Below the pieces are notes generated by a model that did no database searches, was not told where the DNA came from, and saw only the letters and a program-made list of their open reading frames with translations. Below are positions 1 to 64,000 of a DNA stretch of 64,000 nt, one piece after another. The stretch lies in the NCBI RefSeq assembly GCF_020697055.1, contig NZ_JAJFBP010000010.1:62001-126000 (forward strand). The letters are read 5' to 3'. Numbering within the stretch: the stretch's first letter is position 1; every line of letters begins with the position of its first letter. The translations under genes and the position numbers were made by a program. The DNA is from Panacagrimonas sp. (lineage in GTDB: Bacteria; Pseudomonadota; Gammaproteobacteria; Nevskiales; Nevskiaceae).

Positions 1-284
1 ACCTCGTCGCGATCACGCTCGGTGCAATAGGCGCGATAGGTCACGGCGTCCGGATCGCGAAAGGCGTTCCAGTCGTCGTGCTGCAGCCGGCTCTCGGCGC
101 GATGGCGCTTGTACCAGCGGTTCATCGGGACGTCGGAGGCCAGTTCCAGCGCCTCGCGCTCGTTGGCGCGGAACAGCGTGTTGATCGTGACGATCTCGTA
201 CTCGCTGGGACGCTTGCGCTGTCCCGCGAGATGCGACCAGGTCCTGAGCGGCTTGAGCGATTCGGTCGGCGAGACGTCGGTCAT
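1..284 (-). CDS. tmoE: Toluene-monooxygenase-like hydroxylase beta subunit (TmoE-like), partial
   Basis: N-terminal 94 codons of a TmoE/TouE-type beta subunit; the gene continues beyond position 1. In toluene/phenol monooxygenases the beta subunit pairs with the diiron alpha subunit to form the (alpha-beta-gamma)2 hydroxylase core in the cytoplasm. The translation opens MTDVSPTESLKPLRTWSHL and then shows the family-typical segment RPSEYEIVTINTLFRANERE, followed by a stretch ending with NRWYKRHRAE. It starts 16 bp after the stop of the TmoD-like gene and is the last visible gene of the monooxygenase operon. Whether a TmoF-type reductase gene follows cannot be seen. The assignment rests on family resemblance plus perfect gene-order context (A, B, D, E). 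Confidence 0.85.
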   Translation of the reverse strand, partial: MTDVSPTESLKPLRTWSHLAGQRKRPSEYEIVTINTLFRANEREALELASDVPMNRWYKRHRAESRLQHDDWNAFRDPDAVTYRAYCTERDRDE

Positions 285-300
285 GGCGGGCTCCGCGCAA

Positions 301-609
301 TCAGAGAGTCTTGGTGAAATAGAAGCGCACGTGCGAGTCGAAGACCTCGAGCTGGCCGGCGATGGCGGCCAGATCCGCCTGCAGCTCCGACATCTCGAAC
401 GCGCGGCCGAGGTGTCGTTCGATCGTCTGACGCTGCAGCACGCACTCGTGCTCGACCTTCACACGGACGTAGGCGCTGTGGTCCTCGACCTCGACGTGAC
501 GGCCCGGATTGTCCTCGCGTGCGGCTTCGGCCACGGCATCGGCCAGTTCGCCGCTGCGCAGCACCGGCCCGACGAGGTTCTTCGATGCGCTGCCCGTGTC
601 CGGGTTCAT
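301..609 (-). CDS. tmoD: Toluene-monooxygenase-like effector (coupling) protein, TmoD-like
   Basis: 102-residue protein of the TmoD/MmoB/DmpM coupling-protein family. These cofactor-free proteins bind the hydroxylase near the diiron site and tune O2 activation, electron flow and regiospecificity. The start at 609 overlaps the TGA of the upstream TmoB-like gene by 4 bp (ATGA), the translational-coupling arrangement used through this operon. Length is close to TmoD (103 aa). The fold is expected to be a small alpha/beta module; the sequence contains NLVGPVLRSGELADAVAEA near the N-terminus, as in TmoD. A second, clearly different effector gene lies at 6721-7041, so each hydroxylase in the operon appears to carry its own effector. 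Confidence 0.85.
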   Translation of the reverse strand: MNPDTGSASKNLVGPVLRSGELADAVAEAAREDNPGRHVEVEDHSAYVRVKVEHECVLQRQTIERHLGRAFEMSELQADLAAIAGQLEVFDSHVRFYFTKTL

Positions 610-869
610 GTCCGCGCCTCGTAGCCGAGCTGGATCGTCGTGAGCGCCGTCCATCCGGCATCGCGTACGCGCAGATCGCGCGGCAGGAACGCCTCGTCGC
701 CCTGCTTGCGCACGCGCAGCGTGCGGTCCGGGTAGAGCGGCATCATGCGGCCGGCGAAGTGCTCCGCGACGGTGCTCGCGACCTCGTCCATCGTGCCGTC
801 GACGTCGACCGGCACCAGCGTGAGGATGCAGCCGTCCTCGAAGCTACAGACCAGTGGCAAGGTTTCCAT
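606..869 (-). CDS. tmoB: Toluene-monooxygenase-like hydroxylase gamma subunit, TmoB-like
   Basis: 87-residue protein resembling TmoB/TouB, the small ubiquitin-like gamma subunit of toluene monooxygenase hydroxylases. It begins METLPLVCSFEDGCILTLVP and ends with GWTALTTIQLGYEART. The ATG at 869 lies 26 bp inside the 3' end of the TmoA-like gene, and the stop overlaps the TmoD-like start by 4 bp. Methane/propane-type hydroxylases carry an unrelated gamma or none, so this gene belongs with the TmoA/TmoE set rather than with the upstream monooxygenase. Role is structural: it packs on the alpha subunit outside the active site. Confidence 0.85.
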   Translation of the reverse strand: METLPLVCSFEDGCILTLVPVDVDGTMDEVASTVAEHFAGRMMPLYPDRTLRVRKQGDEAFLPRDLRVRDAGWTALTTIQLGYEART

Positions 870-2376
870 GGGGCACCTTCGTCTGAGAGGGGGAGACGGC
901 CGCGCATTGATGCGCCCAGGCATAGTCGTCCGCGTCGGCGCCGCGCTCGCCCGGATGGATGCCCATGTACTGCAGCGCGCCTTCCACCGTCGGCGGCAGG
1001 ATCTGGCCCGCCAGCAGGCGGTCGGTGATGCTCAGGTGGCCGAGGTAGCGTTTCGGGTCGACGTCGAAGATCCATTTGCACGGCGCCGAGCAGAAGTAGT
1101 ATCGGCGTCCGTCGCCGTGATCGGTCCAGTGACCCTGGTGGTACCCGTTGTACGGGATGCCGCCGCTCGACGTGCCGCAGACGTTGCACAGCACCGGGAA
1201 CGTCTTCGGGAACACCTTGTCGTCGCGACCCTCGATCGCGTTCTGTCCGACGACGTCCCACATGCGTCCCCACTTCTCGCCCCAGCCCGGATATTTCTCC
1301 TCCAGCCACGCGCGTTCCGGCGGCGAGACGCCGGCGCTGGGATTCCAGAACAGCGTCTGGCGCACGAACCACAGCTCCAGATGTCCGCTGTGGTGGAAGT
1401 AGTCGACGGTCCTCAGGAACAGGTCCCAGTACCAGGGCTTGTCGAGCCCCAGGTCCTCGAGCGAGCGCTCGAACTGCGCCACGATGAATTCGTGCACGAA
1501 TTCCTTGAACGACTGGTGGCGCTTTTCCAGCGGCGTCAGGTAGTCGATCGCAGGCCCGGTCAGCGTCATGAACATGCGCCAGTTGCGCCAGAACGCGATG
1601 TCGACGGCGCGCTGCGCCTGCTCCTTCTTGCCGTTGGCGATCAGCACTTTCAGCGCCGCGGTGCCGATCTGCGCGTGGCGCGCCTCGTCGGTCTGCACGC
1701 TCGAGATCAGGTTGGAGAAGCTGTAGTCGCCCACTTCGGCGGCGTCGGCCGCGAGGCCGAGGAACTGCAGGTTGGTGAAGCCCTGCTCGAGCGCGAACGT
1801 GAGCATGATGCTCATCGTCGCCGCATCACGCCCGAGGCACAGGTCGTCGATCATCGCGCGGCCCGCCACCGCAGCCCAGTTCTGCGTATGGAAGCATTTG
1901 ATGGCCCAGTCGAACTGGCGCGACTTCGAGACGTTCTCGTGGGCGAAGTAGAGCTGGATCTGCGCGTGGCGCAGCTCGTCCATCGAACCGAACGTCGCCA
2001 TGTTGCGCATGCCCGGCGCCTTGGCGAAGCGCGCCATCTTGGCTTCGGCGATCACCGCGTTGTACTCGAGCAGGACCAGCGCGCCGAAGTGCATCTTCAG
2101 GATGCTCTGCCAGCCCGGGTGCGCGTTGTCGTAGAAATTCGAGCGCGCCAACGCGGCCTTCACCGAATACGCGTCGGCGTCCTTCCTGCTCTGCACCTGC
2201 ACGTACTCGCGGTAGCTGATCTTGAACGGCTCGTCGTAGGCGTTCCATTGATCGAGTGAAAGCCCGAACGCATCGCTCATCTCGTCGGGAAAGATGTCCT
2301 CGACGCCGACGTACGACGGCGTCCAGTTGGTGTCGCGCGCGATGTCGTACCACTCGGATCGGTTCAGAAGCGCCAT
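844..2376 (-). CDS. tmoA: Toluene-4-monooxygenase-like hydroxylase alpha subunit (diiron), TmoA-like
   Basis: 510-residue catalytic subunit of an aromatic/alkene diiron monooxygenase. The opening (WYDIARDTNWTPSYVGVEDI) matches the TmoA/TouA/TomA3 group. All six iron ligands fall at TmoA numbering: E104, E134 and H137 (DELRH), E197, E231 and H234 (DEARH), with the conserved T201. The known substrate-pocket stretch before E104 differs from T4MO: positions 100-103 read L-V-L-L instead of I-A-V-G. The protein should hydroxylate or epoxidise a hydrocarbon using O2 and electrons from the Rieske ferredoxin encoded just upstream. The start at 2376 has a GGAGAG ribosome site. The C-terminal region holds CNVCG and CSAPCKW cysteine pairs, possibly a small metal site, absent from classic TmoA. 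Confidence 0.93.
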   Translation of the reverse strand: MALLNRSEWYDIARDTNWTPSYVGVEDIFPDEMSDAFGLSLDQWNAYDEPFKISYREYVQVQSRKDADAYSVKAALARSNFYDNAHPGWQSILKMHFGALVLLEYNAVIAEAKMARFAKAPGMRNMATFGSMDELRHAQIQLYFAHENVSKSRQFDWAIKCFHTQNWAAVAGRAMIDDLCLGRDAATMSIMLTFALEQGFTNLQFLGLAADAAEVGDYSFSNLISSVQTDEARHAQIGTAALKVLIANGKKEQAQRAVDIAFWRNWRMFMTLTGPAIDYLTPLEKRHQSFKEFVHEFIVAQFERSLEDLGLDKPWYWDLFLRTVDYFHHSGHLELWFVRQTLFWNPSAGVSPPERAWLEEKYPGWGEKWGRMWDVVGQNAIEGRDDKVFPKTFPVLCNVCGTSSGGIPYNGYHQGHWTDHGDGRRYYFCSAPCKWIFDVDPKRYLGHLSITDRLLAGQILPPTVEGALQYMGIHPGERGADADDYAWAHQCAAVSPSQTKVPHGNLATGL

Positions 2377-2392
2377 GATTCGTCTCTCCTCT

Positions 2393-2728
2393 TCAGCTTT
2401 CGGTTCTCGTCGCGGTCGGTGCGGCGAGATCGACGAACACCTCGCCGTTCTGCTCGCTCACCGCGTAGCGACGCAGGTTGCAGCCGGTGGGATTGATGCC
2501 CATGCCCGTGGTGGCGTCGAACTGCCACAGGTGCGCCGAACAGGTCAGCACGCCGCCCTCGAGCATGCCGTTGACCAGCGGGAAGGCCTGGTGCGGACAC
2601 AGCGCGCTGAACGCGGACAGATGCCCGCCCTCGGCATGCACGACCAGCACCCGGCGGCCGGCGACGGCGACCTCGCGCATTTCGCCTTCCCACAGATCGT
2701 CCAGCGAGCAGGCGCGCGTGCCGGTCAT
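2393..2728 (-). CDS. tmoC: Rieske [2Fe-2S] ferredoxin, TmoC-like
   Basis: 111-residue soluble Rieske ferredoxin. Ligands are visible as C44-x-H46 (CPHQ) and C63-x2-H66 (CSAH), the standard Rieske spacing. In toluene-4-monooxygenase the TmoC ferredoxin carries electrons from the NADH reductase to the hydroxylase; methane-type monooxygenases do not use one. The ATG at 2728 overlaps the stop of the upstream kinase-like gene by 4 bp, and the TmoA-like gene starts 16 bp downstream. Family length (112 aa in TmoC) matches. The only reductase gene visible in the operon is at 5662-6705, so electrons may reach both hydroxylases from the same reductase. Confidence 0.92.
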   Translation of the reverse strand: MTGTRACSLDDLWEGEMREVAVAGRRVLVVHAEGGHLSAFSALCPHQAFPLVNGMLEGGVLTCSAHLWQFDATTGMGINPTGCNLRRYAVSEQNGEVFVDLAAPTATRTES

Positions 2729-3942
2729 AGCCTGCGTCCCTGGCCCGCCAGCAGGTCCTGCACGGTGGCCACGCACACGTATCCCAGGCCGGTCAGCAGA
2801 TTCATCATCGCGTCCAGGTGCGTGCGCCGGCCGTACGCCGCGCGCAGGCTGGTGGCCATGCAGATCAGGCCGAGCTTCCACGCGTTGAAGACGTCGAAGT
2901 AGAAGATCGTGCGCGGATCGATCTCGAAGCCGGTGAGTTCGCGATAGCGCTCGAAGAACCGTTCGCGCGGGATCATGCCGGAGGCCAACCGCGTGCCGTC
3001 GTCGGCCACCGCGCCGGTGAGCGTCATCGAGGCCCAGGACAGATCCTCGTGGTGATCGCCCAGGTGCGCGAGCTCCCAATCCAGGATCGCGTTGATCCGC
3101 AGGTCCGGCGTGAACATGAAGTTGCCGCTGCGATAGTCGCCGTGCACGACCACCGGCTGGTCGATCACCGGCATGTTCCGGCGCAGCCATTCGGCCGCGT
3201 ACTCCATCACCGGATGCGCCTCGAAGGTGTCCTCCTGCCAGACGCGTTCCCACAGCGCGACGGTCCACTGCGTCCCATCGACGGTGCCCGGCGCGGGCTT
3301 GGCAAATGCCGACAGATCATGGCGACGCCAATCGAGCGTGTGGATGCCCGCCATGTGGTCGACGAACTGACCGCCGAGCGCGTTGCGGTACTTCTCCGGA
3401 AACATCAATCCGACGCCGCTGGCCTTGGTGGTGCCCTCGGGCATCACCGTGCCCTGCAGGAAGCCCGCGATCAGGAACGGATGGCCCAGCGCATCGGGTT
3501 CGGGATCGACCCAAAGCACCTCGGGCACCGGCACCTGTCCGACCATGGCCTTGAGGATCTGCGCCTCGCGCAGGCGGTGCGTCTCGACGACCGACTCGGA
3601 CGGATCCATGCGAAGGATCAGCGGCCGCGTCACGCGCTGGTTGCTTGCGTCCTTCCACGTCAGGTCGAACGTGAACTGCTCCTTCGAGGCGCCCCCCGAC
3701 AGTCGCTTGAGATTGGCCAGCGAGAGCTGCGGCTGGTCGGTGGCGCGCTGCAGGTAGGCGGTGAGGCGCTCGTGCAGGCCGCTGAAATCGCTGACGTGCT
3801 CGAGCCCCTTGCGCCGGTTGACGAGCTTGCGCGTCATCACCTCGTCGATCGCGGGCTCCACCGGGTAGCGCTGCCGGATGTCCCGGATCCACGCGTCGGT
3901 GGGGCTGGCGCGCAGCTGCTGCGTGAGTGTGTCCTGGGCCAT
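2725..3942 (-). CDS. APH-family phosphotransferase (ACAD10/11-like kinase domain)
   Basis: 405-residue protein of the aminoglycoside phosphotransferase (APH/choline kinase) fold. The catalytic loop HGDYRSGNF is at residues 267-275 and the metal-binding ILDWE at 286-290; a glycine/serine loop (RLSGGASKEQF) near 80-90 stands for the nucleotide loop. Members of this subgroup in catabolic clusters resemble the N-terminal kinase of ACAD10/11 and are thought to phosphorylate hydroxylated intermediates, not antibiotics. Here it sits between the two monooxygenase sets, with a strong AAGGAGG site and overlap with the Rieske gene. A role in activating a hydroxylated product is therefore plausible but inferred. 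The substrate is unknown. Confidence 0.8.
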   Translation of the reverse strand: MAQDTLTQQLRASPTDAWIRDIRQRYPVEPAIDEVMTRKLVNRRKGLEHVSDFSGLHERLTAYLQRATDQPQLSLANLKRLSGGASKEQFTFDLTWKDASNQRVTRPLILRMDPSESVVETHRLREAQILKAMVGQVPVPEVLWVDPEPDALGHPFLIAGFLQGTVMPEGTTKASGVGLMFPEKYRNALGGQFVDHMAGIHTLDWRRHDLSAFAKPAPGTVDGTQWTVALWERVWQEDTFEAHPVMEYAAEWLRRNMPVIDQPVVVHGDYRSGNFMFTPDLRINAILDWELAHLGDHHEDLSWASMTLTGAVADDGTRLASGMIPRERFFERYRELTGFEIDPRTIFYFDVFNAWKLGLICMATSLRAAYGRRTHLDAMMNLLTGLGYVCVATVQDLLAGQGRRL

Positions 3943-3943
3943 G

Positions 3944-4492
3944 TCAGGCCTCCTTCGCGGGCAGGTGCAGGCGGCCGTCGCGATAGAGCAGCGCGTCGAG
4001 GTCTGGCACCGGGTCGGGCAGGCTGTCGAAGCCCAGTGCCCTCACCCACGCACGCTCGCGCAGCTGCAGATCCTTGAAGAAAGGCCGCAGCCGCGTGTCG
4101 AGCGCCTCGGCCGTGGCCGTCGGAAGTTCGGCCTGCCGATGGATCAGCGCGGCAAGCTGCTCGCGCAGCATCTCGTTGGCACCGCGCAGCGCGCGATACG
4201 GCCGCAGGTGCGCCTCGGGCGCCGCCGATTCCGCGGCGAGCTGCGCGCGGATCGGCGCCACGGCATCGTGATCTGCGACCAGCGCAACCAGGTCACCCAG
4301 CAGCTGGCGATAGAGATGGTTCTCCAGCAGCTCGTAGTGGAACGCCTTGTCCTGCACGCCCTGCAGGAATCCGAGCGTGCCGACGATCATGCCGGCCTGG
4401 TCCTGCGCGAAACGGTCGGTGAGATTGGCGAGCACGACCTGCTCGATCGCCTTCTTCATGCTGGACAGGAACTGCGAGATCTCGGGCTGCAT
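3944..4492 (-). CDS. Hypothetical protein of the monooxygenase operon
   Basis: 182-residue predicted cytoplasmic, mostly helical protein with no signal peptide or membrane segment and no motif I can assign. It opens MQPEISQFLSSMKKAIEQVV and has regularly spaced hydrophobic residues suggesting a helical bundle. Its stop is one base from the kinase-gene start and its own start lies 36 bp after the preceding gene, so it is co-transcribed with both monooxygenase sets. It could be an accessory or assembly factor of one of the hydroxylases, but nothing in the sequence proves this. Confidence 0.7.
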   Translation of the reverse strand: MQPEISQFLSSMKKAIEQVVLANLTDRFAQDQAGMIVGTLGFLQGVQDKAFHYELLENHLYRQLLGDLVALVADHDAVAPIRAQLAAESAAPEAHLRPYRALRGANEMLREQLAALIHRQAELPTATAEALDTRLRPFFKDLQLRERAWVRALGFDSLPDPVPDLDALLYRDGRLHLPAKEA

Positions 4493-4528
4493 CGTCGTCT
4501 CCTCGCTGGCTCGGAACCGCGTTCGCGC

Positions 4529-5665
4529 TCAACCGCCGGCCGGCGGCTTCCAGGTGTCGACCAGTTCCTTGAAGCCGCTCGGATCGTGCGGTCCGAACGC
4601 CGCGTGTTCGAGAATGCCGACCGACTGCTGCTTGTCGTTGAGTGTGACCTTGCACACCTGCTGCGCGTGAAACAGGTGCGGCTGCGACAGATCCATCTCG
4701 GCCACCACCCAGGTCTCGTCGTCGATCGCGTAGTCCCCCTTCCAGCAGCCGTGGCCCCAGGTCGGATGGAAATAACCGACACCGGCCATCGCGAAGGTCA
4801 CGATCGGCTCGTACTTGGCTTCCCAGATCTCGCCGCCGGGACGCCTGAACCGCAGCGATGCGCGCTTCAGGCGCCGGCTGTTGGGCAGGTACTGGAAGTC
4901 GTAGCCGACCGGCGTGGCCGCGACCTCGCCCGTGTCGCGTGCGAACACCGGATCGTCGCCCTTGGGCACGCGCGGAATGGTGCCGCCCGAGGCGATGGTG
5001 ATGTCGCCCTTTCGATCGGCGAACAGCACCCCGTGCAGCACAAAGTCCTTCCAGAACGTCTGCGACCAGCCGAAGTAGAACTGCGACGCCCAGCGGTGCG
5101 GCCGCCCGCCGTTCTCGCCGCAGGGCCGGATGCCCCACGAGCGGTCGCGCGTACCGTTGGTGACCTCGGGATTCACCTCGATGCGCCGGCCCTTGACGAT
5201 GATCCAGCCCGACCAGCTGCCGAACTGCGTCATGCGCGTCACGTCCATCGACAGCTGCACGCCGTCGGTCTGCACCTGCCGGTCTTCTTCGTGCGTGCCG
5301 GTGCCGCCTTCGAAACGCAGGTCCGCCTCGAAGCCGCGCTCCGGCGCCGAGATCAGTACGCGGTGCCGGCGCATCGGGATGATCGTCTGCACCTTGACCG
5401 GTCCGAGCGTGGTGTTCGCCCGATCCTTGGGCAGATCGCCGCTGACGTGCAGGCAGTATTGGTGACCGTCGATGACCACGCTGAAGCCCGCGTCCATCAC
5501 GCGGCGGTTCGGATAGAAACCCATCGCGACGCTGAAATAGAGCGAGCCGTCGCCGACGAAGCCGTTGAACCAGAAACGGTCGTAGAAATTGCGATCGCTG
5601 GTCGACGGGATCGCGACCGGCTGCGTCGTCTGGTGGATGGGATAGTCGTCGAGCGTGGTGATCAT
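4529..5665 (-). CDS. Beta-rich CrtC/AttH-like protein of unknown function
   Basis: 378-residue protein without signal peptide. It is rich in aromatic and beta-forming segments and carries the patches YDRFWFNGFVGDGSLYFS near the N-terminus and TNGTRDRSWGIRPC in the middle. The combination resembles the lipocalin-like two-barrel proteins annotated as hydroxyneurosporene synthase (CrtC), AttH or DUF7064/7065, often found in hydrocarbon and terpenoid catabolic clusters. CrtC adds water to a carbon-carbon double bond, so a hydratase or lipid-binding role is conceivable. The ATG at 5665 overlaps the reductase stop by 4 bp (ATGA), tying it to the first monooxygenase set. Function is inference only. 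Confidence 0.6.
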   Translation of the reverse strand: MITTLDDYPIHQTTQPVAIPSTSDRNFYDRFWFNGFVGDGSLYFSVAMGFYPNRRVMDAGFSVVIDGHQYCLHVSGDLPKDRANTTLGPVKVQTIIPMRRHRVLISAPERGFEADLRFEGGTGTHEEDRQVQTDGVQLSMDVTRMTQFGSWSGWIIVKGRRIEVNPEVTNGTRDRSWGIRPCGENGGRPHRWASQFYFGWSQTFWKDFVLHGVLFADRKGDITIASGGTIPRVPKGDDPVFARDTGEVAATPVGYDFQYLPNSRRLKRASLRFRRPGGEIWEAKYEPIVTFAMAGVGYFHPTWGHGCWKGDYAIDDETWVVAEMDLSQPHLFHAQQVCKVTLNDKQQSVGILEHAAFGPHDPSGFKELVDTWKPPAGG

Positions 5666-6705
5666 GCGGGCTCCGGATGGACGGGGTCTCGGCTGGTGGT
5701 GAAGAAGCGGTCCATGTACAGCGCCTGCGCGGACAGGCCCTTGGCCAGCAGCAGGCGCGACACGGCGTCGCACATCGGCGGCGCGCCGCACAGGTAGGCG
5801 TCATAGCGGTGCGCATCCGAGATCTCGCGCTGGATCGCCTGCGTGACGTTGCCGCACGCGCCGCTCCAGGCGTCACCCGGCTGGAGGCCGTCCAGCGTGG
5901 GTTCGAACGCCGAGCCCGGCGCCAGGCGCGCGAACAATTCGGCCAGTTGCTCCGCCAACGGCAGATCCTCGGGCCGGCGCGCGCCGTAGAAGAAGCGGAT
6001 GGGCCGCGGATCCTGCGCCTGCGCCGCGGCATGCAGCATCGACAGGATCGGCGCGATGCCCGATCCGATCGCGCACAGCAGGATCGGCCGGTCGCCGTCG
6101 CGCAGATAGCTGTCGCCGTAGGGGCCGCGCAGCCGGATCGGCGTGCCGGCCGCAAGACCCGGCACCCGCGACGAAAATGCGCCGGTGTCGATGCGCTTGA
6201 TCACGAAGCTCAGGTCCCGCGTCGCCGACGGCATCGACGCGATCGAATAGCTGCGCCACACGGCGTGCGCGCCCTCGCCCAGGCCCAGCTCGATGAACTG
6301 GCCCGGATAGAACGTGAGCGGCTCGTCGAGTCGCACGCGCAGTTCGAGCAGTTCGCAGGTGAGCGATCGCACGCCGGCGACCGCGCCCGCGATCTGCGCC
6401 GGCCGCAGCAGCGGTCGCGCGCGCAGGTCCGGCAGCCGGTTGTCGCGGATCAGCAGGTCGGTCATCGGCCGGGCCCGACACAGCAGCGCCCAACCCTGGT
6501 CGCGCTCGGCATCGGGCAGCGAGTACACCGACACGTCGCCCAGATCGACCTCGCCGTCCTCGACCTGGAACTTGCAGGTCGAACAGCGCCCGTTGCGGCA
6601 GCCGTACGGCAGCTGCACGCCCTGGCGCAGCGCCGCGTCGAGCACGGTCTCGCCGTCCTTGACATCGAAGCTGTCGCCCGAAGGCGTGAACTCGACGTTG
6701 AACAT
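5662..6705 (-). CDS. Monooxygenase NADH reductase (2Fe-2S ferredoxin, FAD, NAD domains)
   Basis: 347-residue reductase of the MmoC/PrmB/DmpP/TmoF type. An N-terminal plant-type ferredoxin holds C36, C41, C44 and C76 (CRNGRCSTC then C). The FAD domain carries RSYSIAS, and the NAD domain carries GSGIAPILSML. It transfers electrons from NADH to a diiron hydroxylase. It follows the effector gene of the first set by 15 bp and overlaps the next gene by 4 bp. No other reductase is visible, so it may serve both hydroxylases: directly for the methane-type one and through the Rieske protein for the toluene-type one. Confidence 0.93.
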   Translation of the reverse strand: MFNVEFTPSGDSFDVKDGETVLDAALRQGVQLPYGCRNGRCSTCKFQVEDGEVDLGDVSVYSLPDAERDQGWALLCRARPMTDLLIRDNRLPDLRARPLLRPAQIAGAVAGVRSLTCELLELRVRLDEPLTFYPGQFIELGLGEGAHAVWRSYSIASMPSATRDLSFVIKRIDTGAFSSRVPGLAAGTPIRLRGPYGDSYLRDGDRPILLCAIGSGIAPILSMLHAAAQAQDPRPIRFFYGARRPEDLPLAEQLAELFARLAPGSAFEPTLDGLQPGDAWSGACGNVTQAIQREISDAHRYDAYLCGAPPMCDAVSRLLLAKGLSAQALYMDRFFTTSRDPVHPEPA

Positions 6706-6720
6706 CGCGTCGTCCGTGTC

Positions 6721-7041
6721 CTAGCGCGGCGGTCCCATCTGCGTGATCGCACTGGTCACGCGAAACAGGCGCGGCGTGGTCTCCACGCGTCCGACGAAAC
6801 TGGTGAGGATCACCAGCCATTGCGGCATCGACAGCGGCTGTCCGAGCTCGGCCTGCACGCGGTCGAGATCGACCTCGAGGTCGTAGTCGGTGGACGTGAT
6901 CTTCCAGTACGTGCCGTGATCGGCGACCTCCAGGTCGGGGTGATCCTCGACCATCACGTCGACGGTCGCCTGCGCCTCGGCGGAGCCCTGCATCAGGATG
7001 ATCGAGATCGGCGTGCGGGCCTCGGTTCCGGTCGTCGACAT
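6721..7041 (-). CDS. Monooxygenase effector (regulatory) protein, MmoB/PrmD-like
   Basis: 106-residue coupling protein of the MmoB/DmpM family: TPISIILMQGSAEAQATVDV at the N-terminus, then a beta-rich middle with YWKITSTDYDLEVDLDRV. Effectors of this family bind the hydroxylase alpha subunit and gate substrate and O2 access. The ATG at 7041 shares its first base with the last base of the upstream beta-subunit stop (TGATG). It differs clearly from the TmoD-like effector at 301-609, so it should partner the methane/propane-type hydroxylase encoded immediately upstream. Confidence 0.88.
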   Translation of the reverse strand: MSTTGTEARTPISIILMQGSAEAQATVDVMVEDHPDLEVADHGTYWKITSTDYDLEVDLDRVQAELGQPLSMPQWLVILTSFVGRVETTPRLFRVTSAITQMGPPR

Positions 7042-8108
7042 CACGCACCTCCGCCGGTGGACAGGCCCAGGCCCTTGGCGATGGCCGCATGTTCGGTTCG
7101 CGACCGCGTGATCGCATCGTCGAAACCCACGGCCTTGATCGACAGTTTCGCGAAGGCCGGGCGCAGTGCTTCGGCGGCCTGCGCGGCCCAGCCGCTCCAG
7201 CGCGCGTGCCACTCCTGGATCACCGCGCGATTCGCGACCGCCTCGGCGATGGCCGGATCCAGCACCATGCGCACGAACGCCTCGGTCGCCGCGAGATTGC
7301 GGCGGCGATCGCGCTCGGTGGTGGTGACGATCTGCGCGGCCACGTCGTCGCCGTTGGCACCGGCGTTGGCGCGCACCAGCGAACTGATCGACACCTGCTG
7401 CACCAGCGGCGCGACCGCGAGATTGAGCCCGATCATCAGCTCGGCCCAGTCGCCGGTGTTGAGGATGCGCTCGGCCAGTCGGCGCATCGGCTGGTACACC
7501 GGATCCTCCATCCAGGCGCGTTTCCCGGCCGCATCGTCGACCGCATCGTTGTGGCGTTCGAGCTCGACCAGGTAGACCACGACGTCCTGCGCGTGACGCA
7601 GGTGATCGAAGCTCTGGAAGCACAGCATCGTGCTGATCGTGTCGCCCAGGGCCTCACGCTGCGCCGGGCACAGCGCGCGGAAGATCGCGTACTCCAGGTG
7701 CGAGCACGCGCGCCAGTGCGTCGACAGGATGTCGCGCACCCACGCGGCGTCGAGCGCTGCGAGTGTGCCGTTGTGTCCCGCGTCCTCGGTGGCGCGCTCG
7801 ATCGCGCTCTCCTGCTGCTCCTGGTGGCGCACGTAGGTGCGCTGCCAGTGCTGCGCCGGATCGCGATAGCGATACCAGTCCGGATGCCGCAGCCGCGTGG
7901 AGTCCACCTTCCACGGCATGCTGCCGTCAGAACGCAGCAGGAAGGCTTCGGCGCCGTGTCGGCCACCGCCGGCGAGGTCGTAGCCCAGCGGATCGGGCTG
8001 CTGGTGAACGGTGAGCGCCTCGTACTCGGTCAGGCGCCGTGCCGCCGGCTGGATGAACGTGAAGTCGCGTGCCGGCTTGCCGGTCCCGGTCGCCGATGCG
8101 TTGCTCAT
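7041..8108 (-). CDS. Methane/propane-monooxygenase-like hydroxylase beta subunit
   Basis: 355-residue protein of the diiron hydroxylase beta subunit family (MmoY/PrmC-like; those are about 370-390 aa). It shares the ferritin-like fold of alpha but lacks a complete iron-ligand set. Visible features are RRLTEYEALTVHQQPDPLGY near the start, QHWQRTYVRHQEQQESAIER, and FQSFDHLRHAQDVVVYLVEL in the region equivalent to the alpha metal site. The ATG at 8108 overlaps the alpha-subunit TGA by 4 bp. It should form an (alpha-beta)2 dimer with the product of 8105-9661. Confidence 0.88.
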   Translation of the reverse strand: MSNASATGTGKPARDFTFIQPAARRLTEYEALTVHQQPDPLGYDLAGGGRHGAEAFLLRSDGSMPWKVDSTRLRHPDWYRYRDPAQHWQRTYVRHQEQQESAIERATEDAGHNGTLAALDAAWVRDILSTHWRACSHLEYAIFRALCPAQREALGDTISTMLCFQSFDHLRHAQDVVVYLVELERHNDAVDDAAGKRAWMEDPVYQPMRRLAERILNTGDWAELMIGLNLAVAPLVQQVSISSLVRANAGANGDDVAAQIVTTTERDRRRNLAATEAFVRMVLDPAIAEAVANRAVIQEWHARWSGWAAQAAEALRPAFAKLSIKAVGFDDAITRSRTEHAAIAKGLGLSTGGGA

Positions 8109-9661
8109 TGCAGCGTCACCGGTTGCATCAGCCGCGGCGCCCCGTCGGCCGGCAGGTTCTTGAGCGGATCCTGGATCTCGATCTTCGTGCGCCTGATGTC
8201 GTCGAGCGTCCACATCTTGTCCCAGCGCAGCGAGGGCTGCGGCACCAGCGTCTTGCCGTCGGCGCGGATCAGATGGCATTCGCGTGCGTAGCGCTCGAGG
8301 TCGTAGCCGTCGTAGTGCTCGAACCAGGTATACGCCGAGGCGTAGCGATGCGGCTCGAGCGCGTACAGGTGTTCGCAGCCCTGGCTGCAGAACGCGTGCT
8401 TGCGTCCGTCAGCTTCGCGGATGCGCACCGTCGGCTGGTCGTAGCGCGGGAAGACGCACGGCATCTGGCAGACGCGGCAGATCGGCGGGATCTGCGGGAA
8501 CAGCGTCAGCGGCACCTGTCCGTCCTTGGGGTCGCCCATCTGCGCGTAGGCCTCCCAGAACTTGCCGTACAACGCATACCAGCCCGGGTACTTCTTCTCG
8601 AACCACTCGAAGTCGCGCGGCGTCAGCGGATCGATCCGCATGAAGTGCACCGGCCAGGTCGCGGCCAGCATCATCACGATGTTGTGATGGCCCCAGGGAA
8701 TCCGCGCCTTGGCCTCCTCCCAGCCGCGCGGCAGCTTCAGGCCGAACGGTTCGAGCCGCTGGATGTAGGAGCCCGCCCAGTCGTGGCCGATCCATTCATT
8801 CCAGGCCTCGAGGTAGGAGCCGCCGCGGTTCTCCTGGAAGTAGTCGTAGACCGAGCCGATGAACGAATCGAGGAACGAGTGCTGGCGCCAGAACGCGGCG
8901 TCGAAGTCGCGCTGCAGGCGCGGCAGGTTGTCGGGCACCGAGGCGATCGCCGCGAGCGTCGCGTAGCCGTTGGCCATGTGCCGCGCCTCGTCGGACTGCA
9001 CGCTCAGGAACGTGGTGGGCGTGGCCTCGTCGCCGTTGGCGGCGGCCACTTCGGTGAGCGTGACGAAGATCGGGTTGGTGTACGCGGTCTCGGCCACGAC
9101 CTGCAGGTTGATCGCGCCTTCGATCGGATCGCTGACGAAGAAGGCGTCGAGCGCAGGGCGCGCGGCGCGCGTGATCATGTTCTGGCCGCGCACGAGAAAG
9201 CCGCGATCGAAGCCCTCGGGATCACGCGCGTGCTTGGCCAGGTAACGCAGCAGGTGCGCTTCCTGGTTGGTGTGGCGCACCTCGTCCATCATCTGCGCGA
9301 GATATCCCTGGCGCAGTTCGGCGTTGTCGACCGCATCGACCAGCTGGCCGGTGCACTTCATCGCCGCGTACTCGGCGTACGTGGTGACCGGCACCGCCAT
9401 CTTCAGAACCTCGGTCCAGCGCTCCGAGGCCTTGGCCGGCATCTTGGCGCGGGCCATCACGTCGCTCATCGCGCCGTACTGGCGATCGTCCTTGTCACGT
9501 TCCATCTTCACGTAGTCGCGCACCAGGTGACGGAACGGATCGCTGGTCTTCTTGGGCACCTGGTAGTGCATCGGATACCGGCGCGTGGGCGGTTCGTAGT
9601 GGAACGTCCAATCGAAGTCCTTGACCCGGTCGTGCGCCTTGACGAAATCACCGCTGTCCAT
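8105..9661 (-). CDS. Methane/propane-monooxygenase-like hydroxylase alpha subunit (diiron)
   Basis: 518-residue catalytic subunit and first gene of the operon. The ligand pattern is E97, E127 and H130 (DEVRH), E191, E225 and H228 (DEARH), with the conserved Thr195 four residues after E191. These spacings match MmoX within one residue, and HMANGY after the last ligand is typical of MmoX. The C-terminal stretch DGKTLVPQPSLRWDKMWTLD is close to propane monooxygenase PrmA. Expected role is O2-dependent hydroxylation of an alkane, alkene or related hydrophobic substrate. I chose the ATG at 9661 because a GGAGG lies just upstream and upstream codons have no family resemblance. A CRVCQMP / FCSQGCEH cysteine cluster lies near residues 380-425. 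Confidence 0.92.
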   Translation of the reverse strand: MDSGDFVKAHDRVKDFDWTFHYEPPTRRYPMHYQVPKKTSDPFRHLVRDYVKMERDKDDRQYGAMSDVMARAKMPAKASERWTEVLKMAVPVTTYAEYAAMKCTGQLVDAVDNAELRQGYLAQMMDEVRHTNQEAHLLRYLAKHARDPEGFDRGFLVRGQNMITRAARPALDAFFVSDPIEGAINLQVVAETAYTNPIFVTLTEVAAANGDEATPTTFLSVQSDEARHMANGYATLAAIASVPDNLPRLQRDFDAAFWRQHSFLDSFIGSVYDYFQENRGGSYLEAWNEWIGHDWAGSYIQRLEPFGLKLPRGWEEAKARIPWGHHNIVMMLAATWPVHFMRIDPLTPRDFEWFEKKYPGWYALYGKFWEAYAQMGDPKDGQVPLTLFPQIPPICRVCQMPCVFPRYDQPTVRIREADGRKHAFCSQGCEHLYALEPHRYASAYTWFEHYDGYDLERYARECHLIRADGKTLVPQPSLRWDKMWTLDDIRRTKIEIQDPLKNLPADGAPRLMQPVTLQ

Positions 9662-9683
9662 GCCATGTCCTCCACGGACGGCC

Positions 9684-9710
9684 GATCCGCGACCGGCAAT
9701 GCGCCAGCCT
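9684..9710 (-). promoter_or_regulatory. Candidate sigma-54-type promoter of the monooxygenase operon
   Basis: Read on the minus strand, AGGCTGGCGCATTGCC places GG (9709/9708) and GC (9697/9696) exactly 12 bp apart, as in the -24/-12 signature, with GGC and TTGC intact. It would start transcription near 9684, about 23 bp before the alpha-subunit ATG. Bacterial soluble methane, butane and toluene monooxygenase operons are often sigma-54 dependent. The flanking bases are imperfect, and the adjacent regulator is AraC-type rather than an enhancer-binding protein. Confidence 0.35.
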
Positions 9711-9762
9711 AGTCCCGCGCCACGCGACCGCGGTTGGCGATGGCTGCCGGACGACTTGGCTA

Positions 9763-9779
9763 CCCCTGCCAGGCAGGGG
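9763..9779. promoter_or_regulatory. 17-bp perfect palindrome, probable operator
   Basis: CCCCTGCC-A-GGCAGGGG is a perfect inverted repeat in the divergent region between the monooxygenase operon and the AraC gene. A related pair of half sites (CCTGC at 9785-9789 and GCAGG at 9795-9799) follows immediately. The repeated CCTGC/GCAGG half site suggests a regulator binding region serving both directions. Confidence 0.45.
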
Positions 9780-9790
9780 CCTGTCCTGCA

Positions 9791-9818
9791 TTGCGCAGGG
9801 GTCCGATGGGCCCATAAT
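9791..9818 (+). promoter_or_regulatory. Candidate sigma-70 promoter of the AraC regulator gene
   Basis: TTGCGC (9791-9796) and CATAAT (9813-9818) are separated by 16 bp on the plus strand, about 100 bp before the AraC start. The -35 overlaps the second CCTGC/GCAGG half-site pair, which would allow autoregulation. Confidence 0.4.
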
Positions 9819-9915
9819 CGCGCTGCATGCACGAGGTGCACCCGACTCCGGACGGCCCGCCCCGGCGCTCTCGCCGGCCAGCCTTCCGACCGCGCAGGTG
9901 TACCGAGGAGGGTCC

Positions 9916-10929
9916 GTGGACACGACGATCAACGCTGGCGTCCTGAATGATCACTGGCGTGATCTGGACAGCTGGACCACGCGCAACGTCGATCCCGCGC
10001 GACAGTTCGACGTCTGGCGCGATTTCGTCGTCGACGCCCACCTGCATTGGGACATCCGCGCGATTCCCTGCGACCGCTTCCCCGCCTTCATCCGCCAGGG
10101 CCGCTTCGGCGGCTATCGCCTGGTCCACCTGACCGCCGCACGCGGCGGTGTGATCGGACGCCGCACCAGCCTGCAGATCCAGCAGGACCACGAGGCGCTC
10201 TACAACCTGATCTACGTCGCCGAGGGCTCGCAGACCCTCACGCTCGGAGGCGATCGCGAGATGCACCTGGGGCCGGGCACGTTCGGCCTGTGGGATTCGA
10301 CCGAGCCGATGAAATTCAACACCGGCGAAGGCCTGCGCCAGGTCACGTTCTCGGTGCCGCGTCGGCGACTGGACGAGGCCCTGCCCGGCTGCGAGGACCT
10401 GTGCGGCCATGTGATGGACGCGCACACGGGCATCGGCAAGCTGTTCATCGACTGCATGCTCGCACTCGAGTCGAGCTTCGGCGATCTGTCGGCGCCGCAG
10501 GCGAGCGAGGTTCTGGAGGCGACCACCGAACTGCTGGTGGCGACCTTGCGCGCCAAGCGCCAGCCGGCGCTCGCCTCACGCCGTCCCGGCGATCCGCTGC
10601 GACCGATCCTCGAAGCCATCGACCGTCAGCTGGACGACCCGGGCCTCACGCCACAGCGCGTCGCGCAGGCGCACGGCCTGTCGGAGCGGCAGCTGTACCG
10701 GCTGTTCGCCGAGGCGCAGACCAAGCCCGCGGCGTGGATCCGGCGGCGCCGGCTCGAGCGCTGCCGTCACGACCTGTTGTCGCCGTCGTCGCGTCATCGC
10801 GGCGTGCTCGACATCGCCGCGCGCTGGGGCTTCTTCGACGCCAGCGCGTTCTGCCGCGCGTTCCGGCAGGCCTACGGCGTGTCGCCCTCGCGCCTGCGCG
10901 CGCAGGCCGGTCACCGCGCAGAAACCTAG
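9916..10929 (+). CDS. AraC-family transcriptional regulator of the monooxygenase operon
   Basis: 337-residue AraC/XylS-type regulator. The N-terminal cupin-like sensing region (AraC_binding_2 type) includes IYVAEGSQTLTLGGDREMHL; the two C-terminal helix-turn-helix motifs are around residues 237-330, with LTPQRVAQAHGLSERQLYRL and the final RWGFFDASAFCRAFRQAYGV signature. I prefer the GTG at 9916 because AGGAGG lies 4 bp upstream; a GTG at 9898 is the alternative. It is transcribed divergently from the dual monooxygenase operon across a palindromic intergenic region, so it most likely senses an inducer and controls that operon. Its stop overlaps the end of a convergent LuxR remnant. Confidence 0.85.
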   Translation: MDTTINAGVLNDHWRDLDSWTTRNVDPARQFDVWRDFVVDAHLHWDIRAIPCDRFPAFIRQGRFGGYRLVHLTAARGGVIGRRTSLQIQQDHEALYNLIYVAEGSQTLTLGGDREMHLGPGTFGLWDSTEPMKFNTGEGLRQVTFSVPRRRLDEALPGCEDLCGHVMDAHTGIGKLFIDCMLALESSFGDLSAPQASEVLEATTELLVATLRAKRQPALASRRPGDPLRPILEAIDRQLDDPGLTPQRVAQAHGLSERQLYRLFAEAQTKPAAWIRRRRLERCRHDLLSPSSRHRGVLDIAARWGFFDASAFCRAFRQAYGVSPSRLRAQAGHRAET

Positions 10930-11092
10930 AGCGCGGCGCCCGGGTTCACGGTCACCTGCACGCGCGAGCGCACGCCGAGCTTGGTGAAGACGTTCTTGAG
11001 GTGAAACTTGATCGTGTGCTCGCTCAGGTCGAGCACGCTCGCGATCTGCCGGTTCGAAAGGCCGCGGGCCAGTTCGGTGACCACGCTTCATG
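10926..11092 (-). pseudogene. LuxR-type HTH remnant (C-terminal fragment)
   Basis: The minus strand encodes about 53 residues of a LuxR/NarL-type DNA-binding domain: VVTELARGLSNRQIASVLDL, then SEHTIKFHLKNVFTKLGV, ending NPGAAL and TAG. The N-terminal part of the regulator is missing. Upstream the frame breaks straight into Baeyer-Villiger monooxygenase coding remains. The stop overlaps the stop of the AraC gene on the other strand. This is a truncation product, not a functional gene. Confidence 0.75.
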
Positions 11093-11094
11093 CC

Positions 11095-11785
11095 TTCGGG
11101 CACGACTTCGACGATCGGATTGTTCGCGACCTCCACGTTGGGTCGGTGATACGCCTCGAGAGAGCCCGACTCGAGCGGCACGCGGTGCGTGCCGAAGCCG
11201 TAGGTCGTCGGAATCAGCTTGCGGCACAGCTCCGGGTCCTTCAGGCGCTCGCGCATCTTCTGGCGCACGACCTCCGAGAGCTCCTCGTTGACGGCCCTCG
11301 TTGGTGAACATGTCCGGGAACGAGGCCAGCCACAGCACCAGCGTGCCTTCGTTCCAGAACTCCTCGAGCTTTTCCTTCTTCATCTCCGGCGTCAGGTCCG
11401 CGAAGTTGCCGTACTTGAAGTTGAAGTCGAAGCCCGAGAACGTGTTGGGCAGGCGCTCCTCGAGATTCGGGAACAGCGCCTTGTAGGCGTCGCGATCGGT
11501 GTCGCTGAACTTCGGGTTCTGCATCGGGACGATGTACTGCGGCGTGGCAGGAACACCGTGAGATGCCCGACCTCGGGCGCGATGGTGTGGATCACCTGGA
11601 TGCCGGTGGCACCCGTGCCGACGATGCCGACGCGCTTGCCCTTGAAGTCCACCGGCGTCTTGGGCCAGCGGCCGGTGTGGTGGATCTGGCCCTTGAACGT
11701 CTTCTATCCAGGGAACGCATCCTCCAGCGGCGCCGACAGCATGCCGCAGCAGGTGACGAAGTAGCGCATCGCATCGGGCCCGGAC
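11095..11785 (-). pseudogene. Decayed Baeyer-Villiger (flavin) monooxygenase gene
   Basis: The minus strand holds the middle and part of the C-terminal half of a BVMO in broken frames. RYFVTCCGMLSAPLEDAFPG near 11775-11705 ends at an in-frame TAG. It resumes with TFKGQIHHTGRWP, which fits the BVMO fingerprint F-x-G-x3-H-x3-W-P, and the second Rossmann motif VGIVGTGATGIQ. A frameshift near 11545 leads into TPQYIVPMQNPKF; a second near 11297 leads into VRQKMRERLKDPELCRKL and YGFGTHRVPLESGSLEAYHR. The N-terminal FAD domain is absent, and the 3' end is fused out of frame to the LuxR remnant. At least four independent lesions mark it as a pseudogene. An intact BVMO gene lies at 14599-16065. Confidence 0.85.
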
Positions 11786-11876
11786 AAAAGTGTCCGAAAA
11801 ATCGGACGGCTCGTCGTGACAAGGCCGGTACGCCGGAGCCGCGAATAGGATCGCGGCCCCGGCCATCGCGGCCTGG

Positions 11877-14327
11877 TCAGGCGCTGACGTAGCGGGACAG
11901 GTCGACGCCTTCGCCGATGATCAGGTCCTCGCGCGCCGCGAACTTCGGCTTCACGAACCAGACCAGCAGCGGCAGCACGATCAACGACAGCACCATGTTG
12001 ATCAGCATGATCGCGACCAGCAGCATGCCCATGTCCGCCATGAACTTGAGATCGGACAGGAAGTACCACGGCAGGATGCCGACCAGCATGATCGTGGCAG
12101 TGAACATGATCGCCTTGCCGGTCGTCGTCAGCGCCGCGGTGATCGCCGCCGCCCAGTCGTGCTCGTGCGCGCTGAATTCCTCGCAGATGCGCGACAACAG
12201 GTAGATGCCGTAGTCGATACCGACACCGACGCCCATCACCGCGACGATGGTGGCGTTGATGTCCAGGCCGATGCCGAGCTGGTTCATCGCGGCGATCTGC
12301 AGGAAGTTCGACAGGTTCACCGGCACCAGCAGCAGCAACGCGGCGACGAACGACCGATACGCGTACGCCGAGATGATCGCGATGGCGACGTTGACCAGCC
12401 CCAGGATGAACCAGTGGAAGCGATGGACCACGTTGTTCATCGCCTGCTGCAGCGCGATGAAGCCGGTTCCCAGGCGCACGCGGAAATGCTCGTGCTCTGT
12501 GCCGACGATGTCGACGGCGCGCTTTGCGCTGGCCAGCGCCGCATCGACGGTCTCCTGCTTGTTGTCCGCGTACCACATCGAAACCGTGGTGTGCTGGAAG
12601 ACGAAGTCGGCAACGTGGCCGAAGTTCACCGGGTTGGAACCGAAAGTGACCGCGTCGGCGGCGCCGTTGACCGCCACGGCATTCATGTCCAGCGGCAGCC
12701 ACTTGGGATTGCCGCCCGCGATCAGGCGGTTGCCTTCCATCATGTAGTCGGTGAACGACAGCGTGGCGCGCGGCGGCAGCACCGGATCCGCCTCCACGAT
12801 CTCCTGGATCCGCTTGCGGATCGCGGTGGCCTCGGGCGTGCGGCCGGCGCGCAGGTCGATGTTGTTCGGATCCTTGGCCTCGAGCACGATCTCCAGCGTG
12901 TTCATGCCGGGGAAGTTCGCGTTGATGGCGCGCACCGCGGTGTTGAACTCCGAGTCGTACCAGAGCAGGTTGCTGCCCTCGACCGGGTTGCCGATCTTGA
13001 TCTGGAACGAGTCGTAGATCGCCCACGCGCCGATGATGACCGTGACCACCGCGGTCGTCTTCGCGGTCTTGCCGTAGGTCAGGCGCGCGATGCGGTGCAG
13101 CAGCCGCTTCTGGATCAGGTGGATGCCCGATTCCTTATCGGCGCCGCCGGCGATCTCGTCGACGTTCTTGGGCACCGGCAGGTAGGACAGCAGGATCGAG
13201 ATCAGGAACACGCCGGTGGGGATGATCCACAGCGCCCAGGCACCGCAGAACAGCGCGTGGTTGTACATGGTCTCGATCGGCGCCACCGCGATGAACACGA
13301 TGCCGAACACGTCGGTCAGGATGCCGAGGATCGACGGCGCCATCATCACGCCCATCGTCACCTCGGCGGCTTTTCGCTTGTCGCCCAGGTGGCTGAGGAT
13401 TTCGTAGTAGCGCTCGGTGTACTGGATGCAGTGAGAGAACGTTCGCGCCACCAGCAGCAGCGGCACGATCATCAGCAACGGCTCGATCGGCCGGCCCAAC
13501 CATCCGATGAAGCCGAAGCCCCAGAGCGCCGCCACCAGCGCGCACACGATCGGCGTCACCACGCCGGCGATGTTGCGCATGTACAGGATCAGCGCCAGCG
13601 TCAGCAGGCCCAGCGTCACGGCGAAGATCTTGTAGGTCTGCTTCTGCAGCTTGTAGACCCAGCCCGTCAGCACCGGCTGCCCGGCGATGAAGACGTCGTG
13701 GTGCTCGTCCTGTGCCGCCTTGACCAGGTTGTTGGCGTATTCGAACGCCTCGCCATACTCGATCGAGTCCAGGAACGTGGCGTTGATCAGCGTCGCGGTC
13801 TCGTCGCGCGAGACATAGAAGGTGCGCGCGTTGGGCGACAGCGTGATGCGCCGGCGGAAATCCTGCACTTCCTCGTCCGTCTGCGGCGCGTGTCCGCCCA
13901 TCAGCGGTCGCATGTCGATGCCGAAGGGCGTGGCCTCGGCGTAGCGCAGCTTCTCGGTGGACAGCGAGATGATCTGGTCGTGGTCGATGTTGGGCGCAAG
14001 GTCGATGTCGCGCGTCATCTTCCAGACCTTGTCCAGCGTGTCGCCGTGATAGATGTCGCCGTCCTTGCGCTTGATCATGATCGACATGGTCAGCGGATTG
14101 CCGAAGTTCGGATGGTCGTAATAGACCTGCACGAACGGGTCATCCTTGGGCAGCAGATCCTTGAAGATCGTGCGGATCTCGATGCCGGGAAAGCCGGCCA
14201 CGAAGCCGAGCGTGACCACGATGAAGCCCATCAGGACCCCGAAGCGGTGCTTCATGATCCAGGCGGCGAGGCGGAACCGAAGCGGGTCGGGCGGGAGGGG
14301 CGAAACGGACTGCACGCGGTCGGTCAT
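11877..14327 (-). CDS. MMPL/RND-family transporter
   Basis: 816-residue inner-membrane protein of the RND superfamily (MMPL / hydrophobe exporter group). A first membrane helix at about residues 29-49 is followed by a large extracytoplasmic loop, a block of five or six helices (about 225-400), a second periplasmic loop, and a second block of helices (about 635-790). GVGVGIDYGIYLLSRICEEF is in the proton-relay region. Such proteins occur beside DUF1329 genes and flavin monooxygenases in clusters handling steroids, terpenes and other hydrophobic compounds, where they are thought to move substrate or lipid. The ATG at 14327 is the only sensible start. The direction of transport is unknown. Confidence 0.85.
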   Translation of the reverse strand: MTDRVQSVSPLPPDPLRFRLAAWIMKHRFGVLMGFIVVTLGFVAGFPGIEIRTIFKDLLPKDDPFVQVYYDHPNFGNPLTMSIMIKRKDGDIYHGDTLDKVWKMTRDIDLAPNIDHDQIISLSTEKLRYAEATPFGIDMRPLMGGHAPQTDEEVQDFRRRITLSPNARTFYVSRDETATLINATFLDSIEYGEAFEYANNLVKAAQDEHHDVFIAGQPVLTGWVYKLQKQTYKIFAVTLGLLTLALILYMRNIAGVVTPIVCALVAALWGFGFIGWLGRPIEPLLMIVPLLLVARTFSHCIQYTERYYEILSHLGDKRKAAEVTMGVMMAPSILGILTDVFGIVFIAVAPIETMYNHALFCGAWALWIIPTGVFLISILLSYLPVPKNVDEIAGGADKESGIHLIQKRLLHRIARLTYGKTAKTTAVVTVIIGAWAIYDSFQIKIGNPVEGSNLLWYDSEFNTAVRAINANFPGMNTLEIVLEAKDPNNIDLRAGRTPEATAIRKRIQEIVEADPVLPPRATLSFTDYMMEGNRLIAGGNPKWLPLDMNAVAVNGAADAVTFGSNPVNFGHVADFVFQHTTVSMWYADNKQETVDAALASAKRAVDIVGTEHEHFRVRLGTGFIALQQAMNNVVHRFHWFILGLVNVAIAIISAYAYRSFVAALLLLVPVNLSNFLQIAAMNQLGIGLDINATIVAVMGVGVGIDYGIYLLSRICEEFSAHEHDWAAAITAALTTTGKAIMFTATIMLVGILPWYFLSDLKFMADMGMLLVAIMLINMVLSLIVLPLLVWFVKPKFAAREDLIIGEGVDLSRYVSA

Positions 14328-14457
14328 GAACTTGGGGAACAGGAGGCAATGCGGAAAGGAACGTCGGCGAGGCGCACGCAGTCGCGTGGCCGCCAGAGGA
14401 ACAAGCGCGGGGAATCAGAGTAAATGCCGGAGAGCCGGGATCCTCCCTGGAGTGTGC

Positions 14458-14471
14458 ACCAACCGCTTGGT
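14458..14471. promoter_or_regulatory. Candidate TetR-type operator upstream of the MMPL gene
   Basis: ACCAACCGCTTGGT pairs ACCAA with TTGGT across 4 bp, about 130 bp before the MMPL start in a 271-bp gap that otherwise shows no gene. The ACCAA/TTGGT half sites resemble TetR-family operators. No TetR gene is in this window. Confidence 0.3.
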
Positions 14472-14598
14472 TCTAGATGCCATGGACTCGCAAAACCTCT
14501 GCCGTGCGGGCGCACCCGCTAGCGTTCGTCTGCGGATTCCGCGGAACGGGTGAATGAATCGACGCCCGCTGAGGCCGGCGTCACGTTTGGTCGATGCA

Positions 14599-16065
14599 TT
14601 ACGCCGTGGCGGTGACGTCGAACTCCGCGATGTCCGGATCCTTCATCTCGCGGCGGTAGTCGTTGGGCGTGAACGGATACATCCGCGGCAGTCCGTTCTT
14701 GTCCAGATACCAGCTCGAGCAGCCCGTCACCCACTGCGTCTTGGCGAAGCCGTCGCGCAGGTGCGCGTTGTAGCGCGTCTGCGCCTCCGGCTTCGGATTG
14801 AGGGTTTTCACCTCGCCGCTCTTGATCCGGTCGATGAAGGACATGATGTATTTCATCTGGATCTCGGAGATGCCCGTCAGCGAGAAATTGCCGATCGGGC
14901 TGTGCGGCCCGATCAGCATGAAGAAGTTCGGGAAGCCCGCAACCGCCACCGAACGCAGCGCCTGCGCACCCTGGGCCCAGACCTCGCCCAGGCTTTGGCC
15001 CTGCTCGTTCCTGATGACCAGGTTGCGCGTGTAGTCGAGCGCGTGGAATCCGGTCGCCGTAACGATGACGTCGAGCTCGTGCAGCTGTCCGTCCTTGGTG
15101 CGGATGCCCTGCGGCTCGATGCGCTGGATGCCTTCCGTGACCAGCGAGACGTTGGGCTTCTGGATCGCGTCGTAGAACGTGTCGGAAAAGATCAGTCGGC
15201 GGCAGCCCAGCTCGAACCTGGGCGTGAGCTTTTCGCGCAGCACCGGATCCTTGACCTTGGCCAGGTGACGCAGGCACAGCTTGAGCAGGATGTTCTTCAT
15301 CCGCTGATTGCCGATCACCGCCTGGCAGAACGTGCTCTCCAGGATCCAGTTCTGGATGCGGCCGGCGGCCCAGGAGATTTTCGGCACCGCGCGATGCAGC
15401 TGGCGCAGCCATTCGGGGCGCCGGGTGTCGAAGTTCGGGCACACCCACTGCGCGGTGCGCTGGTACATCTCGAGCCTGGCGGTGCGATCGGCCAGCGCGC
15501 AGATGATCTGCGTCGCCGTCGAACCGGTGCCGATCACGCCGACGCGCTTGCCGTCCATCGAGACCGAGTGATCCCAGCTCGCGCTGTGGAAGCGCGGGCC
15601 GGCGAAGGACTGCAGCCCCTCGATGTCCGGCTCCATCGGATGCACGAGCACGCCCAGGCAGTTGATGACGATCTGCGCCTGGCGCTTCACGCCGTCGGCG
15701 CTCAGCACCGTCCACAGTTCGCCTTCCCGCGTCACCGACGTGACCCGCGTGCCGAAGCGCACGTGCGGGGTCACGCCGTACTTGTCCGAGCAGTGCTTGA
15801 AGTAGGCGTAGATCTCCGGGCCTTCGGCGTAGGTCGACTTCCAGCGCCAGTTGGGCTCGAAGGTGTAGTCGTAGCTGTGCGCCGGAACATCGCAGGACAG
15901 GCCCGGATACGTGTTGTCGCGCCACGTGCCGCCGACGCTGTCACCCATCTCCAGGATCTCGAAGGTCGAGATGCCCGCTTCCTTGAGCTTGATGCCGGCC
16001 AGGATGCCGGACATGCCCGCGCCGAGAACGAGCACGGTCGGCGTATGGGACTTGGCTTGCGTCAC
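14599..16065 (-). CDS. Baeyer-Villiger-type flavin monooxygenase
   Basis: 488-residue FAD/NADPH monooxygenase. GAGMSG (15-20) binds FAD, and a second Rossmann motif GTGSTA (179-184) binds NADPH. Between them is the BVMO fingerprint F154-x-G-x3-H160-x3-W164-D165 (FAGPRFHSASWD). It should convert a ketone to an ester or lactone, or oxygenate a related carbonyl, in the cytoplasm. The start codon is GTG at 16065 behind a clear GAGGAG site. It is divergent from an AraC regulator across a region with two direct repeats, so it is probably substrate-induced. Length is at the short end for type I BVMOs (about 490-550 aa). Confidence 0.9.
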   Translation of the reverse strand: MTQAKSHTPTVLVLGAGMSGILAGIKLKEAGISTFEILEMGDSVGGTWRDNTYPGLSCDVPAHSYDYTFEPNWRWKSTYAEGPEIYAYFKHCSDKYGVTPHVRFGTRVTSVTREGELWTVLSADGVKRQAQIVINCLGVLVHPMEPDIEGLQSFAGPRFHSASWDHSVSMDGKRVGVIGTGSTATQIICALADRTARLEMYQRTAQWVCPNFDTRRPEWLRQLHRAVPKISWAAGRIQNWILESTFCQAVIGNQRMKNILLKLCLRHLAKVKDPVLREKLTPRFELGCRRLIFSDTFYDAIQKPNVSLVTEGIQRIEPQGIRTKDGQLHELDVIVTATGFHALDYTRNLVIRNEQGQSLGEVWAQGAQALRSVAVAGFPNFFMLIGPHSPIGNFSLTGISEIQMKYIMSFIDRIKSGEVKTLNPKPEAQTRYNAHLRDGFAKTQWVTGCSSWYLDKNGLPRMYPFTPNDYRREMKDPDIAEFDVTATA

Positions 16066-16145
16066 GGTTTTCTCCTCGAATCTGTCGATGCACCGGACTG
16101 GCGCCGGTTAAGGGCGGGATCGTGCCTCGAAAGCGGCCGCCGGAC

Positions 16146-16185
16146 TTGACACCAGATGCAAGCCTTTTGACATTAGATGCAAGCC
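16146..16185. promoter_or_regulatory. Two 19-bp direct repeats, probable AraC-regulator binding sites
   Basis: TTGACACCAGATGCAAGCC (16146-16164) and TTGACATTAGATGCAAGCC (16167-16185) differ at two bases and are spaced 21 bp start to start, two helical turns. They lie between the divergent BVMO gene and the AraC-like gene. This is the typical layout for a dimeric AraC-family activator acting on the BVMO promoter and possibly on its own gene. Confidence 0.65.
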
Positions 16186-16207
16186 CCGGTTCCAGGTCTT
16201 CCACCCC

Positions 16208-17221
16208 ATGCCCGGCAACTTCGTCCGCAGCGCCCTGCTCAGCGGCGCCGACGCGTTGATCCGCGAACTCGGCGGCAAGCCGTTGGCGATCGCCCGCCGC
16301 GCCGGCGTGCCGGCCGAAGCGCTGCGCGACGGCGACATTCCGCTGCCCGGTCGCGCCGCGTACGACTTTCTCGAATGCGCCGCCCAAATGTGCGACTGCC
16401 GCACGTTCGGCCTGCGGTTGGGCAGTCGCACGCAGATGGCGGTGGTCATCGGCCCGTTATGGGTGCTGCTGCGCAGCGCGGGCACCGTCGGGCAGATGTT
16501 CGAGGACCTGGCCGCGAACTTCGACGTCTACACGAGCGTCGCCACGATGGCGATCGAAAAATTGCGCGACGGCGGGATGATCGTCTCGTGGTCCTCGACC
16601 AGCGGCCAGACCGAAAGCGAAGTGCAGATGGCGGAATTGGCGCTGGCAGTGTGCGTGCAGGAGATTCGTCGCCAGACCGGAACGCAGTGGCATCCGCCGA
16701 GCGTCGGGTTTCGACATGCCGCGCCGCGGGAACTGGGCGAGTTCCACGCGCTGTTCGGTCCGCATGTCGGATTCAATCGCGACCGCAATACCATCGTGCT
16801 CGAGCAGGAACTCGTGGAGCGGCCGCTGGCCACCGGCGCGGCACGCACGCGTTCGCTGGTGGGTGCGCTGCTGCGTCGCCAGGACGATGTGATGACCGCG
16901 GGCATCGACACGCGCGTCGAGAGCGTGGTGCGCGCCGTTCTTCCTTTCGCGCCGTGCACGCTGCGCGACGTGGCGCAATCGCTGGGCATGCCGGTGCGGA
17001 CGCTGCAGCACCGGCTCGATGCCGACGGCCAGAGCTTCAAGCGGATCAAGGATCGCGTGCGCGCGGATCTGGCGATGAAGTACCTGCGTCACTCGCAGCT
17101 CGGCCTGGGCGAGATCGCGGAGATCCTGGGCTACTCGGAACCCAGCGCGTTCAGCCGCTCGTTCCGCCGCTGGCACGGCAGGCCGGCGAGCGCGGTGCGG
17201 CGCGAGGCCCGGTCCGGCTAG
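16208..17221 (+). CDS. AraC-family regulator with arabinose_bd-type sensor domain
   Basis: 337-residue regulator of the OruR/ArgR-like AraC subgroup. The long N-terminal ligand domain begins LLSGADALIRELGGKPLAIA and includes CAAQMCDCRTFGLRLGSRTQ. The C-terminal HTH pair includes LRDVAQSLGMPVRTLQHRLD and LGYSEPSAFSRSFRRWHGRP. The ATG at 16208 is chosen because the domain begins directly after it; no clear ribosome site is seen. It is divergent from the BVMO gene with the paired direct repeats between them, implying it controls the BVMO. Its 3' end overlaps the convergent SHOCT gene by 4 bp. Confidence 0.85.
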   Translation: MPGNFVRSALLSGADALIRELGGKPLAIARRAGVPAEALRDGDIPLPGRAAYDFLECAAQMCDCRTFGLRLGSRTQMAVVIGPLWVLLRSAGTVGQMFEDLAANFDVYTSVATMAIEKLRDGGMIVSWSSTSGQTESEVQMAELALAVCVQEIRRQTGTQWHPPSVGFRHAAPRELGEFHALFGPHVGFNRDRNTIVLEQELVERPLATGAARTRSLVGALLRRQDDVMTAGIDTRVESVVRAVLPFAPCTLRDVAQSLGMPVRTLQHRLDADGQSFKRIKDRVRADLAMKYLRHSQLGLGEIAEILGYSEPSAFSRSFRRWHGRPASAVRREARSG

Positions 17222-17856
17222 ATCCGGTCGAGCGTGCGGCGGCGCTGTTCGTCGAACTCGGCCTGCGAGATCAATCCGCGCCGGCGCAGCGTCTGCAGCT
17301 TTTCCAAACGCGCCGCGACCTCGTCGACCGGCTCGCCCGGGTCGGTGCCCGACGTCATGGCGGCGGCCCCCACGCCGCTCCAGTCGATCATCAAGCGCTT
17401 CGGATCGTCGCGGTCGACGAATACCGGCACGCGCCGCCGCGGACCCACCGACTCGAGCCCCAGGAACGGCAGCACCTCGCGGACTTCGGCCTCGTAGGGC
17501 GCGCGTCCGGGCACCTCGACGCGAAGCCGCAGCCGGACCTGCGGACGATGGTTGATCGCCACGCCGGTTCCTTCGGCCTCGAGAATCGTGGCGAAACCGG
17601 ACAGGCCGTCGCGCATCAGCCGCTCGATGCGCGCCCATCGTCGGCGCACCGCCCAGGTGATCACGCCGTAGACCGCCAGCAACACCAGGGATACCGCGAC
17701 CCAGATCTGACCGATGCCGATCCGCGGCATGAAGATCCAGAACAGGATGCCGCCGATGCCGAAGAACGCGATCAACGGCGCTCCGATCATCCACATCAGT
17801 CCGAGCCTGACGATGCGTGGTGCGCCCGCTGCGGCGGATCTGCGATCGGGGTTCAT
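17218..17856 (-). CDS. Membrane protein with C-terminal SHOCT domain
   Basis: 212-residue protein. Two hydrophobic helices at about residues 15-40 and 50-70 anchor it in the membrane, a beta-rich cytoplasmic region follows (HRPQVRLRLRVEVPGRAPYE), and the C-terminus reads VAARLEKLQTLRRRGLISQA, a typical SHOCT motif (short C-terminal domain, oligomerisation). Function is unknown. It is convergent with the AraC gene, overlapping its end by 4 bp. Downstream of its start, toward the DUF1329 gene, lies a strong terminator, so it is probably its own transcription unit. Confidence 0.75.
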   Translation of the reverse strand: MNPDRRSAAAGAPRIVRLGLMWMIGAPLIAFFGIGGILFWIFMPRIGIGQIWVAVSLVLLAVYGVITWAVRRRWARIERLMRDGLSGFATILEAEGTGVAINHRPQVRLRLRVEVPGRAPYEAEVREVLPFLGLESVGPRRRVPVFVDRDDPKRLMIDWSGVGAAAMTSGTDPGEPVDEVAARLEKLQTLRRRGLISQAEFDEQRRRTLDRI

Positions 17857-17889
17857 CGCGCAACCCTAAAGTCGGATCGAGATGAAGGC

Positions 17890-17935
17890 AAAAAATCGGG
17901 CGGGACCCGGCTCGTTCGGAGCCCGGGTCCCGCCC
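17890..17935 (-). terminator. Intrinsic terminator after the DUF1329 gene
   Basis: GGGCGGGACCCGGCTC (17898-17913) pairs with GAGCCCGGGTCCCGCCC (17919-17935) across a 5-nt loop, with one bulged base. On the minus strand the hairpin is followed by a run of six T (17895-17890). It lies 45 bp after the DUF1329 stop. Confidence 0.85.
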
Positions 17936-17979
17936 GGCAGCGGAGGAGAAACCGCGAAGTCGAAAGCCGGACCGAGCGA

Positions 17980-19356
17980 TCAGCGTCCGCCGCGCGCCGC
18001 CGCCTCGGGGCTGAACATCGCGGGCGTCATCGGCAGGTTCAGGCGCCACCAGGCGTCGGCGCCGCGCTCGTTGACCATGTAACCGGCCTCGTACGCATTG
18101 GCGGTGAGGTCGTGGTAGACCGACGTGCCGCGGTGGAAGGCCTTGGCCTCCTGCGAATAGAAATACGCGACGAACGCGGTGCGCCACAGCTGGTCGCGGC
18201 CGTCGTAGTTGTCGGCCCACATCGCGATCCAGGTGTCCTCGTCGGCGTACAGCGTGCGCTTCTTGTAGCTGTGGCGGACGCCGTCCTTGAGATTGCCTTC
18301 CACCACCCAGACTCGGTGCAGCTCGTAACGCACCAGTTCGGGATTGACGGTGTTGGGCTTGATGATGTCTTCCTTGTACTTGAGCGCCGGATCCTGGAGC
18401 TTGAAGTTGTGGTACGGGATGTAGACCTCTTTCTTCCCGACCAGCTTCCAGGTGTAGCGCTCCGGTGAGCCGTTGAAGATGTAGTCGTCGTCGACGAAAC
18501 GCAGGCCTGCCGGCGGCACCGGGTAGTCGAAGCCGACTTCCGGCGCCTGGCGCACGCGGCGGATGCCCGGCTGGTACTGCCACGACGACGTCGAGTCGTT
18601 GGTGAAGTCGTTGGGCTGGAAGCCGACCGCCACGAATCCCTTGTCGCGTTCCGGCAGCAGGTAGCCGCTGTAGAAGTACGCGTTGATCTTGTCGCGGAAC
18701 GATCCGCGCTTGTTGGGATCGGTGCCCGGGTTGTAGGTCATGAACTTGTTGCGACCCCAGGCGATGCTGCCGTTGGCGTAGACGTCCGCGATGTCGCAGA
18801 CCGACGCCTCGGTGGACGTGCGATGCGGATTGATGATGTTCCAGATCGCTTCGCCACCGTTGGCCGGGAACGGAAACGGATGCGCGCCCGTGGTTCCGTT
18901 GATTCCCAGGCCATTGGGCATGACTTCGGCGGTGGTCGCGTTCTTCTTGACCACGTCGCACACCCAGTCCGCCGGCTTGAAGTCGCGATGGCTCTGGTAG
19001 ACGTTCATCCAGTACGTCTTGGGATACTTCTTCAGCAGCGCTTTCTGGCCTTCCGTGAGCTTGTCCGCGTACTGCGACATGTTCTCGGCGGTGATCTTGA
19101 ACAGCGGCTTTTCGGCGGCGTAAGGACCGTGCTCGTAACCGAACGGCTTGCTCTGTCCGGGCCAGGTGCCCTGGAACTTGCCGGTGTACTCGGCCACGCC
19201 CGATGCGGTACCGGCCTTCTCCGCGCCCATGCACGTGAGCTTGGGACCGTCGAGCTCCTTGGCCTTGGCGGCATCCACCTTGGCCTGTACCGGCATCGCG
19301 GCCAGCGCAAGTCCGATGGCGAAGCATCCGGACGGCAGGGCGACTCTGAGCTTCAT
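17980..19356 (-). CDS. DUF1329 outer-membrane-associated protein
   Basis: 458-residue exported protein. A signal peptide is clear (MKLRVALPSG, hydrophobic core, cleavage after VQAK-type residues near 25), and an AGGAGG site precedes the ATG at 19356. DUF1329 proteins are predicted beta-rich, LolB/LppX-like lipid-binding outer-membrane or periplasmic proteins, repeatedly found beside MMPL/RND transporters and degradation genes for hydrophobic compounds. Visible features are many aromatic residues and blocks such as GFDYPVPPAGLRFVDDDYIF. With the MMPL protein it may form an uptake or trafficking route for the substrate of this catabolic island; that is inference. A terminator follows it. Confidence 0.88.
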   Translation of the reverse strand: MKLRVALPSGCFAIGLALAAMPVQAKVDAAKAKELDGPKLTCMGAEKAGTASGVAEYTGKFQGTWPGQSKPFGYEHGPYAAEKPLFKITAENMSQYADKLTEGQKALLKKYPKTYWMNVYQSHRDFKPADWVCDVVKKNATTAEVMPNGLGINGTTGAHPFPFPANGGEAIWNIINPHRTSTEASVCDIADVYANGSIAWGRNKFMTYNPGTDPNKRGSFRDKINAYFYSGYLLPERDKGFVAVGFQPNDFTNDSTSSWQYQPGIRRVRQAPEVGFDYPVPPAGLRFVDDDYIFNGSPERYTWKLVGKKEVYIPYHNFKLQDPALKYKEDIIKPNTVNPELVRYELHRVWVVEGNLKDGVRHSYKKRTLYADEDTWIAMWADNYDGRDQLWRTAFVAYFYSQEAKAFHRGTSVYHDLTANAYEAGYMVNERGADAWWRLNLPMTPAMFSPEAAARGGR

Positions 19357-19420
19357 GTGTCCTCCTCGAAACGCGTTGCGGCGACGCCGGCTTGACGCCG
19401 GTTCGTATGAGCAGATCCTA

Positions 19421-19458
19421 GTCATCGCGTGCGGACTAGCTTCGTCCGAATTGATGAC
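19421..19458. promoter_or_regulatory. 38-bp interrupted palindrome upstream of the DUF1329 gene
   Basis: Nested arms GTCATC (19421-19426) and CGGAC (19432-19436) are mirrored by GTCCG (19444-19448) and GATGAC (19453-19458). It lies 65 bp before the DUF1329 start in the 115-bp gap after DUF2505. It lacks a T-run, so an operator is more likely than a terminator. Confidence 0.45.
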
Positions 19459-19471
19459 TGGGTCCGATTTT

Positions 19472-19972
19472 CTAGCGAGCGGTCGGTGACTGGCCGAAGC
19501 GCGCGATGAGGCTGGCGGTCACGCGAGTCTCGTCGACCATCCGGCTTTCGAGATCCGAGCAGATGAACTTTTCCAGCGCGCCGCCGATCAGCGGCACCTT
19601 GGCGCGCACGTCCCACGTGTAGGTGACGACGCATTCAGCGCCGACGTCGGTGATCGCGGCCTCGCAATTCATGTCGACCGGGATGCCGGGACTGATCGAG
19701 ACCTTGCCGTTGCGCGAGCGCAGGTTCCAGCGTTCGTCCGAGATCGCGGTGGTCTCGGCCGGCACGACCTTGCGCACCAGTGCCGGCGCATCAAGCGGCA
19801 CCTTGCGCTCGATGCGGATGCGAAAGTCGTCGCCCTGGGCTTCCTGGTCGAGCACCTGGTACTTCTTCAGGCCCAGGCCCTGCAGCTTGGCGATGTGGAA
19901 GTCGGGGTTGGCGAACATGCGCATCACCGTCTCGGCCGAGGCGGGATATCGCGACCTGATCTCGTGCTTCAT
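19472..19972 (-). CDS. DUF2505-family (SRPBCC-like) protein
   Basis: 166-residue protein with the DUF2505 pattern: MKHEIRSRYPASAETVMRMF at the N-terminus, then PDFHIAKLQGLG, and a C-terminal helix with LEKFICSDLESRMVDETRVT. The fold is expected to be START/SRPBCC-like, with a hydrophobic cavity for a lipid-like ligand; the biochemical role is not established. The ATG at 19972 follows GAGAGGA. It lies upstream of the DUF1329 gene on the same strand and downstream of the amidohydrolase gene, consistent with one catabolic unit. Confidence 0.8.
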   Translation of the reverse strand: MKHEIRSRYPASAETVMRMFANPDFHIAKLQGLGLKKYQVLDQEAQGDDFRIRIERKVPLDAPALVRKVVPAETTAISDERWNLRSRNGKVSISPGIPVDMNCEAAITDVGAECVVTYTWDVRAKVPLIGGALEKFICSDLESRMVDETRVTASLIARFGQSPTAR

Positions 19973-20042
19973 GCGTCGTGGTCCTCTCGCAGCCAGCGGT
20001 GCTGCAGCAGCCCCGATGCTCGCACCGGCCCGCGCGGCGCGC

Positions 20043-21476
20043 CTACTGCTTCCGGAGGATTTCGGCCGGTTCGGGTTCGCCGTTGCGGAACAGCCGTCCG
20101 TCGATCCAGGTGGCGTGGACCTGCACCTGATCCAGCGCCGTGCGCGCGTCGCCCCAGGGTCGATCGAGCAGGCATAGATCGGCGCGCATCCCGTGCTCGA
20201 TCCGCCGTGCAAGCGCACCCGGATCCTCGAGCGGCGCCATGTACAGATGCAGCGCCTGCTCGGGCAGCAGACATTCCGATGCGCCGATGACATGGCCTTC
20301 GCGCGTGCGCCGACGCGTGGCGGCCGCCATCGAACGCCAGGGGTCGAGCCCGCCGTACGGCGCATCGGAACCCGCGGCCAGCGCGATGCCGGCGTCGACC
20401 AGACTGCGCAACCGGTACAGGTGCGGCTGGTCCTCGGCGGCGACGTCGCGTCGATAGTCGTCGCCGCGCTCTGCGATGAAGTGCGGCTGCGTCACCACGC
20501 GCACCGACAGGCGCGACATCGACCCCATCGTCTCCGGCGGCGCGACGCCCGCATGCTCGATGCGATCGCGCCCGCTGCTGCCCGCCTGCTCCAGCGCCGC
20601 GAGGGCGTACACGAGCTCGCCGCGCGTCACGCAGTGGAACGCCGCGTTGCGACCCGCCGCGTGGCTGCGACGGATCGCGTCGCACAATCCCTCGAAGTCC
20701 GGCAGGTCGTGGTCGTGCAGGTGGAACTTGTGCGCGCCGATCCGCACGCGCGACGGCGCGGGTTCGGGCGCGTCGAGCGACGCGTCGCCCATCAGCACGA
20801 GGTGCTGGAACAGGTCCTCGCGCTGCGCGAAGTCCGCGAGCGCGGCGCGATCGTTCGAATGGCCGGTGTCGGTGACGCCGGTGATCCCGCGTCGGGCGAG
20901 TTCGCACGACAGCGCTCGAAGGTCCGGCCGCCGGCTGCTGTCGCCCAGGCGGCCGCGCAACCAGGCGTCGGCATCGTAGAGCCGGCCGGTGAGACGTCCG
21001 TCTACGCATTCCATCGGACCGCCATCGCTGGACGGGTCGTACACGCCGAGCCGCCGCAGCGCGGGGGTGTTGAACATCCACAACCGGCCGCTGCGGTGCT
21101 GCACGCGCAGCGGACGATCGGGCGCCATCGCATCCAGCTGCGTGCGATCGAGCAGCCCCGCCACCGACTCGTGATAGCCGGTGCCGCGTATCCAGCCGTC
21201 GACGGCCGCAGGCGCAGCGGCGATCGCGAACGCAAGCTGCGCCGCGTCGCGCACCTGTGGTGGCCCGCAGTGGACCGAGCGCAGCGCCGCCGCGGCGGCG
21301 TGAAGATGCAGGTGGTGGTCGTGCAGTCCGGGGAACAGCGCGCCGCCGCGCGCCTCGATCACCGTCTCCCCGGCCTCGGCCGGCAGACGTGCCCCGATCT
21401 CGACGACGCGCTGCGCGCGCAGCCGCACGTCGACGCGGCGCGCGTCGAATTCCAGCGTCGCGTCGCGGATCAGCAC
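20043..21476 (-). CDS. Amidohydrolase family 3 (YtcJ-like) metal-dependent hydrolase
   Basis: 477-residue amidohydrolase-superfamily enzyme. The metal-binding HDHHLHLH is at residues 52-59, followed by GWIRGTGYHE typical of amidohydrolase_3. Later metal or catalytic elements are KFHLHDHDLPDF, DRIEHAGV and the C-terminal GSDAPYGGLDPW. It should hydrolyse an amide, ester or cyclic C-N/C-O bond; the substrate cannot be told from sequence. The start is a GTG at 21476, overlapping the end of the CoA-transferase gene by 7 bp, so the two are translationally coupled. That suggests sequential steps on one compound. Confidence 0.8.
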   Translation of the reverse strand: MLIRDATLEFDARRVDVRLRAQRVVEIGARLPAEAGETVIEARGGALFPGLHDHHLHLHAAAAALRSVHCGPPQVRDAAQLAFAIAAAPAAVDGWIRGTGYHESVAGLLDRTQLDAMAPDRPLRVQHRSGRLWMFNTPALRRLGVYDPSSDGGPMECVDGRLTGRLYDADAWLRGRLGDSSRRPDLRALSCELARRGITGVTDTGHSNDRAALADFAQREDLFQHLVLMGDASLDAPEPAPSRVRIGAHKFHLHDHDLPDFEGLCDAIRRSHAAGRNAAFHCVTRGELVYALAALEQAGSSGRDRIEHAGVAPPETMGSMSRLSVRVVTQPHFIAERGDDYRRDVAAEDQPHLYRLRSLVDAGIALAAGSDAPYGGLDPWRSMAAATRRRTREGHVIGASECLLPEQALHLYMAPLEDPGALARRIEHGMRADLCLLDRPWGDARTALDQVQVHATWIDGRLFRNGEPEPAEILRKQ

Positions 21477-22831
21477 GGCCGCGCCGGTCCCAGGGCTTCG
21501 ACGACCGGTCGCGTGTCCGCGCCAAGCGGCGCGGCGACCGCCCGGATCGCGCGCGCTGTAGGCGCCGCGATCGGCGCGCCCGCGTCGCGACGCATCGTCT
21601 CCCACGCCGCGTTGCGCGCGCGCCAGTCCTCGCACCGCGCCCACTCGACGACGTGGCGCACGCACTGGCTCAGCGATACCGACAGCAGGCGGCTGCCGCC
21701 GCGGTGCCAGCTCCACCAGGCGAGCAGCGCCGCATGCAGGCCGGCCAGCGGATCGGCGATCGCATCGCCGACGAACGCGAGCTCGCCGGTCGCGGCCCGC
21801 ATCACGCGCGCCAGGCCCGCATCGATCGCCGCGTCGTCGCCATAGGCGATCCAGCTCGCCTGCGGCTCCTCGCGACCATGACCGCTGAGCGCGATCCAGC
21901 TCAGATCGCCGCGCTGCCGGACCCGCGATTCGGCATCGATACCGAGCTGGCGCAGGGCGCGCGGACGCGAGGCCTCGATCACGATGTCCGCGTCGTCGAT
22001 CAACGCGAGCAGCCAGGCGCGCTCGCGCGGATCACCGAGGTCGAGCGCCACGCAGCGCTTGCCGGCGTTCAGCAGGTCGAAGAACGCGGGCGGGCCCATG
22101 CGCGCGCCGTCGGGCCGCGTGCGTCCTTCCACCTTGACCACGTCGGCGCCGCCGAGGTGCAGCAGGTGCGTGCACAGCGGGCCGGCCCACAACGCGGTGA
22201 GATCGAGCACGCGCGGCCGCTCGCGACGGCGCGCGCCCGGCGATCCGCTCGCGACCTCGCGGTACCAGCGCGCCGCGCACGCGTGCGATTCGTCGACCCG
22301 TGCGATCGCCAGTCCCAGCTCGCGACCGCGCGCCACCAGTTCCGCCGCGTCGTCGCGGCGACGCAGCGCGTCGGCGAGCGAATCCCAATCGCCGACGCGC
22401 TCCTGCTCGAGCCATGCCGGCAGCAGCTCGAAGTCGTCGGCGCGAGCGAGGTTGACCGCGATGCAGTCACCGGAGGCCATCGGCAGCATCCGGCACGCGC
22501 CGCCGCAGGCGACCGCGCCGGCGCGACCGTGTCCGGCGATGGCGGCGCGTTCGCCCAGCAGCCGGGCGCCGTCGAGATCGCGCGGCAGAGGCTCTGGCGA
22601 CAGCGCCGCCACCAGCGCGACCACGCCGTCGGCTGCCGATGCCAGCGGCACCGGGCACATCCGCGGCGCCTCGTCGGCGCGCCCGGTCAACGCCATGGCG
22701 CCGCTCCGGGCCCAGGCCAGCGCGGGATGTTCTTCGGAGACCGCAACGGGACGCAGCGGACGCGCGCCCAGCTCCGACTGCAGGCGGGCGGCGTACGCCG
22801 CCGCGCTCAGATCGGCGGCTCGCTGGCCCAC
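21470..22831 (-). CDS. Class III (CaiB/BaiF-type) CoA-transferase with rearranged domain order
   Basis: About 453 residues if the GTG at 22831 is used, overlapping the SRPBCC gene by 25 bp. The canonical N-terminal motif of the family (RVLDLTALWAGPLCTHLLHL then GGADVVKVE) appears only near residue 208. It is preceded by a segment that looks like the usual C-terminal half: SGDCIAVNLARADDFELLPA, an R/D-rich helix and LGLAIARVDE. The aspartate-containing N-domain then continues with FFDLLNAGKRCVALDLGDPR. Family III enzymes move CoA between carboxylic acids, and their two halves are interlocked. The permuted order is unusual but may still fold. Product and acceptor are unknown. Confidence 0.78.
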   Translation of the reverse strand: MGQRAADLSAAAYAARLQSELGARPLRPVAVSEEHPALAWARSGAMALTGRADEAPRMCPVPLASAADGVVALVAALSPEPLPRDLDGARLLGERAAIAGHGRAGAVACGGACRMLPMASGDCIAVNLARADDFELLPAWLEQERVGDWDSLADALRRRDDAAELVARGRELGLAIARVDESHACAARWYREVASGSPGARRRERPRVLDLTALWAGPLCTHLLHLGGADVVKVEGRTRPDGARMGPPAFFDLLNAGKRCVALDLGDPRERAWLLALIDDADIVIEASRPRALRQLGIDAESRVRQRGDLSWIALSGHGREEPQASWIAYGDDAAIDAGLARVMRAATGELAFVGDAIADPLAGLHAALLAWWSWHRGGSRLLSVSLSQCVRHVVEWARCEDWRARNAAWETMRRDAGAPIAAPTARAIRAVAAPLGADTRPVVEALGPARPC

Positions 22832-23262
22832 ATCTGCTCGGATCGGCGCTTGAGTCCCTGCGTCATGCCGCTGAAGCCGACATCGAGCTGGGCACCGAGC
22901 AGGCGCCGCACCATCGGCATCAGCCAGCCCTGCAGTTCGAAGTGCGTGTGGTATCGGCAGTGGCCTTCGTCGATCTCCTCGACGCGCTGCACGCGCAGGC
23001 TCGACAAGGCACCGAACGGAAGCGGTCGCATCCGGTACGAGAATTCGCGACCCTCGTGGAAGCTCAGCATCTGCTCGACCTGGCGGCTCGTGCGCCTGCC
23101 CAGCTTCACTTTCATCTCGATGCGATCGCCGGGCCGCAGCGTCGAGCGGCATTCGGGCACGAAGGGATTCCATTGACCGTACGAGTCCAGGTCGGTCAAC
23201 ACGTCCCACACCACCGAAGCGGGTGCTTCGACTTCGAGCCGTCGGTCGATCACGAAGCTCAT
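22807..23262 (-). CDS. SRPBCC family (polyketide cyclase-like) protein
   Basis: 151-residue START-like protein: FVIDRRLEVEAPASVVWDVL then TDLDSYGQWNPFVPECRSTL at the N-terminus, the signature of the SRPBCC/polyketide cyclase 2 group. These bind hydrophobic ligands in a beta-barrel cavity. It is the first gene of a unit running through the CoA-transferase and amidohydrolase, and its 3' end overlaps the CoA-transferase start. Ligand and function are unknown. Confidence 0.82.
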   Translation of the reverse strand: MSFVIDRRLEVEAPASVVWDVLTDLDSYGQWNPFVPECRSTLRPGDRIEMKVKLGRRTSRQVEQMLSFHEGREFSYRMRPLPFGALSSLRVQRVEEIDEGHCRYHTHFELQGWLMPMVRRLLGAQLDVGFSGMTQGLKRRSEQMWASEPPI

Positions 23263-23275
23263 CGGCGAAGCCGCC

Positions 23276-24493
23276 TCAGACCGTCAGCGGCCGCGCCGCG
23301 GCGGGACCCGTGTCGATCGCACGGGCCACGACCGGCTCGAGCGGCAGGCGCACGTGCACGGTCAGGCCGTTGCCGTCCGATTCCGCCCAGATCTCGCCAC
23401 GATGGTGCTGCACGATCTTGCGGCAGATGGCCAGGCCGATGCCGGTGCCCTCGTATTCGTCGGTGCTGTGCAGGCGCCGGAACACCGCGAAGATGTTTTC
23501 CAGCTGATCCTTGGCCACGCCGATGCCGTTGTCCTGCACGCGCAGGTGCAGGAACCGCTCCTCGCGTTCGGCGCTGATGTGCACCTCGGGCTTGCTTCCG
23601 GGCTTCTGGAACTTGATGGCGTTGCCGACCAGGTTCTGGAACAGCTGCACCATCAACGACTGCACGGCCGGTACGTCCGGCAGCGGGCCGAAATCCACCG
23701 TGGCCTCCCGATCCGCGATCTCGGCCTTGAGCGTGTTCAGCGCATTGCGCAGCGCCTCGTCGAGCGGACGGCGCTCGGGACGCGCCTCGGTGCGGCCGAC
23801 GCGCGACAGCTGCAGCAGGTCCTGGATCAGCGCCTGCATCTGGCGCACGCCCTGCTCGATGAACTGCAGGAACTCGAGCGCATCGCCATCGAGCTTCTGC
23901 GTGTAGCGCCGCGACAGCAGCTGCGAGAAGCCGGCGATGTTGCGCAGCGGCGCCTGCAGATCGTGCGAGGTGATGTACGCGAACTGCTCGAGCTCGTGCA
24001 CCGCGCGGTTGAGATCGGCGAGCGAACGGCGCAGATCGTCTTCGGCGGCCTCGCGCGCGTGGACTTCCTCGCGCAGCCGCGCGTTGGCGGACTCGAGCTC
24101 CTCGGGCGTCTTCATCTGCAGCAGCTTGGGCACCAGCGGAATGATCGCCATCGCGGTGGCGAGCGACACCACGGCGGTGAGCGCGCGCACCCAGCCCTGC
24201 AGGTAGTAGACCGGCTCCCACACCACCACGATGTCGAGGATGTGGCCGGTGCCGCACAGCACGATGAACGAGGCGAAAAGCGCGATCGCCCAGTTGAAGC
24301 TGATGCGCGTGCCCATCCGCCGGATGAAATAGACGAGCACGACCGGAATCATGAAATACGCAAGCGCGATCGCCGCGTCGCTGATCACGTGCAGCCAGAT
24401 CAGGTCCGGCTTGCGCATGAAGCAGTAACCGTGCGGCAGCAACGCGTCGCTTGCCGCCGATGCTTCGGCTCCAAGGACGGAGAACAGGCTCAT
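23276..24493 (-). CDS. Sensor histidine kinase with ethylene-receptor-like membrane sensor
   Basis: 405-residue kinase. Three N-terminal membrane helices (about residues 33-58, 66-90, 97-118) carry D39, Y46, C80 and H84 in the contexts LIWLHVISDAAIALAYFMIP and FASFIVLCGTGH. These match the Asp25/Tyr32/Cys65/His69 pattern of the copper-dependent ETR1 ethylene-binding domain. A coiled linker follows. The HisKA phosphoacceptor is in FAYITSHDLQAPLRN, and the HATPase has NLVGNAIKF, DNGIGV and GTGIGLAICRKIV, a bacteriophytochrome-like kinase core. The ATG at 24493 follows GGAGT. Two response regulators upstream form its operon. Whether it binds ethylene is not shown. Confidence 0.9.
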   Translation of the reverse strand: MSLFSVLGAEASAASDALLPHGYCFMRKPDLIWLHVISDAAIALAYFMIPVVLVYFIRRMGTRISFNWAIALFASFIVLCGTGHILDIVVVWEPVYYLQGWVRALTAVVSLATAMAIIPLVPKLLQMKTPEELESANARLREEVHAREAAEDDLRRSLADLNRAVHELEQFAYITSHDLQAPLRNIAGFSQLLSRRYTQKLDGDALEFLQFIEQGVRQMQALIQDLLQLSRVGRTEARPERRPLDEALRNALNTLKAEIADREATVDFGPLPDVPAVQSLMVQLFQNLVGNAIKFQKPGSKPEVHISAEREERFLHLRVQDNGIGVAKDQLENIFAVFRRLHSTDEYEGTGIGLAICRKIVQHHRGEIWAESDGNGLTVHVRLPLEPVVARAIDTGPAAARPLTV

Positions 24494-24523
24494 CAAAAAC
24501 TCCTTCGGCCCGATCCGGGCCTA

Positions 24524-25645
24524 CTACCGCTCCAGTCCCCAGGGTCCTTTGCGCCATCGCGCAGGGAATTCTTCGGCGACTTCGGGACGACAGAAGCGCG
24601 TCCCCTGCATGTGCGTGCATCCGACCATCGACAGGCGCGCGTGCTGCTCGGCCAGCGAGACGCCATCGGCGATCACGTCGAGACCCAGCGCGCCGCCCAG
24701 CGCCAGCGTCGCGCGCACGAACCGCAGCGCCGCCTCGGAGGTGTCGCGGGTGACGTCGTCGATCGCACGTGGATCGATGACGATGCCGTCGAGCGGCAGC
24801 TCGGTGAGGTAGTCGAGCGGCGCGCAACCGGGGCGCCAGCCTTCGAGCCACACCTGCGTGCCCGACGCCCGCAGCATGCGCAGATCGTCGACCACCGACG
24901 GCTCGGTGCCGATCTCGCCGCCCGGCAGGCGCAGCGTCACGCTGCTGGCCTTGAGCTCGGCCTGCGCCACGCGTGCGGCGAGCTGGCTCACCAGGCGCGG
25001 CAGCCAGTTCAGCGGAATCGACAACGCCAGCGGCACGCCGTCCAGGCCCGGGCTCAGCCAGCTTCGAAACGCGCTCAGCGCCGTGCTCAGCTGCGTCAGC
25101 TCGCCGCCCACCACGGCGTGCACGCCGACGAACCGGCCGCGGCTCACGTCGACCCACGGCTGGAAGCGCAGCGGCTCGATCGCCGGCCCGGCCTCCGTGG
25201 AATCCTCGGCCGCGCCCGCTTCACCGTCGGCGCCGTGGGTGGCTTGCACCCCGCCCTGCTTGTCGATGGCGCGGCGCACGAAGCTGAGCAGCTCCTCGCC
25301 CAGGCGCTCACCCTTGATCAGGTAATCCTGCGCGCCGAGGCGAAACGCCTCTTCGGCCGCACGCTCGTCGCTCAGCCCGGTCAGCACGACGATCGCGATG
25401 CCCGGATCGGCCTCGCGGATGCGCGCGACGTTGCGCACGCCCTCGCCGTCCGGCAGTCCCAGGTCCACCAGCACGCATGAGAAATGGAAGCGCTTGAGCT
25501 CGCGCAACGCATCGGCCAGGCGCCGGACCGTCTGGATCACGACGGTGCCCGACGAGGTCTGCTCGCGCAGGCTTTCGACGAGCAGACGCGAATCCGCGGG
25601 ACTGTCTTCCAGCAGCAGCAACCCCAGCGGAGCGCCGCTGTTCAT
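24524..25645 (-). CDS. Response regulator with degenerate EAL domain
   Basis: 373 residues. An N-terminal receiver (residues 5-125) carries the acidic pair LLLEDSP, the phosphoacceptor in LVDLGLPDGEG and the lysine in DYLIKGE. A linker leads to an EAL-like domain from about 155. The EAL signature is lost: where EALxR is expected the sequence reads FQPWVDVSRGRFVGVHAVVG, with His replacing the key glutamate. Later motifs also deviate. It is therefore probably a non-catalytic cyclic-di-GMP or protein-binding output. It lies between the histidine kinase and the single-domain regulator in one operon. Confidence 0.85.
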   Translation of the reverse strand: MNSGAPLGLLLLEDSPADSRLLVESLREQTSSGTVVIQTVRRLADALRELKRFHFSCVLVDLGLPDGEGVRNVARIREADPGIAIVVLTGLSDERAAEEAFRLGAQDYLIKGERLGEELLSFVRRAIDKQGGVQATHGADGEAGAAEDSTEAGPAIEPLRFQPWVDVSRGRFVGVHAVVGGELTQLSTALSAFRSWLSPGLDGVPLALSIPLNWLPRLVSQLAARVAQAELKASSVTLRLPGGEIGTEPSVVDDLRMLRASGTQVWLEGWRPGCAPLDYLTELPLDGIVIDPRAIDDVTRDTSEAALRFVRATLALGGALGLDVIADGVSLAEQHARLSMVGCTHMQGTRFCRPEVAEEFPARWRKGPWGLER

Positions 25646-25682
25646 CGTGCAACCCCACGGCGCCGAGCCGTGTCGCGCATCC

Positions 25683-26132
25683 TCATGGAACCCCCGGCGG
25701 CAACTGCACCACCTTGAGCCAGAAATCGCGGATCAGTCGCGCGAGCTCGGCGAACTCGCCCCAGTCGGTCGGCTTGGTCACGAAGGCATTGGCATGCGCG
25801 TCATAGGCGGCCGCGAAATCGGTCTCGGCGCGCGACGTCGACAGGATCAGGACCGGGATGCGCTTGAGGCGCGGGTCCTGCTTCATCGTGCGCAGGACTT
25901 CGAGGCCGTTCTTGCGCGGGATGTTGAGGTCGAGCAGCACGATGTCCGGCAGCGGCAGGTCGCCGTGCGGCGGCGTGCCACGCAGCATCGCAAGCGCCTG
26001 TTCGCCGTCGCGCGCCACCAGCAGGCGGTGATCGAACGCGGCTTCCTCGAACACTTCCTGGGTCAGCCGCAAGTCGGCGGGATTGTCCTCGACCAGCATG
26101 ATCACCGGCTTGGATGACGCGGACTCGCTCAT
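25683..26132 (-). CDS. Single-domain response regulator (Rcp1/CheY-like)
   Basis: 149-residue receiver domain without output. IMLVEDNPADLRLTQEVFEE is typical of phytochrome-associated Rcp1-type regulators. The phosphoacceptor Asp is in IVLLDLNIPRKNGLEVL, the Thr/Ser switch in LILSTSRAE, and the Lys in FVTKPTDW. First gene of the operon with the REC-EAL protein and the ethylene-receptor-like kinase; it likely receives phosphate from that kinase. The adjacent 135 bp upstream show no gene. Confidence 0.9.
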   Translation of the reverse strand: MSESASSKPVIMLVEDNPADLRLTQEVFEEAAFDHRLLVARDGEQALAMLRGTPPHGDLPLPDIVLLDLNIPRKNGLEVLRTMKQDPRLKRIPVLILSTSRAETDFAAAYDAHANAFVTKPTDWGEFAELARLIRDFWLKVVQLPPGVP

Positions 26133-26267
26133 GGGACGTTCCCCGTCATGGGTCGACTCGGAATCAGGCGGAAAGGAGGTTCAGGTCCGACCGATGTTAC
26201 GCCGCGCCAAATCATCCTGAACAGCGCGTCGGATGACCGCCGACGCGCACGCGACACGCGGTGTCGT

Positions 26268-27038
26268 TCAGTCGCCCGGCGGTGGGCGCAGCACCTCGAT
26301 CACGGTGTCGGGTCGGTTCGCCAGGCCATCGTGCAAAAACGCGAACGCACGCGCGGCCAGCGGAGGAGGTCCTTTCAGTCCGAATTCGATGTGCCGCGGC
26401 CGCGTCGAGTCGCCGCGAAACGGCAGGCTGGACAGCTTGAGCCCCGGGTGCGCCGCCAGCGTGCTCTCCATCAGGTCGAGCAGATCGCTTTCGGCCGAGT
26501 TGCCGACCACCCGCAAGCTGTATTCGACCGCCGGCTGACGTTGGTGCAACTGCGGGTAGCGCGTGTCCAGCACCCACTCGATCATCGGCCAGGCCATGTC
26601 CGGGAAACCGGGCACGAAATGGTGATCGTCGACGTGGAAACCGGCGACCCGGTTCACCGGGTTGGGAATCAGCCCGGCGCCGGCCGGGAAGTCGGCCATG
26701 ATCACGCGCTTGGGGTGCGCGCGCTCGCCGTACTCGGCCTCGATCAGCGCTTCGGCTTCGCGATGCCGTTGCAGCGGCCGGTCGAATGCCAGCGCCGCGG
26801 CCTGGCGCGTGACGTCGTCGGGCGTCGCGCCGATGCCGCCGCAGGACAGCACGAGATCGCCGTGACCGCGGCTCTGCCGGATCGCCTCGGCGATGGCGTC
26901 GAGCTCGTCGCCGAGAAAGCGCGCCCACGACAGGCTCATGCCGCGCGCGGCCAGCAGCTCGATGACCTTCGACAGGTGCCGATCCTGGCGCTTGCCCGAG
27001 AGCAGCTCGTCGCCGATGACGAACAGGCCTGTTTTCAT
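26268..27038 (-). CDS. CinA-like molybdopterin-binding-domain protein
   Basis: 256-residue protein with the N-terminal domain of the CinA/COG1058 family. FVIGDELLSGKRQDRHLSKV opens the MoaB/Mog-like fold, followed by LVLSCGGIGATPDDVTRQAA and the anionic-site loop PGFPDMAWPMIEW. The nicotinamide-nucleotide amidase domain of full CinA is absent. In some lineages such proteins act as ADP-ribose or FAD pyrophosphatases, but the activity here is unknown. The ATG overlaps the isocitrate dehydrogenase stop by one base, so the two are translationally coupled. Confidence 0.85.
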   Translation of the reverse strand: MKTGLFVIGDELLSGKRQDRHLSKVIELLAARGMSLSWARFLGDELDAIAEAIRQSRGHGDLVLSCGGIGATPDDVTRQAAALAFDRPLQRHREAEALIEAEYGERAHPKRVIMADFPAGAGLIPNPVNRVAGFHVDDHHFVPGFPDMAWPMIEWVLDTRYPQLHQRQPAVEYSLRVVGNSAESDLLDLMESTLAAHPGLKLSSLPFRGDSTRPRHIEFGLKGPPPLAARAFAFLHDGLANRPDTVIEVLRPPPGD

Positions 27039-28801
27039 CAGTCCGCGAGGAATCCGAACTTTTCGACGGCGTTGAAGATGTCGGTCTCGGTGACGATGCC
27101 GATGATGCGTCCGCCCTGCTGCACGGTGAGGCGGCTGAAGTTCTTTTCCGAAAGCAGCTTGGCGGCTTCGCGGATGTTGGTCTCCACCGGCACCGAGACG
27201 ATCGGTCGCGTCGCGATCTCCTTGACCTTGGTCGTCGACGTGCTCTTTCGTGCGTTCAATATCCTCGAAATGATGTCCCGGCGCGTCACGATCCCCCACT
27301 CGCCGTCGGCATCGGCCTCGACCACCACCGAGCTGATGCCGTTGTCGGTCATCGCATGCATCGCGTTCTCGACGGTCTCGTCGTCGGTGACCGTCACCAG
27401 CGAACGCGTCATCAGGTCGCCCACCGTGTGCGGCACGCGGCCCGATTCGATCATCTCCTCCATCGGCTGCAGCAGACGACGGACCTCGCGCTGCTTGCGC
27501 TCCTTGGCCAGCTGCTCCTGCTGCGCCCCGCGCTTGGCGTCGAGATCGATGCCGCCCTTGATGCGCTCGATCAGCGCATCGGCGAACTGCGAGGTGCCGA
27601 CTTCGGTCGCGCCGTCGATCTGGCGTGCGAAGTCGTACGTCACGATGCCGTCCGAAACGACCTCGGGATACACCAGCGAGATCAGGTCGGCCGCCTCCTT
27701 CCACCCCAGGTACTCGAGCATCATCACGCCCGAGAACAGCAGCGAGCCCGGATTGACCTTGTTGAGGTTGGCGTACTTGGGCGCAGTGCCGTGCGTGGCT
27801 TCGAACACCGCAACGAAGTCCGCGATGTTGGCGCCCGGCGCGATGCCCATGCCGCCGACCTCGGCCGCGATCGCATCGGAGAGGTAATCGCCGTTGAGAT
27901 TGGTGGTGGCGATCACGTCGAACTCGTCGGGTCGCAGCAGCATCATCTGGAACATGATGTCGGCGATGCGATCCTTGATGACGATCTTGCCTTCGGGCTG
28001 CTTGCCCTTGTACTCGCCGTAGAGCTGTTCCTCGGTGATCGTGACCTTGCCGAATTCCTCGCGCGCGACGTCGTAGCCCCAGTTGCGGAACGCGCCTTCG
28101 GTGAATTTCTGGATGTTGCCCTTGTGCACCAGCGTCACCGACTCGCGGCCGTTGTCGATCGCGTACTGGATCGCCTTGCGCACGAGACGCTTGGATCCGA
28201 ATTCCGACACGGGCTTGATGCCGATGCCCGCGCCTTCGAAGAACTTCGCCTTCATCTCGTTGCGCAGGAAGTCGGCAACCTTCTGGTTCTCCGGCGTGCC
28301 GGTCTTGTACTCGATGCCGGCGTAGACGTCCTCGGTGTTTTCGCGGAACAGCACGATGTCGACTTTCTGCGGGTGCTTGAGCGGGCTCGGCACGCCCCGG
28401 TAATGCTTGACCGGACGCACGCAGGCGTACAGATCCAGGTCCTGGCGCAGCGCAACGTTCAGGCTGCGAAAGCCGCCGCCGACCGGCGTCGTCAGCGGAC
28501 CCTTGATCGAGACCACGAGATCCTGCAGCACCTCGAGCGTCTCATCCGGGCAGTAGTTGCCGTCGTACAGGCCCGCGGCCTTCTCGCCGAGGAAGGTCTC
28601 GCACCAGTGGATCCGGCGCTTGTCGCCGTAGGCCTTCTCGACGGCCGCGTTCCAGATGCGCAGGCAGGCCTTGGTGATGTCCGGGCCGATGCCGTCGCCT
28701 TCGACGTAGCCGATGATCGGCTGGTCGGGAACGTGCATTTTCCCGTTCGAGACCGTGATCTTCTCGCCCGTCGTCGGGATCTTGATGTGGCGATATGCCA
28801 T
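27038..28801 (-). CDS. icd: NADP-isocitrate dehydrogenase fused to a C-terminal CBS pair
   Basis: 587 residues, about 170 longer than usual (416 in E. coli). Residues 1-420 are a standard prokaryotic IDH: substrate loop [20 protein letters not shown] with the serine that AceK phosphorylates in E. coli, metal aspartates, and NADP-specific residues in [17 protein letters not shown] and the later Tyr/Arg of VTYDFARQ. A charged helical linker (about 425-460, [20 protein letters not shown]) leads to two CBS motifs, [20 protein letters not shown] and [23 protein letters not shown] pairs bind adenine nucleotides, so allosteric control of TCA flux is inferred. The reading frame is continuous, with no sign of a frameshift. 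Confidence 0.92.
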
Positions 28802-28903
28802 GGGCGCGCTCGCTCTCGAACAGGGCGGGGATTCTAGCCCGCGTCGAGCGGACCCGACGACGACGCGCTAGCATCGGGCTCACTACAAGGATGGAGATCG
28901 CGC

Positions 28904-29446
28904 ATGAAGATTCTCGTCCCGATCGCGCACGGCTCGGAGAGCCTGGAGACCGTCACGTTGGTGAACGTGCTCCGACGCGCATCGATTCCCGTCGTGCTCG
29001 CCAGCGTCGAGACCGAAACCGTCATCAACGCCACGCGCGACATCCGCCTGGTCGCCGATGCCGTGCTCGCCGACCGGCTGGACGACGACTTCGACGCGAT
29101 CATTCTTCCGGGCGGCGAAGGCGGCGCGCAGCGCCTGGCAGAGTGCAAGCCGCTCATCGCCAAGCTCTCGGCGCAGCGGGTCGCGCACCGATGGTATGGC
29201 GCGGTCTGCGCAGCGCCTGCGCTCACGCTGTCTCCGCACGGATTGCTCGACGGCAAGCAGGCCACCTGCCATCCGCTGTTTCGCGAGCGCCTGCTGCACT
29301 TCGTCGACCGACCGGTGGTGATCGACGGGCACTGCATGACCAGCCAGGGTCCGGGCACCACGATGGAGTTCGCGCTGACCTGGGTGGAGAAGCTGGCCGG
29401 CGACGCGGAACGCAAACGCATCTGCGCCGCGATGCTGGTCGGCTGA
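28904..29446 (+). CDS. DJ-1/PfpI/ThiJ family protein
   Basis: 180-residue DJ-1 superfamily protein. MKILVPIAHGSESLETVTLV includes the conserved glutamate, IILPGGEGGAQRL forms the oxyanion region, and the nucleophilic cysteine lies at the elbow in YGAVCAAPALTL. The family includes DJ-1 (YajL) covalent chaperone or glyoxalase-like proteins involved in redox or aldehyde stress. A GGAG site lies 8 bp before the ATG at 28904. Divergent from icd. Directly after its stop lies a tandem palindromic element. Confidence 0.85.
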   Translation: MKILVPIAHGSESLETVTLVNVLRRASIPVVLASVETETVINATRDIRLVADAVLADRLDDDFDAIILPGGEGGAQRLAECKPLIAKLSAQRVAHRWYGAVCAAPALTLSPHGLLDGKQATCHPLFRERLLHFVDRPVVIDGHCMTSQGPGTTMEFALTWVEKLAGDAERKRICAAMLVG

Positions 29447-29452
29447 CTGAGC

Positions 29453-29591
29453 CGGGGATTTCTGGACGTGCCGGTGGCACGTCCAGCCCGGCGAAGGCCC
29501 GGGGCTGGGGCCCCGGGCGCATCGGGGATTTCTGGACGTGCCGGTGGCACGTCCAGACCGGCGAAGGCCCCGGGGGCGGGGCCCCGGGCGC
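29453..29591 (+). repeat. Tandem pair of palindromic intergenic elements
   Basis: Two copies of about 69 bp (29453-29520 and 29523-29591), period 70 bp. Each has a first palindrome TGGACGTGCC-GGT-GGCACGTCCA and a second GC-rich one (GGCCCCGGGC around GGGGCC). It starts within 10 bp of the DJ-1 stop codon. A single diverged copy lies at 33674-33744, in the same position after the EAL gene. Confidence 0.85.
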
Positions 29592-29608
29592 GCGCAGCGC
29601 CCAAACGA

Positions 29609-29635
29609 AAACGCCCGCTCGATGAGCGGGCGTTT
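29609..29635. terminator. Bidirectional terminator between the DJ-1 and grxD genes
   Basis: AAACGCCCGCTC-gat-GAGCGGGCGTTT is a perfect 12-bp stem with a 3-nt loop, lying between convergent genes, 22 bp after the grxD stop. The flanking A/T-rich bases favour termination on the minus strand. Confidence 0.8.
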
Positions 29636-29657
29636 CGGTGCAGCGAGCGAGGAACGA

Positions 29658-29987
29658 TCAGGCGGCTTTCTTTCCCGCCACGGCTTCCTTGAGCATCTTC
29701 TGCAGTTCGCCCGACTGGAACAGGTCGAGCATGATGTCGCATCCGCCCACCAGCTCGCCCTTGACGTACACCTGCGGGAACGTCGGCCAGTTCGCGAACT
29801 TCGGCAGCGAGCGGTAGATCTCTTCGTCCTCGAAGATGTTCACGTAGGCGTACTCGACGCCGCACGCGTTGAGCGCCTGCACGGTGCGCGCCGAGAATCC
29901 GCACTGCGGAAATTCCGGCGTGCCCTTCATGTAGATGATGACCGGGTTCTCGGTGACCTGTTTGGTGATGCGTTCGAGAGCATCCAT
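29658..29987 (-). CDS. grxD: Monothiol glutaredoxin GrxD
   Basis: 109-residue monothiol glutaredoxin. The active site CGFS lies in PEFPQCGFSARTVQAL, and the glutathione-binding features WPTFPQVYVKGELVGGCDI are intact. GrxD-type proteins bind a [2Fe-2S] cluster with glutathione and deliver iron-sulfur clusters, often with BolA. The cluster-rich monooxygenases of this organism would depend on such a system. The ATG at 29987 is preceded by AAGGAG, and a perfect TATAAT lies about 45 bp upstream. Confidence 0.95.
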   Translation of the reverse strand: MDALERITKQVTENPVIIYMKGTPEFPQCGFSARTVQALNACGVEYAYVNIFEDEEIYRSLPKFANWPTFPQVYVKGELVGGCDIMLDLFQSGELQKMLKEAVAGKKAA

Positions 29988-30029
29988 GGCGCGCTCCTTG
30001 TCTGGTGGGCAGGGTGCCGGCAGCCGGCG

Positions 30030-30058
30030 ATTATACGCGTCGCCCGTCCGCTCGCAGC
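30030..30058 (-). promoter_or_regulatory. Candidate grxD promoter
   Basis: Minus-strand TATAAT (30035-30030), about 43 bp before the grxD ATG. The expected -35 position (30058-30053, GCTGCG) is poor, so an activator or extended contacts may be needed. Confidence 0.4.
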
Positions 30059-30199
30059 GCCCTGAGTCGGCACTGGCATCGGCACAAGCAGGTTTCGTAC
30101 CGCCGCGTTCCGTTCGATTGAATGTCGGGATGGCGTCCACTATCCTCGCGGCCTTCGCGGCGCCGGGGCGCCGCCATTCACCTAGGGAGTGAATCGATC

Positions 30200-30805
30200 G
30201 TGAATCCTCTGGACAGCATCAAGGGCACGCTGATCGCGGGCGCCATCCTCGCGATCGCGATCACCGCGGCGGTCAGCTCCTACGCCGGCGGCTTCAACAG
30301 CCTCGGCCTGATCCGCTGGCTGCACATCGGCGCCGGTGTGGTGTGGATCGGCATGCTGTACTACTTCAACTTCGTGCAGGTTCCCTCGCTCGCCGCGGCT
30401 GGCGCCGACAAGGGCGGACCGGGCGGCGCGGGCATCACCAAGTACGTCGCGCCGCGCGCGTTGTTGTGGTTCCGCTGGGGTGCGGTCGCGACCTGGGTCA
30501 CCGGCGCGGCCTACCTTGCGCACGTCGGCTGGTTCATGGGCGCCTTCAGCTTCGGCGCGCTCGGAACGCCGCCTCCGAATGGCAATGCGATCGGCATCGG
30601 TGCGTGGCTGGGCACGATCATGCTGTTCAACGTCTGGGTGCTGATCTGGCCCAACCAGAAGAAGATCCTGGGCATCGTCACCGCCACCGACGACGAAAAG
30701 GCCAAGGCGCGCCGCACCGCCTTCCTTGCCTCGCGCACCAACACGATGCTGTCGATCCCGATGCTGCTGTTCATGGGTGCCTCGGCTCACGGTCTGCTGT
30801 TCTAA
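30200..30805 (+). CDS. PuuD-like (urate oxidase N-terminal type) membrane protein
   Basis: 201-residue integral membrane protein with about five helices. LIRWLHIGAGVVWIGMLYYF followed by NFVQVPSL and ALLWFRWGAVATWVTGAAYL resembles the PF06181 membrane domain of PuuD, a urate hydroxylase which in other bacteria is fused to a cytochrome c. Only the membrane part is present and no CxxCH is visible, so urate oxidation is doubtful. The GTG at 30200 is chosen because AGGGAG lies upstream and the helices start right after it. A strong terminator follows. Confidence 0.7.
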   Translation: MNPLDSIKGTLIAGAILAIAITAAVSSYAGGFNSLGLIRWLHIGAGVVWIGMLYYFNFVQVPSLAAAGADKGGPGGAGITKYVAPRALLWFRWGAVATWVTGAAYLAHVGWFMGAFSFGALGTPPPNGNAIGIGAWLGTIMLFNVWVLIWPNQKKILGIVTATDDEKAKARRTAFLASRTNTMLSIPMLLFMGASAHGLLF

Positions 30806-30836
30806 ACACAGCCGCTGACCGGCGCCCGCCGTCACC

Positions 30837-30865
30837 GGGCCGCACCGATGGTGCGGCCCTTTTTC
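30837..30865 (+). terminator. Intrinsic terminator directly upstream of argF
   Basis: GGGCCGCACC-gat-GGTGCGGCCC, a perfect 10-bp stem, followed by TTTTTC and a second T-rich stretch. It ends 20 bp before the argF ATG, which leaves no room for a promoter between it and argF. Confidence 0.9.
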
Positions 30866-30884
30866 TTTTTAGGGACGTAGAACG

Positions 30885-31793
30885 ATGACCCGCCACTTCC
30901 TCGAACTGACCGACCTGAGCGCCGCCGAGGCGCGGCGGATCGTGGCGCGGGCCAGCGCCCTCAAGCAGCTGCGCGATCCGGGCTACCGCCCGTTCACCGG
31001 CCGCACGCTGGCGATGATCTTCACCAAGAGTTCGACCCGCACCCGCGTGAGCTTCGAGGCGGGCATGGCCAGGTTCGGCGGACATGCGCTGTTCCTGACC
31101 ACCGCCACGACGCAGCTCGGGCGCGACGAACCGATCGCCGACACCGCCCGTGTGCTCTCGCGGATGTGCGACGCGATCATGATCCGCAACGACTCGCAGG
31201 CGCAGCAGGTCGAGCTGGCCGCGCATTCGCGCGTGCCGGTGATCAACGGCCTCTCCGACATGCATCACCCCTGCCAGATGCTCGCGGACCTGCAATGCTG
31301 GTTCGAGCACCGCGGCGATCCGGCCGGCAAGGTCGCGGCCTGGATCGGCGACGGCAACAACGTCTGCCACTCCTGGATCCAGGCCGCGAAGAAGTTCGGC
31401 TTCACGCTGCGCATCGCCGCGCCACCGGGCTATCTGCCCTCGGCCGATCTGCTCAAGGCCGCCGGCCTGAGCGTGCAGATGGTCGCCTCGCCCGCCGATG
31501 CGGTGCGCGACGCGGACCTGGTCGTGACCGACACCTGGACCAGCATGGGACAGGAGGCCGAGACGCAGCGCCGCCTCGCCGCGTTCGCCGGCTACCAGGT
31601 CGACGACGCGTTGATGGGCAAGGCCCGGCCCGATGCGATCTTCATGCACTGCCTGCCGGCGCATCGCGGCGAGGAAGTCGCCGCCAGCGTGATCGACGGT
31701 GCGCAATCGGTGGTCTGGGACGAGGCCGAGAACCGCCTGTGGGCGCAGATGGCGCTGCTCGAATTCCTGCTCGTGGGCACGCCCTCGAGCTGA
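30885..31793 (+). CDS. argF: Ornithine carbamoyltransferase
   Basis: 302-residue OTCase for arginine synthesis (ornithine + carbamoyl phosphate to citrulline). The carbamoyl-phosphate loop STRTR is in FTKSSTRTRVSFEAGMARFG, with HPCQ in MHHPCQMLADLQ. The ornithine-binding DTWTSMG and the catalytic HCLPAHRGEEV are intact. Length matches the catabolic/anabolic OTCase family (about 305-335) rather than the xanthomonad acetylornithine enzyme. The ribosome site TAGGGACG lies in the tail of a transcription terminator, so argF is probably transcribed by readthrough or attenuation, or from a promoter overlapping the hairpin. Confidence 0.95.
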   Translation: MTRHFLELTDLSAAEARRIVARASALKQLRDPGYRPFTGRTLAMIFTKSSTRTRVSFEAGMARFGGHALFLTTATTQLGRDEPIADTARVLSRMCDAIMIRNDSQAQQVELAAHSRVPVINGLSDMHHPCQMLADLQCWFEHRGDPAGKVAAWIGDGNNVCHSWIQAAKKFGFTLRIAAPPGYLPSADLLKAAGLSVQMVASPADAVRDADLVVTDTWTSMGQEAETQRRLAAFAGYQVDDALMGKARPDAIFMHCLPAHRGEEVAASVIDGAQSVVWDEAENRLWAQMALLEFLLVGTPSS

Positions 31794-31864
31794 TCGCTCG
31801 TTCGGCTTGCGCCTGCCCGGAGCCTGCACTAGCGTCGCCCCGGACATCGCGCGGACTTCGGGAC

Positions 31865-32653
31865 GTGGATTCTGACGAGAGCGACCGGCGCATCACCGAG
31901 GCCTTGCGACGGGCCGACGACGCGCCCGGCCTGCACGCCGCCTGTCGCGAACTGGCCGCCTCGCTGGGCTTCGAGCACTACTTCTACGCGGTCCGCCTGC
32001 CGCTCTCGCTGTCGGATCCCTACCACTTCTGCCTGTCCGGCTATCCGCGCGAGTGGCGCCGGCGCTACGACTCGCTCGGCTACCTGCGCGTGGATCCGGT
32101 GGTGCGCAACATGATGAGTTCGTCGCTGCCGGTGATCTGGGACGACATCGATCGAAGCGATGCCGCCGTGGAGGTGTTCTTCCACGAAGCGGCCGATCAC
32201 GGGCTGGGCCATGGCATCTCGGCGCCCGTTGCCGGCCGTCACGGCGAGATCGCCCTGATGTCGCTGGCGCGCGGGATCGGGCATCCGATTCCGCGCGATC
32301 CGCTGGAGCGGCATCGGCTGTGCACGCGCCTGCACTGGATGTCGACGGTGCTGCACGAGTCGGTGCGCCGCCTGGTGCTCAATCACGAAGGCGCGCCGCG
32401 GATCTCGGCGCCGCTGTCGGAGCGCGAAAAGGAGTGCCTGATGTGGGCCGCCGACGGCAAGACCACCGCCGACATCGGCAAGGCGCTGAACATCACCGAG
32501 CGCACGGTTTTGTTCCACATCGAAAGCGCCGGCCGCAAGCTCGGCGTCAGCGGCCGTCACAACATCATTTCGCGGGCGGTGGCACTGGGGGAGATCGAGC
32601 TGCATCAGCAGGCGCTGCGCTCGCTCGACGTGATCCCGGTGATGCACGAGTGA
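31865..32653 (+). CDS. LuxR-type acyl-homoserine-lactone receptor (solo in this window)
   Basis: 262-residue LuxR-family regulator with an N-terminal autoinducer-binding domain and a C-terminal HTH. The ligand-pocket residues are intact with TraR spacing: W64, Y68, D77 (followed by P78) and W92, in PREWRRRYDSLGYLRVDPVV and LPVIWDD. The HTH is LSEREKECLMWAADGKTTAD followed by RTVLFHIE. The GTG at 31865 is the only start fitting the domain; its ribosome site is weak. No LuxI-type synthase gene is present in the window. A lux box lies 55 bp after its stop, in front of the EAL gene. Confidence 0.9.
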   Translation: MDSDESDRRITEALRRADDAPGLHAACRELAASLGFEHYFYAVRLPLSLSDPYHFCLSGYPREWRRRYDSLGYLRVDPVVRNMMSSSLPVIWDDIDRSDAAVEVFFHEAADHGLGHGISAPVAGRHGEIALMSLARGIGHPIPRDPLERHRLCTRLHWMSTVLHESVRRLVLNHEGAPRISAPLSEREKECLMWAADGKTTADIGKALNITERTVLFHIESAGRKLGVSGRHNIISRAVALGEIELHQQALRSLDVIPVMHE

Positions 32654-32707
32654 GTCCGGCTCCAGGTCGTCCACTGTTTCTGTAACATTATCAATTGCTT
32701 GTAACGT

Positions 32708-32727
32708 ACCTGTAGGATCCTACAGTA
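32708..32727. promoter_or_regulatory. lux box (LuxR-type binding site)
   Basis: ACCTGTAGGATCCTACAGTA matches the classic Vibrio fischeri lux box at 17 of 20 positions. Its core CTGTAGGATCCTACAG (32710-32725) is a perfect 16-bp palindrome with the CT-N12-AG signature. It is centred about 68 bp before the EAL-gene ATG, suited to activating that gene at a promoter near 32745-32760. Confidence 0.85.
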
Positions 32728-32785
32728 GCCGTGATCGATGTCACGGGCTGAGCTTCGGCGTCCTCGTTTTCCGGCGCGTTAACAG

Positions 32786-33673
32786 ATGATTCCCGTTGCA
32801 CGGCCTGCATCGCCCGACGGGCGAACCCCGCGCCTTCGCAGCATCGCCGCCGACCTGCCGCTCTGCCACGCCTCGGTTCGCGCCGCGTTCGAGGCCAGTG
32901 AATTCGAGATCGCCTACCAGCCGATCCTGCGACTGCCGGACCTTCGTCCGGTCGCCTGCGAGGCCCTGCTGCGCTGGACCCATCCCCGTCGCGGCGCGCA
33001 GCGCCCGGCCCAGTTCGTCCCCATCCTCGAGCGTTCGCAGCTGTCACTCGACGTGGGCGACTGGCTGCTCACCGAGGCCAGCCGCCAGCTGCTGCAGTGG
33101 GAGCGTGCGGGCCTGGCCGCCTTGCGCCTGTCGGTCAATGTCGCGCCGCTGCAGATCCAGTCACCCGATTTCGTGACGCGGCTGCAGGACACCCTCGACG
33201 CGTGCGCCCTGCCCGGACATCGCCTGTCGGTCGAGATCACGCAGGACCTTCTGCTCGATCGGCCCGACGTCGCGGCCGCGGCGGCGGCGCAGCTGTCGAA
33301 ACTGGGCGTGAGCCTGGAACTCGACGACTTCGGCGGCGGCCCGTCGGTGATCGGTCATCTCAAGGCCGCTGGCCTGCACGGCTTCAAGATCGATCGTCGC
33401 TTCCTCGACGGGCTGGACAGCGCTCGCGACCAGGACCCGCATTCCGATCTGCGCATCCTGGTGGAGCTGGCCCGCAACCTGGGCCTGCGCTGCGTCGCCG
33501 AAAGCGTGCAGACCGACGACGAGCTGCGCGTGCTCGAGTCGCTCGGTGTCGGCGAAGCCCAGGGCAACCTCTTCTGCGCGGCGATGCCGCCGGATGCGTT
33601 CGAGAGCTACCTGCGCGGGCGTCACGGCAACGATCCGCAGCGGCCGCGCGCCACGAGCATGCGGGGGGACTGA
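32786..33673 (+). CDS. EAL-domain cyclic-di-GMP phosphodiesterase
   Basis: 295-residue stand-alone EAL domain. Catalytic elements are present: EALLRW (ACEALLRWTHP), the Asn in LSVNVAPLQ, Glu in LSVEITQ, the DD pair in LELDDFGGGPS, Lys in GFKIDRRF, Glu in CVAESVQTDDEL and Gln in GEAQGNLF. The second glutamate of EITE is replaced by Gln and loop 6 is altered (DFGGGPS), so activity may be modulated. It should cleave cyclic-di-GMP to pGpG. A lux box upstream places it under the LuxR-type regulator encoded just before it. Lower cyclic-di-GMP would reduce BcsA-dependent cellulose synthesis. Confidence 0.9.
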   Translation: MIPVARPASPDGRTPRLRSIAADLPLCHASVRAAFEASEFEIAYQPILRLPDLRPVACEALLRWTHPRRGAQRPAQFVPILERSQLSLDVGDWLLTEASRQLLQWERAGLAALRLSVNVAPLQIQSPDFVTRLQDTLDACALPGHRLSVEITQDLLLDRPDVAAAAAAQLSKLGVSLELDDFGGGPSVIGHLKAAGLHGFKIDRRFLDGLDSARDQDPHSDLRILVELARNLGLRCVAESVQTDDELRVLESLGVGEAQGNLFCAAMPPDAFESYLRGRHGNDPQRPRATSMRGD

Positions 33674-33744
33674 GCCGGGGGTTTCAAGGCGTGCCAGCGG
33701 CACGCCTTGCCCGGCGAAGGCCCGGGGCTGGGGCCCCGGGCACG
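33674..33744 (+). repeat. Palindromic intergenic element, diverged single copy
   Basis: It begins at the base after the EAL stop codon. It has the same architecture as 29453-29591: first palindrome AAGGCGTGCC-AGC-GGCACGCCTT, then CCGGCGAAGGCCCGGGGC and GGGGCCCCGGGC. The first stem differs from the other copies at paired positions on both arms, i.e. compensatory change. Confidence 0.8.
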
Positions 33745-33760
33745 CGAAGCGCGGCCTGGA

Positions 33761-33812
33761 GCATCGCAAGGGACAGCCTCTGGCCGTATCCTGCGATGCC
33801 TCAGGCCTTTTT
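33761..33812 (+). terminator. Possible terminator before nadC
   Basis: GCATCGCA (33761-33768) can pair with TGCGATGC (33792-33799) across 23 nt, followed a few bases later by CCTTTTTG. The loop is long, so efficiency is uncertain. Confidence 0.35.
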
Positions 33813-33826
33813 GTGTCCTCTCGTCG

Positions 33827-34678
33827 ATGTCGCTGCCGCTCCTTTCCGATCTCTCCCTGACCGTCACCCGCGCGCTGGCCGAGGACATCGGCAGCGGCGA
33901 CGTCACCGCGCAGCTGGTGCGCGCCGATCAGCGTGGCAAGGCGCGCGCGATCGCACGCGAGCCGGCCGTGCTGTGCGGACGCCCGTGGGTCGACGAGGTG
34001 TTCCGCCAGATCGATCCGACCGTCACGGTGACCTGGCAGGCCGCCGAAGGCGCGCGCGTCGAGCCCGACCAGGTGCTCTTTGCGCTGGACGGCCCGTCGC
34101 GCAGCCTGCTCACCGGTGAGCGCACCGCGCTCAACTTCCTGCAGGCGCTCAGCGGCACCGCGACCGAGACCGCGCGCTACGTCGAGGCCGTGCGCGGCAC
34201 CGGCGCGCAGATCGTGGACACGCGCAAGACGCTGCCGGGTCTGCGCAACGCGCAGAAATACGCGGTGGGCATCGGCGGCGGCGTGAACCATCGCATCGGC
34301 CTGTACGACGGCATCCTGATCAAGGAAAACCACATCGCCGCGGCCGGCGGCATCGTCGCGGCGATCGCGCAGGCGCGCGCACTGGAAGCGAACGTACCGC
34401 TGATGGTGGAGGCCGAGTCGCTCGACGAGGCGCGTTCGGCGCTGGCCGAGGACGTCGACGTGCTGCTGGTGGACGACTTCGACACGCCGCAGATCCGCGA
34501 AGCGGTGGCGCTGGCGCGCGCGCATCGCGCCAACGGCGGTCGCACGCTGATCGAGTACTCCGGGGGCGCGACGCTGGCGCGGATCCGCGAACTGGCCGAC
34601 TGCGGCGTCGATCGCATCTCGATCGGCAGCCTGACCAAGCACGTGCGCGCGATCGACCTGTCGATGCGCTTCCTGTAG
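33827..34678 (+). CDS. nadC: Nicotinate-nucleotide pyrophosphorylase (carboxylating)
   Basis: 283-residue quinolinate phosphoribosyltransferase for NAD synthesis (quinolinate + PRPP to nicotinate mononucleotide). Typical signatures are ALAEDIGSGDVTAQLV, ERTALNFLQALSGTATETAR, VDTRKTLPGLRNAQKYAV with the substrate arginine, HRIGLYDGILIKENHI, and ISIGSLTKHVRAIDLSMRF at the end. Length is normal (about 280-300). The ATG at 33827 starts MSLPLLSDLSLTVTRALAED. Its stop codon forms part of a GTAGCCCG palindrome. Confidence 0.95.
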   Translation: MSLPLLSDLSLTVTRALAEDIGSGDVTAQLVRADQRGKARAIAREPAVLCGRPWVDEVFRQIDPTVTVTWQAAEGARVEPDQVLFALDGPSRSLLTGERTALNFLQALSGTATETARYVEAVRGTGAQIVDTRKTLPGLRNAQKYAVGIGGGVNHRIGLYDGILIKENHIAAAGGIVAAIAQARALEANVPLMVEAESLDEARSALAEDVDVLLVDDFDTPQIREAVALARAHRANGGRTLIEYSGGATLARIRELADCGVDRISIGSLTKHVRAIDLSMRFL

Positions 34679-34723
34679 CCCGCCGGGGTTGCGCGAGGGG
34701 ATCCCGGGCTGCGCCCGGGCTAC
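34675..34723 (+). repeat. GTAGCCCG/CGGGCTAC palindromic element after nadC
   Basis: Outer arms GTAGCCCG (34675-34682, containing the nadC stop) and CGGGCTAC (34716-34723), with an inner hairpin CCCGGGC-TGC-GCCCGGG (34703-34719). Similar REP-like elements after stop codons are common in gammaproteobacteria. It lies between convergent nadC and the bcs operon. Confidence 0.6.
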
Positions 34724-34736
34724 GAGCACCACCGCC

Positions 34737-35135
34737 CTATTTCGGCGGCGTGGCGTTCCACAAGCGCGGCGGATCCGGCGGCACCTGCGAGATGCTCAGC
34801 TCCGGCTCGGCCAGCGGATCACGAGAACCCCAGGTGTCCCTCCAGGCCTTCAGACGCTCGACGTTGGTGCGGATCTCCGCGCTCTCCGGCGCCAGGCGCG
34901 CGGCGCGCTGGAGCAGGTCCATCGCATCGTCGTAGCGGCCCTGCTCGGCTTTCACCACCGCCAGATTGTTCAGCGCCGCCGGATCGAACGGGTTCACCCG
35001 CAGCTGCCGTTCGAACCGGAACTGGTTGCCCGCAGCGGCCTGCGCTGCGTCATCCTGCGCCGTCGACGGCGCCGAAACGGCCAGGAGCACGGCCAGGATG
35101 GCCGACGCCCCGATCGCACGAGGCACCGCCGTCAC
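34737..35135 (-). CDS. Small exported TPR-like protein of the cellulose operon
   Basis: 132-residue protein beginning at a GTG (35135) that overlaps the bcsC TGA by 4 bp. A signal peptide is likely: IGASAILAVLLAVSAPSTAQ. One or two TPR units follow: NPFDPAALNNLAVVKAEQGR then YDDAMDLLQRAARLAPESAE. The C-terminus is proline-rich. It is the last gene of the cellulose operon and probably acts in the periplasm near BcsC, perhaps as a scaffold; no precise homologue is recognised. Confidence 0.75.
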   Translation of the reverse strand: MTAVPRAIGASAILAVLLAVSAPSTAQDDAAQAAAGNQFRFERQLRVNPFDPAALNNLAVVKAEQGRYDDAMDLLQRAARLAPESAEIRTNVERLKAWRDTWGSRDPLAEPELSISQVPPDPPRLWNATPPK

Positions 35136-38100
35136 GGCAGCTTCTTCCGGTAATCCGCGAACGGAACGACCGGACGTGGCGGCACCTGCACCGCGTGGGT
35201 CCTGCCCGGCGACCAGCGCAGGTAGGCCAGCACGCGCGACTCGTCGTAGTCCTGCGCGTTGTCGAAGCTCGCGCGCGCGCCCACCACCAGCTGCGGCGCG
35301 ATCAGGTACTCGACCTGTCCGCCGAAGCTCAGCCCGGTGCCGGTGTGGCTGTTGGATTCGTATCCGGCCGCAATGCCCAGTTCCGGATTGGCGGCCGAGA
35401 ACTCCTCGATCGCCGCCTGCAGCTCGCTGTCTTCGGGATACAGCGCCGCGCCTTCCTCGCGGAAGTTCTGTAGGCCGATCGCGCCGTGGATCTTCCACGA
35501 GTAGCGGTTGTGCCCGCCGACCCACTCCACCGGCAGCGCCAGCGACAGATAGCGCTGCGGGCTGAAGTAGCCGCCGTGGCCGAACGTGAAACGGCGCAGG
35601 TTCTCGTCGAAGAAGAAGCTGGTGATGTTGAAACCCACCGTCACGCGCTGGATCGCATCGCGATAGACGTGCAGGTAGGCGCCGCCGCCGAGGCTTGCCT
35701 CGGTGTTGTCCTCGACGTTCTTGCCTTCGTAGAAGTGGAAGCCGCCGGAGGCGTACAGGCCGCCCTTGCCGACGTCGTAGGTGAGCTCCAGCCGGCCGCC
35801 GTTGGCGGTCACGCCGCCCCATTCGCGACCCGAGAGCGGATCGCGCGTGCCGGCGTAGCTCAGCAGCGAATCGGTCACCGGACGGCGCGAGATGTCGAGA
35901 TCGACGAGCCAGTGCTCGCCGAAGTGCGGGGTCCAGCCGATGCCGCCCACGACGTTGCCCACCTCGAATCCGATCGGCGAGGTGCCCACGTCCACGACGA
36001 AGTTGCCGAGCTGGTACGCCACGCCCGCGGCCAGGCCGCCGTCGTTCTGATCGAAGCCCAGTCCGGTGGTGTCGGCGAACGCCAGCGTGCCGAACAGCGG
36101 CAGTTCCCCGCCCCTGACGGTACCCGCGTCGAGGAACACCGGCACCAGCCGCAGGTTCAGGCGTCCGGCGCCGAAGGCACCGAAGCTCACTTCCATCGGC
36201 ATCTCGATGTCGTCGAGCTGATCCAGCCCCGAGACGCCGTCACGATTGCGCAGCCCGATGCCCGCGCCGACCCACATGCTGCGGCGATCGTCGAGTTCGG
36301 CGATCTCGCGCAGGATCTCGTCGGTCTCGGTGGTCGGAACCTTGGGCTCCTCGTACGCGTAGTCGCGCGAGCGCAGCACCGGATCGATTTGCAGCTTCAT
36401 CGCCTCGGGACCCAGCGGCGGCGGATCGAACGTGCGCGGCACATCGAGCTTGAGCGCGTCGGTCTGCGGCTTGGGTTCGAAGCGCGGCAGCTTGTAGCCC
36501 GGCGGCGGAATCGGCGGAAGATCGTTTGTCGTCGTGCCGGCCTGCGCCAGCTGCACGAAGGGCTGGCCGGACAGGTTGGCGTTCCACGGATCCCCGGACG
36601 CGCGCTCGCGCAGCGCGACCTTGCGCAGCGCACCGCGCGCCGATCGTTTCTTCGGAAGCGCCTGATCGCCGCGCCGCAGCGACACCGGACGCAGGTGCGT
36701 GTCGAGCATCTGCAGACGCAGCTTGCCGTGACCGCCGCCGCCATCGGGATCGAGTTCGAGCGCACGACGGAAATAGCGCAGCGCGCGCCCGTCGTCGCCG
36801 CGCGCCTTGGCCACGCGACCGGCGAGAACGTGCAGCTTGCGGCTGTCGGGCGCGATGCGCAGTGCCTCGTCGAGATAGCGGTCGGCCTCGTCCTCGCGAC
36901 CGGTCGCCAGGCTCGCCTGCACCATGCCCTGGTAGGCGTCGAGGTTGCGGTTGTCGAGCGTGAGCGCGTAGCGATACAGCGACGTGGCGCGATCGTGCTC
37001 GCCGGCCTGGTCATAGAGTCCGGCGAGCGCCATCACCAGGCGCGGATCGTCGGGATTGGCGCGCAGCGCCGGTTCGAGTAGATCGTAGGCGCGCGCGATG
37101 TTGCCGCTTTGGCGAACCTCCTCGGCCTGGCGCAGGCGCTGCGCGATGCGCATCTCGGTGAGCGTCGCCTCCTGCTGCAACGTCAGGCGAGGACCGCGCG
37201 CGAGCTGATCGACCACCGCGTCGAACTCGGCGTTCTGTTGCAGCTTGAGCAGCAGCCCGGCGTAGGCCAGTCGCAGATCGGCGTCGGACTCCGGATTGCG
37301 CGCCAGTTCCTGGCGCAGCAGGTACAGGCCGCGGCCGGGCTCACCGGTTTCGCTGTAGGCGAACGCGACCGAGCCGACCAGTTCCGGCGATCGCGCATAC
37401 GGCTCGACGCCCGCGAGCAGCGCGAGCGCCTCGTCGCGCCGCCCCTGGCGCGCGAGCACCGCGGCGCGCTCGGTCTGATAGCGCACCCACAGGCGCTGCT
37501 GCACCGTCGCCATCTCGCGGCTGCGCTCGTTCTCCGGAACCTGCTCGAGCCACATCAGGCCGTCGTACCAGTTCTGTTCCTCGGAGGCGATCAGCGCGCG
37601 GATGTACGCGGCCTCGCCGCGCTGCGGTCCGCTGCTGGGCAGCCCGTCGATCAGGCTGCGCGCCTCGTCGCGACGGTTCTGCGAGATGTAGAGCCGCGCC
37701 AGGTCCAGGCGCGGCCACGTGCTCTGCGGATCGGAGGCCAGCGCTTCGCGAAGCAGGCGCTCGGCACCGCTGGTGTCGTTCTTCGCAAGCGCGTCGGCGG
37801 CCTGCTGGCGCAAGGCCAACGCCTGCAGCGAAGCGACCGATCCCACCTTGGCCTGCTGCTCGGGCGTCATGCCGCGATACACCACCAGCGCCTCGGTCAC
37901 GCGTCCGCTCTGCGCGAGCGCCGCCATCAGGCCGCGCGCGGCGTCGACGTTGTCCGGATCGTGCTTGAGCACGTCGCGGTAGATCGTCTCGGCCTGCGCC
38001 GGACGCTTCTGCGCCAGGATCGTGTCGGCCAGCGTCAGGCGCACGCTCGGCTCGCGCGCGGCGATGGCCGGCGATCCGTCGACCGCGGCCCGCAATCGCC

Positions 38101-39250
38101 GCTCGGCTTCCGGCAGCCGACCCTTGCTTCGATCGAGTTCGGCCAGGCGCACCTGCTCCCAGAATTTGGCGCTGGCCAGCGCCGAACTCCACTGGTGTGC
38201 GCGACCGGGCGAGCGGCGCGAGGCTTCCTGCAGCAGCTCGCGCGCTTCGCCGAAACGATCCTGTCGCAGCCGGATCACGCCCAGGCCCGCGAGCGCATCG
38301 GCGTCGCGGGGATTCTTCGCGCGGATCGCAGCGAAGGACTTCTCGGCCTCGTCGATCTGGCCTGCATTGAACTGCGCCCAGGCGTTCTTCAGCGCACGGC
38401 CGCGCACGTCGATGCGCGGTGCCACCGTGCCCCTCCCGGCGACGCCCTTGCCGCCGCCACCCGACCGCGCGGCCGCGAGCTTGTTGGCCACCTGCGTGTC
38501 GTCGCCGTAGCGCTGCAGATAGGCCTGGAAATAACGCTGGTCCTGCGGCCTGCCACCCATCCACAGCAGCGCCTGGCGCCACACCGGCTGCACCGGCTGG
38601 CGGGCCGAATCGTCCGCCGCCAGCGCCATCAGCTGGTCGAGTCCCTGGCGACGGGTCTCTTCGCGATAGGTCAGGTGCTGCGCCAGCGCCAATCGGTAGT
38701 CGGCGTTGTCCGGCCGCTGCTTGACCAGGTTCTCGAGACCTTGGCGCGCCTCGGCCCAACCACCTTCGGCACCGGCGAGCGTCTGCCAGTACTCGAGCGC
38801 CACCGGGCCTTCGGGCGGCTTGCCACCGAACACGCGCTGGTACTCGGCGATCGAGTCGTCGTAGCGCTGCGTGCGTGCGAGCTCGCGCGCACGGGCGAGA
38901 TCGTCCGATGCGCCCGGCGTGGCCGCGCCCTTGGCGAGCGCGGTTTCCAGGCGATTGAGATCGGGATGATCCGGGCGCAGTTGGCGCAGGCCCTGCAGGT
39001 ACTGCTTGGCCATCTCGGGCCGGCCGCTGCGGATCTCCGCGGCGGCCAGTCCGGCCATCGCATCGGCGTTGTCCGGATCGACGCGCAGCAGTTTGAGCCA
39101 GGCCTCGCGCGCGAGGTCGAAGCGACCTTTCTGTTCCCAGTAGCGCGCCTGCGACGCGATCTGCCCGCTCGCCACATCCGTCGCCGCCACGCCCGTGGCC
39201 GACGCCAGCGCCATGGCCAGGCACACGATGGGTCCGAATCTCAGCCGCAT
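35132..39250 (-). CDS. bcsC: Cellulose synthase export subunit BcsC (TPR scaffold and outer-membrane barrel)
   Basis: 1372-residue exported protein, larger than E. coli BcsC (about 1157). A signal peptide (IVCLAMALASATGVAA) precedes roughly 850 residues of tandem TPR repeats, for example RYWEQKGRFDLAREAWLKLL and FDLA/NPRDADALAGLGVIR units. A Pro/basic linker leads to a C-terminal BcsC barrel domain (from about 1010; SMWVGAGIGLRNRDGVSGLD). It spans the periplasm and outer membrane to export the glucan chain. It follows bcsB by 36 bp. The C-terminus ends PRPVVPFADYRKKLP, and its stop overlaps the small TPR gene. Confidence 0.92.
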   Translation of the reverse strand: MRLRFGPIVCLAMALASATGVAATDVASGQIASQARYWEQKGRFDLAREAWLKLLRVDPDNADAMAGLAAAEIRSGRPEMAKQYLQGLRQLRPDHPDLNRLETALAKGAATPGASDDLARARELARTQRYDDSIAEYQRVFGGKPPEGPVALEYWQTLAGAEGGWAEARQGLENLVKQRPDNADYRLALAQHLTYREETRRQGLDQLMALAADDSARQPVQPVWRQALLWMGGRPQDQRYFQAYLQRYGDDTQVANKLAAARSGGGGKGVAGRGTVAPRIDVRGRALKNAWAQFNAGQIDEAEKSFAAIRAKNPRDADALAGLGVIRLRQDRFGEARELLQEASRRSPGRAHQWSSALASAKFWEQVRLAELDRSKGRLPEAERRLRAAVDGSPAIAAREPSVRLTLADTILAQKRPAQAETIYRDVLKHDPDNVDAARGLMAALAQSGRVTEALVVYRGMTPEQQAKVGSVASLQALALRQQAADALAKNDTSGAERLLREALASDPQSTWPRLDLARLYISQNRRDEARSLIDGLPSSGPQRGEAAYIRALIASEEQNWYDGLMWLEQVPENERSREMATVQQRLWVRYQTERAAVLARQGRRDEALALLAGVEPYARSPELVGSVAFAYSETGEPGRGLYLLRQELARNPESDADLRLAYAGLLLKLQQNAEFDAVVDQLARGPRLTLQQEATLTEMRIAQRLRQAEEVRQSGNIARAYDLLEPALRANPDDPRLVMALAGLYDQAGEHDRATSLYRYALTLDNRNLDAYQGMVQASLATGREDEADRYLDEALRIAPDSRKLHVLAGRVAKARGDDGRALRYFRRALELDPDGGGGHGKLRLQMLDTHLRPVSLRRGDQALPKKRSARGALRKVALRERASGDPWNANLSGQPFVQLAQAGTTTNDLPPIPPPGYKLPRFEPKPQTDALKLDVPRTFDPPPLGPEAMKLQIDPVLRSRDYAYEEPKVPTTETDEILREIAELDDRRSMWVGAGIGLRNRDGVSGLDQLDDIEMPMEVSFGAFGAGRLNLRLVPVFLDAGTVRGGELPLFGTLAFADTTGLGFDQNDGGLAAGVAYQLGNFVVDVGTSPIGFEVGNVVGGIGWTPHFGEHWLVDLDISRRPVTDSLLSYAGTRDPLSGREWGGVTANGGRLELTYDVGKGGLYASGGFHFYEGKNVEDNTEASLGGGAYLHVYRDAIQRVTVGFNITSFFFDENLRRFTFGHGGYFSPQRYLSLALPVEWVGGHNRYSWKIHGAIGLQNFREEGAALYPEDSELQAAIEEFSAANPELGIAAGYESNSHTGTGLSFGGQVEYLIAPQLVVGARASFDNAQDYDESRVLAYLRWSPGRTHAVQVPPRPVVPFADYRKKLP

Positions 39251-39286
39251 GGAACGGATCTCCCTGTTGTTCCGATGACGGTGCGC

Positions 39287-41587
39287 TCAGCGACCACCGC
39301 GCCGCGATTGGGCGAGATTGCGCATCAGGCGGTACAACACCAGCGCCAGCAGCGCCGACAGCACGATCGCGATGATCGACAGGATCAGCGGCTGCTTGGC
39401 GAACCACCAGCGGATGCCCAGGAAGAAGGGCAGCTTGCCGACCGCGTACTGCGGCGCCAGATCGTAGTACGAGACCTTCTTGCTGTTGAGCAGCGTCAGG
39501 TCGCCCCCGATGAAGTGACGGCGTTCCGGATCGTCGAGCATGTCCGACAGCTCCATCAGCCTGGCTTCGTCCTGCGCGGCAAACACCACCACGGTGCGCT
39601 TGCGCGACAGCGGCGATTCGAAGCTCATCAGGCTGCCGAGCCCCTTGCCGGCCTCCAGGATCATCCGCGTGGCGTGGGCGCGCGCACCTTCCAGATCACG
39701 TCCTTCGAATCGTGCGCGCAGGCGCTCCACCGGACCGATCACCTGCAGCTGCGTGCCGCTGGTGCCGCTGGTCACCGGCAGATGGTCGGCCCACTCGGTG
39801 AGCAGCGGCTGGCTCGCCGGCGTGCCGAACACCAGCAGGTCCGCGTCGGACGCGGCCGCCTTGACCGATCCGGCGTCGCTGACCCGCAGGCGCGTGGCAG
39901 GGAAACCCGTGGCGTCACCGATGTGGCCCAGCACGTTGAGGAAGGTCGACACTTCCGCCGCGCTCGGGCGCGCCGGCAGCACGGCGACGGTCTGCGCGAG
40001 GTCGGCGTACTTGCTGAACGGGAACGCGCCGTCCGTGAACAGCTTCAGGTCCGGCAGGTAGGTGTAGTGCGGCAGCGACGTCAGGTCGACCGTCGAATCC
40101 GCGTCGATCGAACCGCGCAGATTGTCCTCCGGCACGTCCTCGCACTCGCCCTTCTTGCGCATCTCGAAGTTGTACTGCCACTTGAGCTCGTTGTCGGATG
40201 CGAACTTGTAGACCGGCACGTAGTACTTCTCGCGCTTGCTCACCTCGGGCAGCCCGGCCTTCTTCTTGGCTTCCGCGCTCATCGGCGTGGGCGAGTCGAC
40301 CATCAGCAGCGGCACCGCGCGCGCGAACTGGTTGTTGACGTCGAAGTCGAGCGTCGACTTCTGTCCGGGCGTCGGTGTGTAGCGATAGCCGACGTCGAGC
40401 TTGGCGCCCTTGCTCTTCCAATAGAACAGGTCGGGCGGCAGGTCCCAGGCCACGCGGATCGCCGGAGGGTACTGGCCGCGCACCTGCAGCTGATCGGCCG
40501 ATACGCGCTCGCCGATCTGCACGACGCGATCGGTCGGCACCCAGCGCGGCGCATCGTAGGCCTGGCGCAGCGGCGCCTCGGCCATCTCGCGCACCGAGGC
40601 GCTCGGACCCGACAGCGCCTGCGTGCCCAGCGTCAGCGCGCGAGCTGCCGCGAGCAGGCTGGCGGCATCGTCGCCGGTGACGATCAGCAGCTTGCCGTTG
40701 CGATCGGCCGGGTTGTCGGCGATCGCCACCTGCGCGCCGCTGGACTTGCTCACGTCCACCGCGGTGCCCAACCGCGGACGCGTCGCGATCATCACGGCAT
40801 TGCCCTTGGCCGGCAGGCGGCCGAGCTGCGCCGGGAACTTCGAGCCGCGGTACTCGGCCAACGCGCCGAACCACGAGGCCACCATGCCGGCGGCCTGCAG
40901 CTCGTCGGGAGTCGGTTCGGCCGGCAGCACGAACGGCAGCACCAGCTCGCGCTTGTCGCGCGGATCGAAGAACGGCTCGGGCAGCAGCGCCAGTTCGTTG
41001 GCCAGCGGAATGCGCTGCAATTCGAGTTCGAGCACCGACTCGTTGGCGATCACCGACCACAGCGTCGAATGCGCCGGGTCCTCGCACTCCTTGGTGTAGT
41101 GCATCACCGCGCGCAGCCCCAGCCGGCTGTAGCCCACCAGCGTGCGCGGATCGATGTCCACCGTGTGCTCGCCACCGTCGGCGGTGTCGGACTTGAGCTG
41201 GACGTTGCCCACGACCTCGTTGTTGACCAGCACCGTCAAGTGCGACCACTCGAAGATCAGCGCCGGCGAATGCGCGTAGCGCAGCTTGAGCCGCGCCTTG
41301 GTCACGATCTCGTCGTTGCGGATCGCGACGGGAAAGTCGATCTGGTGCTCGGTGCCGCGCAGACGCACCGGCTGTTCCGCGCCGATCTCCTTGAGCAGAA
41401 GGCTGCGCGACTCCGTCGCACCGCTCGGCACGCCGGTCGCGGCCGGTGCCGTCACGCGTTCTTCCTGCGCGGACGCCGGCGACGTGGCCGCCATGCCCAC
41501 CACCAACGACATCAGCGCGGATGCCGCCGCGATCCTGCACGACCCGCGTCGAGCTTTGCTCATCCCTTTCATGATCTGGTCCGTCAT
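39287..41587 (-). CDS. bcsB: Cellulose synthase regulatory/periplasmic subunit BcsB
   Basis: 766 residues from the ATG at 41587, which overlaps the bcsA stop (ATGA). A signal region (SALMSLVVGMAATSPASAQE) is followed by the two carbohydrate-binding/flavodoxin-like repeats of BcsB: GTEHQIDFPVAIRNDEIVTK, LTVLVNNEVVGNVQL and LWSVIANESVLELELQRIPL. A C-terminal membrane anchor (ILSIIAIVLSALLALVLYRL) packs on BcsA. BcsB guides the nascent glucan through the periplasm and is required for BcsA activity. Methionines at codons 6 and 9 are alternative starts. Confidence 0.93.
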   Translation of the reverse strand: MTDQIMKGMSKARRGSCRIAAASALMSLVVGMAATSPASAQEERVTAPAATGVPSGATESRSLLLKEIGAEQPVRLRGTEHQIDFPVAIRNDEIVTKARLKLRYAHSPALIFEWSHLTVLVNNEVVGNVQLKSDTADGGEHTVDIDPRTLVGYSRLGLRAVMHYTKECEDPAHSTLWSVIANESVLELELQRIPLANELALLPEPFFDPRDKRELVLPFVLPAEPTPDELQAAGMVASWFGALAEYRGSKFPAQLGRLPAKGNAVMIATRPRLGTAVDVSKSSGAQVAIADNPADRNGKLLIVTGDDAASLLAAARALTLGTQALSGPSASVREMAEAPLRQAYDAPRWVPTDRVVQIGERVSADQLQVRGQYPPAIRVAWDLPPDLFYWKSKGAKLDVGYRYTPTPGQKSTLDFDVNNQFARAVPLLMVDSPTPMSAEAKKKAGLPEVSKREKYYVPVYKFASDNELKWQYNFEMRKKGECEDVPEDNLRGSIDADSTVDLTSLPHYTYLPDLKLFTDGAFPFSKYADLAQTVAVLPARPSAAEVSTFLNVLGHIGDATGFPATRLRVSDAGSVKAAASDADLLVFGTPASQPLLTEWADHLPVTSGTSGTQLQVIGPVERLRARFEGRDLEGARAHATRMILEAGKGLGSLMSFESPLSRKRTVVVFAAQDEARLMELSDMLDDPERRHFIGGDLTLLNSKKVSYYDLAPQYAVGKLPFFLGIRWWFAKQPLILSIIAIVLSALLALVLYRLMRNLAQSRRGGR

Positions 41588-43746
41588 CGCTTGGATGGAG
41601 AAATTGCCTTCTTCGCACTGCCCAGACCGAGCGAGAAGAGCTTGCTGAAAGCCGTGCCGACCTTGTCCGGCGGTCGTCGCTCGGCCCAATGGAGCCACGC
41701 ATCCGCGCGGCCGAAAATCGCATAGACCAGCTGGCGTTCCTGCGGAAGCGTGAGCTTGGCGAACTTCATCGCCAGGATCTCGCCCGAGGAACGCGTGATG
41801 TCGGCATCGGTCCACACGACCTGGTAGTCCGGCATCAGCGCCACCTGCATGCGCGTGCCCAGCGGCACGTTGACGGCGCGCGGCAGCCGCAGCATCACGC
41901 CGCCTTCGGAGAGGTCGAGCGTGCGCACTTCCATCTCGCCGCCATCGGGCAGCTTGATGCGCGCCGGCAGTTCCGCGGTGATGCGCACCGAACGCCGGAT
42001 CTCGCGCTGCTCCCACGCGACCGCGGTGCAGACCGATAGGATCACGATGTTGTAGCAGGTCCACAGCAGGTTCAGCACGAGGCTGTCGGCGTTCTCGCCA
42101 AACTTCGTGAACAGGTCCCAAAGGCCCACGGCGAATCCGATCACGTTGAGCGTGAGCAGGATGATGTAGGGCAGCGCGATGCGCCGGTCGAAATAGTTGC
42201 GGTCGCGGCTGGTGCCCTTGGCCGTGACGTTGAACTTGCCGAACTTGGGACTGATCAGCGCGAGCATCGTCGGCAGCACGATGTACACGCACAGGATCGT
42301 CTCGTAGACCTCCGCCCAGAACGAATAACGATAGGGCCCCTGCAATCGCGAGTGCGTCATCTGCGCGTGCACCAGGTGCGGCAGCGCGTACGCCGCGAAC
42401 ACCAGCGCCGAGGCGATGATGATCTGCGCATCGAACAGCAGGAACGCCAGCGGCGCGGTGAGGAAGACGATGCGCGGCAACCCGAAGAAGAAGTACAGCA
42501 TCGAGTTCAGGTAGCAGAGTCGCTGCGGCAGCGTCAGGCCGGGCCCGAACAACGGATTGTCGATCCGGAAGATCTGCGACATGCCGCGCGCCCAGCGGAT
42601 GCGCTGGCGGATGTGGCCCGACAGGGATTCCGTGGCGCGGCCCGCCGCCTGCGGCAGATTGATGTACGCGGTGTTCCAGCCCTTGCGCTGCAGCCGCAGC
42701 GAGGTGTGCGCGTCCTCGGTGACCGTCTCGGTCGCCACGCCGCCGATCTGGTCGAGCGCCGAGCGCCGCAGCACCGCACAGGAGCCGCAGAAGAACGTCG
42801 CGTTCCACAGGTCGTTGCCGTCCTGCAGCAGGCCGTAGAACAGCTCGTTCTCGTTGGGGATGGACTTGAAGGTGCCGAGATTGCGTTCGAACGGATCGGG
42901 CGAGAAGAAGTGGTGCGGCGTCTGCAGCATCGACAGCTGGCGATCCTTCAGGAACCAGCCCATCGACACCTGCAGGAACGAGCGCGTCGGCACGTGATCG
43001 CAATCGAAGATCGCCACGAATTCGGAGGTCGACGATTCCAAGGCGTGATTCACGTTTCCAGCCTTGGCGTGCCGATTGTCGGGTCGCCGGACGTAGATCG
43101 CGCCCAGCTCGTGGCACAGCGAGGCGACCTCGTCGCGCTTGCCATCGTCGAGCACCAGCACGCGCATGCGGTCACGCGGCCAGTCCATGTCCAGCGCCGC
43201 GATGATCGTCGGGCGCAGCACCGCCACCGGCTCGTTGAGCGTCGGGATCATCACGTCGACCGTCGGCCATGTGGTGACGTCGCGCGGCATCGGCACGGGC
43301 GGACGCTGCAAGGGCCACAGCGTCTGCAGATATCCGAGCATCAACACGGTGAACGCATACAGCTCCGCCGCGATCAGTCCGAACGCGAACGTGATGTCGA
43401 CCCAGTTGTACCGGGGGTCGCTGTAATCCATCGACTCGGTCAGGCGCCAATAGATGTATCGCGCGCTGAGCAGCGTGGAGAGCGCCATCAGGCCGATCGA
43501 GACCAGGCGCCCTTCGATGCGATTGAGCAGCAGCGCCGCGAGCAGGCAGATCACGGCGAACAGCACCTGCCAATGCAGCGGCAGCGGCGCCGCGATCACC
43601 GCGTAGCCGGCGAACACGCCGAGCACCAGCATCACCAGCAGCATCAGTCGATTGCCCAGACCGATGCGGCCGGCATAGGAATCGGCGCGCGCGTCCCAGT
43701 TGCCCGAAGGGGCAACGGATCGGACGGTGAGATTCTGCTCAGCCAC
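41584..43746 (-). CDS. bcsA: Cellulose synthase catalytic subunit BcsA
   Basis: 720 residues from a GTG at 43746 that lies 6 bp after GGAGG; an upstream ATG at 43797 lacks such a site. It is a processive GT2 enzyme with N-terminal and central membrane helices. Catalytic motifs are LVLDDGKRDE, the FDCDHVP metal site, TVTEDAHTS and QRIRWARG. The C-terminal PilZ domain has an Arg-rich motif (QREIRRSVRITAE) and LDLSEGGV for cyclic-di-GMP binding. It polymerises UDP-glucose into beta-1,4-glucan and extrudes it. Operon order is bcsA-bcsB-bcsC; bcsZ and bcsQ are not in the window. Confidence 0.95.
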   Translation of the reverse strand: MAEQNLTVRSVAPSGNWDARADSYAGRIGLGNRLMLLVMLVLGVFAGYAVIAAPLPLHWQVLFAVICLLAALLLNRIEGRLVSIGLMALSTLLSARYIYWRLTESMDYSDPRYNWVDITFAFGLIAAELYAFTVLMLGYLQTLWPLQRPPVPMPRDVTTWPTVDVMIPTLNEPVAVLRPTIIAALDMDWPRDRMRVLVLDDGKRDEVASLCHELGAIYVRRPDNRHAKAGNVNHALESSTSEFVAIFDCDHVPTRSFLQVSMGWFLKDRQLSMLQTPHHFFSPDPFERNLGTFKSIPNENELFYGLLQDGNDLWNATFFCGSCAVLRRSALDQIGGVATETVTEDAHTSLRLQRKGWNTAYINLPQAAGRATESLSGHIRQRIRWARGMSQIFRIDNPLFGPGLTLPQRLCYLNSMLYFFFGLPRIVFLTAPLAFLLFDAQIIIASALVFAAYALPHLVHAQMTHSRLQGPYRYSFWAEVYETILCVYIVLPTMLALISPKFGKFNVTAKGTSRDRNYFDRRIALPYIILLTLNVIGFAVGLWDLFTKFGENADSLVLNLLWTCYNIVILSVCTAVAWEQREIRRSVRITAELPARIKLPDGGEMEVRTLDLSEGGVMLRLPRAVNVPLGTRMQVALMPDYQVVWTDADITRSSGEILAMKFAKLTLPQERQLVYAIFGRADAWLHWAERRPPDKVGTAFSKLFSLGLGSAKKAISPSKR

Positions 43747-44234
43747 GTGCGACCTCCGGGGCCGACGAATGCCGCGGGTCTTGTCCGCCCAGCGCATCGG
43801 GGCGCGCGACGCGCGCAGCCCGGACCCGGCAACCGCTCTTAGTTGTTTGGAGGCACGCCTTCAGACGAGGCAATTTGATTCCTTTTTTTCGCCGAACCGC
43901 GGATGTCGGCGCGTTCGCCGAGCCTGCCGTGCCGGTGCAGTGGCGCGTGAATCTTCTGCGCCCCGTTTCAGGCCAGCGAACCGACGCGGCCGGACCCAAC
44001 GGAGCCGGATACTAGCTCATTGTCAGAAGCCCATGGCGCACGTTTTCCCGGTGAAGCCGGGAACGTTTTCTGCTCGAAATTTCGACGCCAAGCTAGACGC
44101 GATATATGCGCGGTATCGAACAGACATGTGCGGTAGCAGGCAGTGCCGGCGACAGCGACAGCGAACAACATCCACACCGCGTTGCGCGGTGGTGAACGTC
44201 CGTGAAGACGTGCTCCCGAACGAGGACGCGCCGG
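43747..44234. other. 488-bp non-coding region upstream of bcsA
   Basis: No convincing gene on either strand. It contains a T-rich stretch (CCTTTTTTTCGCC near 43890), a hairpin TTCCCGG-tgaag-CCGGGAA (44045-44063) followed by TTTT, and the 12-bp palindrome TCGAAATTTCGA at 44074-44085. That palindrome recurs at 44248-44259, inside the end of the next small gene. It probably carries the bcsA promoter or leader. Confidence 0.5.
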
Positions 44235-44435
44235 TCAGCGCGTCAGTTCGAAATTTCGATAGTCGGACAGGTCGGGCTCGGCGTTGTTGCCCGCTTCGAC
44301 CTGCGAATACGCGCTTTCGGTGGTGCTGGTTACCAACGCGGCTTCGGCGGGACGCGCGAAGCTCACGACGTAGTCGGCGGGGTCCAGACCAAAGTGCCCG
44401 AACAATCTTTTGACGTCTTGTCTTCCACTACCCAT
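44235..44435 (-). CDS. Small BcsR/BcsP-like cellulose biosynthesis protein, copy 1
   Basis: 66-residue protein, MGSGRQDVKRLFGHFGLDPA followed by DYVVSFARPAEA. The segment D-V-x2-L-x2-H-F-G-L-D-P-x2-Y is shared with the neighbouring gene at 44626-44844 and resembles the N-terminal motif of BcsR/BcsP-type accessory proteins, which bind BcsQ or BcsA in other bacteria. AGGAGG lies 10 bp before the ATG at 44435. It is on the same strand upstream of bcsA. The rest of the chain is polar, and the function is inferred from context. Confidence 0.6.
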   Translation of the reverse strand: MGSGRQDVKRLFGHFGLDPADYVVSFARPAEAALVTSTTESAYSQVEAGNNAEPDLSDYRNFELTR

Positions 44436-44625
44436 CGATTCAGTTCCTCCTTGGCGGCTCGACGCGAAATCGGGATCGGCGCGTTGCGTCATCGGTCGTA
44501 GGTGCGCGCCCTTATGGGCGCCTCAGGGGCGAACAGGGCGCGCGCGGACGCGGGGTCCGGCGATGTTCTGCGCAGCGACCGCGCGAGGCGGCGCGTCGTC
44601 GGCCGGCCGACGCCGGGTGCCGCGA

Positions 44626-44844
44626 TCAGTGCGACGAGTCCCCGCGCAGCAGCCGCTCGCGCAGCAGCGCGGATCGGAGCACCGGATCGCAGACGTCGCC
44701 ACGCGGATTGCGCTTGGCGAACGCTGCCGCCACCGCGAGCGCGGTCGCAAACCGCGGAAGGTCGTCGCAGGCCCCCAGGTACTGGCCGGGATCGAGACCG
44801 TAGTGCTCGAGCAGCTGGCTCACATCGGGTGGCTGACCTGGCAT
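44626..44844 (-). CDS. Small BcsR/BcsP-like cellulose biosynthesis protein, copy 2
   Basis: 72-residue protein, MPGQPPDVSQLLEHYGLDPG then QYLGACDDLPRFATALAVAA. It shares 11 of 18 residues with the neighbouring small protein over the D-V-x2-L-x2-H-[FY]-G-L-D-P-x2-Y motif, then diverges. GGAG lies 8 bp before the ATG at 44844. It is probably the first gene of the extended cellulose cluster; a 19-bp inverted repeat lies about 210 bp upstream. Pairing of two related small proteins suggests a heteromeric accessory factor, which is inference. Confidence 0.6.
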   Translation of the reverse strand: MPGQPPDVSQLLEHYGLDPGQYLGACDDLPRFATALAVAAAFAKRNPRGDVCDPVLRSALLRERLLRGDSSH

Positions 44845-45053
44845 GGGGATGCTCCGTCGCGGGTGGCTCCAGATCGACCCTCGAAAGGGTCGAACCCTGA
44901 CGGGCTTCCGCGAAACCCGTGCCACTGCGCCGCTCGCCCCCAGCTGGCATCCCATCTCCCTGTTCTTGTTCGCCTAGGTTGCGCTCTTGGATCCGGATCC
45001 CATGCCTCTGTGGGCATCCCCACGGGACCCGGACTGGTGCAACCCTTACACAA

Positions 45054-45072
45054 TCTGACAAATCTCGTCAGA
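45054..45072. promoter_or_regulatory. 19-bp inverted repeat between dnaJ and the cellulose cluster
   Basis: TCTGAC-aaatctc-GTCAGA is a perfect 6-bp inverted repeat across 7 bp, the most AT-rich spot of the 288-bp gap. It is a candidate operator for the small cellulose genes or a weak end signal for dnaJ. Confidence 0.3.
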
Positions 45073-45132
45073 CCTGTCACCCGGGAGACGGTGCAATCCG
45101 CTTCGACGGCGCCGGACCGCGCGAGAAAAGCC

Positions 45133-46248
45133 TCAGGCCTTGAGGTGGGTCTCGATGAACTTCTTGGCCTTGTCGAGCCACGAAGAAGCCTCGGGACTGT
45201 GCTTCTGGTCCCCGCCGAACGACTCGCCGAGTTCGCGCAGAAGCTCCTTCTGCTTGCGGTTCAGGTGCATCGGCGTCTCGACGACCACGGTGCACAGCAG
45301 GTCGCCGGTGCCGCCGCCACGCACCGACTTCAGGCCCATTCCGCGCAGGCGGAACACCTTGCCGCTCTGGGTGCCCTCGCCGATCTTGAGAACGGCCTTG
45401 CCGTTGAGCGTCGGGACTTCGAACTCGCCGCCGAGCGCCGCCACCACCAGGCCGATCGGCACCGAGCAGTGCAGGTCGGCGCCGTCACGCTCGAAGAAAT
45501 CGTGCGGCTTGACGGTGATCTGGACGTACAGGTCGCCGGGCGTCGCGCCGCGATCGCCGGGCTCGCCCTCGCCCGCAAGGCGGATGCGGTCGCCGGTATC
45601 GACGCCGGCCGGAATCTTGACCTCCAGGGTCTTTTCGCGACGGACCCGCCCGGCGCCGCGGCAGCTCTTGCACGGATCCGAGATCTGCGTGCCGCGGCCG
45701 CGACAATGCGGGCAGCTCTGCTGGAGCACGAAGAAACCCTGCTGCACGCGCACCTGGCCGCCGCCGGCACAGGTCGGGCACTTGCTGGCCGGCTTGCCGT
45801 TTGCGGTGCCGTGGCCGGCGCACTCGGTGCAGGCCTCGAGCGTCGGGATGCGGATCGACTCATTGGTTCCGGTCGCGGCCTGCTCGAGGGTCAGCTCCAT
45901 CGAGTAGCGCAGGTCCGAACCGCGCCGCGGACCGCCACGGCTGCCGCCGAAGATGTCGGCAAAGACATCGCCAAAGATGTCGGCAAAGCCGGGACCGCCT
46001 CCGAACCCGCCGCCGCCCGCGCGGCTCAGGCCCTCATGGCCGTGCTTGTCGTAGATGGCGCGCTTGTCGGCGTCCGAGAGCACCTCGTACGCCTCGCTGC
46101 ATTCCTTGAACTTCTCCTCGGCCGCCGCGTCACCCGGGTTGCGATCGGGGTGCAGCTTCATCGCGCAGCGCCGGTAGGCGCGCTTGAGGTCGTCGTCGGT
46201 GGCCTGGCGCGACACGCCGAGGACTTCGTAGTAGTCGCGCTTGCTCAT
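45133..46248 (-). CDS. dnaJ: Chaperone protein DnaJ
   Basis: 371-residue type I J-protein and DnaK co-chaperone. The N-terminal J domain has [20 protein letters not shown] and the HPD tripeptide in [11 protein letters not shown] Gly/Phe-rich region ([15 protein letters not shown]) follows, then four zinc-finger repeats [24 protein letters not shown] and CKSCRGAG, then the substrate-binding C-terminal domains. All elements of full-length DnaJ are present. It is separated from dnaK by 190 bp carrying a large heptamer inverted repeat, so coupling to dnaK transcription is uncertain. Confidence 0.97.
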
Positions 46249-46254
46249 GACAGC

Positions 46255-46436
46255 CGGGACTCGGGACTCGGGATTCGGGACTCGGGGAGCCGATCTTTAC
46301 CTCGCCGATGCATCGATGCGCCCAAGTCTTTGCTCCCGTTCATTCGAATTGATTCAACAACGACACCGGGGCGCATGAGCGCCCCGATGCCCCAACTGTG
46401 ATCTGCGAGTCCCGAGTCCCGAGTCCCGAGTCCCGG
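46255..46436. repeat. Inverted arrays of GGGACTC heptamers between dnaK and dnaJ
   Basis: Left array: about four GGGACTC units (46255-46287, one unit is GGGATTC). Right array: four GAGTCCC units (46406-46436). The arrays are near-perfect reverse complements over about 31 bp, separated by about 117 bp that holds a further hairpin (GGGGCG-catgag-CGCCCC, near 46368-46385). The array edges lie 2 bp from the dnaK stop and 6 bp from the dnaJ start. Confidence 0.85.
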
Positions 46437-46438
46437 CT

Positions 46439-48373
<1,935 letters not shown>

Positions 48374-48463
48374 GGGTTGCGCGCTCCGTGATGCGTGACC
48401 GGGACGAGTCCCGGGTGAAGTTGAGGAAATGACGATTCGGTTCGGGTTACAGCTTCAGGGGGT

Positions 48464-48491
48464 ATCTGCAGGTCATCTCGACCCTTTCAAG
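48464..48491 (-). promoter_or_regulatory. Candidate heat-shock (sigma-32) promoter of dnaK
   Basis: Minus-strand CTTGAAA (48491-48485) equals the sigma-32 -35 consensus, 112 bp before the dnaK ATG. The -10 at the right distance (TGCAGAT, 48470-48464) is only a weak match to CCCATNT. Confidence 0.4.
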
Positions 48492-48507
48492 ACCCTTTCG
48501 ATCCGGT

Positions 48508-49071
48508 TCAATCGGTCGGCGGGGCCTTGGCGACGACCACCATGGCCGGACGCAGCGTGCGTTCGTGCAGTCGGTAGCCCTTCTGCATCACCTCGAGCAC
48601 ATGGTTCGGCGCGACCTCCGCCGACGGCAGCACGGTCACCGCCTCGTGCAGTTCGGGATTGAACGGTTGCCCGCGCGGATCGACGGGTTCGACGCCCTGC
48701 TTCTTGAGCACGGCGAGCAGCTGCTTGTGCGTCAGCTGCATGCCCTCGATGAGCGCGGCGAGCTGCGCCCCGGGCTTGGCGGCGGCGGCCAGCCCCAGGT
48801 CGAGGCTGTCGGCCACGCCGAGCAGTTCGCCCAGCAGCTTCTCGGCGCCGTACTTGGCGGCGTTGGCGATCTCGCGCTCGGCGCGCTTGCGCACGTTGTC
48901 CAGGTCGGCGATGGCGCGCAGCTGCGCGTCCTTGGCCGCGGCCACGCGCGCTTCGGCGTCGGCCAGCTGCGTGGCGAGCGCGGCGATATCGGGCGTCCCG
49001 GTTTCGCCGCCCGGCATCACGCCGTCGTCGGGATTCGAATAGGAGTCTTCGGGAACGGAGGTTCCAGGCAT
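48508..49071 (-). CDS. grpE: Nucleotide exchange factor GrpE
   Basis: 187-residue GrpE. A long N-terminal helix (QLADAEARVAAAKDAQLRAI then ADLDNVRKRAEREIANAAKY) forms the dimeric coiled coil. The C-terminal beta domain includes GVEPVDPRGQPFNPELHEAV and HVLEVMQKGYRLHERTLRPA, the classic GrpE signature. It exchanges ADP for ATP on DnaK and acts as a thermosensor. The ATG at 49071 is preferred; a GTG three codons upstream is possible, and no good ribosome site is seen for either. A CTTGAAA -35 element lies 58 bp upstream (49129-49135). Confidence 0.95.
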   Translation of the reverse strand: MPGTSVPEDSYSNPDDGVMPGGETGTPDIAALATQLADAEARVAAAKDAQLRAIADLDNVRKRAEREIANAAKYGAEKLLGELLGVADSLDLGLAAAAKPGAQLAALIEGMQLTHKQLLAVLKKQGVEPVDPRGQPFNPELHEAVTVLPSAEVAPNHVLEVMQKGYRLHERTLRPAMVVVAKAPPTD

Positions 49072-49128
49072 GTCGTTCACGGGGCTTGGGAGGTCTAACG
49101 GGTCAGACGTTGCGGGTTGGGCCAGACG

Positions 49129-49135
49129 TTTCAAG
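49129..49135 (-). promoter_or_regulatory. Sigma-32-like -35 element upstream of grpE
   Basis: CTTGAAA on the minus strand, 58 bp before grpE. The -10 position (49115-49109, CCGCAAC) is weak. Two CAGACGTT direct repeats (49104-49111, 49123-49130) flank the element. Confidence 0.35.
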
Positions 49136-49249
49136 GCGCCGGCGTACCGCGGGGCGCGGATTGTACGGCCCTGCCGCCGACGACCGCAGCCGTCCGACGT
49201 CCCGGGCATCCGAATTGCGGCGCCCGGCCGATCGTCGATGGGAGCCCCC

Positions 49250-51520
49250 ATGTTCGCGATGCTGATGAAGTGGATGAGCTCGGCCGGCATCCTGCCGCGC
49301 CTGTCCGAAACCGAACGCGAGGCGCTCGACGCCGGCACCGTGTGGATCGACGGCGACCTGTTCGCCGGACGCCTCGACGTCGAGCGCCTGCATCGCGAGC
49401 CCTACGGGCGCCTGAGCGACGACGAGCAGGCCTTCCTCGACGGACCGGTCGAGGAGCTGCTCGCGCGCACCGATCGCTACGAGATCGGACGCACCAAGCG
49501 CGTGCCCGACGAGCTGATGCAGTTCATCAAGGACCAGGGCTTCATGGGCCTGGCGATCCCGCGCGAGTACGGCGGCAAGCAGTTCTCGACGCTGGCCATC
49601 AGCACCATCCTGGCCAAGATCGGGCCGGTCAGTTCGACGGTCGGCACGCTGGTGGTGATTCCCAACTCGCTGGGCGCCGGCGAACTGGTGCTGCACTACG
49701 GCACCGAGGCGCAGAAGACGCACTACCTGCCGCGGCTGGCGCGCGGCCAGTACGTGCCCTGCTTCGGCCTGACCGAACCCGGCGCCGGATCCGACGCCGC
49801 CTCGATCAAGGCCGAGGGCCTGGTGTTCCGCGACGGCGACGGCCGAGTGCGCATCCGCCTGAACTTTCGCAAGCGCTACATCACGCTCGCCCCGATCGCG
49901 GACCTGTGCACGATCGCCTGTCGCCTGCGCGATCCCGACAACCTGCTCGGACGCAACGCGCCCAACCCCGACGGCGACCTGGGCATCACCTGCGTGCTGG
50001 TGCACAAGGGCACGCCGGGACTGGACAGCGGACGCCATCACGATCCGATCGGCGATCCGTTCTACAACGGTCCGCTGGTCGGCAAGGACGTGGTGGTGGG
50101 ACTCGACGCGATCATCGGCGGACCCGAACGCGCCGGTCAGGGGTGGACGATGCTGATGCAGCAGCTCGCCGGCGGTCGCGCCGTGTCGCTGCCGGCCGGC
50201 GCGGTAGGCACCGCCAAGCTCACGGCGGTCGCCGCGGGCGCGTACTCGATGGTGCGCCAGCAGTTCGGGATCCCGATCGGCCGCATGGAAGGCGTCGAGG
50301 AAAAGATCGGGCGCATCGCCGGGCTGACCTATCTGCTCGAGGCATCGCGCGTGTTCGCCTGCACGGCGATCGACAACGGCCAGCAGCCGCCGGTGATCTC
50401 GGCCGTGCTCAAGGCCTACACCACCGAGATCTCGCAGCAGCTGGTGATCGACGGCATGGACGTCTTCGCCGGCGCGGCGGTGATGCAGGGCCCGCAGAAC
50501 ATCCTGGGCATGGCGTACAAGTCGGCGCCGGTGGCGATCACCGTCGAGGGCGCGAACATCCTGACGCGCACGCTGATGATCTTCGGCCAGGGCGCCACGC
50601 GCTGCCATCCATATGCGTTGAAAGTGCTCGACGGCGTCGAACGTCGCGACGTGGGCGCCTTCCGCGGTGCGCTGCTCGGCTGGATCGGCCACTTCCTCAC
50701 CGGCCTGCTGCGCGCCGAAGGCCACTTCCTCACGCGTGGCCTGTTCGTGCGCACGTCCGACGTCGCGCCCGAGACGCGGCGCTATCACCAGCTGTTGGGA
50801 TGGGCGGCGACGCGCTTCGGCGTGATGACGGACCTGGCGATGTTCGCCATCGGCGGACGCCTCAAGCGTCGCGGCAAGCTCACCGGTCGCTACGCCGATG
50901 CGCTGGCCTGGCTGGTGCTCGGCGCCAGCTGCCTGCGCCGCTACGAAGCCGAAGGCCGCAAGCGCGAGGACCTGCCGATGCTCCAGTACGCGATGGAGCA
51001 CACGCTCGGCCGTCTGCAGGACGCGTTCGAGGGCATCTATCGCAATTTCGACGGCCCGCTGGGCTGGTGGACCCGCACCCTCGGCGTGTTCGAGCTGCGC
51101 CTGAATCCGATCGGGTCGGCGCCCAAGGACGCGCACAGCGCGCGCGCGGCGCGCTGCATCCAGAGCGACTCGGCGCAGTTCCGCCGCCTGGGCTACGGCG
51201 TGCACCTGCCGCGCGACACGTCGCGCGGCCTGGGCCGGCTGCTCGAGGCATTCGCCGTCATCAGCCGCGCGCACCCCGCGGCCGAGCGGATCATCCAGGC
51301 GCAGAAGGCGCGCCGCCTGCCGCGCGGTTATCTGCCCGCGCAGATCGCCGACGAGGCGCAGCGCGCCGGCGTGATCGACGCGTCCGAGGTCGCGCTGCTC
51401 AAGCAGGCGCTCGGCACGCGGCTCGAGGCCATCGAGGTCGACGACTTCGCGCCCGAAGCCTATTTCGCGCGGATCGACGACGACGGCGCTGCCACCTACG
51501 ATCGCGCGGTCAACGCCTGA
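49250..51520 (+). CDS. fadE: FadE-type acyl-CoA dehydrogenase
   Basis: 756-residue gammaproteobacterial FadE-type acyl-CoA dehydrogenase, first step of fatty-acid beta-oxidation. The N-terminal region (WMSSAGILPRLSETEREALD) lacks the longest membrane segment of E. coli FadE (814 aa). The FAD/substrate domain has PCFGLTEPGAGSDAASIKAE. The helical core includes QQFGIPIGRMEGVEEKIGRI and VEGANILTRTLMIFGQGATR. A FadE-specific C-terminal extension includes LRLNPIGSAPKDAHS. GGGAG lies 5 bp before the ATG at 49250; an in-frame ATG at 49238 is less well placed. Divergent from grpE. Confidence 0.92.
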   Translation: MFAMLMKWMSSAGILPRLSETEREALDAGTVWIDGDLFAGRLDVERLHREPYGRLSDDEQAFLDGPVEELLARTDRYEIGRTKRVPDELMQFIKDQGFMGLAIPREYGGKQFSTLAISTILAKIGPVSSTVGTLVVIPNSLGAGELVLHYGTEAQKTHYLPRLARGQYVPCFGLTEPGAGSDAASIKAEGLVFRDGDGRVRIRLNFRKRYITLAPIADLCTIACRLRDPDNLLGRNAPNPDGDLGITCVLVHKGTPGLDSGRHHDPIGDPFYNGPLVGKDVVVGLDAIIGGPERAGQGWTMLMQQLAGGRAVSLPAGAVGTAKLTAVAAGAYSMVRQQFGIPIGRMEGVEEKIGRIAGLTYLLEASRVFACTAIDNGQQPPVISAVLKAYTTEISQQLVIDGMDVFAGAAVMQGPQNILGMAYKSAPVAITVEGANILTRTLMIFGQGATRCHPYALKVLDGVERRDVGAFRGALLGWIGHFLTGLLRAEGHFLTRGLFVRTSDVAPETRRYHQLLGWAATRFGVMTDLAMFAIGGRLKRRGKLTGRYADALAWLVLGASCLRRYEAEGRKREDLPMLQYAMEHTLGRLQDAFEGIYRNFDGPLGWWTRTLGVFELRLNPIGSAPKDAHSARAARCIQSDSAQFRRLGYGVHLPRDTSRGLGRLLEAFAVISRAHPAAERIIQAQKARRLPRGYLPAQIADEAQRAGVIDASEVALLKQALGTRLEAIEVDDFAPEAYFARIDDDGAATYDRAVNA

Positions 51521-51605
51521 GCCGGCGCGCCCGCAGGACGATTCGACGCAGGCGTCTTCCGCTCGCCATCCGGGCCCGGGCCGCCCGCGCTTAGAATCCG
51601 CGCCC

Positions 51606-52751
51606 ATGCTCGACTCCCTTCCCGAGAACTGGATCTACACCGGCCTGGCCGTCCTGATCGGCGGCATCGCGGTGAGCCTGACGATCCATTGGACGGCGCG
51701 CTCGATGGACACCGGCGCCCACGTCTGGTCGCGCGCGCTGCGCCGGCGCATGGGCGTGCTGCCCGAGCGGCGCATCGGCGAGCTGCGCTGGGTGGCCCTG
51801 GCGCTGCAGTTCACGCTGTGGACGGTGATGGGCTACGTCCTGCTGCGCCTGTGGGAGCTCGACGAGCTCGGCCACAATTTCGTCGACACGCTGCTGGGCA
51901 CCGGCATCAAGCTCGGCGCGAACACCACGATCGTGCCGGGCAAGGTGCTGCTGGGACTGCTGGCCTTCCTGCTGCTGGTGACGTTCACGCGCTGGTTCAA
52001 ACGCAAGCTCGAACGCGACCTGCTGCCGCTGACCAACATGGAACCGAGCGTGCGGCTGTCGGTCGCCACGCTCTTCGGTTACGTCACCTTCATCTTCGCG
52101 ATGATGGTCGGCCTGTCCGCCGCGGGACTGAACCTTTCGAAGATCGCGCTGGTCGCCGGCGCCCTGTCGGTCGGCATCGGTTTCGGCCTGCAGAACATCG
52201 TCAACAACTTCGTCTCCGGACTGATCCTGCTGTTCGAACGGCCGGTGCGCGTGGGCGACTACATCAAGGTCGGATCCACGCTGGGGTACGTGCGCAGCAT
52301 CCGCATCCGGTCCACCGAGATCGAGAACGACGAGCGCGTGAGCGTGATCGTGCCCAACTCCGCGCTGCTCCAGGCCGAGGTCGAGAACTGGAACTATCGC
52401 AGCAACCTCGGACGCGTCGTGGTCGGCTTCAACGTTTCCCACTCCACCGATCCGGAGCAGATGCGCCAGCTGCTGCTGGACGCCGCGATCGCCCATCCGC
52501 AGGTGTTCAAGCAGGGCGAGATGAGCACGGTGCTCGGGCCGTCGGTGGCGCTCAAGGACGTGACCGAGAGCAGCATGCGCTTCGAGCTCACCGCCGGAGT
52601 CCGCAACATCAACGCCCGGGGCGGCGTCGCCAGCGACCTGCGCTTCGACGTGATGCGCCGCATCCGCGAGAGCGATCCGCCGATCCAGTTTCCGCAGACG
52701 ACGGTGTGGATGCGCGAAGTCGAGCCCGCCGCGCCGCCGGCCTTGCGCTGA
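51606..52751 (+). CDS. MscS-family mechanosensitive channel
   Basis: 381-residue inner-membrane channel. Four or five helices occur: about residues 10-28, 64-84, 108-125 and 150-170, then the pore helix TM3 with ALSVGIGFGLQNIVNNFVSG. The MscS beta domain follows immediately (LILLFERPVRVGDYIKVG) and contains VIVPNSALLQAEVENWNY. The C-terminal alpha/beta vestibule domain completes it. It should open under membrane tension during osmotic downshock. Slightly longer than E. coli MscS (286) because of extra N-terminal helices. The next gene starts 9 bp downstream. Confidence 0.92.
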   Translation: MLDSLPENWIYTGLAVLIGGIAVSLTIHWTARSMDTGAHVWSRALRRRMGVLPERRIGELRWVALALQFTLWTVMGYVLLRLWELDELGHNFVDTLLGTGIKLGANTTIVPGKVLLGLLAFLLLVTFTRWFKRKLERDLLPLTNMEPSVRLSVATLFGYVTFIFAMMVGLSAAGLNLSKIALVAGALSVGIGFGLQNIVNNFVSGLILLFERPVRVGDYIKVGSTLGYVRSIRIRSTEIENDERVSVIVPNSALLQAEVENWNYRSNLGRVVVGFNVSHSTDPEQMRQLLLDAAIAHPQVFKQGEMSTVLGPSVALKDVTESSMRFELTAGVRNINARGGVASDLRFDVMRRIRESDPPIQFPQTTVWMREVEPAAPPALR

Positions 52752-52759
52752 AGCGCGCC

Positions 52760-53812
52760 ATGTCGCCGTCGTTCGGCCGCATCGTCGAATCGCGATTCCT
52801 GCCGCATCCGCTGATGCCGGCACCGCACCTGCAGACCATCGCGCCGGCGTTGCTGCGGCGCACGCCGCGCCTGGCGCTGCGCGTCGAGCGGCTCGATACG
52901 CCCGACGGCGACTTCGTGGATCTGGGCTGGGCCGGAGAATGGAACGCCGCCGGACCGATCGCGATCCTGGTGCACGGCCTGGGCGGCGGATTCGAATCCA
53001 AATACCTGCTCGGCACCGGCGCGCGCCTGGCCGCCGCCGGATGGCGCGTGTGCGTGCTGCTGCTGCGCGGCGCCTCGCCCGAGCCCAACCGCCTGGATCG
53101 GGCCTACAACCAGGGCGACACCGCCGACCTGCGCCACCTGTGGCGCGTGCTGCGCGGGCGTGAGCCGGACACGTTCGTCGCGACGGTGGGCTGGTCGCTG
53201 GGCGGAAACGTCACGCTCAAGGCGCTGGGCGAGGAAGGCGACGATGCGCCGGTCGACGCCGCCTGCGCGGTGAGCGTCCCGTTCCGGCTTCGCGAGTGCG
53301 TCGAGCATCTGCGCATCGGCTTCGCACGCCAGTACCAGAAGCGCCTGCTCGATTCGCTCAAGGACATGGTGCGGCGCAAGAACGCATACCGGCCCATCGC
53401 CGCGCCGGCCGACGTGCCCAAGGCGCTCGCCGCGCGCGACTTCTTCGAGTTCGACGACGCGTTCACCGCGCCGCTCAACGGCTATCGCGACGCCGAGGAC
53501 TACTACGCGCGCGCGGCCTGCGGACAGTTCTTGGCGCACGTGCGCCGGCCCACGCTGATCCTGCACGCGCTCGACGACCCGTTCATGGTGCCGTCGGTGA
53601 TTCCCGCGGCCTCGCAGCTTTCAGCGGACGTGACGCTGGAGTTGTCGCCGCGCGGCGGTCATGTGGGCTTCATCTCCGCCGGGCCGATGGGACGGCCGGT
53701 GTGCTGGTCGGAGGAATACCTGTGCCGTCACCTTGCAACCGTGCTGGCCGGCGGTCGCGCGGTCTACGACGCGTCGCGCGCCGCGACCCCGCTGCGGACG
53801 ATGCCGGCGTGA
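52760..53812 (+). CDS. YheT-like alpha/beta hydrolase
   Basis: 350-residue hydrolase of the YheT/ABHD1-3 group. N-terminal PHLQTIAPALLRRTPRLALR is characteristic. The oxyanion region is ILVHGLGGGFESKYL, the nucleophile serine sits in VGWSLGGNVTLKALGE, the acid in LHALDDPFMVPSV, and the histidine in SPRGGHVGFI. Probable esterase or lipase on small hydrophobic esters. It starts 9 bp after the MscS-like gene. Its end overlaps a convergent hypothetical gene by 49 bp, and a palindromic element begins 2 bp after its stop. Confidence 0.88.
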   Translation: MSPSFGRIVESRFLPHPLMPAPHLQTIAPALLRRTPRLALRVERLDTPDGDFVDLGWAGEWNAAGPIAILVHGLGGGFESKYLLGTGARLAAAGWRVCVLLLRGASPEPNRLDRAYNQGDTADLRHLWRVLRGREPDTFVATVGWSLGGNVTLKALGEEGDDAPVDAACAVSVPFRLRECVEHLRIGFARQYQKRLLDSLKDMVRRKNAYRPIAAPADVPKALAARDFFEFDDAFTAPLNGYRDAEDYYARAACGQFLAHVRRPTLILHALDDPFMVPSVIPAASQLSADVTLELSPRGGHVGFISAGPMGRPVCWSEEYLCRHLATVLAGGRAVYDASRAATPLRTMPA

Positions 53813-54183
53813 ACGTAGCCCGGGCGAAGGCCGGGGCCTAGCGGCCCTTCCGAATACTGGAGGAAGCGCCGGCGCAGGATCGCGCTGAAGCGGCGCTCCC
53901 CCAGTGCACCGGCGGACAGCAGCGCGCCGGCCGCGATCACCACGGGTTGCGCTCCGCAAAGCGCCGCCACCACGGTCAGCACGATGCAGCCGCAGCCGAG
54001 CCAGGACGTCAGCGCGATCGAGTGATCGAATCCTTCGGCGTACCAGCGAACGAGGCGCTGTTCGTCGCGCGTGCGCGGCTGGATCCCGATGCATCGCATT
54101 GCCAGCTGGCGCAACGCCCAGGCGTCGACCACCTCGGCCAGCAGTACCGCCGTCAACGCACCCGCGATGATCCAGTCGACCAC
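53764..54183 (-). CDS. Hypothetical small membrane protein
   Basis: 139-residue protein starting with GTG at 54183 behind GAGGAGAGG. Two hydrophobic stretches are visible: IIAGALTAVLLAEVVDAWAL near the N-terminus and LGCGCIVLTVVAALCGAQPV then VIAAGALLSAGAL in the middle. No family recognised. The last 30 or so residues run through a palindromic repeat and into the end of the convergent YheT-like gene (49-bp overlap), so the C-terminus may be a secondary extension. Confidence 0.5.
   Translation of the reverse strand: MVDWIIAGALTAVLLAEVVDAWALRQLAMRCIGIQPRTRDEQRLVRWYAEGFDHSIALTSWLGCGCIVLTVVAALCGAQPVVIAAGALLSAGALGERRFSAILRRRFLQYSEGPLGPGLRPGYVHAGIVRSGVAARDAS
53815..53847 (+). repeat. Short copy of the post-stop palindromic element
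   Basis: GTAGCCCGGGCGAAGGCC followed by GGGGCCTAGCGGCCC, starting 2 bp after the YheT-like stop codon. It shares the GCCCGG(G)CGAAGGCC(C)GGGGC core with the elements at 29453 and 33674, and the GTAGCCCG arm with the element at 34675. Confidence 0.55.
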
Positions 54184-54329
54184 GTGCCTCTCCTCGTTCC
54201 GCGTCCTGGTGGACTACGGATACGCCCCGTGCAAGCGCAGTGCCCGGGAAGGTCGACTCGACGGCAGTGGCGGCCCGACAGCGTGACCAAAGGCCGTCGC
54301 GGGCGGATCGAACGGCGCGGCCCTGGACC

Positions 54330-54740
54330 TCAGTCCGATCCCCGCGCGAGCCACACGCGTACGCAGTTGCGCGTTCCGCGGCGACGGTATTCGTGGCGCA
54401 ACGAGAATCCGTCGATCAGCACGACGCCCAGTCCGCCGACGGGACGATCTTCCGGCGCGCGCCGATGCGTGGCATCGGCCAGGTGCGAGAACGGATCGCA
54501 GGCGATGCCGTGGTCCTCGAACGCCAGCTCCAGCTCGTCGCCCGGCGCGGCCTGCAATTCGACGTGGACCGAGCTCGTCGCCGGCGCCCGGCCGTGACGC
54601 ACGCAGTTGACGAACAGCTCCTCGACGATCAGCGTCGCCCGCAGCGCCGTGTCGTGCGCGGCACCCAGCGCTTCGGCGCGGCGCTCGACGAATGCGAGCA
54701 CCGTCGACAGCGCTTCGAGTCGGGCATCGAAATCGGCCAT
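54330..54740 (-). CDS. RsbW-like anti-sigma factor / serine kinase ATPase
   Basis: 136-residue HATPase_c protein of the RsbW/SpoIIAB type. The N box is LIVEELFVNCVRHGR, the G1 box FEDHGIACDP, and the G2 region PVGGLGVVLIDGFSLRHEYR. In partner-switching modules this kinase binds a sigma factor or other target and phosphorylates the STAS antagonist. Matching partners are encoded nearby: the CHASE2-SpoIIE phosphatase (55964-58075) and the STAS protein (58083-58460), on the same strand but with the FecR/OmpA pair between them. The ATG at 54740 has only a weak ribosome site. Confidence 0.85.
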   Translation of the reverse strand: MADFDARLEALSTVLAFVERRAEALGAAHDTALRATLIVEELFVNCVRHGRAPATSSVHVELQAAPGDELELAFEDHGIACDPFSHLADATHRRAPEDRPVGGLGVVLIDGFSLRHEYRRRGTRNCVRVWLARGSD

Positions 54741-54813
54741 GCGCCCTGCGATGGAGATCGGAACAACGCGCGGACGATACGTCGATCGGGACGGATCGCT
54801 CGCGCGCGGCGAA

Positions 54814-54819
54814 TTATGA
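54814..54819 (+). promoter_or_regulatory. Candidate -10 element of the fecR-ompA unit
   Basis: TATGAT (54814-54819), about 35 bp before the ATG at 54855. It overlaps the upstream in-frame ATGs at 54816 and 54819, which argues that translation begins at 54855. No good -35 is evident. Confidence 0.35.
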
Positions 54820-54854
54820 TGGCACTCCCCTCGCACGCGCCCGCTGGATCCACC

Positions 54855-55346
54855 ATGCACTCGTGCCCTGCCCGCCGCCCGCCGCACCGCGGGCTACCGC
54901 TCGTCGTCGCGCTGGTTCTCGCCGTGCTGGCGCCGCTGGCGCCACGGGCCGCGGACGCGCCGCAGCCCGTCGCGCGCGTGGCCACCGTCAAGACGCTGCA
55001 CGGTCCGGCCACGGTCGAACGCGACGGCCGCACGCTGCCGCTGCAACAGGGCATGGCGCTGCTGCAATCCGACACCGTCGTGACCGGCAACGGCTCGACC
55101 GTGGGCCTGGGTTTCGACGACGAGGCGCTGGTGTCGCTGGGCCCGGACAGCCGGCTGCTGATCGACCGATTCCGCTTCGATCGCACGACCCACGGCGGCG
55201 AGTTCGACGCAACGCTGTCGCGCGGCCGCATGGCGGTGGTGTCCGGAAAGATCGCCAAGTCGCGGATCGACGCGATGAAGGTGCGTACCCCCACCGCGCT
55301 GCTCGGCGTGCGCGGCACCGAGTTCGTGGTCGACGCCGGGCCGTGA
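54855..55346 (+). CDS. Exported FecR-domain protein
   Basis: 163-residue protein. A signal peptide (HRGLPLVVALVLAVLAPLAP then RAADAPQP) is followed by a FecR-type domain: GPATVERDGRTLPLQQGMAL, the repeated strand TVGLGFDDEALVSLGPDSRL, and the terminal KVRTPTALLGVRGTEFVV typical of FecR domains. Stand-alone periplasmic FecR domains occur with OmpA and CHASE2 proteins in envelope-signalling operons. Its TGA overlaps the ATG of the OmpA-like gene (TGATG), so the two are co-translated. In-frame ATGs at 54816/54819 are possible alternative starts. Confidence 0.8.
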   Translation: MHSCPARRPPHRGLPLVVALVLAVLAPLAPRAADAPQPVARVATVKTLHGPATVERDGRTLPLQQGMALLQSDTVVTGNGSTVGLGFDDEALVSLGPDSRLLIDRFRFDRTTHGGEFDATLSRGRMAVVSGKIAKSRIDAMKVRTPTALLGVRGTEFVVDAGP

Positions 55347-55951
55347 TGCGCGGGCTCGTTCGCGCGGCGGCGGCGTGGGTCGCGCTCGTGCTGGCGGGCT
55401 GCGCGGCGGCGCCCAGCAGCGGCGATCGCGTGATCCTGCTGCCCAACGCCGGCGGCGGCGTCGGCGCGATCGCCGTGATCCAGAACGATCGCGAAACGCT
55501 GCTCACCGCGCCCTACACCAGCGCCACCCTGGACCGCCGCGGCAGCGTCCACGCCGAGCAGCTCGAAGCGGCCGACGTGCGCAGCCGCTACGCGCGCGAG
55601 CTGTCGGCGCTGCCGCCGCGACCGGTGACCTATTTCCTGTACTTCGAGCCCGACTCGCCGCTGCCCACGCTCGCATCGCAGCGCGCGGCCGGACCGATCC
55701 TCGAGGAGATCGCGCGTCGTCCCGCGGTCGAGGTGCGCCTGATCGGACACTCCGACAAGCAGGGCGAGGACGCGCACAACGACACGCTGTCGCTGACGCG
55801 CGCGATGTGGGTGCGCACGCGACTGATCGCGCTGGGCGTCAGCGGATTCCGGATCGACATCGACGCCGAGGGCGAACGCCGTCCGGCGATCGCGACCCCG
55901 GACGGCGTCGACGAAGCGCGCAACCGGCGCGTCGAGATCCGTGCGCGCTGA
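55346..55951 (+). CDS. OmpA-family lipoprotein
   Basis: 201-residue lipoprotein. The lipobox VALVLAGCAAAPSS gives lipidation at the cysteine (about residue 19). The C-terminal half is an OmpA/MotB peptidoglycan-binding domain with LYFEPDSPLPTLASQR, VRLIGHSDKQGEDAHNDTLS and a final EARNRRVEIRAR. It probably tethers the outer membrane to peptidoglycan or senses envelope state together with the FecR-domain protein encoded just before it. Convergent with the CHASE2-phosphatase gene, 12 bp apart. Confidence 0.87.
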   Translation: MRGLVRAAAAWVALVLAGCAAAPSSGDRVILLPNAGGGVGAIAVIQNDRETLLTAPYTSATLDRRGSVHAEQLEAADVRSRYARELSALPPRPVTYFLYFEPDSPLPTLASQRAAGPILEEIARRPAVEVRLIGHSDKQGEDAHNDTLSLTRAMWVRTRLIALGVSGFRIDIDAEGERRPAIATPDGVDEARNRRVEIRAR

Positions 55952-55963
55952 GCGGAGCTGCGC

Positions 55964-58075
55964 TCAGCCCGATCCGCCGTTCCACCGCAGCACCAGGATG
56001 CTCAGATCGTCGGCGGGCTCGCGCCCGGCGGCGAAGCGCTCCACGTCGTCGCGCAGGCGCTCGACGATGCGCGCGCTGCCGGCCTCCTGGTTCGCCGCGA
56101 TGGCCAGCGTCGACATCAGCCGCGCGGCGCCATACAGCTCGTCCTGCGCGCTGCGCGCTTCGGTCACGCCGTCGGTGACCAGGCACAGCGTGTCGCCCGG
56201 ACCCAGGCGAAAGCGTTCGGTCGGATAGTCGAACGCATCGAGCATGCACAGCGCCGGACCGCCCTCGGTCATCAGCTGATCGGTCTCGCTACGCCCCGCA
56301 CGCACGACGTAGGGCCCGTCGTGGCCCGCGCTGCACCAGGCCAGCTCGCCGCTCGACAGGTCCAGCGCACCGGCGACCACCGTGACGAACATCGTCTCGG
56401 GGTTCTCGCGCGAGAGCTGGCGCGAGGCGCGCGACAGTCCCGCTCCCGGTGTGCCGTCGGCCTCCATCACCGCGTTCTTGATCAGCGCCTTGCTCAGCGC
56501 CATGAACAGGCTCGCGGCCAGGCCCTTGTCGGACACGTCGCCGACCAGGAAGAACAGGCGCCCGTCGTCGAGGCGGAAGAAATCGTAGAGATCGCCGCCG
56601 ACGGTGCGCGCCGCGACCATCGTCGCCGCCAGGTCGACGCGGGGATCTGCGCCGAGCACGGTGCCGGCATCGGGCAGCATTCCCGACTGGATGCGGCGTG
56701 CGGCATCGAGCTCTCCGGCGATGCGCGCCTGGCGCTCGCGCGTCACCGCCAGCGCGCGCCGCAGGCCGCGGCGCTGCAACTGCGTCTGGCCCAGCGCGAT
56801 CGACAGCATCACCGCGAACACCAGGCTCGCCGTGGCCATCGGACTCGCCACGTCGATCAGCCAGCCGCGGCCCACGAACGCGCCCGCGCCGATCGCCGCG
56901 ACGAGCGCCAGCATCAGCGCAAAGACGAGCACCGAGTTCAGCGGCCGCAACGCCGGCACGGCGATCACGCACACCAGTCCGAGCATCGCCAGCAACGCGG
57001 CCTCGACGCCCGCGGCCCAATACGGCCGCCACAGCAGGCGCCCGTCGAGCGCGTTGTCCAGCGCCTCGGCGTGGACCGACACGCCGGGCATCGCACCCGC
57101 CGGCGTGATCACGCGATCCTGCAGGCCGCCGGCCGCGGCGCCGATCAGCACGATGCGTCCGGTGATCAGCTCCGGCGGCAGCGTGCCGTCCAGGAACGAT
57201 TCGACCGGGAAGATCGGGCGCGCCTGCGGATCGGAAAAATGGATCCACCACGTGCCGTCGCGCTCGAGCGGCAGCGTGTGACCCGCGACCTCGAGCTGGC
57301 GCACGCCGCGCTGTTCGTCGACCTGCACGCGCACGATCGGATCGTCCGAGGTCTGGCGCAGCACCTCCACCGCCAGGCCCGGCAACACGTGCCCGCCGAC
57401 CTCGATCAGCGCCGGCACGTTGCGCACCACGCCGTCCTGGGCCTCGGCGTTGATCGCGCCGTGGCCGGCGGCGGCACGGTCGATCACCTCGATGCTGCGC
57501 AGCACCGAGGGAAATCGGCGCAGGAACAGCGCGGCCGGCGCGCCGACCTCCACCAGCGGCGCGCGGTAGTCGGGCGGATCGATCAGGCGCGGATCGTCGT
57601 GCAGTCCGCCCACGCCCAGCGCGACGGGTGCGCGTCGCAGCGACTGCGCGAACAGCTGGTCGTAGTCCGGCAGATCGGCGGACAGCGGCTGCCTGCCCAG
57701 GTAGCCGAGGCGCTGCAGGCGCTCGGCCTGCCGGCGCGGCGACTGGCGATCGGGCTCGGCGAAGATCATGTCGATGCCGATCGCCGCCGGATCCAGCGCG
57801 GCCAGGCGATCGACCAGCTCGGCCAGGTCGCGTCGCGGCCATGGCCATTGCCCGCGGCGCTGCAGGCTCAGATCGTCGATCGCCATCACGATGACGCTGT
57901 CGTTGAGGCGCTCGCGCGGAAACTCGCGTTGATAGCTGTCGAAGGCGACGTATCGCAGCCCGCGTTCGGCCGCGCCGTCGGTGTGCAGCAGCAGCAGGAC
58001 CAGCACCAGGGTGATCAGCACGCCCAGCGCGCGCGTATGCGTGCTGCCCAGCGCCAGGCGGGCCGGTGCCTTCAC
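55964..58075 (-). CDS. CHASE2-domain SpoIIE/RsbU-type serine phosphatase
   Basis: 703 residues from a GTG at 58075. Order: an N-terminal membrane helix (about 18-32), an extracytoplasmic CHASE2 sensor (about 45-330; VIVMAIDDLSLQRRGQWPWP, GIDMIFAEPD), three membrane helices (about 335-440), a coiled linker, then a PP2C/SpoIIE phosphatase with the metal aspartates in TVGGDLYDFFRLDDGR, VGDVSDKGLAASLFMA, LVTDGVTEAR and PADDLSILVLRW. It should dephosphorylate the STAS protein encoded 7 bp upstream, freeing it to bind the RsbW-like kinase. The signal sensed in the periplasm is unknown. Confidence 0.9.
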   Translation of the reverse strand: MKAPARLALGSTHTRALGVLITLVLVLLLLHTDGAAERGLRYVAFDSYQREFPRERLNDSVIVMAIDDLSLQRRGQWPWPRRDLAELVDRLAALDPAAIGIDMIFAEPDRQSPRRQAERLQRLGYLGRQPLSADLPDYDQLFAQSLRRAPVALGVGGLHDDPRLIDPPDYRAPLVEVGAPAALFLRRFPSVLRSIEVIDRAAAGHGAINAEAQDGVVRNVPALIEVGGHVLPGLAVEVLRQTSDDPIVRVQVDEQRGVRQLEVAGHTLPLERDGTWWIHFSDPQARPIFPVESFLDGTLPPELITGRIVLIGAAAGGLQDRVITPAGAMPGVSVHAEALDNALDGRLLWRPYWAAGVEAALLAMLGLVCVIAVPALRPLNSVLVFALMLALVAAIGAGAFVGRGWLIDVASPMATASLVFAVMLSIALGQTQLQRRGLRRALAVTRERQARIAGELDAARRIQSGMLPDAGTVLGADPRVDLAATMVAARTVGGDLYDFFRLDDGRLFFLVGDVSDKGLAASLFMALSKALIKNAVMEADGTPGAGLSRASRQLSRENPETMFVTVVAGALDLSSGELAWCSAGHDGPYVVRAGRSETDQLMTEGGPALCMLDAFDYPTERFRLGPGDTLCLVTDGVTEARSAQDELYGAARLMSTLAIAANQEAGSARIVERLRDDVERFAAGREPADDLSILVLRWNGGSG

Positions 58076-58082
58076 GACCGCT

Positions 58083-58460
58083 TCAGGACTGGGCGGCGTG
58101 GGCGGCGGCAGCGTCCGCGGACAGCGCGGCCAGGCCGGCGGCGAGCGTCGCGTGGATCGGGAAGATGTATTTGAAGCGGCTGATCTCGAGGATCTCGGAG
58201 ACCACCCGCTGCGGCTGCGCCAACGCGACCTTGCCGCCGTTGGGCGTGACGTTCTTCGACACCAGCATCAGCACGCGCAGTCCGGCCGACGAGATGTATT
58301 CGAGCTGCGAAAGGTCGAACAGCAGCGCGTCGCCGCCGCGCTTGCAGCCCATCACGTGCGGCGTGAGCGCGTTGGCGAACACTTCGGCATTGCTGTGATC
58401 GACGCGTCCGATGGGCCGCAGGACCATTACGTCGGCGAAGCGGGTCGCACCTACCTGCAT
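58083..58460 (-). CDS. STAS-domain anti-sigma factor antagonist
   Basis: 125-residue STAS protein. The conserved phosphorylatable serine lies in DLSQLEYISSAGLRVLMLVS. VLRPIGRVDHSNAEVFANAL opens the fold, and the C-terminus is Ala-rich. GGAG precedes the ATG at 58460. It is the first gene of a two-gene unit with the CHASE2 phosphatase, forming the RsbV part of a partner-switching system whose RsbW-like kinase is at 54330-54740. No sigma factor gene is seen nearby, so the final target is unknown. Confidence 0.88.
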   Translation of the reverse strand: MQVGATRFADVMVLRPIGRVDHSNAEVFANALTPHVMGCKRGGDALLFDLSQLEYISSAGLRVLMLVSKNVTPNGGKVALAQPQRVVSEILEISRFKYIFPIHATLAAGLAALSADAAAAHAAQS

Positions 58461-58787
58461 GGTCGTGCTCCGTGGGACGTCACCAGGAATCGCGGGATTC
58501 TAGGAGTCGCCTCGCGAGGCGGGCAACGAACGAGGGCGCGCCCCCGTGCCGCGGATCGCGACGGCGGCCTCGTCGATCGCGTGCGCCGTCGGGCACGGCT
58601 TTTTCCAACACAACGCGCCGGGACGGTCACGTTTGATGTTGGAACCCGGCGCGCCGCTGCAAAACACGATCCGCGCCTCGCAGTGTGTGGAATCGAACCG
58701 ATGGGGCGGGCGGGCCGGCGTATAACGGTCGACGAGCCATTTCCAGTGCCATCGATCGTATGCGATGGCCCACCTTCCAGGTACCCC
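58461..58787. other. 327-bp divergent region with interleaved inverted repeats
   Basis: No gene. Two inverted repeats are interleaved: TTCCAACA (58603-58610) with TGTTGGAA (58637-58644), and CGCGCCGGG (58614-58622) with CCCGGCGCG (58645-58653). The order A-B-A'-B' would be a pseudoknot topology in RNA, or two overlapping operators in DNA. TATAAC (58721-58726) is a possible -10 for the Crp/Fnr-like gene. Confidence 0.5.
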
Positions 58788-59501
58788 ATGTCGACACCGC
58801 AGCAGAAGAACCGGCTCCTGGCCTGCCTGCCGGACGTGGATCAGCAGCGGCTGTCGCCGCTGCTCGAATGGGTGACGATGGAACTCGGCCAGGTGATCTA
58901 CGAGACCGGCGACCGGTTGCATCACGCGTACTTCCCGATCGATTGCATCATCTCCCTGCTCTACGTCATGGCGGACGGCGATGCGGCGGAAACCGCGATG
59001 GTGGGCAACGAAGGGATGGTCGGCATCTCGTTGTTCATGGGAGGCGAAGTCACCAACGGCCGCGCGATCGTGCAGAACCACGGCAGCGCGTTTCGGCTGA
59101 GATCGGACGTGCTCAAGGGGGAATTCGAGCGCGGCGGTCCGTTTCAGCATCTGCTGCTCCGCTATACGCAGGCACTGATGACGCAGATGACGCAGACCGC
59201 GGCCTGCAACAAACACCACACGGCCTCCCAGCAGTTGTGCCGGTGGCTGTTGTTCGGTCTCGATCGCCTGCCCGACAACAAGCTCAAGATGACCCAGGGG
59301 TTGATCGCCAACATGCTGGGCGTGCGCCGCGAAGGCGTCGCCGACGCCACCGGCGTGCTGCAGGCGGCGGGCTTGATCCTTTACGACCAAGGCACCTTCA
59401 CGGTGCTGGACCGTTCCCGATTGGAGGAAGAGGTCTGCGAGTGTTACGGCGTCGTGAAGCAGGAATTCGACCGGCTGCTGCCCGATCGGACTGCGACCTA
59501 G
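58788..59501 (+). CDS. Crp/Fnr-family transcriptional regulator
   Basis: 237-residue regulator. An N-terminal cyclic-nucleotide-type beta-barrel (LGQVIYETGDRLHHAYFPID, ETAMVGNEGMVGISLFMGGE) is followed by a C-terminal winged HTH (LCRWLLFGLDRL then LIANMLGVRREGVADATGVL). No N-terminal cysteines for an Fnr iron-sulfur cluster are seen. The CRP phosphate-binding Arg/Ser pair is not obvious either, so the ligand is uncertain. It belongs to a common proteobacterial subgroup annotated only as Crp/Fnr. It is divergent from the STAS operon across the interleaved repeats. Confidence 0.82.
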   Translation: MSTPQQKNRLLACLPDVDQQRLSPLLEWVTMELGQVIYETGDRLHHAYFPIDCIISLLYVMADGDAAETAMVGNEGMVGISLFMGGEVTNGRAIVQNHGSAFRLRSDVLKGEFERGGPFQHLLLRYTQALMTQMTQTAACNKHHTASQQLCRWLLFGLDRLPDNKLKMTQGLIANMLGVRREGVADATGVLQAAGLILYDQGTFTVLDRSRLEEEVCECYGVVKQEFDRLLPDRTAT

Positions 59502-59614
59502 CCTGGCCCGTCCGCGGGCGCCGGTGTGGCTCGACGCGAACCGGGTTGCTCGGCGTTGACGTCCTGGCCGAGGCCCGCGCAGAGTCGCCGGGTCTGGCCA
59601 GGATCCGTCCGGTG

Positions 59615-59812
59615 ATGCGCAACGAGAAGTCCTCCACTCCGCCCCGAAAGTCGCGCGCTCCCAAGGCGAAATCGAGCGCGGCCGACCCGCGGCCGAGCAC
59701 CGCCCGTCCTGCAACGGAACAGGAGCTCGCCGCGATCGTTCGCGCCCAGGAGGGCCAGCTGTCCGCCGAAGGTTTCTGGAAGGCGGCCGGTCGCCTCACC
59801 AAGCTGCGCTGA
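59615..59812 (+). CDS. Small hypothetical basic protein
   Basis: 65-residue protein in the gap before cobS: MRNEKSSTPPRKSRAPKAKS, a low-complexity basic N-terminus, then EQELAAIVRAQEGQLSAEGF and a short helical tail ending TKLR. No family recognised and no strong ribosome site (a GTG at 59612 is adjacent). Its stop is 14 bp before cobS. It may be real, but coding support is modest. Confidence 0.4.
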   Translation: MRNEKSSTPPRKSRAPKAKSSAADPRPSTARPATEQELAAIVRAQEGQLSAEGFWKAAGRLTKLR

Positions 59813-59826
59813 CCGCGGTCGCGACG

Positions 59827-60615
59827 ATGCTTCTCGACGAGCTGCGCCGCGCGTTCATCGCGCTGGGCTACTTCACGCGCGCACCGATTCCGGCCTGGGT
59901 CGGCTGGTCGGATCGCGAACTGGATCGCGCCGCGCGCTACTTCCCGTTGATCGGCGCCGTGGTCGGCGGCGTCGCCGCAGCCGCGCTGCTCGCCGGCGCG
60001 CGGCTGTGGCCCGTCTCGATCGCGGTGGCGTTGTCGATGCTCTGCACGCTGCTGTTCACCGGCGGCTTCCACGAGGACGGCCTGGCCGATTCGGCCGACG
60101 GATTCGGCGGCGGCGCCACGCGCGAGCGGGTGCTGGAGATCATGCGCGACTCGCGCATCGGCAGCTTCGGGGCGATCGCGCTGGTGCTGGTGCTGCTGAC
60201 CAAGTTCGCCGCGCTGTGGGAGATCGCACGCCTGTCCCTGTCGCATGCGGCGCTGGGTCTGGTGATCGCACATGCGGCGTCGCGCGGCACGGGTCTGCTG
60301 GTGATGGCGCTGCTGCCCTACGCGCGTCCCGACGAGCAGCAGGCCAAGGCCAAGCCGGTGGCGCAGGGCATCGGGCCGCGCGAATGGATCACCGGCGCGC
60401 TGTTCGCGGTGGCGCCCGCGCTGCTGGCCTGCCTGGGCGGCGCGATCGGCGGGCGGACGTTACTGACGCTGATCGCGACCTGTGGCGTGGTGCTGCTGGC
60501 CGCGACGCGCTATTTCCGATCGCGGATCGACGGGTACACCGGCGACTGCCTGGGCGCGACGCAGCAGGTCGCGGAGATCGCGATCTATCTCGTGCTGCTC
60601 GCGGCGCTGCGCTGA
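59827..60615 (+). CDS. cobS: Cobalamin synthase (adenosylcobinamide-GDP ribazoletransferase)
   Basis: 262-residue integral membrane enzyme that joins alpha-ribazole (phosphate) to adenosylcobinamide-GDP in the last steps of cobalamin assembly. The family signature GFHEDGLADSADGFGGG is intact, preceded by a membrane helix and followed by RVLEIMRDSRIGSFGAIALV. Several further helices end with GDCLGATQQVAEIAIYLVLL. Length is normal (about 250). It is followed 19 bp later by cobC. Both precede a cobalamin riboswitch and btuB, forming a salvage/assembly cluster. Confidence 0.95.
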   Translation: MLLDELRRAFIALGYFTRAPIPAWVGWSDRELDRAARYFPLIGAVVGGVAAAALLAGARLWPVSIAVALSMLCTLLFTGGFHEDGLADSADGFGGGATRERVLEIMRDSRIGSFGAIALVLVLLTKFAALWEIARLSLSHAALGLVIAHAASRGTGLLVMALLPYARPDEQQAKAKPVAQGIGPREWITGALFAVAPALLACLGGAIGGRTLLTLIATCGVVLLAATRYFRSRIDGYTGDCLGATQQVAEIAIYLVLLAALR

Positions 60616-60634
60616 TCGATCGGCCGTTTCGTCC

Positions 60635-61201
60635 GTGCGACTGGATCTGGTCCGTCACCTGCCGGCGCACGTCGCGCCCGGCACGTGCTACGGACGCAGC
60701 GACGTGGCGTGCGCGCACGCCGATCCGGCGGCGCTGGCGACCTATCGCGCCCGGCTGGCGTCGGCACAGGTCATCAGCAGCCCGGCGCGACGCTGCGCCG
60801 ACCTCGCGCGCCGGCTCGCGTCCGATCCTCGGCTCGACCCGCGCCTGCTCGAGATCGATTTCGGCCGGTGGGAGCTGCAGGCGTTCGATGCGATCGATCG
60901 CGCGGCGATCGACGCCTGGGCCGCCGCGCCCTGGGATTTCGTTCCACCCGACGGCGAGAGCGCATCTCAGATGGCGCGGCGCGTCGTCGCGGCGCTCGAC
61001 GACATCCTGCGACTCGATGCGCTGCACGTCGTCGTGGTGGCGCACGGCGGTCCGTTGCGCGTGATGCTCGGAACGCTGCTGCGCGCGCCGCGCGCGCACT
61101 GGCTGGGGCTCGCGTTCGAGCCCGGCGACGTCGTGTCGCTGGACCTCGACGACGCCGACCGCGGGTTTGCCCGCATGTCGCTGAAGCCCGCCGGCGGTTG
61201 A
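60635..61201 (+). CDS. cobC: Alpha-ribazole phosphatase (histidine phosphatase family)
   Basis: 188 residues from a GTG at 60635. Catalytic RH motif is in LDLVRHLPAHVAPGTCYGRS, with the GxCYGRxDV stretch typical of CobC; the second histidine is in VVVVAHGGPLRVMLG. It removes the phosphate from alpha-ribazole-5'-phosphate (or adenosylcobalamin-5'-phosphate) in cobalamin lower-loop synthesis. It lies 19 bp after cobS on the same strand, and its stop overlaps the -35 region of the btuB promoter. ATG-initiated alternatives would cut into the RH motif. Confidence 0.88.
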   Translation: MRLDLVRHLPAHVAPGTCYGRSDVACAHADPAALATYRARLASAQVISSPARRCADLARRLASDPRLDPRLLEIDFGRWELQAFDAIDRAAIDAWAAAPWDFVPPDGESASQMARRVVAALDDILRLDALHVVVVAHGGPLRVMLGTLLRAPRAHWLGLAFEPGDVVSLDLDDADRGFARMSLKPAGG

Positions 61202-61227
61202 GCCGGGTACCGGCGCCTCGCTACACT
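61198..61227 (+). promoter_or_regulatory. Candidate promoter of the btuB transcript
   Basis: TTGAGC (61198-61203) and TACACT (61222-61227) are separated by 18 bp, at the end of cobC. The predicted start near 61233 falls directly before the riboswitch. Confidence 0.45.
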
Positions 61228-61237
61228 CGCGCCGCTT

Positions 61238-61440
61238 CAGGTGTCCGTCGGCGGTACGAAAGTCCTCGTCGACGGGTGAAACGGGAAGCCGGTTCGATGC
61301 CGGCACTGCCCCCGCAACGGTAGGCGAGTTCTCACGGAGTCGGCCCACGCCACTGTGTCCACACATCGGACACGGGAAGGCGCCGATCCCGGGATCCAGC
61401 GGATCGGATCCAGCTCGCGAGTCCGGAGACCGGCCTGGTG
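61238..61440 (+). ncRNA. Cobalamin (B12) riboswitch
   Basis: The conserved core is clear: GGTGAAACGGGAAGCCGGTT near 61276-61295, then GCCCCCGCAACGGTA with the B12-box signature, and the distal AGTCCGGAGACCGGCCTG closing segment near 61420-61436. It spans the leader between cobC and the btuB start at 61595. When bound to adenosylcobalamin it should shut off the receptor gene. A 150-nt expression platform follows. Confidence 0.95.
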
Positions 61441-61594
61441 CGTTCCGACGGCTCGCGGTGGGCGAGGCTGGACACGCGCAGCCCGGCCCTGGTTTCACTT
61501 TTTCCGCCGTCGGACCCGCGTTCTCCGGCCCCGCGTTTCGCGATCCGTCTCCACCCCGTCATGCGTCGCGTGGGGCGACGCCAGGAGAACGATC

Positions 61595-63421
61595 GTGATT
61601 CGCGTGCCTCTCACACGCCTGGCCGCAACGGCCGGAACGCTGTTGCTGTGCGCTTTGCCCATCTGTCCGCACGCGGCCGACGACGAGACGATCATCGTCA
61701 CCGCCTCGCGTTCCAGCGAACCGCTCGACGAGACGCTGGCCCCGGTCACCGTCATCACGCGCGCGGATCTCGAACGGCTGCAGACGCAGGACCTGACCGA
61801 CGTGTTTCCCGGTCTGCCGGGGCTGAGCCTGGCCACCAACGGCGGTCCGGGAAAATCCACCGCGCTGTTCGTGCGCGGCACCGAATCCGATCACGTGCTG
61901 GTGCTGATCGACGGCATCAAGGTCGGTTCGGCCACCAGCGGCAGCACGCCGTTCGAGCAGATTCCCGTCGACCAGATCGAGCGCATCGAGATCGTGCGCG
62001 GGCCCCGCTCGAGCCTGTACGGATCCGAGGCGCTGGGTGGCGTGATCCAGATCTTCACGCGGCGCGCGCGCGCCGGTCAGGGCTTCGTGCCGACGTTCTC
62101 GGCCGGTGGCGGCACGCGCGGCGACGGGCGCTTCGACGGCGGCGTGCGCGGCCGCGCCGGCAACGGCTGGTTCGGCGTCGGCGTCAGCGGACGCAGCACC
62201 GACGGCGTGAACGTGCGCCCCAACCAGAACCAGCCCGACAAGGACGGCTACCGCAGCCTCGCCGGATCGGTGCGCGCGGGCTGGCGCTTCGACGACGGCG
62301 CGGAGATCTCGGCGAGCTTCCTGCAGGCCGACGGCGAGAACGACTTCGACGGCAGCTCGCAGAACGAATCCGAAACGCGCACGCAGGTCTACGGCGTCAC
62401 CGCCCGCGTCGATCCGCTGCGACCGTGGACGGTGGACCTCAGCGCCGGCCAGAGCCGCGACGTCTCCGACAATTTCCTCGACGGCGATTTCGTCGGCGAC
62501 TTCGTCACGCGCCGCGACCACGTCGGGCTGATCAACGAGCTGCGCATCGGCGAGGCGCAGCGCATCAGCGTGGGCGGTGACCACCAGCGCGACCGCGTCA
62601 GCGGCGCGACCGATTACGCCGAGACCTCACGCGACAACCGCGGCATCTTCGCGCTGTATCGCGCCGAGATCGGCGCGCACGAGCTGTCCCTGAGCGGCCG
62701 CAGCGACGACAACGAGCAGTTCGGCACGCACCGGACCGGCGGTGCGGCCTATGGATATCGCGTCGCGCCCTGGCTGCGCGCGGCGATCAGCCATGGCACC
62801 GCGTTCAAGGCGCCGACGTTCAACGAGCTGTATTTCCCGGGTTTCGGCAATCCCGACATCGGGCCCGAGGATTCGCGCAGCACCGAGATCTCCCTGGCCG
62901 GCGCGGCCGGGCGCTACCAGTGGATGCTCAACGCCTACCGGACGCGCATCGACGACCTGATTGCGTTCGATGCCGCGATCAGCGCGCCGGCCAACATCGA
63001 CCGGGCGCGCATCCGCGGCGTCGAAGCGCAGTTCGGCGCGGCCTGGGATGCGTTGCGCGTGCAGACCTTCCTGACCTGGCTGAAGCCGGAGAACGACGCG
63101 GGCGGCGCCAACGACGGCAACACGCTGCCGCGCCGGCGCGAGCGCACCGCGCGCCTCGACGCCGACTACACGTTTCGCGCGCTGAGCGTGGGCTTCACCG
63201 TGTTCGGCGCCTCCGACGGCTACGACAACATCGCCAACACCACGCCGCTGCCCGGCTACGCCACGCTCGACCTGCGCGCCGGCTGGCAGGTGCTGCCCGA
63301 GTGGCTGCTCCAGATCGAAGGTCGCAACGTGCTCGACAAGGACTACGAGACCGCCGCCACCTACCAGACCTACGGCGCCGGCTTCATGGCGACCGTGCGC
63401 TTCACCCCGTCCGGCACCTGA
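61595..63421 (+). CDS. btuB: TonB-dependent vitamin B12 receptor BtuB
   Basis: 608 residues from a GTG at 61595 (AGGAG 7 bp upstream). A signal peptide (LAATAGTLLLCALPICPHAA) precedes a TonB-box-like ETIIVTASRSSE. The plug has TALFVRGTESDHVLVLIDGI and ERIEIVRGPRSSLYGSEALG. A 22-strand barrel follows, with the terminal strand ATYQTYGAGFMATVRFTPSG ending close to an aromatic position. Control by the upstream cobalamin riboswitch confirms B12 or a cobamide as the likely substrate. The next gene starts 12 bp downstream. Confidence 0.94.
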   Translation: MIRVPLTRLAATAGTLLLCALPICPHAADDETIIVTASRSSEPLDETLAPVTVITRADLERLQTQDLTDVFPGLPGLSLATNGGPGKSTALFVRGTESDHVLVLIDGIKVGSATSGSTPFEQIPVDQIERIEIVRGPRSSLYGSEALGGVIQIFTRRARAGQGFVPTFSAGGGTRGDGRFDGGVRGRAGNGWFGVGVSGRSTDGVNVRPNQNQPDKDGYRSLAGSVRAGWRFDDGAEISASFLQADGENDFDGSSQNESETRTQVYGVTARVDPLRPWTVDLSAGQSRDVSDNFLDGDFVGDFVTRRDHVGLINELRIGEAQRISVGGDHQRDRVSGATDYAETSRDNRGIFALYRAEIGAHELSLSGRSDDNEQFGTHRTGGAAYGYRVAPWLRAAISHGTAFKAPTFNELYFPGFGNPDIGPEDSRSTEISLAGAAGRYQWMLNAYRTRIDDLIAFDAAISAPANIDRARIRGVEAQFGAAWDALRVQTFLTWLKPENDAGGANDGNTLPRRRERTARLDADYTFRALSVGFTVFGASDGYDNIANTTPLPGYATLDLRAGWQVLPEWLLQIEGRNVLDKDYETAATYQTYGAGFMATVRFTPSGT

Positions 63422-63433
63422 AGGAGACCCGCC

Positions 63434-64000
63434 ATGACCCGTTCCTCGTCGTTCCCCCTTTCCTGGTCGATCCTCGGCGGCCTCGCGCTGCTGATGCTGA
63501 TCACGCGCACACAGCCGGTCGAGCATTTCCTGGAACTGCCCGATGCATCGTGGGCGGTGTTCTTCATCGCCGGCTTCTACCTGCGCGGTTTGGTTGCGCG
63601 CTGGGCGTTCCCGCTGCTGATGCTCGAAGCCGTGGCGATCGACTGGATCGCCACGCAGCACCTGGGCGTGAGCGCCTTCTGCATGACGGCGGCGTACTGG
63701 TTCCTGCTGCCGACGCACGCGGTGATGTGGGCCGGTGGGCATCTGCTGCGACGGCATGCGCAGGTGGAGAACGCGCACGCATTGATCGCGTTGTCGGTCG
63801 CGGCCTTCTGTGCCACCTCGCTGGCGTACACGATCTCCAACGGCGGCTTCTACTGGTTCGGCGGCCGCTATCCGAGCCCGAACGCGGCCGAGTACGTCGA
63901 GCGCTTCGCGACGTACTACCGCTGGTTCCTGCTCGTACCCTGCGCCTACATCGCGGCGGCGGCGTGCGTGCACGTCGGCGTGACGCGCGCGATGCGCGCA
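63434..64000 (+). CDS. B12-regulon membrane protein, truncated by the window end
   Basis: 189 codons visible from an ATG at 63434 behind AAGGAG, 12 bp after btuB; the frame stays open to the edge. About five hydrophobic helices: WSILGGLALLMLITRT, WAVFFIAGFYLRGLVARWAF, FCMTAAYWFLLPTHAVMWAG, HALIALSVAAFCATSLAYTI and WFLLVPCAYIAAAACVHVGV. Position after a riboswitch-controlled btuB suggests a role in cobalamin or cobalt handling, but no family is assigned with confidence. Confidence 0.75.
   Translation, partial: MTRSSSFPLSWSILGGLALLMLITRTQPVEHFLELPDASWAVFFIAGFYLRGLVARWAFPLLMLEAVAIDWIATQHLGVSAFCMTAAYWFLLPTHAVMWAGGHLLRRHAQVENAHALIALSVAAFCATSLAYTISNGGFYWFGGRYPSPNAAEYVERFATYYRWFLLVPCAYIAAAACVHVGVTRAMRA

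Follow-up and report, generated by a model that had tools for sequence, protein, structure and literature searches.

A LuxR-type receptor, a lux box and an EAL gene between argF and nadC in Panacagrimonas: probable remnant of a luxR-luxI-EAL operon

Receptor, lux box and EAL gene in the argF-nadC slot

The window analysed here, a stretch of 64,000 nucleotides, corresponds to positions 62001-126000 of contig C65 in the draft genome of a Panacagrimonas species (72 contigs, 4.66 Mb, 90.6% complete). The closest named relative, Panacagrimonas perspica DSM 26377 (G029 in our genome set), belongs to the same genus and has an essentially complete genome. On the forward strand of the window, a gene for an argF-type ornithine carbamoyltransferase (30885-31793) is followed by a luxR gene (31865-32653), a lux box (32708-32727), a gene for a stand-alone EAL-domain protein (32786-33673) and nadC, encoding quinolinate phosphoribosyltransferase (33827-34678), which gives the order argF-luxR-lux box-EAL-nadC. 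We identified argF from its open reading frame and from synteny, the same left flank being present in P. perspica, in G006 of the same family and in G068 of a different family within the order, and nadC from synteny with P. perspica and G006.

The luxR gene has a GTG start and encodes a QscR/RhlR-like receptor of 262 aa with an N-terminal Autoind_bind domain (Pfam, 6.5e-35) and a C-terminal GerE helix-turn-helix (8.5e-16), the architecture of the LuxR family. Its closest PDB structures are QscR (best match, 1.7e-36), RhlR and LasR. An alignment with QscR confirmed that the residues contacting the acyl-homoserine lactone (AHL), W64, Y68, D77 and W92, stand at the exact spacing of W57, Y61, D70 and W85 in TraR, as an earlier note on this DNA had claimed; P78 is kept as well. 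From these sequence features we infer that the receptor binds an AHL. It shares 82% identity with the LuxR at the argF slot of P. perspica, and the NG86 dN/dS of 0.18 between the two Panacagrimonas genes indicates purifying selection. No remoter relatives were found at E<=1e-52 among 369 genomes of the class. The same genome encodes four further Autoind_bind proteins. Three of its other LuxR-type receptors lie at or near contig ends (L035 in C26, 1-1837; L036 in C11, 8167-8979) and two of them are close paralogues, so repeats may have interrupted the assembly.

The luxR and EAL genes are separated by 132 bp, in the window as in P. perspica. This region contains the site ACCTGTAGGATCCTACAGTA, a dyad of about 20 bp with the form CTGT-N8-ACAG upstream of the EAL gene. 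Its match to the Vibrio lux box, 17/20 on both strands, and the perfect palindrome of its inner 16 bp bear out the earlier description, and shuffled windows gave 0 matches to the site CTGTAGGATCCTACAG. With up to 3 mismatches allowed, the 16-bp core has one other occurrence (3 mismatches) in the entire 4.66-Mb genome. Between the window and P. perspica the box is identical in 18/20 positions versus 47/111 of the remaining intergenic columns, and among 200 shuffled intergenic pairs no stretch of 20 columns exceeded 15 identities. We therefore regard the box as a conserved footprint and not as a chance palindrome. The window LuxR most likely binds this predicted box. There is no clear -10 element at class-II spacing behind it, the sole sigma-70-like match lying on the opposite strand. 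No terminator-like site was found between luxR and EAL, so some read-through into the EAL gene is possible.

The site could also be read as a LexA/SOS box. CTG-N10-CAG is common to both site classes, the right flank ACAGTA agrees with the SOS consensus, and several other CTGT-N8-ACAG sites of the genome are SOS-like, for example CTGTATATAAATACAG beside recA. However, the core of the window site, AGGATCCT, lacks the A/T-rich alternation of the genome's SOS-like boxes, is unlike that of the recA-side site and matches the core of the Vibrio lux box. Four relatives also have a box downstream of luxR, which in three of them immediately precedes luxI, and the cores of these boxes are not of the SOS type. 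We consider it very improbable that the site belongs to the SOS class. SOS (LexA)-like sites of the form CTG-N10-CAG, CTGTATATAAATACAG and CTGTATATCCATACAG, were seen at L014, L011 and L015 around positions 1501-1516, one of them beside recA. A genome-wide search with CTGT-N8-ACAG yielded 8 sites versus 18 in the reversed control, several of them SOS-like, and no regulon was visible.

The same slot in related genomes and the origin of the unit

P. perspica has the order argF-luxR-box-EAL-nadC-bcs, as in the window. In G006 the slot reads argF-luxR-box CTGTAAGAAATTACAG-luxI-orfX (135 aa)-canonical EAL-nadC, and in G068 argF is followed by two luxR genes, the box CTGTCAAACCTGACAG and luxI. At another chromosomal site, G030 has luxR, the box CTGTAGGAAGTGACAG and luxI side by side, and an EAL gene is oriented divergently to its luxR. 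The distance from the core end of the box to the luxI start codon is 63 bp in G006, 64 bp in G068 and 53 bp in G030; to the EAL start codon it is 60 bp in the window and 61 bp in P. perspica. Because the box sits where these relatives have the luxI promoter box, control of the EAL gene by LuxR is the natural reading. The EAL proteins of the window and G006 share 36% identity, so their orthology rests on synteny.

In the receptor tree, the window LuxR clusters with those of P. perspica, G030 and G068 (support 99/98), and the G030 and G068 receptors of this clade both have luxI alongside. The LuxR of G006 forms a separate branch in the free tree; a single clade with the argF-locus receptors was not rejected (p-AU 0.45).

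We think it probable that the unit switches the EAL gene in response to an AHL and is the remnant of a luxR-luxI-EAL operon that has lost luxI and orfX and has retained the luxI promoter and its box before EAL. An ancestral quorum-sensing operon of this composition would have stood between argF and nadC, and luxI, with the small gene orfX, would have been lost from the slot. As the luxI promoter with its box would have stayed put, the EAL gene would have moved up and would now start where luxI formerly started. AHL-bound LuxR would then bind the box and switch EAL on, and cell density, sensed through the cell's own LuxI from a second locus or through the signals of neighbours, would set the dose of a c-di-GMP-handling protein. 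Since the box is by its place the old luxI autoinduction site, AHL-bound LuxR most likely activates EAL; the lack of a good -10 element at the expected spacing makes the sign of the regulation uncertain. Both the direction, activation, and the activity of the EAL protein are what we infer.

Several observations were made at related loci. The small gene orfX (128-135 aa, no Pfam match) lies between luxI and EAL and overlaps luxI by a few bases; it was seen in G006 (L027, 10415-10822) and G010 (L029, 2475-2861), is absent in the window and is a possible unknown component of these quorum-sensing operons. In G009 a box behind luxR (L028, ~9128-9143, reverse strand) precedes a histidine-kinase gene, and a near-identical box accompanies luxI on a different contig (L070 in C55, 806-1426); this is possibly a second case of rewiring. 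The dyads CCCCTATCGAATTTGAGGGG (L030 in P. perspica C5, ~8315-8335, reverse strand) and CCTCGCCTACAAACGCGAGG (L029 in G010) lie upstream of luxI beside the other receptor type and may represent a different lux-box variant.

The EAL protein and the neighbouring cellulose operon

The EAL gene encodes a protein of 295 aa with a full EAL domain (3.4e-51). The earlier note had described its catalytic residues as intact, and indeed all eight metal and catalytic residues are present (E59, N118, E150, D180, D181, K201, E239 and Q259). The description does not extend to loop 6, which reads DFGGGPS versus the DFG(T/A)GYSS usual in active enzymes, or to the second, loop-stabilising glutamate of the ELTES motif, which is replaced by Q153. 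We take Q153 to be the equivalent of E268 in RocR numbering. Both changes are common to the window and the argF-slot EAL of P. perspica, and neither is seen in the EAL proteins that accompany complete luxR-luxI pairs in G006 and at purD in P. perspica. The gene also evolves faster and is less constrained than its surroundings: the window and P. perspica proteins are 58% identical versus 81-85% for the neighbouring genes, with an NG86 dN/dS of 0.39 versus 0.18-0.28. The altered loop 6 and glutamate, together with the faster evolution, make the phosphodiesterase activity of the protein uncertain, and it might cleave c-di-GMP weakly or bind it instead.

A stronger version of this doubt is that the protein is no longer a phosphodiesterase at all and has either become a c-di-GMP receptor or begun to decay, in which case AHL would be coupled to c-di-GMP binding and not to its breakdown. 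That the same loop and glutamate changes occur in both Panacagrimonas species, in a protein so much more divergent than the products of the adjoining genes, speaks for this, as does the role of the altered residue: in an EAL model this glutamate hydrogen-bonds the glycines of loop 6, the signature of which was described in the same study (PMC2994820). On the other hand, all eight catalytic and metal residues have been retained, and EAL domains whose signature residues deviate in part (class II) can still function (PMC12900916). We see a loss of phosphodiesterase activity as a serious possibility but lean against it.

Elsewhere in the window, a response regulator gene (24524-25645, reverse strand) encodes a protein whose EAL domain aligns to profile positions 68-236 alone and lacks an EAL motif; it adjoins a kinase gene (23276-24496) whose product has an ethylene-receptor-like N-terminal domain. 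At the corresponding place, G006 has a full EAL domain.

The unit has a cellulose operon as its convergent neighbour (34737-43797, reverse strand), consisting of bcsA (with PilZ), bcsB, bcsC and a small TPR gene. The operon had been placed as starting about 1 kb further on, and cellulose had been proposed as the output of the unit. It is the 3' end of the operon (34737) that lies about 1.06 kb past EAL; the start of bcsA, at 43797, is about 10 kb away. In G006, which has a full luxR-luxI-EAL unit, nadC is followed by murI. With the operon convergent, its start so distant and murI next to nadC in G006, proximity is weak evidence, and any effect of the unit on cellulose is speculative.

Source of the signal

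There is no synthase gene in the window, as the earlier note had stated. When the luxI search that it proposed for the remaining genome was run (PF00765), two LuxI-family genes were found, and a synthase-free genome is rejected. One of them (C32:167-775, 113 bits) is complete and stands alone between purD and purC, with no luxR or EAL gene there. In P. perspica the same slot reads purD-luxR-luxI-EAL-purC. No further complete luxI was found in the 90.6% complete genome. The second luxI-like frame, on C15 (L034, 5107-5769, reverse strand), covers only profile positions 27-179, without the N-terminal part, and looks like a broken or decayed gene. P. perspica also has an intact lone luxI (C1:1644093) with no luxR nearby. 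The designation of the receptor as a LuxR solo therefore applies locally, where no luxI stands beside luxR in argF-luxR-EAL-nadC, and not to a genome with another, complete luxI. Of the earlier interpretation as a whole, the AHL-type LuxR, the conserved lux box and the EAL gene do form one unit; its solo character is local, loop 6 of its EAL protein is degenerate, and the cellulose link had proximity as its sole basis.

Two refinements of the remnant reading concern where the signal comes from. The lone purD-purC LuxI might serve the receptor and EAL gene between argF and nadC, so that two complementarily stripped loci would make up one circuit. The genome's only complete luxI found does stand without luxR and EAL in a slot that luxR, luxI and EAL occupy together in P. 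perspica. However, the window LuxR does not belong to the purD-locus type, orthology with the purD-locus LuxR of P. perspica being rejected (p-AU 2e-8), and simple orthology of the purD-slot luxI genes between the two species is rejected as well (p-AU 0.004). In addition, no CTG-N10-CAG lux-type box was found upstream of the lone luxI, and any of the four other Autoind_bind proteins could be its receptor. We regard such a circuit as rather doubtful. The fuller scenario, in which two luxR-luxI-EAL loci were dismantled complementarily and parts of two signal pairs came to form one hybrid circuit acting on a c-di-GMP protein, with no positive feedback on the synthase, strikes us as unlikely.

The receptor might instead have lost its partner synthase and respond mainly to the AHLs of other species, like SdiA, which arose in this way (PMC12086679). 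Both Panacagrimonas genomes with the short argF unit, of which that of P. perspica is essentially complete, lack a LuxI of the partner type, that of G030 and G068, and receptor and box have been conserved nevertheless. Against this, a self-made AHL is likely to be available from the luxI on C32, and we hold a receptor devoted mainly to foreign signals to be a tentative proposal at best. In either form, the reading of the unit as the remnant of a luxR-luxI-EAL operon is kept.

Known systems and meaning of the unit

Two elements of this reading are already known, namely solos that arose by luxI loss, as SdiA did in the Enterobacteriaceae (PMC12086679), and lux-box control of a GGDEF/EAL gene beside luxI, as in Nitrospira (PMC8553950). 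Like SdiA, the window receptor has been retained in a conserved slot where relatives keep luxI between the receptor and the next gene (sdiA-luxI-uvrY); it differs in that the window unit keeps a luxI-type lux box before the next gene, EAL, and that the genome retains another complete luxI. In Nitrospira, NspR1/NspI have a shared lux box before luxI and a GGDEF/EAL gene, with induction by C8-HSL seen in reporters and binding in gel shifts (PMC8553950). Both there and in the window a LuxR and a lux box adjoin a c-di-GMP gene, but in Nitrospira there is a luxI gene, which diverges from the GGDEF/EAL gene, whereas the window lacks luxI and its EAL protein carries no GGDEF domain. QscR of Pseudomonas aeruginosa, an orphan receptor that uses the AHL of another circuit, is the best PDB match of the window LuxR and likewise has a synthase elsewhere in the genome; the target gene in the window unit differs. 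In a passage of a review (PMC6559022), quorum sensing by GinI/GinR of Komagataeibacter is described as raising a c-di-GMP phosphodiesterase, with a hypothesised link to cellulose. The proposed logic, in which an AHL acts on a phosphodiesterase and might thereby affect cellulose, is the same; luxI is present there, and that passage does not describe loss of the synthase or inheritance of the box. In the literature we found no description of an EAL gene inheriting the luxI promoter at a slot where relatives retain luxI, nor of complementary loss at a second quorum-sensing locus.

The literature that we searched on this group contains almost no quorum-sensing work. In the genomes of the order, five complete luxR-luxI loci were seen, and four (the purD locus of P. 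perspica, G010, G006 and G030) have an EAL gene beside or near them, the order in G010 being luxR-luxI-orfX-(REC-EAL). Just 5-19 EAL domains were found per genome, and by our own arithmetic their density would lead one to expect an EAL neighbour at 1-2% of loci, a rough guide because the loci share ancestry. AHL loci in this order frequently come with an EAL gene, a pattern that points to a lasting connection of quorum sensing with c-di-GMP. One chromosomal slot, with and without luxI, shows how an orphan receptor can arise: once the synthase gene has gone, the adjacent gene, here one for a c-di-GMP protein, takes over the promoter left behind.
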